Below, piece by piece: positions 1-52,643 of a stretch of 52,643 nt of DNA. Source of the stretch: a bacterium (GTDB lineage: Bacteria; Planctomycetota; Planctomycetia; Pirellulales; UBA1268). The position numbers and the translations under genes were made by a program. Location of the stretch: assembly GCA_029978085.1 (NCBI GenBank), contig JAPOJV010000004.1:1-52643 (forward strand), given 5' to 3'. The notes beneath the pieces are model-generated. The model was not told the origin of the DNA. It did not search any database and saw nothing but the letters and a program-made list of their open reading frames with translations. Position 1 is the stretch's first letter, and the number at the start of each line of letters is the position of its first letter.

Positions 1-966
1 TGCCCCGTGGAGCGTGGCCATCGTGAGGGTTGCGGCTGGGTTCGTGACGCCGGCATCGACGAGCGTGCGGCATTCGGCGAGGACGGAAAGATCGGGATTC
101 GACGCGCGGCTGTCGGTGCCGATGGCGACTCGCAGTCCCGCGTCGCGAAAGAGGGCGAGTGGCGGCAGGCAGCCGGAGATCGCGAGGGTGGTGCGCGGGC
201 AGATCGCGACGGCGAGCCGGTCGCGGTGGCGGGCGAGGCGGGCGAGGGCGATGGGATCACGATCGAGGTGGGTGCCGTGCACCACGATGCCGCGCGGGCC
301 GCGGGCCAGACACGAGATCCAGTCGGCGGTGGAGAGAAGGCGGGGCGGGGCGGCGGCGGGCCAGGCGCCCAGCGACTCGAGCAGTTCGCGGAACGGGCCG
401 GTGCCACCGGCGAGCAACATTTCTTCCTCTCGGCTCTCGGCCAGATGCATCGCCGCGGGCAGGCCGCGAGCACGGGCAGTCGCGAGTAGGCGACGGCCGA
501 GTGCAGAAGCAACTGAGTACGGTGCGTGCGGCGAGACGCCGGCGGGAACTCGCCGGAGCTGGAGCCGGTCGAGGTCGCGGATCGTCGCGGCAAATGCCGC
601 GGCGTTGGTGGCCGGTGACAGTCCGAGCGCCTCGCGGAACACCCGTACCCGCGGGCCCGGAGCTGCGTAGGCGTCGAGCGATGCGGCCGTGGCGATCTCA
701 CCGATCGCAGTCACTCCCGCGGCCGCGCTCTCCGCGCGGCCGCGGGCCACGGCGCCGGCGGTCTCGGCAGCGGCCGAGTCTGGAGGCCGCTGGCGGCGGA
801 GGGCGACGACACGACTGATCCAGGCAGGGAGGCCGCCATCTGCAGTGAGCGGCTGCGCGACCGTCGAGAACTCGAGGTGCGTGTGCGCGTTGACGAGCCC
901 GGGCAGGATGACCGCGTCGCCGAGATCGACGGTCGGCCCGGGTGGCCTGCCCTTGCCCACTGCCAC
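1..966 (-). CDS. Amidohydrolase (ATZ/TRZ, aminodeoxyfutalosine-deaminase-like), truncated by window start
   Basis: Not in ORF track because it runs off the edge. Minus-strand frame from GTG at 966 is open to position 1; contains PGLVNAHTHLEFS, MHLAESREEE and AIGTDSRASNPDLSVLAECRTL motifs; lies directly after mqnA-mqnC. Confidence 0.85.
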   Translation of the reverse strand, partial: MAVGKGRPPGPTVDLGDAVILPGLVNAHTHLEFSTVAQPLTADGGLPAWISRVVALRRQRPPDSAAAETAGAVARGRAESAAAGVTAIGEIATAASLDAYAAPGPRVRVFREALGLSPATNAAAFAATIRDLDRLQLRRVPAGVSPHAPYSVASALGRRLLATARARGLPAAMHLAESREEEMLLAGGTGPFRELLESLGAWPAAAPPRLLSTADWISCLARGPRGIVVHGTHLDRDPIALARLARHRDRLAVAICPRTTLAISGCLPPLALFRDAGLRVAIGTDSRASNPDLSVLAECRTLVDAGVTNPAATLTMATLHGA

Positions 967-1061
967 TACGCGGCCATGTTAAATCCGCAGCCAGCCGCCG
1001 TCGATCGGCGGGGCCGCGATCGGCACGAGATGCCGCGCCTGCAACGTGAGCGGCGCTGGCC

Positions 1062-2090
1062 TCACGGCGAGGTCGTCGCCACGGGCAGCTGGACGGCTCG
1101 GGCCCGACTTCGCTCCGGATCGACCGCCGGCGCGACGGGCTCGTCTTCGAACAGCTCGTAGAACACGTTGCGACGCCGCGGGATCCAGCCGAGTTCGGAG
1201 ATCGCCGACTTCATCTCGTCGAGCGTGAGGTGGTGCACGGTGCCGGCGGCGCTCACGACGTTCTCCTCGATCATGAGGCTGCCCATGTCGTTGGCGCCAA
1301 AGAGCAGGGCGAGCTGGCCGATCTCGCGGCCCTGCGTCACCCAGCTCGACTGGATGTTGGGGAAGTTGTCGAGGTAGAGGCGAGCGACGGCCTGGGTCTT
1401 CAGGTATTCGAAGGGGCCGGACGGCGGGATGTCGTCCATCTCGGTGTTGTCGGGCTGGAACGACCAGCAGATGAACGCCGTGAAGCCCCCGGTTTCGTCC
1501 TGCACCTGCCGCAGGCGATCGAGATGCTCGATCCGCTCCGCCAGCGTCTCGATATGGCCGAACATCATCGTGGCCGTGCTGCGGCCGCCGAGAAGGTGCC
1601 ACTGACGATGCACCTCCAGCCAGTCGTCGGTCATCACCTTGCCGCGGGTCATCGCCCCACGGACGCGGTCGACGAGGATTTCGCCGCCTCCGCCCGGCAG
1701 CGAGCCGAGGCCGGCCTGGGCGAGTCGCTCGAGCACCTCGCGGAGCGGCCGCTTCGAGACCTTCGTGAAGTGGTGGATCTCCGGCGGGGAGAATCCATGG
1801 ATGTTCACCGCTGGAAAGTGAGCCTTGATATCGCGGAGCAGCTCCTCGTACCACTCGAGCGTGAGCGTGGGGTGGAGGCCCCCCTGCATCAGGATCTGGT
1901 CGCCGCCGAGGGCCACCGTCTCCTCGATCTTTCGGAGGATCACGTCGCGGTCGAGGACGTAGCCTTCGGGATGCTTGGGGCCGCGGTAAAAGGCGCAGAA
2001 GTCGCAGACCGCCGTACAGATGTTCGTGTAGTTGATGTTGCGGTCGATGTTGTACGTGCGATAGGGCTCGGGATGGAGCCGGCGGGTCAC
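1062..2090 (-). CDS. mqnC: Cyclic dehypoxanthinyl futalosine synthase (radical SAM); coding homology extends upstream to ATG 2234 but is interrupted by TAA at 2121-2123
   Basis: YNIDRNINYTNICTAVCDFCAFYRGPKH radical-SAM CxxxCxxC motif, GGDQILMQGGLHP, adjacent to mqnA. Upstream in-frame peptide MSTANVIADTGIAAILDDVVAGGRLGFDDAVRLLESR*LASIGRAADA. Confidence 0.9.
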   Translation of the reverse strand: MTRRLHPEPYRTYNIDRNINYTNICTAVCDFCAFYRGPKHPEGYVLDRDVILRKIEETVALGGDQILMQGGLHPTLTLEWYEELLRDIKAHFPAVNIHGFSPPEIHHFTKVSKRPLREVLERLAQAGLGSLPGGGGEILVDRVRGAMTRGKVMTDDWLEVHRQWHLLGGRSTATMMFGHIETLAERIEHLDRLRQVQDETGGFTAFICWSFQPDNTEMDDIPPSGPFEYLKTQAVARLYLDNFPNIQSSWVTQGREIGQLALLFGANDMGSLMIEENVVSAAGTVHHLTLDEMKSAISELGWIPRRRNVFYELFEDEPVAPAVDPERSRARAVQLPVATTSP

Positions 2091-2230
2091 CGCGTCGGCC
2101 GCACGTCCGATCGACGCCAGTTACCGCGACTCGAGCAGCCGCACGGCATCGTCGAATCCGAGCCGGCCACCGGCCACCACGTCGTCGAGAATGGCGGCGA
2201 TCCCGGTGTCTGCGATCACGTTGGCCGTGC

Positions 2231-3109
2231 TCATGAATGATTGCTCCAGTGCGGTGTCGCGGTGAACGGAGGACGGCTCGTCGCACGCCCGCCGGGAGCG
2301 AGGCCGAGGCGGGCCGCATGCTCGCGAAAGAGTTCCAAGGCCTCACGTTCACGGACGCCCAGATGATAGTGCAGGTTGTCGCGGAGGTAACCCAGGCACT
2401 GCGGTACGGTGAGCCCATGGCCGGCCGCCTCGACCGCGGCGATGGCCGCGAGATTGGCCCGGCCGGAGTCGCGGGCCGCAGCCAGCAGCGGCTCGATCGC
2501 CGTCGCGTCGACGCCAGCCCGTGCGGCCCAGACGGCGAACACGAACGGCAGGCCCGTCCACCGGCACCATTCGTCACCGAGATCCCACACCAGCTGAAAT
2601 GAGCCACTGATCGATCCCAGCGCCCGGTCGCCGATCACGAGCACCGCGTCGGCCCGCGTGTCGCCCGGACCGGCGCCGATCGGCAGGGTCTCCGTCGTCG
2701 GCCGCACGCCATGCCGTTCGGCCAGAAGGATGCGGGCCAGCGTCGCGCTCGTCCGCGATCCTTCGTCGGTTGCCAGCGTCGTCACCCGGTCGGGCGCGGT
2801 ACGAAACAGCAGTTTCACGCTCATCACCGGCCCGCGGCAGCCGATGCAGGCGTCGGAAACGACGCGGTACCGGTCACCCCGAAAGAGCTCGATCGACGGA
2901 ATCAGAGCCACGTCGAGATCCCCCGCCGCGAGCCTGTCAGCCAGGCGGCTCGGGAGATCGTAGTGCACCGCCACCCCCGCCGCCGCGAGCCCGTGCACCA
3001 ACGGCCGCGTGTTGAGGTACTGCACAGCCCCGATCCGCAGGGGGCGATCCGGCCGGACTTCACCGGGAGAACCACACTCGGTCGCTGGGGGGGAAGGCTG
3101 GTCGATCAT
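2231..3109 (-). CDS. mqnA: Chorismate dehydratase (menaquinone biosynthesis, futalosine pathway)
   Basis: RIGAVQYLNTRPLVHGL, DVALIPSIELFRG, VSDACIGCRGPVMSVKL, LATDEGSRTSATLARILL motifs; start chosen at the internal ATG (3109). Stop overlaps the mqnC ATG (ATGA). Confidence 0.88.
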   Translation of the reverse strand: MIDQPSPPATECGSPGEVRPDRPLRIGAVQYLNTRPLVHGLAAAGVAVHYDLPSRLADRLAAGDLDVALIPSIELFRGDRYRVVSDACIGCRGPVMSVKLLFRTAPDRVTTLATDEGSRTSATLARILLAERHGVRPTTETLPIGAGPGDTRADAVLVIGDRALGSISGSFQLVWDLGDEWCRWTGLPFVFAVWAARAGVDATAIEPLLAAARDSGRANLAAIAAVEAAGHGLTVPQCLGYLRDNLHYHLGVREREALELFREHAARLGLAPGGRATSRPPFTATPHWSNHS

Positions 3110-3119
3110 CTGTTGGAGC

Positions 3120-3255
3120 GGCAGCACCCCGCGCGGATGCTGCCGAACAAGAGGGTAACCGCAGCCCCGCCCGCCGGGTAACCCCACGTGCCGGCTCCTC
3201 TCTTCTGCTGCGGAAGAGACGGCCGTGAGGGGCTGCCCGTGCCCCAGGAGCCGGC
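3120..3255 (-). other. Dyad-rich mqnA leader: start-proximal hairpin plus three-way-junction-like structure (candidate structured RNA)
   Basis: Hairpin GGCAGCA(3120-3126)/TGCTGCC(3138-3144); outer stem GCCGGCTCCT(3190-3199)/AGGAGCCGGC(3246-3255) enclosing CTCTTC(3200-3205)/GAAGAG(3213-3218) and GGGGC(3229-3233)/GCCCC(3241-3245). Confidence 0.5.
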
Positions 3256-3461
3256 GTTTGCTGACCAGCGCAGCCAGGATGGCGAAGCGCAGGCAGCATC
3301 GAGCGAGCGAAGGCATGGATGCCGTAGCGAGCGTCCGGTGACGGGGCATGGGCAGCCCCGAACTCACACCACAGGAGGTCGCCCCACGGAGGAATAGACG
3401 GGCCTGCGGTGTTCAGACCGGGGGCCGCACACGGAGTGTGCGGACTACGGCGCGAACGACG

Positions 3462-5234
3462 TCACGCCTCGAGTTTGCGGAACGAGCGGAGACCGAGGCG
3501 GAGCGGGATGAGCGTGGCCGCGAGGCCCACCACGGCCACCACGGCGAGGCTCGCCAGCGTGCCCTGCGGGCCACCCGCCCATGCGAGGAAGCTCTTGGTG
3601 GCGAGCCGGCTCGTGCCGAGGGCGTGGGAGAGGAGGAAGAGGTGGGTGGGGAGCGCAGCCACGATCACGACCACCATGATGAACAGGGAGCTCATGACAA
3701 GGCTGAGCGTGCCGCCGAAGCCCGAGGAGATCTTGGCGGCCGACGACTCGCGCAGCTCCGGCATGCGGGCGCCGAGGCCCACGGCGATGCCCGAGAGGCC
3801 CATGCAGAGAAAAACGCAGCAGACTTCGTGGATCGCGATCAGCCGCCAGCCGAGCCCGAGCATCCAGTCGCTCAACAGCACGAGGCCACAGCACGGCAGG
3901 AGGCCACCCAGAAACGAGAACAGGAACTTCGACCACACGATCTGGTCGCGATGCACCGGCAGCAGGCCGAGGATCCAGAACCGCCGCCCCTCGAGGCTGA
4001 TCATCGGGTAGACGAACCGGGTCGTGAACGTCGAGAGAATGAGGCCGACGACCGCGAGATTGAGAAACCCGATCATCGACGCGTAGGCGTTGTTGTAGTT
4101 GAAGGACCGCAGGTTGAGGAAATAGAGTCCGAGGAGGCCGAAGAAGATCACGAACTGCGACCACTGCGAGATGTCGCGGCGGAAGATTCGCAGGTCTTTC
4201 ACGAGCAGCAGCCGCAGGGGGCGGCCCCGGGCGGTGCCGGCGTTCGAGAGCACGCGGTCGAACCAGCCGAGCGGCCGCCTGCGTCGGGAGGGCACCTCAC
4301 TGCACAGTTGGCTGTAGCCGCGGCGGTAGGCGACGGCGGCCAGCCAGCCGACGGTGAGATGGAGCAGCATGGCATTGGCGATGAGCAGGCCCAGGAACTT
4401 GGCCGCCTCAGCCAGGGCAGGCCCGACCGGATCACGGCCGGCGCGGGCCGCCTCGATCAGCCCGCTCGACAGCCACCAGCTCGGCAGGAGCTTCTGCTCG
4501 GTGATCGCCAGCCGGGCGAACGTCCGCTCGAACCACTCCGCCGAGAGGGCATCGACGGGGCCACGCTCGACGAGCGACCAGCCGAGCCAGACGGCGGCCG
4601 TGCATCCGACGAGCAGCGCGAATGACAACGCCTGAACCCGCAGCCGGGGAATCCAGGCAACCAGCCCGATGCAGCAGATGGCCCCGACCGTGGCCGGGAT
4701 CACGGCGAACGACACCATGAACGGCAGCATGAGGACGAAGTAGGGCCAGGCCGCCTGACGGACGACGCCGTAGGCCACGAGCATGGGACTGCCGAGCAGC
4801 ACGAAGCCCCAGCACGAGAACCAGAGGGCCTCCTGAAACTTGTGGGCCGCGATCGTTTCGGCCCGCACCGGCAGCGTGAGCAGGAGCCGGGCTTCACTCG
4901 ACCGATAGAGGCTGCCGTACATGAGGATGCCCGACGAGAAGATGAGCATCACCATCAGCGACGAGAAGAAGGCATTGAAGAGGAGCGAGATGACCTCGGC
5001 GTGGAGGCCGTCGAGAAAACCGAAGGCCTCGACGAACAGCCCGTAGAGCGAGCCCCAGAACATCGCGCTGAGGAGCACCACGAGGCCGAGCCGAAGCCGA
5101 GCGTGGGCGAGCATCCAGCGGAGCGTGGCCCAGGCGATCGTGGCGCGGAGGCGAAGGAAGAGGCGGGCCTCGGCGTCGGGCCCGAGCAGCCGCCGGCCCG
5201 AGTCGCCGGCCTCGAGCGTGGCCGTGGCGGTCAT
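3462..5234 (-). CDS. ABC-2 type transporter permease, multi-TM
   Basis: Multiple hydrophobic segments; 4-nt overlap with ABC ATPase gene. Confidence 0.8.
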   Translation of the reverse strand: MTATATLEAGDSGRRLLGPDAEARLFLRLRATIAWATLRWMLAHARLRLGLVVLLSAMFWGSLYGLFVEAFGFLDGLHAEVISLLFNAFFSSLMVMLIFSSGILMYGSLYRSSEARLLLTLPVRAETIAAHKFQEALWFSCWGFVLLGSPMLVAYGVVRQAAWPYFVLMLPFMVSFAVIPATVGAICCIGLVAWIPRLRVQALSFALLVGCTAAVWLGWSLVERGPVDALSAEWFERTFARLAITEQKLLPSWWLSSGLIEAARAGRDPVGPALAEAAKFLGLLIANAMLLHLTVGWLAAVAYRRGYSQLCSEVPSRRRRPLGWFDRVLSNAGTARGRPLRLLLVKDLRIFRRDISQWSQFVIFFGLLGLYFLNLRSFNYNNAYASMIGFLNLAVVGLILSTFTTRFVYPMISLEGRRFWILGLLPVHRDQIVWSKFLFSFLGGLLPCCGLVLLSDWMLGLGWRLIAIHEVCCVFLCMGLSGIAVGLGARMPELRESSAAKISSGFGGTLSLVMSSLFIMVVVIVAALPTHLFLLSHALGTSRLATKSFLAWAGGPQGTLASLAVVAVVGLAATLIPLRLGLRSFRKLEA

Positions 5235-5983
5235 GGTCGGATGCCGCCCGGCGCCGACGAGCCCGGTGCGGTGAGCTCGAGGTAGAGCTGCTCGAGGCTC
5301 GTGGCCTCGACCGCCATCTGGTCGCGGAGCTCGGGAATGGTGCCGAGAAACCGGAGCTGGCCGCGAACCATGATCCCGACGCGGTCGGCCATCTCCTCGG
5401 CCATGGCGAGGGTGTGGGTCGACATGAACACGGTCATGCCTTCGCTCGTGCGCGTCCGCAGCAGGTCTTTCACGATTCGTACGCTGCGCGGATCGAGGCC
5501 CACCATCGGCTCGTCGAGCACGAGCACGTCGGGATCGTGGAGCAGCGACGCGGCGAACACCAGCCGCTGCTTCATGCCGAGCGAGTAGCTCTCGGCCAGG
5601 TCGTCGGCGAATTCTGCCAGCTCGAAGTGGTCGATCTCGCGGTCGATGCGGGCGGCCGCCAGGTGCCGCGGCATCCCGAACATGTCGGCGATGAACCAGA
5701 GAAACTCACGGCCCGTGAGCTTGTCATACAGGCAGGGCTCGTCCGGCACGTAGCCGACGTGCAGGTGGGCAGCCCGTGTCTCCCGCACGACATCCGCACG
5801 GCAGACGCGGATCGAGCCGCGGGAGGGCTGCAGCAGGCCGACGAGCATCCGGATCGTGGTCGTCTTGCCGGCGCCGTTGGGGCCGAGGAGGGCGAAGAGC
5901 TCACCGCGGGGGATGGCCAGCGTGAGATCGGACACGGCGACCTTGCTGCCATAGGTGCGCGTGACGTGGTCGAATTCGATCAT
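5231..5983 (-). CDS. ABC transporter ATP-binding protein
   Basis: Walker A LLGPNGAGKTTT, signature YSLGMKQRL, Walker B VLVLDEPMVGLDP; start at internal ATG 5983. Confidence 0.92.
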   Translation of the reverse strand: MIEFDHVTRTYGSKVAVSDLTLAIPRGELFALLGPNGAGKTTTIRMLVGLLQPSRGSIRVCRADVVRETRAAHLHVGYVPDEPCLYDKLTGREFLWFIADMFGMPRHLAAARIDREIDHFELAEFADDLAESYSLGMKQRLVFAASLLHDPDVLVLDEPMVGLDPRSVRIVKDLLRTRTSEGMTVFMSTHTLAMAEEMADRVGIMVRGQLRFLGTIPELRDQMAVEATSLEQLYLELTAPGSSAPGGIRP

Positions 5984-6897
5984 GACGCGTCGACCGCCTC
6001 CGCAGTCCCTGCGGCCTCTTCCGCCACGCCGGCGGCCAGTCGGGCCGCATCCTCGTCGGATCGACGCACGAACACGAGCGTGCCCGCGAGCACCATCGAC
6101 TCTTGCTTGAGCACGCGACCACTGCGATCGACCCACAGGCGGGATCGCGGCGGGCGGGAGCTCGACGGATCCTCGCGATAGGAGACCACGTGCACCCGCA
6201 CGAGATTGTTGTCCCAGAACAGCGTCTCCTCCGGGCCCACCTCCGCGTGCATGATCTCCAGGGGAGAGAGGCCGGATCGCAGGGGGCTGTAGACCGGCAC
6301 CGTCCACCGGCGGCCCTCGTAGAGCCCGGGCATCGAGGCCTGGGGAGAGAGTTCGTCGCCGAGCGTGAGCTGGTCGGGCAGGTGGCGACTGGTCTGGTAG
6401 TGAAGCTCTCCGGCTCGCACGGCGATGGCCACCGCGCCGTCGCGAACGGTGCCTTCGAGGACGACGTCATCCGCCATGCCTGCCACGCTGACGGCGGAGC
6501 GAAAGGCGTTCAGTCGGCCGTTGCTGTCGATGGCGAGCCTGCCCCGGGCGTCGAACGTGGCGACGCCGCGGTTCCGCAGCATGCCGGTGACGAGCGTGCT
6601 GGCCCACGACGGTAGAACCTCCTCGACGGGGAGCCGCTCGAAGTGCAGTCGACTCTCGACGGTCAGGCCGCCTTCGGGAGTGCGGGTCGACTCTGCGAGT
6701 GCCCAGCCGAGCGGGCAGCCGTTCCACTGGACGGTCCAGCCGACCGGCCCAAGCCGCCCCCCCGAGCCGTAGAGTCCCTGGTATCCCGGAGGCGATCCGG
6801 GCTGCCACGATGGGAGAATCTTCGCCGTGACCAGCCAGCCGCTGGTTACAAGCCAGAAGACGACGACAAAAGGCGCGAACCAAGTGCGGTGGAGCAT
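5980..6897 (-). CDS. Hypothetical membrane-anchored protein in ABC exporter operon
   Basis: N-terminal TM segment (FAPFVVVFWLVTSGWLV); ATGA overlap with ABC ATPase. Confidence 0.7.
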   Translation of the reverse strand: MLHRTWFAPFVVVFWLVTSGWLVTAKILPSWQPGSPPGYQGLYGSGGRLGPVGWTVQWNGCPLGWALAESTRTPEGGLTVESRLHFERLPVEEVLPSWASTLVTGMLRNRGVATFDARGRLAIDSNGRLNAFRSAVSVAGMADDVVLEGTVRDGAVAIAVRAGELHYQTSRHLPDQLTLGDELSPQASMPGLYEGRRWTVPVYSPLRSGLSPLEIMHAEVGPEETLFWDNNLVRVHVVSYREDPSSSRPPRSRLWVDRSGRVLKQESMVLAGTLVFVRRSDEDAARLAAGVAEEAAGTAEAVDAS

Positions 6898-7147
6898 GTT
6901 GCGTCGGGCCGAAAGCGGCTCTGGCCGGGGAGAGCGGAAACATGCGTCCTCCCCGCTTTCTCAGTGTAGCCGCTCGTGCCCGGGGGCGAAAAGCGATCGG
7001 TCACCGAAATCTCATTTGCCGGCCCTTGACGCCCCGCATAGACTCATCCGCCGGAGTGGTTGTTTCAGTTGAATCAGCCTGCCGGGGATATTCTTTTTCG
7101 TTCACGTGCATCTCAACTCCTGGCTTCGATTGTCTCGCGAGCGCGTC

Positions 7148-7459
7148 ATGCACGGATCATTCTCGCCGCACGACGACCGTTCCCATGGCCAGGCAGAGAT
7201 GCCGGGGCGAGGTGTGTTCTTCGCGCAGTCCTGTCCCATCTGCGGGCGGACGCTGCGGATCGCAGTGAATCTGCTCGGCAGCCGCGTTTATTGCCAGCAC
7301 TGCGGTGGCGGCTTCATGGCGGCCGATGACTCGATGCGGTCTGGGGTCGCCCCGGATTCGGAAGCCGCTCGGGCCTGTGACGAGACGGTCGATGCGCTCC
7401 TGGCCAAAGCCGAAGCGGTCCTTGCGCAGGCAGGCGGGCGGCGGCCGCTCAGCCGCTGA
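7148..7459 (+). CDS. Small zinc-ribbon protein
   Basis: CPICGRTLRIAVNLLGSRVYCQHCGGGF (two CxxC knuckles); exact start uncertain. Confidence 0.6.
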   Translation: MHGSFSPHDDRSHGQAEMPGRGVFFAQSCPICGRTLRIAVNLLGSRVYCQHCGGGFMAADDSMRSGVAPDSEAARACDETVDALLAKAEAVLAQAGGRRPLSR

Positions 7460-8759
7460 GGGTGGCCTCCGGCCAGGAGGCGAGCCGGCCCATCCGCTTC
7501 CAGTAGTCGGGAAACGTCTTGCCGACGCAGGCGGGATCCTCGATCTGCACGCCTGGCACCACGAGCCCGGGCAGTGAGAGACTCATTGCCATTCGATGGT
7601 CGTCGTAGGTGGAGACCGTTGCACCATGCAGCGTGGCCGGCTCGATCGTCATGCCGTCGGCATGCTCGGCCACCCGGGCCCCCAGCTTGCGCAGCTCGCG
7701 AACGAGGTCGCCGATCCGATCGGTCTCCTTGTCGCGAATATGGGCGACGTTCCGGATCGTGGTGGGACTCGACGCGAACAGGGCGACGGCCGCGAGCGTC
7801 GGCACGGTGTCGCTGATCGCGTTCATGTCGATGTCGATGCCGCGATCTGCCCGGCCGCGCACCGTGATCGATTCATTGCCAGCCGTCTCGTCCCATCTGA
7901 CCGTGCAGCCCATCCGCTCGAGCGCGTCGCACAGGCCGACGTCGCCCTGCATGCTCCGTCGTGACAGCCCTTCGAGCCGCACCTCGCCGCCGGTGATCGC
8001 GGCTGCGGCCACGAAGTAGCTCGCCGCGGAGGCGTCGGGCTCGACCGCATAGCGGCAGGCCGTGTAGCCCGTGGCAGGAATCTCCCAGCCGCGGTCGCCG
8101 AGTGGCATGCACGTGCCGCCGAAGCTGCGCATGACGCGGCTCGTCATGTCGAGGTAGGGGAGCGAGACGAGCTGGCCCTCGAACGTGATCCGCATGCCCT
8201 GGGGAACGCACGGGGCGATCATCGCGAGCCCGCTGGCGAACTGGCTCGACGTGCCGCCATGGACGGTGACGGGGCCGCCGACGATCCCCGGCGAGCGGAT
8301 CGCGACCGGCGGGCAGTCTCCGGGGCTCTCCGCTGTGGCGTCCACGCCCAGCGTTCGCAGGGCGGCCACCAGATCACCGATCGGACGCTGCCGCATGCGG
8401 GCGGTGCCGTCGAGGCGAAACGTCCCGCGGCCGAGTCCGCACACGGCTGACAGAAACCGCATCGTCGTGCCGCTGGCGGCGCAGTCGAGCGTCGCGACAT
8501 GCGCCGGAATGCTGCCGGCGCAGCCCTGCACAGTCAGCTCGCCTCGCCCCCAGTCGGCCTCGATGCCGATGCCGAGCGCTGCCAGGCCGGCGGCCATGAC
8601 GCGGGTGTCGTCACTGTCGAGCGCGCCGGTGATCACGCTTGTGCCGCGAGCGAGGGCGGCACAGACCAGAGCCCGGTTCGTGATGCTCTTCGAGCCGGGA
8701 GGGCGGATCGTGCCTCGAATCGGCCCGGGGCAGGTGGGGATGGGAAGCGGGTCCTGCAT
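7449..8759 (-). CDS. aroA: 3-phosphoshikimate 1-carboxyvinyltransferase (EPSP synthase)
   Basis: GTIRPPGSKSITNRAL, DCAASGTTMRFL, RDKETDRIGDL, YDDHRMAMSLSL; start at ATG 8759. Confidence 0.95.
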   Translation of the reverse strand: MQDPLPIPTCPGPIRGTIRPPGSKSITNRALVCAALARGTSVITGALDSDDTRVMAAGLAALGIGIEADWGRGELTVQGCAGSIPAHVATLDCAASGTTMRFLSAVCGLGRGTFRLDGTARMRQRPIGDLVAALRTLGVDATAESPGDCPPVAIRSPGIVGGPVTVHGGTSSQFASGLAMIAPCVPQGMRITFEGQLVSLPYLDMTSRVMRSFGGTCMPLGDRGWEIPATGYTACRYAVEPDASAASYFVAAAAITGGEVRLEGLSRRSMQGDVGLCDALERMGCTVRWDETAGNESITVRGRADRGIDIDMNAISDTVPTLAAVALFASSPTTIRNVAHIRDKETDRIGDLVRELRKLGARVAEHADGMTIEPATLHGATVSTYDDHRMAMSLSLPGLVVPGVQIEDPACVGKTFPDYWKRMGRLASWPEATLSG

Positions 8760-8895
8760 GGCGGCTCGAGGAGGCGACGAGAGGCACGGCGGGGGAAACG
8801 AAACCTGCCCCGATGCCTGCCGGAGCGGAGGACGCGGTATCCTGCCCGGTCGACGTCGAGGCCGATGGCGACGAGTATAGCGCGGGAGAGCCAGC

Positions 8896-10101
8896 ATGCA
8901 CGCAGGAATGACGGGGCCGGGCAGTTACGACATGCTCGTGCCGCCACGGATCGTGTTCGGTGCAGGCCGTACGGCCGAGGTCGCCGGCCTCGTCGCCGAG
9001 TTCGGCCGGGCCGCGTGGATCGTGACCGGCCGCTCCAGTGGCCCGGCGAGCGGCGGGCTCGACGCCGTCGAACAGGCCTGTCGGCTGGCCGGCATTCCCA
9101 CGCTGCGGGTGGCGACGAGTGCGGGCGAGCCCACGGTGGACGACGTGACCGCGGCGCTCGCCGCGCTACCCAGCGAAGGACGGAAGGACGCGGTGATCGT
9201 CGCCGTCGGCGGCGGCGCCACGATCGACCTCGCCAAGGCGGTCGCCGCCCTCGCAACGAACGTCCCGCGCGACGCGGCCGACCTCGATGCGGCCGTGATC
9301 GATCATCTCGAGGGGGTGGGACGGGGGCTGCCGATCAGCCGTCTTCCCCTGCCGCTGGTGGCGGTGCCCACCACCGCGGGCACGGGGGCCGAGGCGACCC
9401 GCAACGCGGTGATCTCCTGCTCGCGACGGCGGTTCAAGAAGAGCATGCGCAGTCCCCTGCTGGTGCCGCGGGCGGCGGTCGTCGATCCGGCCCTCACGCT
9501 CTCGTGCTCGCGAGACACGACCATGGCCTCCGGGCTCGATTGCATCACGCAACTGATCGAGTCGTTCATCTGCCGGTTTCGGCAGCCGGTGCCCCGGGCG
9601 CTGGTGCTCGACGCCCTGCCGCGAGCCCTGGTCGCCCTCCCGCGGGTACTCGCCGCGCCGGCCGATCTGGATGCCCGGGCGGCATTGAGCCATGCGGCGC
9701 TGATGTCGGGCATCGCGCTTACGAACTCGGGGCTGGGCATGGCACACGGCGTGGCCGCGGCGCTCGGCATCGAGTGTGGCACGCCGCATGGCGTCGCCTG
9801 CGCCGTGATGCTCCCGGTGGCGCTGCGGGTCAACGAGCAGGTGGCCCGGGGCGATCTGGCCATGCTCGAGCGGACGCTCGACCCGGCGGCTGGTGATGAC
9901 GCGCGAGCGGCTCGGGCGTTCATGGAGCGGATCGAGCGGCTCTGCCTGGTCGCGGGCACGCCGCAGCGGCTGCGCGACGTCGGTCTCGCAGCCGATCGGC
10001 TTGGCTGGCTCGCGGAACACTCCGGCGGCGCGAGCATGAGAGGCAATCCGCGTGAGCTCGACGCAGCGGCATTGCTGCCGATTCTGGCGGCCTGCTACTG
10101 A
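8896..10101 (+). CDS. Iron-containing alcohol dehydrogenase
   Basis: VGGGATIDLAKAVA, VAVPTTAGTGAEATRNAVI, GMAHGVAAALG motifs. Confidence 0.9.
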   Translation: MHAGMTGPGSYDMLVPPRIVFGAGRTAEVAGLVAEFGRAAWIVTGRSSGPASGGLDAVEQACRLAGIPTLRVATSAGEPTVDDVTAALAALPSEGRKDAVIVAVGGGATIDLAKAVAALATNVPRDAADLDAAVIDHLEGVGRGLPISRLPLPLVAVPTTAGTGAEATRNAVISCSRRRFKKSMRSPLLVPRAAVVDPALTLSCSRDTTMASGLDCITQLIESFICRFRQPVPRALVLDALPRALVALPRVLAAPADLDARAALSHAALMSGIALTNSGLGMAHGVAAALGIECGTPHGVACAVMLPVALRVNEQVARGDLAMLERTLDPAAGDDARAARAFMERIERLCLVAGTPQRLRDVGLAADRLGWLAEHSGGASMRGNPRELDAAALLPILAACY

Positions 10102-11363
10102 TCGCCACCCGCGATCACGGGATCGGTGAGGAGCTGCTGGAGCACGGCGCCGTCGGGCTCGCCGCTGAACGAGGCGAGCTGGAATTCACCCCGGGCCGAC
10201 GCGAGATCGGGCGTGTCCCGCAGCAGGTGGAAGGTGCCCAGGTAGAGGTGGTTTCCGGGCTTCCTCGCGGCATTGAACCACTGTTGCACGATTGCGAGCA
10301 GGACGTCGTCGGGAAGACGGTCGCGGGGCACACGTTCGTTCTGTCCCCGGTCCCGGTAGACGACGCGGGTGGCGTCGACTTCGATGATCCCGATGATCCG
10401 GCCATCCGCCAGTTCGATGTCGTTTTCGCTGCTCGCTTTCAGCGCCTTGTCCCGCAGGGCAGGGAAGTTTTTCGCGTAGGCGGCGAGCCGCCGCCAGCGA
10501 TCCAGCCGTTCGCTTGCAGACTCGTCCGGAGCAGCGACGTCCTGGGCTTTGTCGAGCAGTTTGTCGGCAGCGGGAAAGTCTCTCCGGCGCAGCGCGGCGT
10601 AGACGCTCTCGAGGTGATCCTCGAGGGTGTCGCCATCGCTGGCGGTGGTTTCCGGGGCAGCGTCCGGTTCGGGCTCCGGCTCCGTGAGGGATTCGGTCTC
10701 GGGTTCCGTGATGGGTTCGGGCTCCGACTCGGGCTCGCTCTCGGTCTCGGGTTCCGCGAGGGGCTCGGGGACGGGCCGGGGTGGGCGCACGGCTCGAGAT
10801 GGCTCGGATGCAGGCCGCTTGGGAGCGGGACGCTCGGGCCGCGGCGACGTCGACAACGCAACCGAGACGGCGGGCTTGCCAGACTGATTCTGCGAGACCT
10901 GGTATCCCAGCCAGCCTGCCGCTCCCAGGAGCAGGGCCACGACAGCGAGAGGCAGCACCGGACTCGACCGCCGCACGACCACGGGCGGCCGCACCGCCAC
11001 GCTGGGAGTGGGCAACATCGGGGCGGACGGGGGCTCGACAGCCTCGCCGGAGCCGAATACGCCTCCCGGCTGGTGGTTCGTCGGAGGGAAAGGCAGCGAG
11101 GGGCTGCCGCGAGCCGTGGAGGCTGCCGCGAGCATGGCGTCTCGCGACTGCTCGACCCGGGCCAGCAAGGCGTCCCGAGCCCTGGCGAGCGGCCCGGGAT
11201 CGATCGACCGCAGGGTGATCAGCTTCTGATCGGCCGCCCTCACGATCGCGAGCGGGTCGGTCTCCAGCGGGGAGACCCCGAGGACTCGATGCGGCGTCAC
11301 CAACTCGACGGCATCGATGCCGAGCCACTGGCGGCAGGGGTCAAATGGGGATTCATCGTGCAT
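10095..11363 (-). CDS. Hypothetical protein: TM segment, Glu/Pro-rich linker, SHD1-like C-terminal segment
   Basis: PVLPLAVVALLLGAAGWLGYQV TM; PETESEPESEPEPITEPETESLTEPEPEP low complexity; ADGRIIGIIEVDATRVVYRDRGQNERVPRDRL SHD1-like. Confidence 0.65.
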   Translation of the reverse strand: MHDESPFDPCRQWLGIDAVELVTPHRVLGVSPLETDPLAIVRAADQKLITLRSIDPGPLARARDALLARVEQSRDAMLAAASTARGSPSLPFPPTNHQPGGVFGSGEAVEPPSAPMLPTPSVAVRPPVVVRRSSPVLPLAVVALLLGAAGWLGYQVSQNQSGKPAVSVALSTSPRPERPAPKRPASEPSRAVRPPRPVPEPLAEPETESEPESEPEPITEPETESLTEPEPEPDAAPETTASDGDTLEDHLESVYAALRRRDFPAADKLLDKAQDVAAPDESASERLDRWRRLAAYAKNFPALRDKALKASSENDIELADGRIIGIIEVDATRVVYRDRGQNERVPRDRLPDDVLLAIVQQWFNAARKPGNHLYLGTFHLLRDTPDLASARGEFQLASFSGEPDGAVLQQLLTDPVIAGGDQ

Positions 11364-11427
11364 CTGAACACCGATCGGATGGGTGAGTCCGCGCTGCGGA
11401 ACCCCCCATCATAGCCGGTGCCCCACA

Positions 11428-13695
11428 TCACGTCAGCCTGCGCCACGCCGTCATTTCCGCGATCGTGTGCTGGTGCTTGCGGGCCGTCTCCCGGATCACG
11501 AACGGAATGTCACCGCGTGACACCAACGCGAACCGCGGGGTCAGGCAGCGTTCCAGTCCCGTGAACGTCGTCAGCGGCTCGCCATGCTCCCGACGTCCCC
11601 CGAGCCACTTGTCCTTGGGAGTGTATTCCTCGAGCCACGTGTAGGGAGACGTGATCACGAGCAGGCCCCCGGGCAGGATCCGGTCGGCAATCTCCCGGAG
11701 AAACAGCGAGGGATCGTAGAGACGGTCGATGAGGTTGCCGGCGAACACGAGGTCATAGCCAGCGTAGATCGCCTTGAGGTTGCAGGCGTCGCCCTGCATG
11801 AAGAGCACGCGGGAGCCGATGTCACCGAGGCCGAGCCGCTCGAGCGAGATCGCCCGCGGGACCGTGAGCTCGCCCTCGGTCGGAATTTCGTAGTGCAGCT
11901 CGTCCCCCTGCTGGAGCCGCACGCCCGACTGGATGAACCGGGCTGAGAAGTCGATCGCGTCGACATGGGCGAAGTGGCGGGCGAACTCGAACGCGGAGCG
12001 GCCGACAGAGCAGCCGATGTCGAGGCACTTGCCCCGACGATCCGCAGGCACGTGTGGCATCGTGGCCGCCACGCAGGCCTGCGGGAAGTTGGCCACGCCG
12101 AGCACGCTGCCGCGGTTCGCAGCGTCGCCGCCGGAAGCGGCATCGAACCCTCCGGAAGCGGCGTCACCATAGTGGAAATCGAGATACTGCGTCACGAGTT
12201 GATCGGTCTCGTAGAGCCGCGAGCCGGCCGTAACCGCCTCGTTGCCCGGCTCCTCGACGATCGTGCGGAAGCCCGCGTGCTGGAAGAAGTGCCGTCGAAA
12301 GGCATAGCGGGCGCTGGCGAGCGCCTCGTTGCCGGTCGAGATCCAGGAGCCTCCCTTGATCAGATTGTGGCGGCCGTCGAACGTGGGCACAGAGAAGTCG
12401 TCGTAGAGCGGGTGGATCTCGAAACCCTTGAAGGGCATGATCGGCGTGCGGGTCCACTGCCAGACGTTGCCCACGACGTCACAGAACTCGCCCTGTGGAA
12501 AGGCGTCGACGGGGCAGCTCGACGCGAAGTGCTCGAGATTGAGATTGCCGGGAGCGCGGTCCCACGACGGGTGGTCGCCCGGCACCTCGTCGCGGAGCGC
12601 CTGCCAATGGGCCTCGGTTGGCAAGAGCACGTTCTCGCCCGTCCGCTTGGCCAGCCAGGTGCAGTAGGCCTGGGCCTCCAGACAGTTGACCTCGACCGGC
12701 CAATCGAGCGGCAGGGGCCGCTCGTCGAGCAGGTTCCGCTGCCAGTAGCCGTCGGCGCGGCTGAGCCAGAACTTGGGATGCTCGGCCCGCGTGTAGTGGA
12801 GCCAGCCGCGGCCCTCCTCGGTCCAGAGCGACTCGTCGCGATACCCGCCGGCAGTCACGAACTCCAGGAACTCGGCGTTGGAGACGAGCCGCTTCCCCGC
12901 GCGAAACGGAGGCAGGGCCGCGTCCTCGTGTCCGTATTCGTTGTCCCAGCCGTAGGTGTGATCGTCGGCCCGCTTGCCGAGCCGCACGGTCCGGCCGGCG
13001 ACGGGGAGCCAGTCATTCGCCGGCGGAGTGCCCGTCGTCGTGCAGGCCGCCCAGAGTCGCCGCTCCTCGGCGGTGAGTTCGTCGCCATGACGCAGTTCGT
13101 CGAGCGGCATCTGCCGCATGATCACGCTCGATGTCTCGAGGTGGATCCGCTCGTGCTCGATGCCCATCAGGATCACCCAGGCGGGCGAGTCCTGACGGAT
13201 CGGCAGTTCGAGCGGCATCGACTGGATGAACCCATCGACGAGCTCCCGCAGCGCGGCTCGGTAGTCGCGAACCGTGCGAACGCTCGGCCAGTCGTAGTGG
13301 GCCGTGTTGAGATCGTCCCACGACATCTCGTCGACGCCCACGGCCATCATGGCCTCGAGCACGGCATCGAGCCGCCGGGGAATCAGCCGACCGGCCGTGA
13401 GCTTGTTGACATAGAACACCGCCGGATGGGCGAAGTAGAAGATCAGCGGGTGGCGGAGCGGTTCGTGCCGCTCGTAGTAGGAGGCGTCGTCACGGATCAG
13501 ATCGAAGAGCCGCTCGTAGATCGCACAGGTCTGATGGAAATAGCGGCGGATCTCGGCCCGCTTTGCGGCGACCGGATCGGCCGCCGCAGGATCGGCGGTG
13601 AGCAGCACCGTGTGGGTCGGGGCCAGTGCCGCCTCGAATTCGGCGAATCGGCTGGAGGGGGCGCGGACGGGCGACGTGGCGACAGGGGGCTTCAT
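11428..13695 (-). CDS. ovoA: 5-histidylcysteine sulfoxide synthase / 4-mercaptohistidine N-methyltransferase (ovothiol biosynthesis)
   Basis: DinB-like region with GIEHERIHLETSSVIMRQMP, FGE-sulfatase-like VVGNVWQWTRTP...GGSWIS, C-terminal SAM methyltransferase LDIGCSVGRSAFEFARHF. Confidence 0.88.
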   Translation of the reverse strand: MKPPVATSPVRAPSSRFAEFEAALAPTHTVLLTADPAAADPVAAKRAEIRRYFHQTCAIYERLFDLIRDDASYYERHEPLRHPLIFYFAHPAVFYVNKLTAGRLIPRRLDAVLEAMMAVGVDEMSWDDLNTAHYDWPSVRTVRDYRAALRELVDGFIQSMPLELPIRQDSPAWVILMGIEHERIHLETSSVIMRQMPLDELRHGDELTAEERRLWAACTTTGTPPANDWLPVAGRTVRLGKRADDHTYGWDNEYGHEDAALPPFRAGKRLVSNAEFLEFVTAGGYRDESLWTEEGRGWLHYTRAEHPKFWLSRADGYWQRNLLDERPLPLDWPVEVNCLEAQAYCTWLAKRTGENVLLPTEAHWQALRDEVPGDHPSWDRAPGNLNLEHFASSCPVDAFPQGEFCDVVGNVWQWTRTPIMPFKGFEIHPLYDDFSVPTFDGRHNLIKGGSWISTGNEALASARYAFRRHFFQHAGFRTIVEEPGNEAVTAGSRLYETDQLVTQYLDFHYGDAASGGFDAASGGDAANRGSVLGVANFPQACVAATMPHVPADRRGKCLDIGCSVGRSAFEFARHFAHVDAIDFSARFIQSGVRLQQGDELHYEIPTEGELTVPRAISLERLGLGDIGSRVLFMQGDACNLKAIYAGYDLVFAGNLIDRLYDPSLFLREIADRILPGGLLVITSPYTWLEEYTPKDKWLGGRREHGEPLTTFTGLERCLTPRFALVSRGDIPFVIRETARKHQHTIAEMTAWRRLT

Positions 13696-13719
13696 GCAGC
13701 TCCTCACGACTCAGAAACC

Positions 13720-14778
13720 TTACGAAACCGAAAGTGTATCGTGAGCCTGCAAATCTGCGAGCAGTCGGCGGGGAATCGATGCCGTCGCCCCGAGCAGCGC
13801 CCCGACGACGGCCCCACGATGGCAGTTGTCGCCGCCGCACAGGGCGTTGGCGCGGACGCCGGCGGCACAGTCGCCTGCGTGCTGGCAGGCGAGAAAGACC
13901 GCCGCCGGGAAGGCCTCGTCGATATAGCAGGCGGGGCTCAGGACTCCACCAACGACGGCACGGTCGGGGCACGGGCCGCCTGCTGCGTCACAGCGGCCAT
14001 TCCAATCGGCGAGTTTCGCCGCGGACACCCAGTCAGACGCCTCCTCGAGGACGACAGTGCGGAGGTCCTCGGCGGGGCGATCACCGCGGGTGAGCCGCAC
14101 GAGCATTCGCACGAAGGCATCGGCAGCCGCCAGGACGTCGTCGTCCTTGTGGGTCAGCGAGACGTGAACCCTCACGATCCGCCGCAGGTCGGGATGCCGT
14201 GGGCCAAGCCCGGCCACGATCGCAGGCACGTGGGCCAGGCCGCCGATATGCACGTCGCGAACACCACAGTTGATCGGCTTGCGGCCCGCTGCCAGGTTCG
14301 TGAAGAAGTGGCGGTGGTATTCCTCGACGTAGGTGTCGCCATGTCGAGCCGGCTGCCGCATGAAGGCCACGTAGTGGTCGAGCCAGCGTTCGGGATCGTA
14401 GTCGCGGTCGCGGCGCACCAGGCGGTAGAGTTCGGCCGCGAGCTGGAAGTTGAGCGTGTTGCCGCCGGCCGGGAGCCGCTGGTGGTAGTGAACACCGCGG
14501 CGACCCCAGAACTGCGCCTGGTCGCCGAGGATGTCGAACTGTGGTCCAGCCGCGACGTAGCTCGACCGCCAGAGGATGCTGTCGGGGTGCGGGCTGCGGG
14601 GAGGCAGATAGCCGATCCCGTCGGCAGGCGCGAGCAATTCGGGATAGTCGCGGTCGAGTGCCGCGCGGTCGTAATACCAATGGACGGGCATCGACACCGC
14701 GTCGGCCACGAGTGAGCCGAGGAACGCGGCGCGGGCCCGGTCATCGCCGGATGTGTCGGCGGCCATGTCGTCTGTCAT
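13720..14778 (-). CDS. ADP-ribosylglycohydrolase family protein
   Basis: AAFLGSLVADAVSMPVHWYYD; SLTHKDDDVLAAADAFVRML; CGGDNCHRGAVVGALLGA. Confidence 0.85.
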   Translation of the reverse strand: MTDDMAADTSGDDRARAAFLGSLVADAVSMPVHWYYDRAALDRDYPELLAPADGIGYLPPRSPHPDSILWRSSYVAAGPQFDILGDQAQFWGRRGVHYHQRLPAGGNTLNFQLAAELYRLVRRDRDYDPERWLDHYVAFMRQPARHGDTYVEEYHRHFFTNLAAGRKPINCGVRDVHIGGLAHVPAIVAGLGPRHPDLRRIVRVHVSLTHKDDDVLAAADAFVRMLVRLTRGDRPAEDLRTVVLEEASDWVSAAKLADWNGRCDAAGGPCPDRAVVGGVLSPACYIDEAFPAAVFLACQHAGDCAAGVRANALCGGDNCHRGAVVGALLGATASIPRRLLADLQAHDTLSVS

Positions 14779-15536
14779 GAGGCGAGGGCCCCGTCAAGAA
14801 ATGCCCGCACCCGCGGGTGTGCCTGCTCGGTGAAAAACGCACGCGAGCGATCGTGGGCCAGCACGCGGCCGTCGGCGATGAAGGCCACCTCGTCGGCGAC
14901 CCGGCGGGCGAACGCCATCTCGTGGGTCACCAGGATGAACTGCGTGCCCGAGGTGCGCAGTTCGCCGATCATTTCCAGCACCTCGCTGCGCATCTCGGGA
15001 TCGAGTGCCGATGTCGGCTCGTCGAGAAACAGCCGTTGCGGCTGGGTCACGAGGGCCCGCAGGATCGCGATCCGCTGCTTCTGGCCACCGGACAACTCGG
15101 CCGGCCGCTTGTGGGCGTGCTGGGTGAGGCGAAACCGTTCGAGCGGACCCCGGACTCGGTCGGCTGCCGCGGCCGGCGACAGGCCGTGCACGTGGACGAG
15201 CGGCAGCAGGAGGTTGTCCATGGCGGTGAGATGCGGGAACAAGTTGTATGCCTGGAAAACCGTGCCCACGGTGCGGCGGTAACCGCGGAGCCCCGTCTCG
15301 TCGCGGGGCAGCGGCACGTCGTCGAATGCAACGTTGCCGGCCGTCGGCACGTCGAGGCCTGCGAGAATCCGCAAGAGCGTCGACTTGCCGCCGCCGGACG
15401 GGCCGACGAGCACGAGCGCCGTGATGTCGGCGGTGGCGAGGTTCAGGCCGTCGAGGACGGTGGCCGTGGTGGCGGGACGGCCCGCAGCGGCTGGCGTGGT
15501 GAACCGCTGCACGAGGCCGCGGACGTCGAGCTTCAT
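14775..15536 (-). CDS. Polar amino acid ABC transporter ATP-binding protein
   Basis: VGPSGGGKSTLLR, LSGGQKQRIAILRAL, RLFLDEPTSALDPEM. Confidence 0.92.
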   Translation of the reverse strand: MKLDVRGLVQRFTTPAAAGRPATTATVLDGLNLATADITALVLVGPSGGGKSTLLRILAGLDVPTAGNVAFDDVPLPRDETGLRGYRRTVGTVFQAYNLFPHLTAMDNLLLPLVHVHGLSPAAAADRVRGPLERFRLTQHAHKRPAELSGGQKQRIAILRALVTQPQRLFLDEPTSALDPEMRSEVLEMIGELRTSGTQFILVTHEMAFARRVADEVAFIADGRVLAHDRSRAFFTEQAHPRVRAFLDGALAS

Positions 15537-15552
15537 GCCGGTGGTCTTCCCG

Positions 15553-16290
15553 TCAGGCCGCCTCGTACCGGAACCGACGCTCGAGCCACCGCGACACGCC
15601 GGCCAACGGCAGCGTGACCGCGAGGTAGCCGGCGGCCAGCGGCAGATAGCTTTCGAGCGTCGAGTAGGTGAACGAGTTGACCTCCTGAGCGGCGAGCGTG
15701 AACTCGGAAATGGCGATCACCGACAACAGCGACGAATCCTTGATCAGCGACACGAGCTGGCCCGCCACGGCCGGAAGCACGATCCGCACGGCCTGCGGCA
15801 GCACGACCAGCCGGAGCGTCTGGGCGGGCGCGAGGCCGATCGCCCGGGCGCTGTCGAGCTGGGCCTTGGGAATGGCATCGAGGCCGCCGCGGAAGATCTC
15901 GGCCATGTAGGCGCCGCTGAACAGGGCGAGCACGGCCACGCCCACCACGTAGCGGTTCTCGAGGCCGACGGCGCTGGCGACCACATAGAAGCCGATCAGC
16001 AGCTGCACGAGCAGCGGTGTGCCGCGAATGAGCTCGACGTAGATCCGCGCCGTGGCCTCGACGAGCGACTGCCGCGACCGCAGCATGAAGGCCGCGACGC
16101 CGCCGATCGCGACACTGGCGGCGAGGGCCGCGATGCTCAGTCCGACGGTCGTGAGCCAGCCCTGCACGAACTTCTGCCGGTAGTCCCAGACCCCTGCCCA
16201 GTTCCAGGCGTAGCCGACCCGCCAGAATGCCAGGGCGATGCCGGCGGCGAAGAGCACGACGACGATGAGGTGGGCGAGCCAGCGCGGCAT
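15553..16290 (-). CDS. Polar amino acid ABC transporter permease
   Basis: ELIRGTPLLVQLLIGFY, PKAQLDSARAIGLAPAQTLRLVVLPQAVRIVLPAVAGQLVSLIKDSSLLSVIAISE. Confidence 0.92.
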   Translation of the reverse strand: MPRWLAHLIVVVLFAAGIALAFWRVGYAWNWAGVWDYRQKFVQGWLTTVGLSIAALAASVAIGGVAAFMLRSRQSLVEATARIYVELIRGTPLLVQLLIGFYVVASAVGLENRYVVGVAVLALFSGAYMAEIFRGGLDAIPKAQLDSARAIGLAPAQTLRLVVLPQAVRIVLPAVAGQLVSLIKDSSLLSVIAISEFTLAAQEVNSFTYSTLESYLPLAAGYLAVTLPLAGVSRWLERRFRYEAA

Positions 16291-16334
16291 GCGGGAAAGG
16301 GTACCACGCGTGGGGCCGTGGCGCTGGTTTCTTT

Positions 16335-16362
16335 TCCGGTCACGGCGTGACCGGGCTACGGG
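16335..16362. repeat. 28-nt hairpin repeat, copy A
   Basis: tccGGTCACggcGTGACCgggctacggg; identical to 18496-18523. Confidence 0.85.
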
Positions 16363-16370
16363 CTGCGAAC

Positions 16371-17162
16371 CTAAAACACGAACGGGATGCCCTGGGCCTT
16401 GAAGAAGGCCTTTTCTGCGGGGAGGAACTCGTCGCCGAGCCGCTCGAAGCCCCCCTCGGTCCGGAAAGTCTCCAGGAATTCGTTCACGTTTCGCCGCAGG
16501 TCGTCATCGCCGAGCCGCAGGCCGATCGCCCACGTCTCTTCGCGGAACGGCTGGAGCAGGGCCCGGGTGGCCTCGGGATGCCGGCGATGATTCTGGTAGA
16601 TGGAAAGCGAGTCATAGATGAAGGCGTCGGCCTTGCCCTGCGCCACTTCGAGCACGGCCGAGGACTCCTTGTCGAGTACGAGCACGCGGGCCTTCGTGAG
16701 CGACGTCGCGGCGTACTGATGTCCGGTGGTGCCTTTCTTCACGGCTACGATCCGGCCGGGTGCGTCGAGATCGGCTGCCGATTGCACGGGCGACTTCACG
16801 GCGACGAGCAGCGCGAGCCCCGTGCGCAGGTAGGGCTCTGAGAAGGCGATCGACCGCGCCCGCTCCGGCGTGGCTGTGAGCGACGAGATGATGCAGTCGA
16901 TCTTGCGGGTCTTGAGGGCCGTGATCAGGCCGTCGAAGGCGATGTTCTCGATCCGCACCTCGCGGCCGAGATGCCGGCCGAGCGCCTCCGCCAGCCGCAC
17001 GCTCACGCCCGTCGGCTTGCCCTGTGCATCGGTCATCTCGAACGGCGGGTATGACAGCTCCATTCCCACTCGCAGCGGCTCCGCCGCAGAGGGTGTGGCC
17101 GCTGCGAAGAGCAGGGCTGCGGTCGAGAGCGATACATACAAGGAGCGGCGGATTGCATTCAT
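16371..17162 (-). CDS. Polar amino acid ABC transporter substrate-binding protein
   Basis: Signal peptide; LRVGMELSYPPFEMTDAQGKPTGVSVRLAEALG; IDCIISSLTATPERARSIAFSEPYL; start at ATG 17162. Confidence 0.92.
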   Translation of the reverse strand: MNAIRRSLYVSLSTAALLFAAATPSAAEPLRVGMELSYPPFEMTDAQGKPTGVSVRLAEALGRHLGREVRIENIAFDGLITALKTRKIDCIISSLTATPERARSIAFSEPYLRTGLALLVAVKSPVQSAADLDAPGRIVAVKKGTTGHQYAATSLTKARVLVLDKESSAVLEVAQGKADAFIYDSLSIYQNHRRHPEATRALLQPFREETWAIGLRLGDDDLRRNVNEFLETFRTEGGFERLGDEFLPAEKAFFKAQGIPFVF

Positions 17163-17215
17163 GGAGTTGAAGTTTAGTGCGTGAGCAGGAGCGGGGCTCG
17201 TACGTCGCACGGCGC

Positions 17216-18388
17216 TCATGCCGCGCGGGCGGCGAGGGCCGGCTCGGCGGTCGGATCGAGCGGGATCAGGCGGGCGTTGGGGCCGATCTCATAGGTGCGT
17301 CCTCGCCAGCTGACGGTCCGGACTGCGAACGACGCGAACCAGCCGAAGAAGTAGCCGAGATCCTTGAGCGGGATGATCGCCGCGTGATGCCAGGCCAGCG
17401 GCATGCCCCGAAGCAGCCGGGCGGCCGACAGCTCCAGGGCTGTCTTCATCGCGACGAGCGGCAGCGTCCAGGCGGCGAGCGGCGTGGCGAGGAGCAGCAG
17501 CGCCCACGGCACCGGGTTGAGCAGAAGCTCCAGCGGATAGGCCCAGGGGCAGAGCCGGCGGCGGAGGCCGGCGTGCCGCAGATGCCGGTGGACGAGCGCC
17601 TGCCATGACCAGTCGCGGTGCACGGTGTGGACGGGCACGCCGGCGAGGGCGAGTTTCCAGCCGGTGGCAAGCATGAGTCGCGAGAGCATGTAGTCGTCGG
17701 CGCCGTTATCGCGGACGCCGGCGAAGTCGTCGATGTCGGCGAGGGCCGCGCGACGGACCCATTGGCCCTTCGCGTTGACCACATGCTGCCCGGCGAAGAG
17801 CCGCGCGGCGATCGCGAGGAAGGCGGCGAGTTCGGTGTAGTGGAGATTCTCGATCGCGGCGGGCAGCCGGCGTTCGCCGATGCCGACGACCGGCTGGTAG
17901 ACCATGCCCACTCGCGGGTCAGCGAAGCCGGGCAGCACGCGGCCGATCTCGTCGCGGGCGATGCGCACGTTGCTGTCGGAGAGGAGGATGATGTCGTGGC
18001 GCGCGTGCGGCAGCAGTGTCTCCATGAGCCCGACCTTCGGGCTGGCCGCGTCGGTCTGACTGCCGACGACGATGGCGACGTCGCGGCCGGGATGGCGGCG
18101 GGCCACGCGGCGGACGAGGGCGAGTGCCGGGTCGGCCGGGTCGGCGACGCCGAAGATGACCTGGAGCGGCTCGTGTTCGAGCCGGAAGAACGAGGTGAGA
18201 TTGCGCTCGAGCTCGTCATCAACGCCGCACAACGGCTTGAGGATCGAGACGCCGGTCGGCGGCGCGTCAATGCCGTGCCGCATCGCCCGGCGGTGCCACA
18301 TCGTCCAGCCGAGCACGAGCAGCCAGGCGACTGCGTACAGCCCACAGCTCGCGGCACAGATGACGACCAGAAGTATCGAGGCGTTCAC
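17216..18388 (-). CDS. Glycosyltransferase family 2, ceramide glucosyltransferase / HpnI-like
   Basis: GVSILKPLCGVDDELERNLTSFF, ILLSDSNVRI, DNGADDYMLSRL and C-terminal TM helices. Confidence 0.8.
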   Translation of the reverse strand: MNASILLVVICAASCGLYAVAWLLVLGWTMWHRRAMRHGIDAPPTGVSILKPLCGVDDELERNLTSFFRLEHEPLQVIFGVADPADPALALVRRVARRHPGRDVAIVVGSQTDAASPKVGLMETLLPHARHDIILLSDSNVRIARDEIGRVLPGFADPRVGMVYQPVVGIGERRLPAAIENLHYTELAAFLAIAARLFAGQHVVNAKGQWVRRAALADIDDFAGVRDNGADDYMLSRLMLATGWKLALAGVPVHTVHRDWSWQALVHRHLRHAGLRRRLCPWAYPLELLLNPVPWALLLLATPLAAWTLPLVAMKTALELSAARLLRGMPLAWHHAAIIPLKDLGYFFGWFASFAVRTVSWRGRTYEIGPNARLIPLDPTAEPALAARAA

Positions 18389-18495
18389 GCCCGAGTCTCA
18401 CGGGAAGAAGTGCCTCCCCGCCCACGGAGGGGTGAGGCGGCGGGAGGCTACCGAGCGGCACGGGGCCGCTCAAGCTCAATCGAGCGTCACTTGAG

Positions 18496-18523
18496 TCCGG
18501 TCACGGCGTGACCGGGCTACGGG
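18496..18523. repeat. 28-nt hairpin repeat, copy B
   Basis: Identical to 16335-16362; 1 nt downstream of the stop of the adjacent SBP gene. Confidence 0.85.
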
Positions 18524-18524
18524 T

Positions 18525-19700
18525 CTACGGAGATTCGGCTTCGCTGAACGGGCCGGCGAGGATCGCTTCGGGCTGGTCGCGGCGGCCGTCGGGATCGATG
18601 ACGACCTTGGCCTGACGCAGGAGGTCGTCGGGCACCCGCCAGCGGCTGCGGTCGTAGCCTGGGGCGGCAAGGTTGATCGTGAGCCGGGGAGGGATTTCCC
18701 GGGCCGTTTCGCCGATCGGGACGGTGGCCGGATCGGTGCCACGAAGGAGATCGCCGGCGAGCCGGCCGGCCAGCAGACCGACCTCGCGGAAGTCGAAGCC
18801 GACGTCGAACAGCGTTCCCCGATCGGGTGTACCAGGCACGACCGTGAACACGGGCACGCCCGCCTTGGCCGCCGTCGCGATGATCGAATCGATCACGCTC
18901 GAAACGGTCGTGTCACCCGGCACGAAGACTGCCTCAGCGCCCCGCGACAGCGTCGATTGGATCGCCTCGATCACACCCGACGAATTCTCGACGGCGGCTT
19001 CGAGCAGCACGATGCCGCGGGCCTTGCAGCTCGCCCGGGCCAGTTCCATGAACCGCCGTGAGTTGCTCTCGGACGGGTTATGGGCCACACCAACCTTGGC
19101 GAGCCGCGGGTTGATTGCCTGCGCGATCCGAAACGTGGCATCGACCGGCGCGAGGCTGCCGTAGCCGACGAGGTGCCGCGGATGCACGAGCGGATCGGCA
19201 CGGTCGAAGCCGACGCCGGCTGAGAAGGGATCGGCGACCGCGGAGAAGACGTGGAGAATCCGGCCGCGGTCGTTGGCGGTGGCGAGAGCCTGGAGCGACG
19301 GCGTGCTCGACGTGAGCGCGAGGTCGAACGGGCCGCCGGCGATTTCACGGGCGATCGCGTTGGCCTGCGCGAGGTCGCCCTCGGCGTTGTAGCGGCGGAT
19401 CGTGACGGTGGTGCCCTCGACATACCCGCGGTCCGCGAGCCCCTCGATCATGCCGGTCACGGCGTCGTCGAGCAGCGACGTGCTCACCTGCTGCAGCACG
19501 GCCACGGCGGGCACCGTCCGATTCGCGCCGGCCCGATCGGTCGCGAGGAGAAGTGCGGAAGCGCCGCCGAGCAGGAGGAGCGTGGGGAGCGCTCGCCGGA
19601 GGAAAATCTGGGACGGGAGCGGATTACGCTGTTGTGGAGCGGGACAGCGTCCGTCGAGCCGGCGAAATCCGCTCCCGTCCCCGATTGTGACGCTGGTCAT
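18525..19700 (-). CDS. ABC transporter substrate-binding protein (ABC_sub_bind type)
   Basis: VAVLQQVSTSLLDDAVTGMIEGLADRGYVEGTTVTIRRYNAEGD; VFVPGDTTVSSVIDSI. Confidence 0.85.
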   Translation of the reverse strand: MTSVTIGDGSGFRRLDGRCPAPQQRNPLPSQIFLRRALPTLLLLGGASALLLATDRAGANRTVPAVAVLQQVSTSLLDDAVTGMIEGLADRGYVEGTTVTIRRYNAEGDLAQANAIAREIAGGPFDLALTSSTPSLQALATANDRGRILHVFSAVADPFSAGVGFDRADPLVHPRHLVGYGSLAPVDATFRIAQAINPRLAKVGVAHNPSESNSRRFMELARASCKARGIVLLEAAVENSSGVIEAIQSTLSRGAEAVFVPGDTTVSSVIDSIIATAAKAGVPVFTVVPGTPDRGTLFDVGFDFREVGLLAGRLAGDLLRGTDPATVPIGETAREIPPRLTINLAAPGYDRSRWRVPDDLLRQAKVVIDPDGRRDQPEAILAGPFSEAESP

Positions 19701-20509
19701 ACGTAGGCCTCCGCGAGGGTGCGGGCGGCATCGTCATCGAGCTGGTCGGCGCGGCGAAGCGCATCGAACCGATCGGCGAGGTCGTCGGCCGTGAGCCGGC
19801 GCTTTGCGGCGCCCTGCACGTCGAGGGCCAGCCGCCCGCGGTGAATCAGAAGAAGTCGATCGCCGAGCGCGGCGGCCTGAGCGAGCGAGTGAGTCACCAT
19901 CAGGGCTGTGAGGCCCTGCTCGCGGATGATCCGGGCCGTCGCCTGGATCACGCGGTCGGCCGCTGCGGGATCGAGGGCGGCGGTGTGTTCGTCGAGCAGC
20001 AGCAGTTCGGGCCGCTGCCAGGTGGCCATCACGAGCGTGACGATCTGCCGCTGGCCGCCGGAGAGCGAGCCGATCGGCTGGTCGAGCCGCGCCTCGAGCC
20101 CGGGCACGATCGCGGCCAGCCGCCGAGCCGCCTCGTCTCGCAGCTGTCGACTGGTCGCCCACCGCAGACTGGCGCGGCGGCCGCGGCAGGCGGCCACGGC
20201 GATGTTCTCGAGCACGGTCAGGCTCGAGGCCGTGCCCGCCCGCGGATCCTGGAACACCCGCCCCACGAGCTTCGCCCGTTCGTATTCCCGCCAGCGCGTG
20301 ATGTCGTGTCCGGCCAGCCGTAACGCGCCGCCATCGAGCCGCACCGTGCCGGCGATCGCACCGAGGAGCGTGCTCTTGCCCGAGCCGTTCGTGCCGATCA
20401 CGACGACGAACGAGCCCGCGGGGAGCGCGAGCGAGATGCCATCCACGGCCCGGACGACCGGCCCGCCGGGGGAGGCGAACGAGACGACCGCATCAGTGAG
20501 TTCGAGCAT
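19697..20509 (-). CDS. ABC transporter ATP-binding protein
   Basis: VIGTNGSGKSTLLGAIAG, GSLSGGQRQIVTLVMA, LLLLDEHTAALDP. Confidence 0.9.
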   Translation of the reverse strand: MLELTDAVVSFASPGGPVVRAVDGISLALPAGSFVVVIGTNGSGKSTLLGAIAGTVRLDGGALRLAGHDITRWREYERAKLVGRVFQDPRAGTASSLTVLENIAVAACRGRRASLRWATSRQLRDEAARRLAAIVPGLEARLDQPIGSLSGGQRQIVTLVMATWQRPELLLLDEHTAALDPAAADRVIQATARIIREQGLTALMVTHSLAQAAALGDRLLLIHRGRLALDVQGAAKRRLTADDLADRFDALRRADQLDDDAARTLAEAYV

Positions 20510-21404
20510 GGCTGCCTCGTGACAGGAACCGTGGGGCGACGAGGGCGGCGAGCACGACGGCGGCCGTGGCTGCCTTCAGCCAGTCGGGATCGAGGCCGGC
20601 GCGAAGGGCCGCCGCGACGAGCAGACGAAACGTGACGCTGCCAGCAGCCGTGGCGACGAGCGCGCCGCCGAGCCGCACGGGACCCACGAGCGCCGCGCCC
20701 AGAAACACACTGGCCATGCCCCAGACCACCATCCCGATCCCCATCTGCACATCGGCGAAGCCCTGATACTGGGCGACGAGCCCGCCGGAGACCGCCGTGA
20801 GCGCGTTGGCGATGGCGAGGCCCGCGAGCGTCATGCCGCCGGTGTCGCGGCCAAGGGCGCGGGCCATGGTGGCGGTGTCGCCCCCAGCCCGCATCGCCGT
20901 GCCCAGTTGGGTGCGGAAGAAGATCCACAGGGCGGTGATTGCCAGGGCCACGATCGCGAGCATGAAGATGAGCTGGGCCGCCTCACCAGCAACGGCCGCG
21001 GAGAGGCCAGCCCGCTCGAGCGGCGGGCCGACCACCGCCTCGGCGCGATCGAGCAGTGTGTTCGAGTTGGCGAGCGGCACGTTGCTCCGACCGAGCACGA
21101 CGAGGTTCACGCTCGCCAGTGCCGTCGTCACGAGGATGCCGGCGAGCAGCCGTTCGATGCCAAGATAGGCGTGGAGCAGGGCGGTGGCGCAGCCCGCGAG
21201 TCCGCCGGCCGCCATGCCGCCGAGCGTAGCGAGGAGCGGATCGACGCCGGCGGTGAGGAGCACGGCGGTGAAGACGGCGCCGAGCGTGAACGAGCCGTCG
21301 GTCGTGATGTCGGGGAACGAAAACAGCCGGTAGCTCACGAACACGCCCAGGGCGACGAGCGCGAGCGCCAGGCCGAACGTCCAGGTGGAGAGGAGCGTGA
21401 TCAT
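20493..21404 (-). CDS. ABC transporter permease
   Basis: Hydrophobic; LFSFPDITTDGSFTLGA; TGGMTLAGLAIANALTAVSGGLVAQYQGFADVQMGIG typical of this importer class. Confidence 0.88.
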   Translation of the reverse strand: MITLLSTWTFGLALALVALGVFVSYRLFSFPDITTDGSFTLGAVFTAVLLTAGVDPLLATLGGMAAGGLAGCATALLHAYLGIERLLAGILVTTALASVNLVVLGRSNVPLANSNTLLDRAEAVVGPPLERAGLSAAVAGEAAQLIFMLAIVALAITALWIFFRTQLGTAMRAGGDTATMARALGRDTGGMTLAGLAIANALTAVSGGLVAQYQGFADVQMGIGMVVWGMASVFLGAALVGPVRLGGALVATAAGSVTFRLLVAAALRAGLDPDWLKAATAAVVLAALVAPRFLSRGSHARTH

Positions 21405-22654
21405 CGGCCGGCTCCGGTGACAGCCAGCGGCGCGAACCACATGCGGCCACGAATGAATTGCGAGCGGCCGCTGCCGAGCACGGGCTGCGGGTCGGGAAGG
21501 AGATGCAAAAGCGCCAGCGGCTCCGAGGCGGTGATGTCGGCGACCGTGGTGGCGAGGTCGCCGCTGCCGCGCTTGAGGGGCCGCAGCGGGAACACCGTTG
21601 CATGGAAGTGACCCCGCGTCGTGCCGGTGCCGAGCGGCCGCACGAAGTCTGCCAGTGGACCCGTGGCCGGGCCGCGGGTGGCCACGCCCACGACGACCGC
21701 CGTCCGGCGGGCATGCACCGGCTCCCGGGAAAAGCTCAGCCAGCGGGCCGCGATCTCGCGGCGGGGTGAGCCGGGGCGGTCGATGGCCGAAGCCTCGGCG
21801 AGCGGGCGAATGAGTTCGGCGCCGACGAGCCCATGCACCTCGCCCACGGCCACGATCGCAATCGTGTCGCCGGCGACGTGTGCGAATACGGCTGTGATCA
21901 GGTCGTCGACGGGAACGGCTTCGGCATCGGCCGCCGGCTCGAAGCCGGTGCGGCCCGAGGGAATGCCCTCCCAGGTGAGCCCGGCGGCGACATCGACTTC
22001 CGGCACGAGATGGCCCGTGGGGGTGAGATAGTCGATGGCGGAAAAGGGGTGCGGCAGGCGATGGAAGGCGGTTCCGCAGGCGGCCAGCATCTCACCGGCG
22101 CGTGCGGCCAGCGGCTCGGCATCCGCGAGCGCGGCGAGGCCGATCGCGAAGGTATGGCGCGACAGGGGCAGTCGTTCGACGGTGCTGTTGTGGCCGGAGA
22201 GTGCCGCGGCGGGACTGCCGATCAGCCGGCCGGGGAGCGGCGCGGCTGCCGGCTGCTCGAGCCCGATGAACCGCAGGCCGTCATGCTCGAAATCGACCGC
22301 GGCAGACGACGGCGCGGTCGTGACGCGGCTCGCTGCTGTCCCGGCCACCGGCTCCATCAACAGCGGCGCGAGCCGTGTCAGGTCGAGCACCCTCCGGATC
22401 GGCTCGCTCGCCGCGCGAATCAGGCAGGTGCCGCCGACGCCCTTGGCCGATCGGTGGATCTCGAAGAGCACACGAATTCCAGCTGAGCTCAGAAACCCGC
22501 AGTCGGTCAGGTCGAGGGCGATGGCGTGGTGGCCGTGACGGAGTTCCTCCTCGACTGCGCGGGCAAGTTCACCGGCGTGCTCCGCATCGAGCCGCCCCGA
22601 GACGACAAGCACGAGGGCGTCGGGGGATTGGCGGCGGCTGATCGAGATGTCCAT
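21401..22654 (-). CDS. STAS-domain protein with large uncharacterised C-terminal region
   Basis: N-term MDISISRRQSPDALVLVVSGRLDAEHAGELARAVEEEL...LDLTDCGFLSSAGIRVLFEIHRSAK = STAS; ATGA overlap with ABC permease. Confidence 0.75.
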   Translation of the reverse strand: MDISISRRQSPDALVLVVSGRLDAEHAGELARAVEEELRHGHHAIALDLTDCGFLSSAGIRVLFEIHRSAKGVGGTCLIRAASEPIRRVLDLTRLAPLLMEPVAGTAASRVTTAPSSAAVDFEHDGLRFIGLEQPAAAPLPGRLIGSPAAALSGHNSTVERLPLSRHTFAIGLAALADAEPLAARAGEMLAACGTAFHRLPHPFSAIDYLTPTGHLVPEVDVAAGLTWEGIPSGRTGFEPAADAEAVPVDDLITAVFAHVAGDTIAIVAVGEVHGLVGAELIRPLAEASAIDRPGSPRREIAARWLSFSREPVHARRTAVVVGVATRGPATGPLADFVRPLGTGTTRGHFHATVFPLRPLKRGSGDLATTVADITASEPLALLHLLPDPQPVLGSGRSQFIRGRMWFAPLAVTGAGR

Positions 22655-22777
22655 CGGCCGCAGTCTGCCCGGGCGGTGGCGTGCGGCACAAGCCGGGGCC
22701 GTTGGAGGCCAGGGGCTCTTTCCCACCTCCGTAGAATGTGGCGGTTCGAGCGAACTGCGTTCGAGAGAGGTGCCGTG

Positions 22778-24253
22778 ATGGCTCCGGTTCGTATCCGTCG
22801 AGGAGCCGACGGCCTGCCGTGTTGGATGATTGTCGCCTGGTCGCTCGTCTGGCTGTGTGCTCCGCCGGCCCTCGCGGCCGAACCCGGGGCCGGGCCGCGG
22901 CGGTGCGTGGTGCTCGATGTCTACGCCCGCGAGGATGATGCCGCCGAGGATCGCGTGGTGGCGGCCGCCGAGGCGTTCGCCCGCGACCACGGCGGCCTCG
23001 TGGTCGTGCGGCGGCTGATCGCCTCCAACCCTGACGATCGCGACGCGTTCGCGAAGCTGTCCGCCACGCATGGCTTCGCGCCCGACAAGACGCCCGTGTT
23101 CCATGCCTGTGGCCGAGTGGCTGTCGATTGCGACGATCCCGCAGCAGTGGCCAAGCGGGCCACGGTGCTCCTGCAGATGGAGGTCTTCACGCGGCCGGGC
23201 TGCGGCCGGTGCGCCGCGGCGAAGGCCTGGCTACCGACGTTTCAGCACGCGCATCCGGGCGTGAAGGTCGTGACGCTCGACATCGCGGGCGACGCCGGCT
23301 CACGGCAGTACCTCGGCGACCTCGTCCGTGAGCATCGCACCGCGGCCGCGAGCGTGCCGGTGTTTCATGTCTGCAATCGGCTCGTCGTGGGCTTCGATCG
23401 CCCGGAGACGTCGGGCCGGCGGCTGGCCGCGGTTCTGGAGCCGTGGACGCGGCCGTGCCCGGAGCCGATCGGGGTCGAAGCGGATGTGGGAGAGACGGCG
23501 GCCGAGAGCGAGACGTCGATCGATCTGCCGGTGATCGGCACGGTCGATGCACGCATCCTGGGCATGCCGCTGTTCACGCTCGCGATCGGCCTCGTCGATG
23601 GCTTCAATCCCTGCGCGATGTGGGTGCTGCTCCTGCTGCTCTCGATTCTCGTGAACGTCCAGGATCGGCTCCGGATCTTGGCGATCGCCGGCACGTTCGT
23701 ACTCGTGAGCGGGCTGGCCTACTTCGCGTTCATGGCGGCCTGGCTCCACGTGTTCGACTGGATCGGCTGCCTGCGGCCGGTGCAGATCGCCCTCGGCCTG
23801 CTCGCGATCACGATCGGCAGCGTGCACGTGAAGGACTTCTTCGCGTTCAAGCGGGGCCTGTCGCTCTCGATTCCCGAGGCCGCCAAGCCGGGCATCTACG
23901 ACCGCATGCGGCGGATCGTGACAGCGGAGAACCTGCTCGGCGCGATTCTCGGCGCCTTCACGCTGGCCGTGCTCGTGAACATCGTCGAACTGCTCTGCAC
24001 GGCCGGCCTGCCAGCGCTCTACACCAACGTGCTTTCGCTGCAGGGCTATTCGACGCCCGTGCGGTACGGCTATCTCGGCCTCTATATCGCCGCCTACATG
24101 TTCGATGATGCGTTGATGGTGGCCGGCGTGGTGGCCACGCTGAGCCGGTTCAGACTCCAGGAGACCGGCGGCCGCTGGCTCAAGCTCGTGAGCGGTGCGG
24201 TGATCCTCCTGCTCGGCTGCGTGATGCTCTTCCGGCCCGACTGGCTGGGGTGA
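22778..24253 (+). CDS. Membrane protein with N-terminal thioredoxin/glutaredoxin-like domains and CcdA/DsbD-like TM domain
   Basis: EVFTRPGCGRCAAAKAWLP; GLVDGFNPCAMWVLLLLLSILVN; VNIVELLCTAGLPALYTNVLS. Confidence 0.8.
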   Translation: MAPVRIRRGADGLPCWMIVAWSLVWLCAPPALAAEPGAGPRRCVVLDVYAREDDAAEDRVVAAAEAFARDHGGLVVVRRLIASNPDDRDAFAKLSATHGFAPDKTPVFHACGRVAVDCDDPAAVAKRATVLLQMEVFTRPGCGRCAAAKAWLPTFQHAHPGVKVVTLDIAGDAGSRQYLGDLVREHRTAAASVPVFHVCNRLVVGFDRPETSGRRLAAVLEPWTRPCPEPIGVEADVGETAAESETSIDLPVIGTVDARILGMPLFTLAIGLVDGFNPCAMWVLLLLLSILVNVQDRLRILAIAGTFVLVSGLAYFAFMAAWLHVFDWIGCLRPVQIALGLLAITIGSVHVKDFFAFKRGLSLSIPEAAKPGIYDRMRRIVTAENLLGAILGAFTLAVLVNIVELLCTAGLPALYTNVLSLQGYSTPVRYGYLGLYIAAYMFDDALMVAGVVATLSRFRLQETGGRWLKLVSGAVILLLGCVMLFRPDWLG

Positions 24254-24255
24254 GG

Positions 24256-25605
24256 CTAAAAGTCATAGTCGAACCGCATGCCGAAGCCATCGGTGAGGCT
24301 GTTGCCGGCGTCCGGACGGATGTCCTGCAGGAAGGCGTGCACGTAGTTGAACTTCATCCGCGTGTAGGGGTTGAGATACCAGTTGAGGCCGATCGTGTAA
24401 TCGGTGAGGTTGTTGCCCCGAATGTTCTCGTCGTTGAGCACGATGTTGGAGTAGCGGGCCGCGATCTCCCAGGCCCCGAGCCCCGTGGCGATGCCGCGGA
24501 GTCCCTTCTTGGTGCGGATGAACTCGTCGTTCACTTTCATCCGCGTGTGGATGCCCTGCCTGCGGTCATACGGGCGGTGCTCGCCCGTGAGGAACCAGCT
24601 CACCTGTGCCATGTAGCCGTTGAAGAAGAGATTCGGGCCGTCGATCTGGTCGACGATCGCGAAGGCATATTCCGACTGCAGCGAGAGTGGCCCGAGGATC
24701 AGGGCGAACTCGGGGTCGAAGAGCTGGAAGTTCTTGGCCGGGATGAAGCCCGTATCGACGAAGATCGGGGCGAAGGGGGGCGTGCCGGGGTTCGCCGTGG
24801 GATAGCCGATCGGCTGGGATTTGCGCAGTTCTGGCGTGTTCCGGAATCGCACGCGGTCCTCCGACGTGGCCCGGTAGCTGTAGGCGGCGCCGAGATGGAG
24901 GTAGTAGCGGCCGTCACTCGCCTCATCCCACCACGGCAGCCAGGTGCCGCGCATCGTGAGTGCCTGGCCGCTGTCGAACGTGTCGTTGCCGGTGTTGTCG
25001 CTGTTGGTGCGGAAGGTGCCGATCGCCCAGGTGGCCAGCTCGTTCTCCGTGTTGCCGTAGGTCATGATGCCCATATTGCGGGCCGGTGCGAACGTGTCGA
25101 CGAGCGACCGCTCCATGAACGTGTTGTTGCGGTTTTGCGTGACGCGTTCGAGCGAGAAGGGCTCGAAGTAGTGGCCGACCCGCACGTTCTGCAGCCACGG
25201 CAGGTCGTGGGCCTCGATGTAGTTGTCGAGGTAGGAAGGCTGGTTGGCGAGGGCGAAGTCGACGCCGAGGGCATATTCGAGCTGGCTCCAAATCCTGCCA
25301 CGGGCTCCGATGCGGAGCCGGCGAAACTGGGCGCCGTCCTGCAGGTCGCCGAGCACGGCGCGGCTCTCGGGATCCTGGCTGAAATAGATCTGGTCACCCT
25401 GGGCTTGGCCCGAAACCTGGATCGTCGGCTTGCGATCGTCCGGTTGCTTGGGGGAAGCTGTTCGCGCAGCGTTCTTCAGTTCGTCGATCTCGACCTGCAG
25501 GCGTTCCAGTTCCGCGGCGATACCCGGTGGAATGTCATCAGCCGCTGCCGATGCGGCAACGACTGCAGCGAGAAGGGCGGCGGCGACGAGACGGAACGGA
25601 GCCAA
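24256..25605 (-). CDS. Porin, phosphate-selective (OprO/OprP) type
   Basis: Signal peptide, coiled-coil ELERLQVEIDELKN, RIGARGRIWSQLEYALGVDFA, aromatic C-terminus GMRFDYDF. Confidence 0.82.
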   Translation of the reverse strand: MAPFRLVAAALLAAVVAASAAADDIPPGIAAELERLQVEIDELKNAARTASPKQPDDRKPTIQVSGQAQGDQIYFSQDPESRAVLGDLQDGAQFRRLRIGARGRIWSQLEYALGVDFALANQPSYLDNYIEAHDLPWLQNVRVGHYFEPFSLERVTQNRNNTFMERSLVDTFAPARNMGIMTYGNTENELATWAIGTFRTNSDNTGNDTFDSGQALTMRGTWLPWWDEASDGRYYLHLGAAYSYRATSEDRVRFRNTPELRKSQPIGYPTANPGTPPFAPIFVDTGFIPAKNFQLFDPEFALILGPLSLQSEYAFAIVDQIDGPNLFFNGYMAQVSWFLTGEHRPYDRRQGIHTRMKVNDEFIRTKKGLRGIATGLGAWEIAARYSNIVLNDENIRGNNLTDYTIGLNWYLNPYTRMKFNYVHAFLQDIRPDAGNSLTDGFGMRFDYDF

Positions 25606-25891
25606 GGAAGTGGGCCTTCAGGCGGCGGGACCATCCATATAATCGGCACATTCCTCACAAGCCTTGAAGAGCCCCCGGCGCCCCCAGGTTCGCTATCCTG
25701 CCCTGCTGCTCGCTCCGGGCGCTTTTTCGGGAACTGTCCGGTTGGGTGCTCCTGTCTCATGTGCCGGGTTTTTCACCTGAAGATTGCCCAGCCGGCGGCA
25801 GAGCTTTTATCGTTTCGGGCCCTCGGGACGGGCTGTCCCGTGTCGGGGCAGCGCCGGTCATCCCGAGGTTCTCGAGAGAGGGCTTCCTCCC

Positions 25892-26278
25892 ATGGCTGGC
25901 AAGATTTTTCTGCGGTTGGTTGGAACGCTCACCTGCATGGCTGTGGTGGCGATTGCGTGGGACGCCGAGGCATGTGGCCATCGGCATCATCGGCGGGCCT
26001 GTTGCGCCCCGGTTTGCTGCGACCCGTGCTATTCGGCGCCGGTCTGCTGCGAGCCGGCCCGGTGTGCACCAGTGTGCGAGACGGCCTGTGCGCCGGCCTG
26101 CGTGACGAGCTGCGCTCCGTCGTGCTGCTACCGGCCGGTGTGCAGCTACACCGTGGTGCGGGAGTCGGTGATCCTGCCGTCGGCCTGCTGCACGATCGCT
26201 TCGACGGCAGCCCCGGCGGCCACCATCGTGAAGAGCACGGCGAAGCCGGCGGTGAAGACCGTCGCGAGCACTCGTTAA
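25892..26278 (+). CDS. Secreted cysteine-rich repeat protein of unknown function
   Basis: Signal peptide then ACCAPVCCDPCYSAPVCCEPARCAPVCETACAPACVTSCAPSCC. Confidence 0.6.
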   Translation: MAGKIFLRLVGTLTCMAVVAIAWDAEACGHRHHRRACCAPVCCDPCYSAPVCCEPARCAPVCETACAPACVTSCAPSCCYRPVCSYTVVRESVILPSACCTIASTAAPAATIVKSTAKPAVKTVASTR

Positions 26279-26481
26279 ACGCGGTGGCTCCGAGTCCAGG
26301 TTCCCGATCCGCCCGCGTGGGGCAGTCGCTCCGCGCGGGCGTTTCGCTGCGCCGTCGGGCGGGCCTGGTTTTGTCGGAAAGTGGATTGCTGAACAGCAGC
26401 TGATTCGCACCATGACAGGGTCTTTGGGCCGGCGACGTGGTCGTTCCGGCTCTTCCTTTCAGATGCATGCGGAGAACAGGC

Positions 26482-28041
26482 ATGACCCAGGTTGGCATTC
26501 GGATGGCTCGGTTGTGGTGCGTGTTGGTGGTCGCCTGCATGGCCTGGGCCACCGGCGCGAAATGGGCCATCGCCCAGTCCCAGAAGCAGCCCAACATCCT
26601 CGTCATCTGGGGAGACGACATCGGGCAGTTCAACGTCGGGGCCTACAACCTCGGCATGATGGGCTACAAGACGCCCAACATCGACCGCATCGCCCGCGAA
26701 GGGGCGCTGTTCACCGACTGGTATGGCCAGCAGAGCTGCACCGCGGGGCGAGCCGCCTTCATCACCGGCCAGTCGCCGATCCGTACAGGGCTCACGAAGG
26801 TGGGCCTCCCCGGCGCCCCCGAAGGCATGCAAAAGGAAGATCCGACGATCGCGACGCTCCTCCGGGCCCGCGGCTACATGACCGGGCAGTTCGGCAAGAA
26901 CCACCTCGGCGACCGTGACGACATGCTGCCGACGAACCACGGCTTCGACGAGTTTTACGGCAATCTCTACCACCTCAATGCCGAGGAGGAGCCCGAGCAT
27001 CCCGACTACCCGAAGAACCCCGAGTTCAAGAAGCGGTATGGCCCGCGGGGCGTGATCCACTCGTTTGCCAACGGGAAGATCACCGATACCGGGCCGCTGA
27101 CGAGGAAGCGGATGGAGACGATCGACGAGGAGGTGAACGCCAAGACGTTCGACTTCATGAGCCGCGCCAAGCAGTCAGGCAAGCCGTTCTTCATCTGGTG
27201 GAACTCCACCAAGATGCACATCTTCACGCACCTCAAAGACGGCGTTGCGGGCAAGACGGGCCTCGGCATCTATGCCGACGGCATGGTGGAGCATGACCGT
27301 CAGGTCGGTGAGATCCTCGCGAAGCTCGACGAGATGGGCCTCGCCGAGAACACGATCGTGATGTACTCGACCGACAACGGGGCCGAGGCCTTCACCTGGC
27401 CGGACGGCGGCACGACGATGTTCCGCGGCGAGAAGAACACGCAGTGGGAAGGGGGCTACCGCGTGCCCTGTGCGATCAAGTGGCCCGGCACGATCAAGCC
27501 CGGCACCGTGGTCAACGACATCGGTGCCCACGAAGACATGCTCACCACGCTGGTAGCGGCCGCCGGCGACACGACCGCCAAGGAGGAGCTGAAGAAGGGG
27601 CGGCGGATCGGTGACCGCACCTACAAGGTGCACCTCGACGGCTACGACCTGGGGCCGGCGCTTCGGGGCGAAGCCGAGTGGCCGCGGAAGGAGTTCATCT
27701 ACTGGACCGACGACGGCAGTGTGGCCGCCCTTCGCTATGGCAACTGGAAGGCCACGTTCCTCAAGCAGACGGCCCACGGCATGCACGTGTGGCAGCAGCC
27801 GTTCGAAGAACTGCGGGCGCCCACGCTCGTGAACCTGCGGATGGATCCGTTCGAACTGGCCCAGGACATCGGCATGGATTACCAGCGGTGGTATCTGGAG
27901 CACATGTTCATGATCGCGCCCGCCGCCGGCTACGTGGGCGAGTGGCTGCAAAGCTTCCGCGAGTTTCCGCCGCGGCAGAAGCCGGGCAGCTTCAATCTCA
28001 ACCGGGTGATGGAAGCGGTCACGAGCCCGGCCTCGCGGTGA
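26482..28041 (+). CDS. Arylsulfatase (type I sulfatase)
   Basis: QPNILVIWGDDIG; active-site CTAGRAAFITGQSP; YSTDNGAEAFTWPDGGTTMFRGEKNTQWEGGYRVP. Confidence 0.92.
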   Translation: MTQVGIRMARLWCVLVVACMAWATGAKWAIAQSQKQPNILVIWGDDIGQFNVGAYNLGMMGYKTPNIDRIAREGALFTDWYGQQSCTAGRAAFITGQSPIRTGLTKVGLPGAPEGMQKEDPTIATLLRARGYMTGQFGKNHLGDRDDMLPTNHGFDEFYGNLYHLNAEEEPEHPDYPKNPEFKKRYGPRGVIHSFANGKITDTGPLTRKRMETIDEEVNAKTFDFMSRAKQSGKPFFIWWNSTKMHIFTHLKDGVAGKTGLGIYADGMVEHDRQVGEILAKLDEMGLAENTIVMYSTDNGAEAFTWPDGGTTMFRGEKNTQWEGGYRVPCAIKWPGTIKPGTVVNDIGAHEDMLTTLVAAAGDTTAKEELKKGRRIGDRTYKVHLDGYDLGPALRGEAEWPRKEFIYWTDDGSVAALRYGNWKATFLKQTAHGMHVWQQPFEELRAPTLVNLRMDPFELAQDIGMDYQRWYLEHMFMIAPAAGYVGEWLQSFREFPPRQKPGSFNLNRVMEAVTSPASR

Positions 28042-28065
28042 CCAGACATCGGCGTCGCCTTCCGT

Positions 28066-28995
28066 TCACCCGCGGCAGCGGTGCAGGGTGGCGGAAGGCG
28101 GTTCGCCGAACTGTCGGCGGTACCGCGCGGCGAAGCGGCCGAAATCCCAGATGCCGTGAGCCGTGAGCACCTGCGACACGGTCGTGTCGTCGTGTTGCGT
28201 GGCATGCAGACTGCGGCGCACGCGGTGCAGCAGCCGCAGGTTGATGTACGCGAGCGGGCTGATGCCGTAGGTGTCGTGAAAGGCGCGGGCGAGCGTTCGC
28301 TCGGTCACCCCGCAGGTATCCGCCAGCGCAGCGACCGATGGCCGCCCGCACCAGTTCTCCTCCAGGTGCCCCAAGGCGGCGCGGATGATCGCACCGCGAT
28401 CCAGTTGCGGCCGCCCGCCCCGCTTCGGCTCCGCGGCGGGGGCCGAGAGGCAGGCCGCCGCCGCCTGCAGAATCGCCCCGCACGCGGCCTCTTGGGCCGG
28501 GGTCGAGGGGGCGGCGACCGCCGGATCGACCGCCAGCCGCGTCACGAGTTCTCGAAGCCGTCCGGCGGCATGGGGGCCGCAGCGGATGACCCGGCTCGGT
28601 CCCTGACCGCTCGACGGCGCATTCGCGTACAGCGGGAAGTCCGCAGGCAGGGCGACCGAGCACCAGGCGTGGGCACGGCGTTGCACGCGGATGCGGAAGT
28701 CCGCGCCGGGCGGAATGAGGAGCACGCCATCCTGGCCGAGCGGTTCGCAGTTCACGACATGCTGCTCGAAGTGCGTGACAGGCAGAAACAGAAGCGGCCC
28801 AGCGTGCGCGTTGCCGCCGAAGCACAGGTTGCCCCCGCCTTCGAATGCCGTCTGGATGACGACTCGGCCCAGGAGCCGCGTTGCGAGCCGCCACGATCGC
28901 ACCTCGACGGCGTCGCACACGAGCCGCAGGTCGGCCCCGCGAACCGCGTCTCCCCACGCATCGAAATCGTCGAAAACCTGCATTCCCGCCAGCAT
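28066..28995 (-). CDS. AraC family transcriptional regulator
   Basis: C-terminal HTH: CGVTERTLARAFHDTYGISPLAYINLRLLHRVRRSL...WDFGRFAARYRRQFGEPPSATL. Confidence 0.88.
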   Translation of the reverse strand: MLAGMQVFDDFDAWGDAVRGADLRLVCDAVEVRSWRLATRLLGRVVIQTAFEGGGNLCFGGNAHAGPLLFLPVTHFEQHVVNCEPLGQDGVLLIPPGADFRIRVQRRAHAWCSVALPADFPLYANAPSSGQGPSRVIRCGPHAAGRLRELVTRLAVDPAVAAPSTPAQEAACGAILQAAAACLSAPAAEPKRGGRPQLDRGAIIRAALGHLEENWCGRPSVAALADTCGVTERTLARAFHDTYGISPLAYINLRLLHRVRRSLHATQHDDTTVSQVLTAHGIWDFGRFAARYRRQFGEPPSATLHRCRG

Positions 28996-29061
28996 CCTCT
29001 GCCTGCGAACCTTCGCTCAGTCTATCCCGTTCCGTCGCATCCAAACAAACGCAGGTGCCGC

Positions 29062-29252
29062 GGAAGCCCGCGGCGCTTCTTGGAAGCCCGAGGCGATTCC
29101 GGGAAGCCCGCGGCGCGAGCCAAGGGAATACGCGTCGTTTCACGTGAGCCCGCGCCCACACCCTCGGCTCGCGCCACGGGCTTCCAGGCAGGCGGGTACG
29201 CCGGACGCAGATGGCGTCGTCTCACCTGACACCACGTCCACACCCTCGGCTC
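29062..29252. repeat. REP-like inverted/direct repeats, RAYT 3' side
   Basis: GGAAGCCCG at 29062, 29082, 29102; GGAAGCCCGCGGCGCGAGCC(29102-)...GGCTCGCGCCACGGGCTTCC(29166-29185); 46-nt unit shared with 29895-29940 (2 mismatches). Confidence 0.85.
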
Positions 29253-29778
29253 AGCGCTCGGCCGCGATCGGAGCCTGAACGGGCACGCCTTGGCATTCCT
29301 GCACGTAGGTGATGACTGATGCGAGGTCGCCATCGTGAAAAATGCGTCGCTTGCTTCCTCCCTCCGTCCACCATCGTGTGCGGGGCGCTGCCCCGCGGGA
29401 GTCGGCGATCTCGTTGGGGGCCCGTGTGCACCAGGACTTCAGTTGCGTCATCACGTCTATCGGAGCCCGGCCGACCGCGGTTACGACCACGTGCACGTGT
29501 TGGAGCCGGCATTGCAACGCGTGGAGGTACCAGCCACGCACGTGGCAATGGGCCACGATCGCGGCTTCCACGGCGACGCGCTGGGAGCGGTCGAACGTCA
29601 CAGGTTTCTCGGCCATGTGCCGCCGGGCTACGGCAGCCCGCAGCGGTTCTGGGCCGTGAAGCCTGCCTCGTCCATCGGCCCAGCCGCGGCCGTCGCCCGG
29701 CAGCCACGACCCATAGGCCGTCCACGTGAGAAAGAACGCGAGCGGATCGGAATGAGGAATCGAGTTGATGTTGCGCAT
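29251..29778 (-). mobile_element. REP-associated tyrosine transposase (RAYT, Y1_Tnp)
   Basis: LTWTAYGSWLPGDGRGW, CRLQHVHVVVTAV (HxH), ASVITYVQECQG (candidate catalytic Tyr); bracketed by REP-like repeats. Confidence 0.87.
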
Positions 29779-29874
29779 GAGCACCTCGAGTCTTGTGTGT
29801 ATACGCACGTATAGTATTGATTGCTTGCCGGGATGCAAGAGGAAGCGGCAATTGGCGACGTGACCGTCTTCCCG

Positions 29875-29981
29875 GGAAGCCCGCAGCTTTGCTTGGAAGC
29901 CCGAGGCGCGAGCCAAGGGAATACGCGTCGTTTCACCTGACACCACATCCACACCCTCGGCTCGCGCCACGGGCTTTCAAG
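29875..29981. repeat. REP-like inverted repeat, RAYT 5' side
   Basis: GGAAGCCCGAGGCGCGAGCCAAGGGAATACGCGTCGTTTCACCTGA (29895-29940) ... GGCTCGCGCCACGGGCTTTC (29959-). Confidence 0.85.
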
Positions 29982-30065
29982 CAGTGGCTACGCTGAAGGT
30001 AGCGGGGCGGGTGGAGCGTAGCGGGTGCACGTGAGCCGCCGCAGGCATGAGCGGCGCCGCTGTGG

Positions 30066-31769
30066 CTACCCGCTGCGGAACGTGGCTTCCACCCGCTGCC
30101 GCTCGCGGTCGATCTGCTCGCCGCTCGCGCCGAGCCGTTCGAGAATCCGCACGGCAAAGGCCAGGGCCACCTCTCCCTCCGCGGCAAACACGTCCTCCGC
30201 GCCGGCCCGCTGGAGCTTTGGCAGTTCGCGGACGTATTGCGTGCGGGCCAGGACATGGATGCCCGGATTGATCTCCTTGGCCCGACGAATGACTTCCTCA
30301 TCGAGGCTGCCGGTGCCCGACGTGAGGATCAGGTTCGCCGCCTGAGCGGCTCCGGCCTCCGCGAGCACCTCCGGCCGGCTCGCGTCGCCGTAGATCGCCC
30401 GCACATCGAAGGCCTTGAGTCGCCTGACGGTGTCGAGGTTGAGTTCGATCACGGTGGGCTCGATCTCGTTGTCGAGCAAGAGTTGCGTGACGGTCTGGCC
30501 GACCGGCCCGTAGCCGACGACGATCGCCCGTTGCACCGGAGCCTGCTCGGCCGCCGGCTCCTCGGCGCCCGTCTGGTCGGCTGTGGGCAGTCGTCGCACC
30601 AGCCACCGTTCCCAGACGTCGAGCGACCGGTAGAGCAGGGGGTTGAGCGTGATCGACACGATCGCCGTCGCCACGAGCGTATTGACGGCGTCGGCCGGCA
30701 TTACACCGAGCTGGGCCCCGAGAGACGCCAGAATGAACGAAAACTCGCCGATTTGGGCCAACGCCACCGCCACAGGCACGGCGACCCGCCGGGGATAGCC
30801 GAGCCCGAGCACGATCGCCAGCGCTGCCAGCGGCTTCGCCACGAGCACGATCGCCAAGGCCGCGGCGATCGCCCACGGTGACTGGAGCAGCGCCGCAGGG
30901 TCGAAGAGCATGCCGACCGAGACGAAGAACAGCACGGCGAAGGCATCCCGCATCGGCAGGGCGTCGGAGGCGGCGCGCAGGCTGAACTCGCTGCGGCCCA
31001 CGACCATGCCGGCCAGGAAGGCGCCCAGCGCCATCGACACGCCGAAGAGCTTCGCGGAACCGACGGCGATCCCCAGTGCGATCACGAGCACGGCGAGCGT
31101 GAAGAGTTCCCGCGATCGCGTGGCGGCGATCCGCTCCATGATCCACGGGATCACGCGGCCACCCACCACGACCGTGATCGCCACGAGGACGGCCATCTTC
31201 GCAGCGGCCAGCGCCAGCGCCGCGGCGATGCCACTGGCCGATAATGCCGTGGGGCCGACGAGCGCGGGAAGGAGTACGAGCGCCACCACCGTGAGCAGGT
31301 CTTCGACCACCAGCCAGCCGACGGCGATGTGGCCGGTCCGCGTGTGCAGGTCACGGTTGTCGGTGAGCACCCGGATGAGCACGACCGTGCTGGCGACCGA
31401 GACGGCGCCGCCAAAGATGATCGACGTGGACCACTCCCAGCCGAGCAGCCGGCCAGCGACGGCGCCGAGCAGCGTGGCCACGCCGCTCTGCACGAGTGCC
31501 CCCGGCACGGCCACGTGCCGCACGGCGAGCAGTTCGCGGAAGTGAAAGTGAAGGCCCACCCCGAACATGAGCAGGATCACGCCGATCTCAGCCAGCTGCT
31601 CGGCGATCGCGGCATCGGCGGCGAACCCGGGAGTTGCCGGCCCGACGGCCACGCCCGCCAGGAGGTAGCCGACGATCGGCGACAGCCTGAGCTGCTGCGT
31701 GATATAGCCGAGCACGAGTGCAGCCGTGAGGCCGCCGGTAAGCGTCAGGATGAGGTCGATGTCGTGCAC
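30066..31769 (-). CDS. CPA2-type cation:proton antiporter (KefB/YbaL-like) with C-terminal TrkA-N domain
   Basis: LRLSPIVGYLLAGVAVGP; GVILLMFGVGLHF; VVGYGPVGQTVTQLLLDNEIEPTVIELNLDTV. Confidence 0.92.
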   Translation of the reverse strand: MHDIDLILTLTGGLTAALVLGYITQQLRLSPIVGYLLAGVAVGPATPGFAADAAIAEQLAEIGVILLMFGVGLHFHFRELLAVRHVAVPGALVQSGVATLLGAVAGRLLGWEWSTSIIFGGAVSVASTVVLIRVLTDNRDLHTRTGHIAVGWLVVEDLLTVVALVLLPALVGPTALSASGIAAALALAAAKMAVLVAITVVVGGRVIPWIMERIAATRSRELFTLAVLVIALGIAVGSAKLFGVSMALGAFLAGMVVGRSEFSLRAASDALPMRDAFAVLFFVSVGMLFDPAALLQSPWAIAAALAIVLVAKPLAALAIVLGLGYPRRVAVPVAVALAQIGEFSFILASLGAQLGVMPADAVNTLVATAIVSITLNPLLYRSLDVWERWLVRRLPTADQTGAEEPAAEQAPVQRAIVVGYGPVGQTVTQLLLDNEIEPTVIELNLDTVRRLKAFDVRAIYGDASRPEVLAEAGAAQAANLILTSGTGSLDEEVIRRAKEINPGIHVLARTQYVRELPKLQRAGAEDVFAAEGEVALAFAVRILERLGASGEQIDRERQRVEATFRSG

Positions 31770-31787
31770 GGGCGGCGCTCGGGGCGG

Positions 31788-34718
<2,931 letters not shown>

Positions 34719-34765
34719 GACAGGGCTCCACGGCGTGCGGACAAGGCATGCGCCTGCCCGCGGAA

Positions 34766-34945
34766 CCCTGTTGTCCTGGAACCTGAGAGATTCGCCGCGG
34801 GCTTCAGTCCGCGGGTTGCCCCTTCGGTGGATTCACGCCCGTCGTCTGCCGACTCAGGGTGTCAATCACTCTCCAACAGCGTATGTCGTCAGTACTTTTG
34901 CCTGAGCGTTCGGCCTTCGGCGGTCTTGCGACTCTCTCCTGACGC
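34766..34945 (-). ncRNA. Tandem glycine riboswitch upstream of gcvP
   Basis: Minus strand: CAGGAGAGAGTCGCAAGACCGCCGAAGG...CGCTCAGGCAAAAGTACTGAC...TGGAGAGTGATTGACACCCTGAGTC...CACCGAAGGGGCAACCC...GAATCTCTCAGGTTCCAGGACAACAGGG: two glycine-aptamer-like halves. Confidence 0.92.
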
Positions 34946-35001
34946 CAAAAGTCTAGCAGTCCGACCGAATTCTGGCAGCGTGCTGCGGCTGGCCCAGGTT
35001 T

Positions 35002-35901
35002 TCAGCCGAACAGGCGTTGCTTTGCCTGATCGGCGATCAGCCGGACGGCGGGGTGCGTGAGCCGACGTTCGACCGAGATGGCATAAAACTTCTCTCGCAC
35101 CCGATCGAGTTCGCCGACCCAGGCCACCTTGTAGCGGCGGCAGATTTCGCGGCGGACGACCGTCGGCGCGGCGAAGAGTCCGAGCCCGTGCTCGCCCAGC
35201 GTCTGAAGCATGGCCATGTCCTCGACCTCGCCGACGATCGTGGGTTCGATGCGGTGTACGTCGAACCATTGATCGAGTGACTGGCGGACGGCAGTGTTCG
35301 TCGTCTGCAGCAGCATGGGGGCGCCATGGAGCGACGCTGGGAACTTCCGTCGTGCCGCGCGGGCGAGCGGCGCGGCGCCGAAGATCGAGACACTCGTCTC
35401 GCCCAGGAGATGACTGAAGGCCCGCACCTTGAGCGACGGCATCATCGGGGCGTCGGCGACGACGAGATCGAGGACATGCACCGCCAGTTCGCCGAGAAGC
35501 CGCTCGGTCTTGTCGATCCGCACGTGGAGCCTGAAGGCCGGCTGCATGGCCAGTGCCGGTTCGAGCAGCCTGTAGGTCGTGAGTTTCGGCAATGCGTCGG
35601 AAACGCCGACACGGAACCGCCGTGGCGCGTGCTGCGGCTCCCCTTTCACTGTGTGGAGCAATTCACGGCCGAGCGAGAAAATTTCGTCGGCGTAGCGGTA
35701 GACCTTCTCCCCCTCGGGCGTGAGACGGAGATGCCGTCCCTGGCGATCAAACAGCTTCTGTCCCAGCGATCGCTCGAGAGACCGCAGCTGGGCGCTCACG
35801 GTCGGCTGTGCTACATGCAGCGCCGCCGCAGCTTTCGAAACGCTGTGTTCCCTGGCAACTGTCCAGAAATAGAGGAGGTGGTGGTAGTTGAGCCATTCCA
35901 T
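35002..35901 (-). CDS. LysR family regulator, NhaR-like
   Basis: MEWLNYHHLLYFWTVAREHSVSKAAAALHVAQPTVSAQLRSLERSLGQKLFDR. Confidence 0.9.
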   Translation of the reverse strand: MEWLNYHHLLYFWTVAREHSVSKAAAALHVAQPTVSAQLRSLERSLGQKLFDRQGRHLRLTPEGEKVYRYADEIFSLGRELLHTVKGEPQHAPRRFRVGVSDALPKLTTYRLLEPALAMQPAFRLHVRIDKTERLLGELAVHVLDLVVADAPMMPSLKVRAFSHLLGETSVSIFGAAPLARAARRKFPASLHGAPMLLQTTNTAVRQSLDQWFDVHRIEPTIVGEVEDMAMLQTLGEHGLGLFAAPTVVRREICRRYKVAWVGELDRVREKFYAISVERRLTHPAVRLIADQAKQRLFG

Positions 35902-35941
35902 GCGGTTGTGCAGCCGAGAGCCTGAGCGGCCAGTCGCTGGG

Positions 35942-36637
35942 TTAGCCCTTCAGGAACGGTAGTTCGACCGGTTCGACGTGGCCGGATCGGAGATCGAAGA
36001 TACCTCCGGCAACCGTAACCTTGCCGGCAGAGACGAGCGAGGAGATCACCGTCGAGCCCTCCACGAGCGTCTGGGCTTGGATTTTCACGTTTTCCCGCAC
36101 GGCGGTGGCCACGTCGCCCTGTGCGGCCCTCACCGCCGGACGAATGTGCTGAAACAGCGCGGAGATCTGACCTGGCACCGGCTCCGCCTTGGCGGCAGCC
36201 GCCACGGCGCCGCACGACGTGTGGCCAAGCACGTAGAGCACCTTGACGCCCAGCGCGTCCGCGGCGAACTCCAGGCTCGCGATGTTCTCGGTCGCGGCAA
36301 CGTTGCCGGCGATCCGCGTCACAAAGAGATCTCCGAAGCCCTGGTCGAACAGGATCTCGATGGGCACCCGTGAGTCGGCGCAGCCGAGGAACGCGGCGAA
36401 GGGGGCCTGGCCAGCCGCTACCTCGAGGAGACGTTCCGGGTCGCGATGGGGGGCTTCGCTCTTGCCGCCGACGAAGCGGCGATTGCCGGCGTAGAGCAGC
36501 TCGAGGGCTTCGCGCGGCGAGCCTGGTGCCGGCGGTGGGGCCGGCTTGATTCGCGATCGGGCGAAGCCTGCCGAGGCGGCAAGGCCGCCTGCCAGAGCCA
36601 TTCCGAGCCACTGGCGTCTCGATGAATCAGTCTGCAT
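35942..36637 (-). CDS. Beta-type carbonic anhydrase with Tat-like signal
   Basis: SRRQWLGMALAGGLAASAGFA leader; GCADSRVPIEILFDQGFGDLFVTRIAGN; LGHTSCGAVAAA. Confidence 0.9.
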   Translation of the reverse strand: MQTDSSRRQWLGMALAGGLAASAGFARSRIKPAPPPAPGSPREALELLYAGNRRFVGGKSEAPHRDPERLLEVAAGQAPFAAFLGCADSRVPIEILFDQGFGDLFVTRIAGNVAATENIASLEFAADALGVKVLYVLGHTSCGAVAAAAKAEPVPGQISALFQHIRPAVRAAQGDVATAVRENVKIQAQTLVEGSTVISSLVSAGKVTVAGGIFDLRSGHVEPVELPFLKG

Positions 36638-36671
36638 GGGTTGGCTCCTGGGGAGGATGAACGGGTGGTCG

Positions 36672-37727
36672 TCAGAGGCCCGCGACGAACGTTGCGAATC
36701 GTTCATAGAGGGGAATGCCGAGCACGAGATTGAAGGGGAACGTGATCGCAAGAGCCAGCGTGAGGTAGTAGGTCGGGTTGGCGTCCGGGAGCGTCATTCG
36801 CACGGCCGGCGGGGCGGCGATGTACGACGCGCTCGCCGCCATCGCGGCCAGCACCGTGCAGCCGCCGACCGAGAGCCCGGCCCAGTGGCCGAGCATCACC
36901 CCAAGGATCCCGTGAACGATGGGCGTGATGATGCCGAAGGCCATGAGGAACGGACCGACTTTCCGCAGATCCCCCAGCCGTGCGCCGGCCGTGAGGCCCA
37001 TCTCCAGGATGAAGAGCGTAAGCGCGCCCTTGAAGCCGCCCTCGAAGAAGGGCTGCACCTGCTTGTAGCCGGCGTCGCCCATGAGATACCCGACGAGCAT
37101 GCCGCCGACGAGCAGCACCATCGTGCGGCCGGTGAAAATCTCGTGGAGCACATCCCGGAACTGTCGGGCCGCCTCGGGTGACAGCACCGTTCCGCCACCG
37201 CTGCCGTAGGCTGCCGCTCCGCCAGAACTGACCGTCACGACGCTCGCGGCAGGCACGGCCAGCGTGCCCAGGGCCCCGATCGCCAGGGCGATGTGGATGC
37301 CCGGGCTTTCCATCAGCGTGAGCAGCGTCGGCAGATAGCCCTCCAACGGCAGATTGGCCTGCACGCAGAACTGCTGGGCGGCGATGAAGGTGACGGCCGA
37401 GACGGAGCCGTAGTGGGCGGCGACCGCCGCGGAGTCCGACACGGAAAAGCCGCCGATGTGCCGCATGCCGAGATAGGTGGTCACCGGCGTCAGGCAGCCG
37501 AGCAGGAGCGTCGCACAGATCGGCCAGACGATTTCGTGGGCCGAGGCGTGGGTGAGCTCGACGCCTCCCTTGATGCCCAGGGCGAAGAGCAGGTAGATCG
37601 AGAGTGAGGTGTAGAGATCCTTGGGGAGCGAAATTTCGCTCTTGGCGAGTCGGGCCACGATGCCGAGGGCAAAGGCCAGCGTGATCGGGGAGAGCAGATT
37701 CGCCTGTAGCGTGGCGAGCGTGTTCAT
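36672..37727 (-). CDS. sbtA: Sodium-dependent bicarbonate transporter SbtA-like
   Basis: LLSPITLAFALGIVARLAKSEISLPKDLYTSLSIYLLFALGIKGGVEL; VAAHYGSVSAVTF; SASYIAAPPAVRMTLPDANPTYYLTLALAITFPFNL. Confidence 0.87.
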   Translation of the reverse strand: MNTLATLQANLLSPITLAFALGIVARLAKSEISLPKDLYTSLSIYLLFALGIKGGVELTHASAHEIVWPICATLLLGCLTPVTTYLGMRHIGGFSVSDSAAVAAHYGSVSAVTFIAAQQFCVQANLPLEGYLPTLLTLMESPGIHIALAIGALGTLAVPAASVVTVSSGGAAAYGSGGGTVLSPEAARQFRDVLHEIFTGRTMVLLVGGMLVGYLMGDAGYKQVQPFFEGGFKGALTLFILEMGLTAGARLGDLRKVGPFLMAFGIITPIVHGILGVMLGHWAGLSVGGCTVLAAMAASASYIAAPPAVRMTLPDANPTYYLTLALAITFPFNLVLGIPLYERFATFVAGL

Positions 37728-37831
37728 GGCGGTGTGCGACTCCGAATGGGCGGATCGAACGGGCCGTGGCCGGCGCCGCGTGTTCGACGGCCTATTCATC
37801 GGTTCCGGCGGCACACTGCACAAATAGATAA

Positions 37832-37859
37832 AGAGCTTTGTTGTATAGAAAAAAGCTCT
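37832..37859 (-). terminator. Possible intrinsic terminator/attenuator between phosphatase gene and sbtA
   Basis: AGAGCTTT(37832-37839)/AAAGCTCT(37852-37859) stem; on the minus strand followed by a T-rich run in an otherwise GC-rich region. Confidence 0.5.
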
Positions 37860-37867
37860 GAATCCAC

Positions 37868-38530
37868 TCAGGCCTCGGAACCTGATGGCCCGGCGAGGTG
37901 GGCCGTATCGTTGAACGACACAAGTTCGGGCCCCGGCCAGCGGACGCGCGTGATCGAGCAGTTGGCGAGGGCGGGCAGCTTCGTGAATGGCCGTTCGGCC
38001 GCGGCAGCGAGGAGAGGGTGCGACTTGCCGACGAGGCTGCCGAGCGCCGCGGTGAGAATGCCTCCGTGGGCGACCACGATCATGCCGCGGGCGGGTCGAG
38101 CTGCCAGCCGTTCCAGTGCCGCGCGGCCCCGAGCCGCCAGCTGTGCCCGCGACTCGCCGCCGGGAATGGCGAAGTCAGCGTCACCGCTCCGCCACCGGGC
38201 CACCGCCTCGGGAAAGCGGGACTCGAGGTCGGCCCAGAGGTGGCCCTGAAAGATGCCGGCGTGCAGTTCGCGCAGCTCGTCGTCGATCTGGAGCGGAAGG
38301 CCCGTCGCGGCCGCGATCGCCTCCGCCGTCTCGCGGGCCCGCCGGAGCGGGCTCGACCAGAGCTCTTCGATGGGCGGGGCATCGGCGGCCTCGAGGAGTG
38401 AACGGCTCCAGGCGGCGACGGCATCCGCCTGCTCATGGCCTGTCACCGAGAGCTCCACATCTTCCTGGCCCTGCACGCGACCGGCCGCGTTGGAGACACT
38501 CTCGCCATGGCGAATCAGGTATTGCAGCAT
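37868..38530 (-). CDS. Histidine phosphatase family (phosphoglycerate-mutase-like)
   Basis: LIRHGESVSNAAGRVQG; SSPLRRARETAEAIA; VVAHGGILTAALGS; start at ATG 38530. Confidence 0.92.
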   Translation of the reverse strand: MLQYLIRHGESVSNAAGRVQGQEDVELSVTGHEQADAVAAWSRSLLEAADAPPIEELWSSPLRRARETAEAIAAATGLPLQIDDELRELHAGIFQGHLWADLESRFPEAVARWRSGDADFAIPGGESRAQLAARGRAALERLAARPARGMIVVAHGGILTAALGSLVGKSHPLLAAAAERPFTKLPALANCSITRVRWPGPELVSFNDTAHLAGPSGSEA

Positions 38531-38559
38531 GCCGCGAGTGTAGCGTTCACGCAGCGGAG

Positions 38560-39423
38560 TCAGAATCTCCAGCCGGCGCCAGTGTCGACGAAGTAGCCCG
38601 CCGCATCGCGAGTGAGGCCCCAGCCCATGCGGCAGCCGATCTCGAACCGTGGCGTGATCATGAAGTGGGTGCCGGGGCCGGCGAAGGGGCGAACGGAGTC
38701 GTCGGCGAGCCCCTGGCTCCAGGAGCCAAACCACTCGGCATGCACCTCCCAGCGGTCGGTCATGGGAATCCGCAGCACGACCGACGGCATCCAGCGGTCG
38801 AATCGCCCCTCTTCGCTGTCGGCATACGCATAGCGGATCGACGTGTCGAACCGCCATTCTTCGGGTAGTTCCCAGCCGAATGCATAGGTGGCGACGGGCT
38901 CAGTGCCCCACACGTCGCCGGCCACGGGTGTGAAGCCCTCGATGATGGCCGCGCTGCGGGGAATCCAGCCATCCTGATCGGTGATGCGGACCTTGCAGCC
39001 GTAGAGCAGATTGGCCTCCTCGGCTCCGGCTTCGCCGAGCGGTGGCTCGCCCACCTCCACGGCTGCGACGACGCTGCCCCCCGAGCCCTGTTCGTAGTTG
39101 AAGCCGAACCGCCACTCGAACCGCTCGCGGGCTCCGATCCGCACGAGCAACTCGGGGAAGCTGTTCGTGGCAGGCGTGCCGCGATTGTCGATCCAGACGT
39201 ACGACGCCTCGGTGAGGATGGTGCCCAGCTTCGCGGTGGTCGTCGCCGGCGTGAAGGCATCGCGATCGGTGTCGAGTTCATGAAACTCGACGGCAACGGC
39301 CGGGGCGACCCAGGCGAGCCAGACGGCCACGACGGTGGCGATGTGACGCCGCACGGTACGCACTGCTTTCGGCCCCTCCAGTCCCTGTCGAGGTTTTCGG
39401 CCGGGACGGGCGGAGACATGCAA
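38560..39423 (-). CDS. Predicted outer-membrane beta-barrel protein (phenol MetA-pathway-like)
   Basis: Signal peptide; ELDTDRDAFTPATTTAKLGTILTEASYVWIDN; alternating beta strands; C-terminal GAGWRF. Confidence 0.6.
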   Translation of the reverse strand: MHVSARPGRKPRQGLEGPKAVRTVRRHIATVVAVWLAWVAPAVAVEFHELDTDRDAFTPATTTAKLGTILTEASYVWIDNRGTPATNSFPELLVRIGARERFEWRFGFNYEQGSGGSVVAAVEVGEPPLGEAGAEEANLLYGCKVRITDQDGWIPRSAAIIEGFTPVAGDVWGTEPVATYAFGWELPEEWRFDTSIRYAYADSEEGRFDRWMPSVVLRIPMTDRWEVHAEWFGSWSQGLADDSVRPFAGPGTHFMITPRFEIGCRMGWGLTRDAAGYFVDTGAGWRF

Positions 39424-39508
39424 CTCGCGGACGAGCCCTCCAGTAATCGAGCCGCCCGGGAGCGAAGCTAGGGGAGATACGAGGGACGAATAGCTTCTCG
39501 CCGTCTGT

Positions 39509-41563
39509 TCAGACGGCGAAGCCCCGTTTTCGCATCAGGGCGTCGATGCCGGGGGCGCGGCCGCGGAACGCCCGGTAGCCCTCGTCGGGCGGGATCGTGT
39601 TGCCCACTGCGAAGACATGCTCCAGGAGTCGCCCGGCCACCGTCGCGTCCCACGGCCCGCCGGCCTCGAGAAAGGCCTCCCAGGCGTCGGCGGTGATCGT
39701 GTCGGCCCAGAGGTAGCTGTAATAGCCGGCCGCATAGCCGTCATCGGCGAACACGTGGAGGAAGTGCGGCATGCGGTGTCGCATCACGATCTCACGGGGC
39801 ATCCCGAGGGTGGCGAGTGTGTCGCGTTCGAAGGAGACCGGGTCGATCGGACGATCGCCGGCCAGGTGGAGCTGCATGTCGATCCAGGCGCTGGCGAGGA
39901 ACTCGACCGTGCGGAAGCCCTCGTTGAACCGCCGCGCGCGTTCGAGCTTCGCCACGAGCGGGCGGGGCATCGGGCAGCCCGTGGCGTGGTGAATCGCGAA
40001 GCTGTCGAGCACCTCCGGCGTGGAGAGCCAGTGCTCGAGGATCTGCGAGGGGAACTCGACGTAATCCCGGGCTACGTTCGTGCCTGAGAGCGAGGGGTAG
40101 TTCACCCGCGAGCAGAGCCCGTGGAGGGCATGGCCGAATTCGTGAAACAGCGTCGTCGCGTCGTCCCAGCTCAGGAGCGCCGGCTCACCCGCAGCCGGCT
40201 TCGTGAAGTTGCAGTTGTTGGTGACGATCGCCGGCACGTCGCCGTCGAATCGCTCCTGGCCCCGCGGCGCTGCCATCCAGGCGCCCGACCGTTTGCCCGT
40301 GCGGGCGAACGGGTCGAGCAGGAAAAGGCCGATGAGCCGGTCGGCCGAGTCGTGCACTTCCCAGGCCCTGACGTCGGGGTGGTAGACCGGCACCCGCTCC
40401 GGATCGGCCGGCTTGAATCGTAGGCCAAAGAGTCGCTCGGCAGTGACGAACATGCCCTCGCGCAGCTGCTCCAGCTGGAGGTAGGGCGTGATCTCCGCCT
40501 CGTCGAGGTCGTACGTCGCCTTGCGGACCTTCTCGGCGTAATAGCGGTAGTCCCAGGGCTCGATGCGAATACCCGCGGCCTCGCGATCGGCGACCGCCTG
40601 CATGTCGGCCACCTCCGCCGCCACCCGCGCCACGGCCGGCTGCCATACGGCCTGCATCAGTTCCACCGCCCGCTCGGGCGTCGTGGCCATCGAGTCCTGG
40701 AGTCGCCAATGGGCGTGCGTGGCGAAGCCGAGGAGGCGGGCCCGCTCGGCCCGCAGTGCGAGGATGCGAGCGATCACGGCATGGTTGTCGGTCGGGCCAC
40801 CGGTGGCCCCGCGGTCCACGAACATCCGCCAGACCTTCTCTCGCAGGTCGCGGCGGTCGGCGTACGTCAAAAAGGGTTCGACGCTCGAGCGAGTGTTGGT
40901 GATCGCCCAGCCCTCGACGCCCCGCTGTCGGGCCGCCGCCGCCGCGGCCTCGCGGAAGGCATCCGGGCAGCCGGCGAGATCGGCCTCGCTTTCGAGCACG
41001 ACTGCCCGCGTCTCTTCGTCCTTGAGCACGTTCTGAGCGAATGCCGTGTAGAGGCTCGCGAGCTCTTCGTTGATCGCCGCGAGCCGTTGCTTGGCTGTGG
41101 CGTCGAGCGCGGCTCCGGCCCGCACGAGATCGGTGTAGTGCAGCCAGGCGAGCCGCTGCTGCTCAGGCGTGAGGCCGGCCTGCCTGCGGGTTTCGTAGAC
41201 GGCGGCGACGCGGGCGAAAAGTTTCTCGTTCTGGACGATTCGGTCAGCGAAGGCCGCGAGCCGGGGCGCCATCCGTCGCTCGACCTCCTGCATGGCGTCG
41301 TCGTTGAGCCCGCCGCTGAACACCTCGTAGACCGCCCGCACCCGCTCGAGCAGTCGGCCCGCCCGCTCCAACTCGGCAGATGTGTTGGCGAAGCTGGGGG
41401 GCGTAGGGTTTGCGACGATGGCGTCGATGCGGGCCAACTGGTCCGCCATGCCGGCCTCGAGCGCGGGCTCGAAGTCCGTGACGGCCACCCGACCAAACGG
41501 CGGCAGGCCACCGTGCAGTCCGGACCAGGGTGCGAGCAAGGGGTTTGTTCGGGTATCTTGCAT
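39509..41563 (-). CDS. M3 family zinc metallopeptidase (oligopeptidase A / Dcp-like)
   Basis: ATTLFHEFGHALHGLCS (HExxH), VEFPSQILEHWL, GYAAGYYSYLWADTI; start at ATG 41563. Confidence 0.93.
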   Translation of the reverse strand: MQDTRTNPLLAPWSGLHGGLPPFGRVAVTDFEPALEAGMADQLARIDAIVANPTPPSFANTSAELERAGRLLERVRAVYEVFSGGLNDDAMQEVERRMAPRLAAFADRIVQNEKLFARVAAVYETRRQAGLTPEQQRLAWLHYTDLVRAGAALDATAKQRLAAINEELASLYTAFAQNVLKDEETRAVVLESEADLAGCPDAFREAAAAAARQRGVEGWAITNTRSSVEPFLTYADRRDLREKVWRMFVDRGATGGPTDNHAVIARILALRAERARLLGFATHAHWRLQDSMATTPERAVELMQAVWQPAVARVAAEVADMQAVADREAAGIRIEPWDYRYYAEKVRKATYDLDEAEITPYLQLEQLREGMFVTAERLFGLRFKPADPERVPVYHPDVRAWEVHDSADRLIGLFLLDPFARTGKRSGAWMAAPRGQERFDGDVPAIVTNNCNFTKPAAGEPALLSWDDATTLFHEFGHALHGLCSRVNYPSLSGTNVARDYVEFPSQILEHWLSTPEVLDSFAIHHATGCPMPRPLVAKLERARRFNEGFRTVEFLASAWIDMQLHLAGDRPIDPVSFERDTLATLGMPREIVMRHRMPHFLHVFADDGYAAGYYSYLWADTITADAWEAFLEAGGPWDATVAGRLLEHVFAVGNTIPPDEGYRAFRGRAPGIDALMRKRGFAV

Positions 41564-41587
41564 GGGGGCATCCTGACGAGGTGAACG

Positions 41588-42892
41588 ATGAGCCATCGTA
41601 ACGTGATTGCCCATGCTCAGCGCGAGCATCGGCACGCTGGGCTGATGGGAAGTGTTGCCGTGGTCATGGCGGCGTGGGCGATTGGCCAGCCGATGTCCGC
41701 GTCGGCCGACGATCGGTTCCTGTCGGAAGAGGGGCGGTTTCGCATCGCGTTTCCGGCTGCTCCCCGCGAGGAAGCCACAGGTCGGTCCGGCGGGCATCAT
41801 CGCGCGCGGGCGGATGTGAATGGCGTGACCTATCTCGTCGACTGGGCCGATCTCGCCCCCGAGGCGATCCGCAAGGCGGGCGAGGCAGACATCCTTCTCC
41901 ATCGGTTGCGGGACGGGCTGGCGGCCGGCAAGACGGTGATCACGGAGGCAGCCCGCACGATCGGCGGCAGTCCGGGGATCGAACTCGTGCTCGACGACGG
42001 AGGCGGTCGCCGCATCTATCACGTGTACAAGGTCGGGCAGCGGCTCTACACCGTCGGCGTCGTCGGCAGGACCGAGCGGCTGCGGACGCAGCAGCCGCTG
42101 ATCGAGCGGTTCCTCGACTCGTTCAGCGTCCGCACGGTTCCGCCGCGAAAGCTGGGGCCGCTCGCGGTCACGGTGGCGGAACCGCGCTACGGCAAGCTGG
42201 GGCCAGCGCGGCCGAACTGGCGGTTCCTGCCGTACGACGTTTTGACGGCGCGACTCTCGCTGGTGGGTGTATCCACCGACGACGAAGGGCACTTCGATCT
42301 CGAGGCCACGACGGAAGTCGTCGCAGCCGACGGAGAGATCGTGGCGAAGGAGCCGTATCGGCTGCGCGGTGTGATCATCGACCCCATCGTGCCCCTCGAC
42401 ATCCTCCAGCAGCTGCCGGTGAGAGAAGGGGACTACCGGCTCCGCGTGTCGCTGCACGACGTCCGCAGCGGGGAGCGGACGGTCTGGGAGCAGCCGATCA
42501 CGCGGCTGCCGCCGGAGCCGGCGCTCGTCGCCGCCGGGCTCTATCGCGACGCCGATGCGAAGGTGCCGTCTGCAGCGTTCGCGCGGGTCGGCGACAGGCT
42601 CTTCCTGGAAGTGCGTTTCATCGGCTTCGATCGCTCGCGGGACCGGATCGACACGGCGCTGGAGGTGCAGCTGCTCGACGAAGCAGGGAAGCCGATGCTC
42701 GATGCGCCGAGCACGGCGGCCCTGGCCACTGCCGATCGGGCGGTGGTCCGCGACAACGAGGTCGTCACGTTCGTCGTGGCGGTGCCCTGCCCGCGGGTCA
42801 CGAAAGCCACGATCCGGGCCACTGCCACCGACGCGATCTCCGGGGCGACAGCGACGCTGACGCTGCCCTTGGAAATCCACGAGCCGCTGTGA
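41588..42892 (+). CDS. Hypothetical secreted protein
   Basis: Signal-like N-terminus GSVAVVMAAWAIGQPMSASA; no family recognised with confidence. Confidence 0.65.
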   Translation: MSHRNVIAHAQREHRHAGLMGSVAVVMAAWAIGQPMSASADDRFLSEEGRFRIAFPAAPREEATGRSGGHHRARADVNGVTYLVDWADLAPEAIRKAGEADILLHRLRDGLAAGKTVITEAARTIGGSPGIELVLDDGGGRRIYHVYKVGQRLYTVGVVGRTERLRTQQPLIERFLDSFSVRTVPPRKLGPLAVTVAEPRYGKLGPARPNWRFLPYDVLTARLSLVGVSTDDEGHFDLEATTEVVAADGEIVAKEPYRLRGVIIDPIVPLDILQQLPVREGDYRLRVSLHDVRSGERTVWEQPITRLPPEPALVAAGLYRDADAKVPSAAFARVGDRLFLEVRFIGFDRSRDRIDTALEVQLLDEAGKPMLDAPSTAALATADRAVVRDNEVVTFVVAVPCPRVTKATIRATATDAISGATATLTLPLEIHEPL

Positions 42893-42919
42893 CGATGGTG
42901 CCGCTTGTCGCCTAGAGCC

Positions 42920-43885
42920 ATGCCACACCGAGCGATCGTTCTTGCCGAAGAGACGTGGATCGCCGCGCGGGCCCTCGACGCCTGGCTCGAGGCCGGCCAC
43001 GAGGTGGCCGAGGTCTGGTGTCCGCCGCGGTCGTCGCTGGACCGGCCGATCCGCCAGCCACTGGCCCTCGCGTTTCCGCGGTTCAGCGTCCGGCAGATCA
43101 TCCGGCGGCGCGGGATCCGCGTGCACCGGTGCAGCCCGCTACGAGCCTGGCCGGAGGCGGCGGCACGCGCCGAATCGCAGTCTGCCGACGTGCTCCTCAA
43201 TCTCTTCGGTCTGCAGATCATTCCCGGCGGGCTGCTCGATCACTTCGCCGGCCGGGCGCTCAATGTGCACCCGGCGCTCCTGCCTCGCTACCGTGGTCCC
43301 TGTCCGCGGCTCGCCATGCTCGCCGAGGGCTGTAGCCACGATGCCGGCGGCGTGTGCCTGCATGTGCTCACCGAGGGCGTCGACGAGGGGCCCATCGTCG
43401 ACGAGAGGCGGGTGCCGTATCCGAAGGTCGGCGGCTACGCGGAGTGGGACGCCGCGCTTGCCGATGCGGCGGCGGACCTCATGGCGTCGTCCGCGATCAC
43501 CTACCTCGACGGCTCGTTGGCTGCCACGCCGCAGGACGAATCGCTCGCATGCTACCGCCGGCCGGTACCCGGTGAACTCGACATCGGCCCCTCGACGACG
43601 CTCGCCCACGCCGAGCGGCTCGTGGCCGCGCTCGGCCCCACGGGCCGGCTTGTCTGTCGGCCAGCGGCGGGCACCACGCGACGCTCCGTCTATCGGGTGA
43701 GCGGCATCGCGGGCGTGATCGGCCGGCCGACCGGCAGGCCGGCATCTGTCGGGTTTCGCACGCTCGAACTCGACCTCGCCGATGCCCGTGTCTGCCTGCT
43801 CCGCCGCAGCCTTCGCGACCGCCTGCGCGGGCAGCGCGAAGCGATCGTTGCCCTACGGCGTCGGAACCATGCGGTGCCATCATGA
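42920..43885 (+). CDS. Formyltransferase family protein (methionyl-tRNA formyltransferase-like fold)
   Basis: LNLFGLQIIPGGLLDHFAGRALNVHPALLPRYRGPCPRLAMLAEGCSHDAGGVCLHVLTEGVDEGPIVDERRV. Confidence 0.8.
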   Translation: MPHRAIVLAEETWIAARALDAWLEAGHEVAEVWCPPRSSLDRPIRQPLALAFPRFSVRQIIRRRGIRVHRCSPLRAWPEAAARAESQSADVLLNLFGLQIIPGGLLDHFAGRALNVHPALLPRYRGPCPRLAMLAEGCSHDAGGVCLHVLTEGVDEGPIVDERRVPYPKVGGYAEWDAALADAAADLMASSAITYLDGSLAATPQDESLACYRRPVPGELDIGPSTTLAHAERLVAALGPTGRLVCRPAAGTTRRSVYRVSGIAGVIGRPTGRPASVGFRTLELDLADARVCLLRRSLRDRLRGQREAIVALRRRNHAVPS

Positions 43886-45033
43886 GCTACGAGATCGGCA
43901 TCGGCTTCGAGCCATCCGCCGACCCGCGGGTCGTGCGGATCCTGATGACGCGAGACGGCCACCCATGGCTGCGGAGCTTCGTCCGCTCGTCGGGGCCCGC
44001 CTTGCGCGCGAGCGGCGATGCCTTGCTCTGCTTCGGCCTCCTGCCGGCGATCGAACTGGGATGCCGGCTGCGGATCGACGCCCCTGTCGACAGGGGGCTG
44101 CTCGCGTCATCTGCTGCCGTGCAGCGGACGGTGGCGGGCTGGACGCCGGGCTGCAGCCCCGTGGAGGTGACTGCAGAGGCCATCGCCTCGACGTACCCAG
44201 CGGCCCGCGGTCACGGCGTCTTCTTCTCCGCGGGAGTCGATTCCTCCTATTCGCTGGCCACGAATCGCGATCAGCTCGATGGCCTGGTCACCGTGATCGG
44301 CTGCGATGTCGACCTGGCCGATCGCGAGCGGGCCGCATGGCTTGCGAAGAACGTGCGGCAGGTCGCGGAGGCCTACCGCCTCGAGCCGATCGTGCTCGAG
44401 ACCGATCTGCCGGCCCGCATGCATCCATATCTTGGGTGGATCGAGTACCACGGCTCGATGCTGGCGGGGCTGCGGCATCTCCTCGCCGATCGCTTTGCGA
44501 CGATGCGCGTGGCCGCGTCGGCCGACGAGGCGACGATGTGGGACCTCCCCTGGGGCTCACACCCGGGGCTCGATCCCCAGCTCGGCACCGCGGCCGCTCC
44601 GATCCTGCTCGACGGGCTCGTCAGTCGGCCGGAGAAGATCGCCCGTGTGCTGGAGGAGCCGGCGCTGCTCGAGCATCTTCGGGTCTGCTACCACGGCGGA
44701 CCAAACTGTGGGACGTGCGAGAAGTGCATGCTCACGCGGATCTGTCTCGATGTGCTCGGGGGATGCCGCCATCTGCCGTCGTTTCCCGCCGAGGTTCCAC
44801 CGTTCGACGACCGCGCGCTGCACGTTGCCGACACCAGCGTCCGCAACGACCGCATCGTGCTCCGAGCGGCTGCCGTGCGGGCCGGTGGTCACGAGCGGCT
44901 GATCGCCGCCATCAACGCCGCCATCGCCACGTTCGATCGCCGGCGGCCCACGCTCGCCGAGCGACTCCAGCTCAAGGAGCGGCTGCGGGTATGGCGGCAT
45001 CGCCGGCGATTTGCCCGCGTGGCGGTCGAATAG
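43882..45033 (+). CDS. PP-loop (N-type ATP pyrophosphatase), QueC-like, uncharacterised
   Basis: GVFFSAGVDSSYSLAT PP-loop; C-terminal CYHGGPNCGTCEKCMLTRICLDVLGGC Cys cluster; ATGA overlap with formyltransferase. Confidence 0.75.
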   Translation: MSYEIGIGFEPSADPRVVRILMTRDGHPWLRSFVRSSGPALRASGDALLCFGLLPAIELGCRLRIDAPVDRGLLASSAAVQRTVAGWTPGCSPVEVTAEAIASTYPAARGHGVFFSAGVDSSYSLATNRDQLDGLVTVIGCDVDLADRERAAWLAKNVRQVAEAYRLEPIVLETDLPARMHPYLGWIEYHGSMLAGLRHLLADRFATMRVAASADEATMWDLPWGSHPGLDPQLGTAAAPILLDGLVSRPEKIARVLEEPALLEHLRVCYHGGPNCGTCEKCMLTRICLDVLGGCRHLPSFPAEVPPFDDRALHVADTSVRNDRIVLRAAAVRAGGHERLIAAINAAIATFDRRRPTLAERLQLKERLRVWRHRRRFARVAVE

Positions 45034-45049
45034 CTGGCCGGCCTAGGCT

Positions 45050-45451
45050 TTAGGCGGTGGCGTCCTGTCGCGGCAGGGCTCCATCCCACTCCAGGATTTG
45101 TCTGTCTGCGGTCACCAGGGGCGCACCAAGCTGGAGGGAAGTTGCTACGATGAAGCGATCGGCAGGATCGCGATGCAGTCCCTCCAGGCGGGTTGCAAGC
45201 AGTGCGACGCGGCCGTCTACGGCGATCTCGCGCAGCCCCGCCTGCAGCAGATCAAGGCGCCACGCCTCCGCCGGCACGGGCAGGACGATGCGGCCACGGT
45301 CTGCCAGCAGGGCAGTTTCCCAGAAGCTGATTGCACTGACGGCGACGACGTCGGAACGCCATGTGTTCTCGATCAAGTCGCGGGTCTGTGGCCCAAGCGT
45401 CTGGTCGTTGCGATCCATCCACAGCAACGCGTGGGTATCGAGCACAATCAC
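45050..45451 (-). CDS. PIN-domain toxin (VapC family)
   Basis: MIVLDTHALLWMDRN, SAISFWETALLADRG, DPADRFIVATSLQLGAPLVTADRQIL. Confidence 0.9.
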   Translation of the reverse strand: MIVLDTHALLWMDRNDQTLGPQTRDLIENTWRSDVVAVSAISFWETALLADRGRIVLPVPAEAWRLDLLQAGLREIAVDGRVALLATRLEGLHRDPADRFIVATSLQLGAPLVTADRQILEWDGALPRQDATA

Positions 45452-45678
45452 TCGAGAGCCTTCCAGTCATCTGTGGCAATCGGCGCCACGATATCGCCGA
45501 TGACGCGAAGATCCCGATGCAGACCGAATGGCGAGTCGACCTTACCGCCGGAATACGGCCGCAGTTCCGCGATGGGCCTTCCATTCTTGGTGACGACCAA
45601 GACTTCCCCGGTCGCGGCGACGTCGTCCATCAGCGCCAGGCATTTCGCCTTGAATTCGGATGCTTGAATAGTGTGCAT
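45448..45678 (-). CDS. Phd/YefM-type antitoxin
   Basis: MHTIQASEFKAKCLALMDDVAATGEVLVVTKNGRPIAELRPY; ATGA overlap with the PIN gene. Confidence 0.9.
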   Translation of the reverse strand: MHTIQASEFKAKCLALMDDVAATGEVLVVTKNGRPIAELRPYSGGKVDSPFGLHRDLRVIGDIVAPIATDDWKALE

Positions 45679-45699
45679 CTCAGCACCATGGCTCGTTGC

Positions 45700-45735
45700 T
45701 GACCAACAAAATGACTATAGTCATCAAAGTGGTCA
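45700..45735. promoter_or_regulatory. 36-bp nested dyad, probable toxin-antitoxin autoregulatory operator
   Basis: TGACCA-acaaa-ATGACTATAGTCAT-caaag-TGGTCA, centred ~40 bp upstream of the antitoxin start (45678). Confidence 0.75.
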
Positions 45736-45809
45736 TTGTCAATGTGGCTACGTCGGTCATTGCGGCTCGCAGTAAGGTGTTCTTTCCGGCGACACCCGGC
45801 ACATGACCA

Positions 45810-47708
45810 ATGATCACACGCACCCTTCTTGCCCTCTCCATCGCTCTTGCCATCCCTGCCCACGCTGTTCCCGCTCCGAACATCGTGCTGATACTTGTTG
45901 ACGATCTCGGATGGCAGGACGTGGGGTGCTATGACATCGACGTGCCGTGCCCGATGGAAACGCCGCACATCGACGCGCTGGCGGCACGCGGGGTGTTGTT
46001 TCGCAACGGCTACTCCCCAGCACCGACCTGCGCTCCGAGCCGTTGTGCGATCATGAGCGGGAACCACCCCGCCCGCGCCCAAAAAACACACGTCGTGGGG
46101 GGCGATCCGCCAGTGGCGCCGGTCAACGCGCGATTGGTCACGCCCTGGTATAGCGGCCGCATGCCGGAAAACGAACTCACGCTCGCCAAGGTTCTTCGCC
46201 AGCACGGCTACGCCACCGGGCACACCGGAAAATGGCACATGGCAAAGGATCACTTTGCGTTTCCGGGCCCGCTGGATCAAGGATTCGAATTCACATCGCA
46301 TCGGAGTGGTTTCGATGTCCGGGGAGTGCAATCGGGCATGGAGAACCGCATCAAAGACTTCGCCACCGATCAGCCGAGCGATCCCTACCGCCTCGATGCC
46401 GAGGGCTTCCCCACCGACCCCGTGACCGCCGCCTCGCTGGAGTTCATGGAGGCCAACAAGGACAAACCGTTTTTTCTCTACTACGCCACCTGGCTCGTCC
46501 ACACCCCGATCCATTCCCGCAGCAAGCCGCTCCTGGAAAAATACTGCGAGAAGCTCGGCGTGGCTTTTCCGTCCGATCCGGGGGAGTGGACGCTGGAGGG
46601 GCAGAAAAACCCCTACTACTGCGCCATGGTGGAAACCCTCGACCACTACGTCGGCCAACTCGTCGAGTTCCTCGAAACAACCGACGACCCGCGCAATCCG
46701 GGCCACAAGCTGATCGACAACACCTGCATTTTCTTCACCTCCGACAATGGCGGCATGGAGGGGTCGGGCAAGGAGGTGATCACCGACAACGCCCCGCTCG
46801 ACAAAGGCAAAATGTCAGCCAAGGAAGGTGGTGTGCGCGTGCCGTTCCTCGTCGCCGGTCCGGGCATTCCTGCCGGCAAAGAGAGCGATGTCATGGTCAA
46901 CGGCCTCGATTTGTATCCCACGATTCTCTCGATGTGCGGCATCGCGAAGCCGGAGGGGAAACATCTCGACGGTGCCGATCTCCTTCCGCTGCTCACCGGG
47001 GCGGTGGATGATCCCTCGCTCGTGCTGGATCAACACGGCACGCCGCGCACGGAGATGGTGTGGCATTACCCGCATGCTGGTGCCACATCCTTCCAAAGCA
47101 CGATCCGCACGGGGGATTTCAAGCTCATCCGCAACTACGACACCCAAGCGGGGAAAGTGCCGCCTCTCGAACTCTACAGGCTGATCGAAACGAAAAACGG
47201 CAAGGCGGTGCGCCTGGATTTTGAGGAGGCGAAGAACCTCGCCGCGGAACTTCCGGAACAGGCCGCCGCGCTGGATGCCCGCCTCACCGAAATCCTCGCC
47301 GAGATGCAGGCCAGCCTTCCCTACTTGAATTCTGACTGCAAGTTCCCGCTGCCCAACAAAGAGAACGTGCCCTCCGTCACGGAGCACAAGGTGGACGGCC
47401 ACACGGTGACGGCGACCTTCCAGGAACACGGCGCCCGCGTCGTCCGCGCGGATGTGATCTACGCGATTCACGGCGGCGAACACGCCGAGGAGTGGTTCCG
47501 CGCGGTCGGCGAGATCGACAACGGCATGGTCAAAGCCACCCTTCCCCCGGAGGCCACCCACGCCTACATCAACCTCGTCGATGAGAACAATTTCCTGGTC
47601 AGCCACCCGAAGCCGGTTCCGGCGGCTGAGAAGGGCAACACGTACGCCAGCGCCGCCATTCCGCTCGGTCGGCCCGCTGGCGTCGCACCTGACGGCACGT
47701 TGAGGTAG
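45810..47708 (+). CDS. Secreted arylsulfatase (type I sulfatase) with C-terminal extension
   Basis: Signal peptide; PNIVLILVDDLGWQDVGCYD; active-site CAPSRCAIMSGNHPAR; TSDNGGMEGSGKE. Confidence 0.93.
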   Translation: MITRTLLALSIALAIPAHAVPAPNIVLILVDDLGWQDVGCYDIDVPCPMETPHIDALAARGVLFRNGYSPAPTCAPSRCAIMSGNHPARAQKTHVVGGDPPVAPVNARLVTPWYSGRMPENELTLAKVLRQHGYATGHTGKWHMAKDHFAFPGPLDQGFEFTSHRSGFDVRGVQSGMENRIKDFATDQPSDPYRLDAEGFPTDPVTAASLEFMEANKDKPFFLYYATWLVHTPIHSRSKPLLEKYCEKLGVAFPSDPGEWTLEGQKNPYYCAMVETLDHYVGQLVEFLETTDDPRNPGHKLIDNTCIFFTSDNGGMEGSGKEVITDNAPLDKGKMSAKEGGVRVPFLVAGPGIPAGKESDVMVNGLDLYPTILSMCGIAKPEGKHLDGADLLPLLTGAVDDPSLVLDQHGTPRTEMVWHYPHAGATSFQSTIRTGDFKLIRNYDTQAGKVPPLELYRLIETKNGKAVRLDFEEAKNLAAELPEQAAALDARLTEILAEMQASLPYLNSDCKFPLPNKENVPSVTEHKVDGHTVTATFQEHGARVVRADVIYAIHGGEHAEEWFRAVGEIDNGMVKATLPPEATHAYINLVDENNFLVSHPKPVPAAEKGNTYASAAIPLGRPAGVAPDGTLR

Positions 47709-47714
47709 AATTCC

Positions 47715-48512
47715 GTGGTTCATCTCCCACAAAAATCCGGCCGAACCGGTTCCCGACGTTTCCCCAGCAAGGTTCCCGTGGCCGCCCCCGCCCGCTCCGA
47801 CCGCCCCCTCGATCTGACGGCGCAGGCATACCAGGCGCTGCGGCAGATGATCCTCGACGGCAAGGTGACCACCCATCGCCGGCTCTCGCACCGCACCCTC
47901 TCCCGCGACCTCGGGATCGGCCGCAGCCCCGTCCGCGATGCCCTGTTGCAACTCGAGGCCGAGGGGCTGATCGAGCACCGGCCCAGCTCCGGCATCTACC
48001 TTCGTGAGATCAGCGACCGCGAGCTCGCTCAGATCTACGAACTGCGGATGGTGAACGAGCCCTTCGCGGCCGAGCGGGCCGCATCCTTCGCCACCGCAAC
48101 TCACGTGACCCGGATGCGGCGGATCTGCGACGCGATGAAGGCGATCGCCGGCAAGCCCGACAAGGCCGAGTGGTTTTCCACGCTCGAGCACCGGGCCGAG
48201 TTCTGCCGGCTCGACTGGGAGTTTCACTCGGTTGTGCTCGAGGCGTCCGGAAACGCATTGCTCGCCAAGCTGCTCTCCAACGCCCAGATCCTCGCCCTGA
48301 CCTTCGCCTGGGATCTGGAGCACGGCAGCGCCGCCTGGTTCGCCAGCATCGTGCGGGAGACCGAACGGCTCCACCGCACGATCTTCGAGGCGATCCGCCA
48401 CCGCGATCCCGCCGCGGCCCGGCGGGCGATGGAGGAGCACATCGGCTGGGCCCGGCTCGAGATCCCCGAGCACGTCGCCACCATCCGCGAGAAGACGAAC
48501 GGCGCCGGCTGA
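47715..48512 (+). CDS. GntR family regulator (FCD/FadR subfamily)
   Basis: LDLTAQAYQALRQMILDGKVTTHRRLSHRTLSRDLGIGRSPVRDALLQLEAEGLIEHRPSSGIYLREIS plus helical effector domain. Confidence 0.92.
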   Translation: MVHLPQKSGRTGSRRFPSKVPVAAPARSDRPLDLTAQAYQALRQMILDGKVTTHRRLSHRTLSRDLGIGRSPVRDALLQLEAEGLIEHRPSSGIYLREISDRELAQIYELRMVNEPFAAERAASFATATHVTRMRRICDAMKAIAGKPDKAEWFSTLEHRAEFCRLDWEFHSVVLEASGNALLAKLLSNAQILALTFAWDLEHGSAAWFASIVRETERLHRTIFEAIRHRDPAAARRAMEEHIGWARLEIPEHVATIREKTNGAG

Positions 48513-48698
48513 GCGACCGCGGAGAAAAGCAAGGGAACACGGCTGGGGCTCTGGAGGCCCGAGGCGTTCGGGCTCTGAATGAGGAAGCAATCGCTTGCGA
48601 CTGACCGTTCGAACGACTACGATCAGAAGCGGACTTAGTCCAGCGACTTAGTTGTTGCGTCTGCTGCCGATTCCCTTTTTGACGAGCGAACCCACTCC

Positions 48699-48935
48699 AT
48701 GAGCGTGATCGTGAACGTCCACGAAGCCAAAACTCACTTTTCTCGCCTGCTGGAGCAGGCTCACGCTGGCCAAGAGATCATCGTCGCCAAGGCCGGCAAG
48801 CCGTACGCGCGACTGGTGCCTTTGGCACCAGGCAAGGGGCAACGTCAACCCGGCCGCCTCCGAGGGCAGATCACCGAGGAGTTCTTCGAGCCCCTCCCCG
48901 ACGAGGAATTGGCTGCCTGGGAGGGGAATGCGTGA
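48699..48935 (+). CDS. Phd/YefM-type antitoxin
   Basis: MSVIVNVHEAKTHFSRLLEQAHAGQEIIVAKAGKPYARLVPL. Confidence 0.92.
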   Translation: MSVIVNVHEAKTHFSRLLEQAHAGQEIIVAKAGKPYARLVPLAPGKGQRQPGRLRGQITEEFFEPLPDEELAAWEGNA

Positions 48936-49318
48936 GACTTCTGCTCGACACGCACGCTTTTCTCTGGTGGGTGACCGATGATCGATCGCTTTCTGATGCG
49001 GCCCGGTCGGCGATCGCCGACGAGTCAAACGTGATTTGTGTCAGTGCGGCTACCGCATGGGAGATTGCAACAAAACACCGTCTCGGCAAACTCGACAAGG
49101 CGGCCGGAGCCTTTGAGCGATTTACTGAGTTGGTCGCAGCCGACGGATTTGCGCTCCTGCCGGTCGAGGCCTGCCATGCACTCAAGGCAGGCAGCTACGC
49201 GGTCTCCCACCGAGATCCGTTCGATCGGATGCTGGCCGCCCAAAGTTCGCTGGAAGGCATGAAACTCGTGACGCGAGATCCAGCGTTCAAACAGTTTCGC
49301 ACGGACGTATTGTGGTGA
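48932..49318 (+). CDS. PIN-domain toxin (VapC family)
   Basis: MRLLLDTHAFLWWVTDD, SAATAWEIATKHRLGKL, DPFDRMLAAQSSLEGMKLVTRDPAF; 4-nt overlap with antitoxin. Confidence 0.92.
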   Translation: MRLLLDTHAFLWWVTDDRSLSDAARSAIADESNVICVSAATAWEIATKHRLGKLDKAAGAFERFTELVAADGFALLPVEACHALKAGSYAVSHRDPFDRMLAAQSSLEGMKLVTRDPAFKQFRTDVLW

Positions 49319-49376
49319 GAAAAAGCGGGTCGGTATCTCGCCCGCCCTTTCTGCACTGGGTAGATCGTGCCCTCGT

Positions 49377-50693
49377 TCACGACCCCGCCTCTTTCACCGG
49401 GCCGCTCTCGGCGAAGTCGAGCAGGTACAGAATCACGCCCACGTGGCAGCTGTACCACCACTGCTTGTATTCAAAACCCACCACGATCCGGTCGTCGGGT
49501 TGGAGGTAGTAGGTCACGTAGTTGGCGGTCTGGATCGCCCGCTTCCGCAGTGACTCGTCCCCCGTGGCCTTCGCGAGGTCGAGCAGCATCGCCGCCCAGT
49601 TGAGGCTGTGGATGCCCATCACGACGTTGCACTGCAACTGCTCGCGGATGCCTTCGGCCGGCTCGAAGGCCGGGATCTTGTCCAGGAAGACCTTTTCAAC
49701 CCACGCCTCGAGGTCCTTGGCCATGTCGAGATAGCCGTTCTCCGGCGTGCGATGGGCGACGAGATAGCGGATCGTGTCGAGGCAGTCGTAATTGGTGCGG
49801 CCTTCCGGGCTCTCCCGGATGTCCTCGTAGAACCCGCGGAACTCCTTCGTCTTGATCGGCCCGTTCACGAGCCAGTGCCAGGTCTTGTCGCGGGCGGCCC
49901 GATAGGTCGTCTGGCCCGAGAGCGCGTCGAGCCGCTCGAACAGCATCACGGCATAGATCACGCTGCTCGTGTATTCCTCGATCACCTGCTCCGTCTGGGG
50001 GTCGACGCGGAAGGGCCAGGTGCCGTCAGGCCGCTGCCGGGCGGCGAGTGTCGCCGCGATCGCGTCGGCCGCCTCGCGAAACCGCTTCTCGCCCGTCGCC
50101 TCGTGGAGGTCGAGGTAGGCCAACGCCATGATCGCGGCCTTGTCGGGCATGAGGCCCGTCTTGTCGCGGAAACCGCCCGGCTTCTTGGCCTCGAACGTGC
50201 TCCAGGGGAGCCGCGCATAGGGCCAGTCGGCCGGCGTGGAATGGGCGATGTCCCAGTCGGCGAGTTTCACGGCTTGCTCGAGCGACCGTGTGTCGCCGGC
50301 GTATTTCGCGTAGCGGATGAACGTGCGGATGAGGAGCGCATGGTGAAACGCCGGGTACGACACGAACCTGTCCACTGATCCGGTGAAGGGCGCGCCGTCG
50401 TGCTGGAGGTTCGAGTAGTAGACCCACGGCATCTGGGTGACGCCCTGCTCGTCGATCAGACTCTCGGGCGGGCCCTTGAACCACTTCAGGTGGTCGTCGA
50501 GGAGAAACGTCATGCCGCGGCGGATCGTCTCGTCGTACGACTGCAGTGGCATGAGGCTGCCTTCGGCATCCCGCTTTCGCTCGGCGACGGTCATGAGCGG
50601 CTTCCAGTCGATGTCGCCGGCGGCGGCGGCAGAGCGACCGAACAGCCCGAGGAGCGAACAGGCAGCCACGAGCGAGCAGAAGAGGAACCGCAT
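49377..50693 (-). CDS. Secreted (alpha/alpha)-toroid / glycoside-hydrolase-like protein
   Basis: Signal peptide; helical-repeat, Trp/Tyr-rich sequence such as ADAIAATLAARQRPDGTWPFRVDPQTEQV. Confidence 0.6.
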   Translation of the reverse strand: MRFLFCSLVAACSLLGLFGRSAAAAGDIDWKPLMTVAERKRDAEGSLMPLQSYDETIRRGMTFLLDDHLKWFKGPPESLIDEQGVTQMPWVYYSNLQHDGAPFTGSVDRFVSYPAFHHALLIRTFIRYAKYAGDTRSLEQAVKLADWDIAHSTPADWPYARLPWSTFEAKKPGGFRDKTGLMPDKAAIMALAYLDLHEATGEKRFREAADAIAATLAARQRPDGTWPFRVDPQTEQVIEEYTSSVIYAVMLFERLDALSGQTTYRAARDKTWHWLVNGPIKTKEFRGFYEDIRESPEGRTNYDCLDTIRYLVAHRTPENGYLDMAKDLEAWVEKVFLDKIPAFEPAEGIREQLQCNVVMGIHSLNWAAMLLDLAKATGDESLRKRAIQTANYVTYYLQPDDRIVVGFEYKQWWYSCHVGVILYLLDFAESGPVKEAGS

Positions 50694-50971
50694 AACGGGG
50701 AGCTCCGGAGAGTGAATGCATCCTGGACCTGAAATGTCGCCGCAATATGGTACCTTAATTCAGGTGACATGACAGCTACAAGCCATTCCCCCGTTTCGGC
50801 TCACGCCACGCCTTTCGAGCGTCACCCGACGAACTCGCCGCGTGGACGGTCCGTCGCGGTCGATCAAGGCGTTCACCCGCTTTCTGCCAATCGCAGGCTT
50901 CATCCCTCGGCACCCAGCCTCCGTCGTGTCGGCGGGCATGGGAGTGCATAAGTCATCGGAGGTGCGTACTC

Positions 50972-52643
50972 ATGGCGAGTGGAAGTGACTCATCGCTCCA
51001 TAAGAATGTGGGCCTTCCGACAGGCGACGACGCAGGCGGCGTTGCATCACGCCGGCGATCAGCGAACCGCGGAACCGCGCCGTCGAAGCCCGCCCTGACA
51101 GCGGCCAAGGCAGCAACAACCGCGACGGTGAGGATGCACTCGGACGCGGCTGCGGCTTCACCGCGATCGGCCGTCACATCTGTTCGCGACACCACCGCGG
51201 CCATGGGTGTCAGCACGCTTGTGCATGTGATCGCGCTGCTAATCATGGCGCTCGCCATCCAAAGGGAACCGGAGAAAGAGCAGCCACGCATCATCGTATC
51301 CACTCCGACCGACGCCATTGAAGAAGTCGAAGACCTGGCGATCGAGACCCTGCCAGACCAGCCCCAACAGACAGCCGACCCGGTGGACGCCGCGATCGCA
51401 GTGCCCGACGCCGTGGTCACGCCGGACGTGCCCGTCGTGATATCTGCTGCCGATCTGGACGCGGCTCCGTTGGCGGTCGAGCTCACGGATTTCAGTCACG
51501 AAACCGTGCCTCCAAGCGACCTGCTCGCATCCGTCGGAGCAGTGACCGGAAAGTCAGGAGGCCTCGGCGGGCGTTCCGGGGCGAAGCGCAGCCAACTCGT
51601 TCGGGCCGGCGGAGGATCGCCTCAAAGTGAGCGGGCCGTCGATGCGGCCCTCGCGTGGATGGCTGCGCACCAGCTCCCCGAAGGGAGTTGGACCGCCGAG
51701 TTTAAGGCCTGCCCCTCCTGCAAGGGACAGTGCGGCAACCCCGGGGAATTGTCGTTTTGCGATGCGGCCGGAGTGACGGCGCTGGCACTGCTCCCGTTTC
51801 TGGGACGCGGCTACACCCACACCGAAGGGCCATATCAGAAACAGATCGATGCCGGCCTCGCGTTTCTCGCAAGCCGCGTGATCGCTGGCAGCGGCCGCGC
51901 CTACGCGGCCGGCGGCAGGGGAGGGTATCCGCAGGCGCTGGCGACGATTGCTCTCTGCGAAGCCTACGCGATGAGCAAGGACGAACGGCTCCGGCGACCC
52001 GCCCAGTTGGCGATCGAGTTCATCGAAGGAGCCCAGGATCCTGTCGGCGGAGGCTGGCAATACGAGCCTCGTCAGCCCGGGGGCATGTCATCCACGGCGT
52101 TTCACGTCATGGCCCTCAAGAGCGGTCATACGGCGGGGCTCGTGGTAAACCCGGATGTTGTCCGGAGGGCAGGCGAATTCATCGATTCGATGGAATATCA
52201 GCTCTCTGGTCGGGTGCAGTACCGGTACAACACCGAACGGGTGAATGGCGATTTCCGCGGCAACGACTTCCAGAATCCGACCAGCGTGTCAGCCCGCGGC
52301 CTCAGCAATGCCGGCATCCTGTGCCGCATGTACCTTGGATGGAAGAAAGACCATCCCGCCATCCGACAGACGATCGAACGCATCATGGCGGACGGCCCGA
52401 GCACGACCACGCCGTACTACAACTACTACGCCACCCAGGTCGTCCATCATTACGGGGGCGATGCCTGGCGGGCCTGGAACCCCAAAATGCGAGATCTGCT
52501 CATAGCGACGCAGGCCACACAGGGCCATGAAGCGGGAAGCTGGCAGTTCGAGGAGGATCATCGTGCCGGACGGTTATACTGCACGTCGCTGGCCACCATG
52601 ATCCTCGAGGTCTACTACCGGCATCTTCCGATCTACGGTAGCA
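50972..52643 (+). CDS. Prenyltransferase/squalene-cyclase repeat protein with N-terminal TM, truncated by window end
   Basis: Not in ORF track (no stop before edge). Read from ATG 50972: TM VSTLVHVIALLIMALAI; AVDAALAWMAAHQLPEGSWTAEFKACPSCKGQCG; DPVGGGWQYEPRQPGGMSSTAFHVMALKS; QATQGHEAGSWQFEEDH. Confidence 0.8.
   Translation, partial: MASGSDSSLHKNVGLPTGDDAGGVASRRRSANRGTAPSKPALTAAKAATTATVRMHSDAAAASPRSAVTSVRDTTAAMGVSTLVHVIALLIMALAIQREPEKEQPRIIVSTPTDAIEEVEDLAIETLPDQPQQTADPVDAAIAVPDAVVTPDVPVVISAADLDAAPLAVELTDFSHETVPPSDLLASVGAVTGKSGGLGGRSGAKRSQLVRAGGGSPQSERAVDAALAWMAAHQLPEGSWTAEFKACPSCKGQCGNPGELSFCDAAGVTALALLPFLGRGYTHTEGPYQKQIDAGLAFLASRVIAGSGRAYAAGGRGGYPQALATIALCEAYAMSKDERLRRPAQLAIEFIEGAQDPVGGGWQYEPRQPGGMSSTAFHVMALKSGHTAGLVVNPDVVRRAGEFIDSMEYQLSGRVQYRYNTERVNGDFRGNDFQNPTSVSARGLSNAGILCRMYLGWKKDHPAIRQTIERIMADGPSTTTPYYNYYATQVVHHYGGDAWRAWNPKMRDLLIATQATQGHEAGSWQFEEDHRAGRLYCTSLATMILEVYYRHLPIYGS

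Follow-up and report, generated by a model that had tools for sequence, protein, structure and literature searches.

In the futalosine pathway, a deaminase acts ahead of MqnB, the futalosine hydrolase, whose step is in turn followed by that of MqnC, the cyclic dehypoxanthinyl futalosine synthase. Among the five Planctomycetes proteomes surveyed previously, MqnA, MqnC, and MqnD were found in all, the quinone was menaquinone, and MenF and MenB were both lacking (PMC3914697). With futalosine genes in the place of MenF and MenB being the rule in the surveyed Planctomycetes, the fixed loss of such a gene should be costly and would merit notice. Here, we analyzed a window of 52,643 nucleotides from an uncultured planctomycete, this being the whole stretch of DNA under study and the entire contig C77, which is one of 263 contigs in a genome whose fragmentation, among other signs, suggests a draft metagenome bin. 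Within the window lies an intact mqnA gene (2231–3109, minus strand; 186 bits to PF02621), for which the start codon is our own choice. Upstream of it, at 3222–3458, is a dispersed repeat of about 140–230 bases that recurs in dozens of copies (approximately 77–95% identity) in genomes of the same genus. Shorter repeats at 29080–29195 and 29879–29989 have many matches on both strands in the genomes of relatives, and a gene at 11428–13710 (minus strand) encodes a fusion of DinB_2, FGE-sulfatase, and methyltransferase domains with an OvoA-like (ovothiol) or EgtB/EgtD-like architecture.

Next to mqnA on the minus strand is mqnC (1062–2234; 390 codons plus stop), whose ATG at 2234 shares an ATGA overlap with the mqnA stop. 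From this ATG, the frame runs for 37 sense codons to a TAA at 2121–2123 (codon 38), and is then open to the TGA at 1062, so the N-terminal helical region is not spanned by a single uninterrupted frame. When read through with an X at the stop, the 390-residue product scores 486 bits against TIGR03699 (cut-off 428), matches both PF04055 (Radical_SAM) and PF19288 (CofH_C), and carries the CxxxCxxC radical-SAM motif as CTAVCDFC. As the TIGR03699 match already begins at residue 24, upstream of the TAA, the interruption does not come from a misread start. The preliminary description had already reported that mqnC, though otherwise intact, has an in-frame TAA in its conserved N-terminal region, and we can confirm this, along with the frame and coordinates. 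The first in-frame ATG, GTG, or TTG past the TAA is a GTG at 2088–2090 (codon 49), 30 nucleotides downstream.

To see what relatives carry at codon 38, we turned to the alignment of MqnC homologs. The nearest relative by whole-genome search (G010), with an MqnC protein that is 94% identical, has GAA (Glu) at this codon, with an unbroken run of 22 identical residues leading up to it and another of at least 19 following it; elsewhere in the genus and order, GAC, GAT, or GAG predominates. In fact, the alignable homologs, 102 in number, all read sense at position 38, as Asp in 77 and Glu in 10 (together 87), and a stop occurs there in none of them. The TAA thus does interrupt a conserved region, as had been proposed. 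On the other hand, had natural MqnC proteins started near GTG 2090, the interruption would have been only apparent; since all 102 homologs both read sense at position 38 and keep the N-terminal region, and since near-invariant residues precede codon 49, we reject this GTG, at which the ORF track begins the gene, as the natural start.

A second in-frame TAA, missed in the preliminary account of the operon, was found in the adjacent gene. This gene (1–1065, minus strand) overlaps the mqnC stop through a GTGA, comprises the N-terminal 355 codons of a PF01979 amidohydrolase, and continues intact in a further contig of the bin (C206). Its TAA at 979–981 (minus strand) takes the place of codon 29, which is GAT in the closest relative and GAG or CGN in many others. 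The best NCBIfam match, PRK08418 of the aminofutalosine deaminase family, stays below its cut-off (109.6 bits against 320), though the query is cut at the C-terminal end, and we base our assignment as an aminofutalosine-deaminase-like (MqnF-like) enzyme on the operon position and the presence of mqnB. Relatives likewise have this amidohydrolase gene following mqnC. The two TAA codons, then, are separated by 1.14 kb and belong to neighboring genes of a single operon, both within the first 2.2 kb of the contig, and each falls in the first 10% of its gene (9.7% and 7.0%, respectively). Moreover, the two interrupted genes probably act in a single pathway, one before and the other after the MqnB step. 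Elsewhere in the bin are mqnB (above cut-off), a second VitK2_biosynth gene (mqnD), and an mqnE-like gene, and none of these or mqnA has an internal stop. A second intact mqnC was not found in the bin, the other match being a 38%-identical relative in contig C235 that is probably mqnE, and neither was an alternative intact path for the amidohydrolase, for which there is only C206 as the continuation.

We then looked for interruptions of this kind in other genes. A homology scan of 117 kb, with 116 gene-sized matches to four relatives, gave only two true interruptions, and these were the two operon TAAs; two further hits were put down to shadow frames on visual inspection. Scanned in the same way, G010 (101 kb) and a second relative, G018 (132 kb), had none that we took to be true, with shadow frames again set aside on visual inspection. 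Using coding potential over 244 kb, three sites were flagged besides mqnC, namely a GcvP/KefB boundary at 31790, an RpoB/RpoC-like boundary (in L051), and a weak site (in L049). Candidates in the window at 6963, 20578, 21166, 34856, and 36913 were judged to be upstream-of-start or shadow-frame matches, and an apparent third interruption near 5654 of C206 precedes the start of a hisG-like gene and falls within a hisE-like reading frame.

Except for the stops, both genes look well preserved. Compared with G010, from which the split corresponds to a dS of about 0.5, dN/dS is 0.049 for mqnC, 0.116 for mqnA, and 0.160 for the amidohydrolase, which is similar to the neighboring genes. The window genome (G000) has one lineage-specific amino-acid change in mqnC and none at the 155 near-invariant sites, with no invariant-site change in the amidohydrolase either. 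For mqnC, there are 1008 possible missense changes at invariant sites versus 98 that make stops, i.e., about ten times as many. Given so little decay, the stops must be either much younger than the G010 split or not real. Of what defines a pseudogene, we find the disabling mutation relative to intact orthologs, but not the relaxed selection or accumulated damage.

Our favored reading, to which we assign a probability of roughly 0.5, is that the nonsense allele is genuine and that at least some cells of a mixed population have it. In mqnC of the assembled haplotype, GAA (Glu38) would most simply have become TAA through a single, very recent G-to-T change, and the TAA of the adjoining amidohydrolase gene would be young as well. 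Translation from ATG 2234 would then stop after 37 residues, and the haplotype would yield little or no normal MqnC and similarly little of the aminofutalosine-deaminase-like enzyme. By a calculation made after the fact, the chance of two events in 117 kb falling in adjacent genes is about 2%; this, together with the pairing in one pathway and the placement of both stops so early in their genes, mildly favors real alleles, as after-the-fact figures go. A genome of the same genus (G013, 93% complete) gave no match to mqnA or mqnD (PF02621) or to mqnC or mqnE, and while incompleteness or misassignment could account for this, it hints that the pathway may be lost in the genus, which agrees with real alleles. 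Against them is that mqnA, mqnB, mqnD, and the mqnE-like gene are all intact, such that fixed loss would come at a cost. Neutral decay and random error are both opposed by the lack of missense changes at the 155 near-invariant sites, even though these were some tenfold more available than stops.

The strongest competitor is a consensus artefact, whether from base errors or a chimeric path, with the organism itself having sense codons at both positions, and we regard this as a serious possibility that nonetheless falls short of probable. The first 141 bases of the window (1–141; L225 7161–7301) are identical to the last 141 of C206, the contig in which the amidohydrolase gene is completed and in which miaA-, hisE-, and hisG-like ORFs are also located. 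Among the sampled contigs, with 64 ends tested, C77 and C206 are the sole pair that overlaps in this way. No matching contig end was found for the right end of the window, and the identical ends of C1 and C100 turned out to be masked N runs rather than a repeat. De Bruijn assemblers halt at ambiguity and leave overlaps of k-mer length, and local assembly errors do occur in draft metagenome genomes (PMC7111523). An exact overlap of 141 bases, resembling a de Bruijn k-mer node, therefore points to an assembly branch, with the graph broken inside the amidohydrolase gene and sequence variants probably present at the locus. Such a branch is compatible both with a mixture of strains in which the nonsense alleles are real and with a chimeric consensus. 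That the stops are close to such a break in one of the 263 contigs, and in genes otherwise under purifying selection, is in keeping with an artefact. However, a break of the overlap type speaks against a simple end of coverage, and an edge effect should not extend 2.1 kb inward. Moreover, the clean remainder of the 117 kb indicates that the assembly is not generally error-prone, and it would be unlikely by chance for 1.1 kb to acquire two independent nonsense errors while the near-invariant mqnC sites show no missense at all.

Alternatively, the stops may be real but tolerated, with translation restarting at an in-frame GTG to give shortened active enzymes. This overlaps with the presence of genuine nonsense alleles and differs in its outcome, and we deem it unlikely. 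Gene overlaps of the ATGA and GTGA type, by which the mqn genes are joined here, are an arrangement with known translational coupling or restart. An in-frame GTG also lies a short way past each early stop, at 30 nucleotides in mqnC and at 12 or 18 in the amidohydrolase, and the 342-residue ORF from GTG 2090 still scores 465 bits as MqnC, above the TIGR03699 cut-off, and keeps the CxxxCxxC core. Rescue by reinitiation at this GTG, as raised in the preliminary description, is in this sense possible, and yet there is no clear ribosome-binding site before it. Furthermore, residues 16–46 of MqnC include near-invariant positions, and those before residue 49 are G22, R24, L33, L39, G43, A45, and A46 in the homolog alignment. 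In the predicted fold (mean pLDDT of 83, and confident over the N-terminal region), residues 16–46 make up two helices and the greater part of a third, all confidently predicted (block pLDDT of 95–98), and a start at residue 49 would remove or truncate them. Position 38 is located just before a predicted helix, which fits its preference for Asp, Glu, Asn, and Ser, and it may serve as a helix cap. The predicted model also aligns with MqnE over 363–369 columns, so the match reaches beyond the core. Lastly, the region before the stop is undecayed and thus gives no sign of long-term life without the N-terminus. It is more improbable still, in our estimation, that both TAAs are real and tolerated or even favored, with the operon being expressed through stop-and-restart or with menaquinone synthesis having just been switched off, as perhaps in G013.

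As for decoding, at least six conserved genes of the sampled sequence have TAA as their terminator at a point where the relatives also stop, by TAA, TAG, or TGA. The genome has two full-length PF00472 release-factor genes, and among the 39 tRNAs found there is no suppressor with a UUA, CUA, or UCA anticodon, though one could be missed in a bin that is 97.7% complete. Readthrough or recoding of TAA to give full-length MqnC, which might be read into a frame that is open and conserved on either side of the codon and into two such codons in one operon, is accordingly very improbable, considering also that the 117 kb scanned has no other internal TAA and that no relative has a stop at codon 38. Of the options listed in the preliminary description, sequencing error and a nonsense allele are thus among the live readings, whereas stop-codon readthrough is disfavored by every test we ran.

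Taken as a whole, the case is an ordinary one, in which a gene was either broken recently or assembled wrongly and no new mode of decoding is at work. Real alleles would mean that a planctomycete has been caught at the first step of losing its usual quinone pathway, in two genes of that pathway, and quinone dependence would become testable in this group. If they are an artefact, the locus would serve to illustrate how the consensus of a metagenome can give an important gene a broken appearance.

Compared with known systems, the locus resembles stop-codon reassignment or suppression in having an in-frame stop inside a conserved gene, but differs in that TAA terminates other genes, release-factor genes are present, and a suppressor tRNA was not found. 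As with consensus errors and strain-mixture artefacts in metagenome-assembled genomes, the bin is fragmented and an exact, k-mer-like overlap is close to the stops, but the locus is set apart by the 117 kb scanned in the bin, which have no other interruption of this sort. Among MqnC proteins (TIGR03699), the read-through product is a typical member, with a score above cut-off, the radical-SAM and CofH_C domains, an adjoining mqnA, and approximately 70–94% identity to Pirellulales homologs; in contrast to every homolog examined, the gene has a TAA at codon 38. There is also a likeness to recent nonsense alleles or young pseudogenes of bacterial genomes, given the single interruption, the otherwise intact frame, and a nearest relative that is one base from the stop, with the difference that here two adjacent genes would be affected, both near the start, if the alleles are indeed real.
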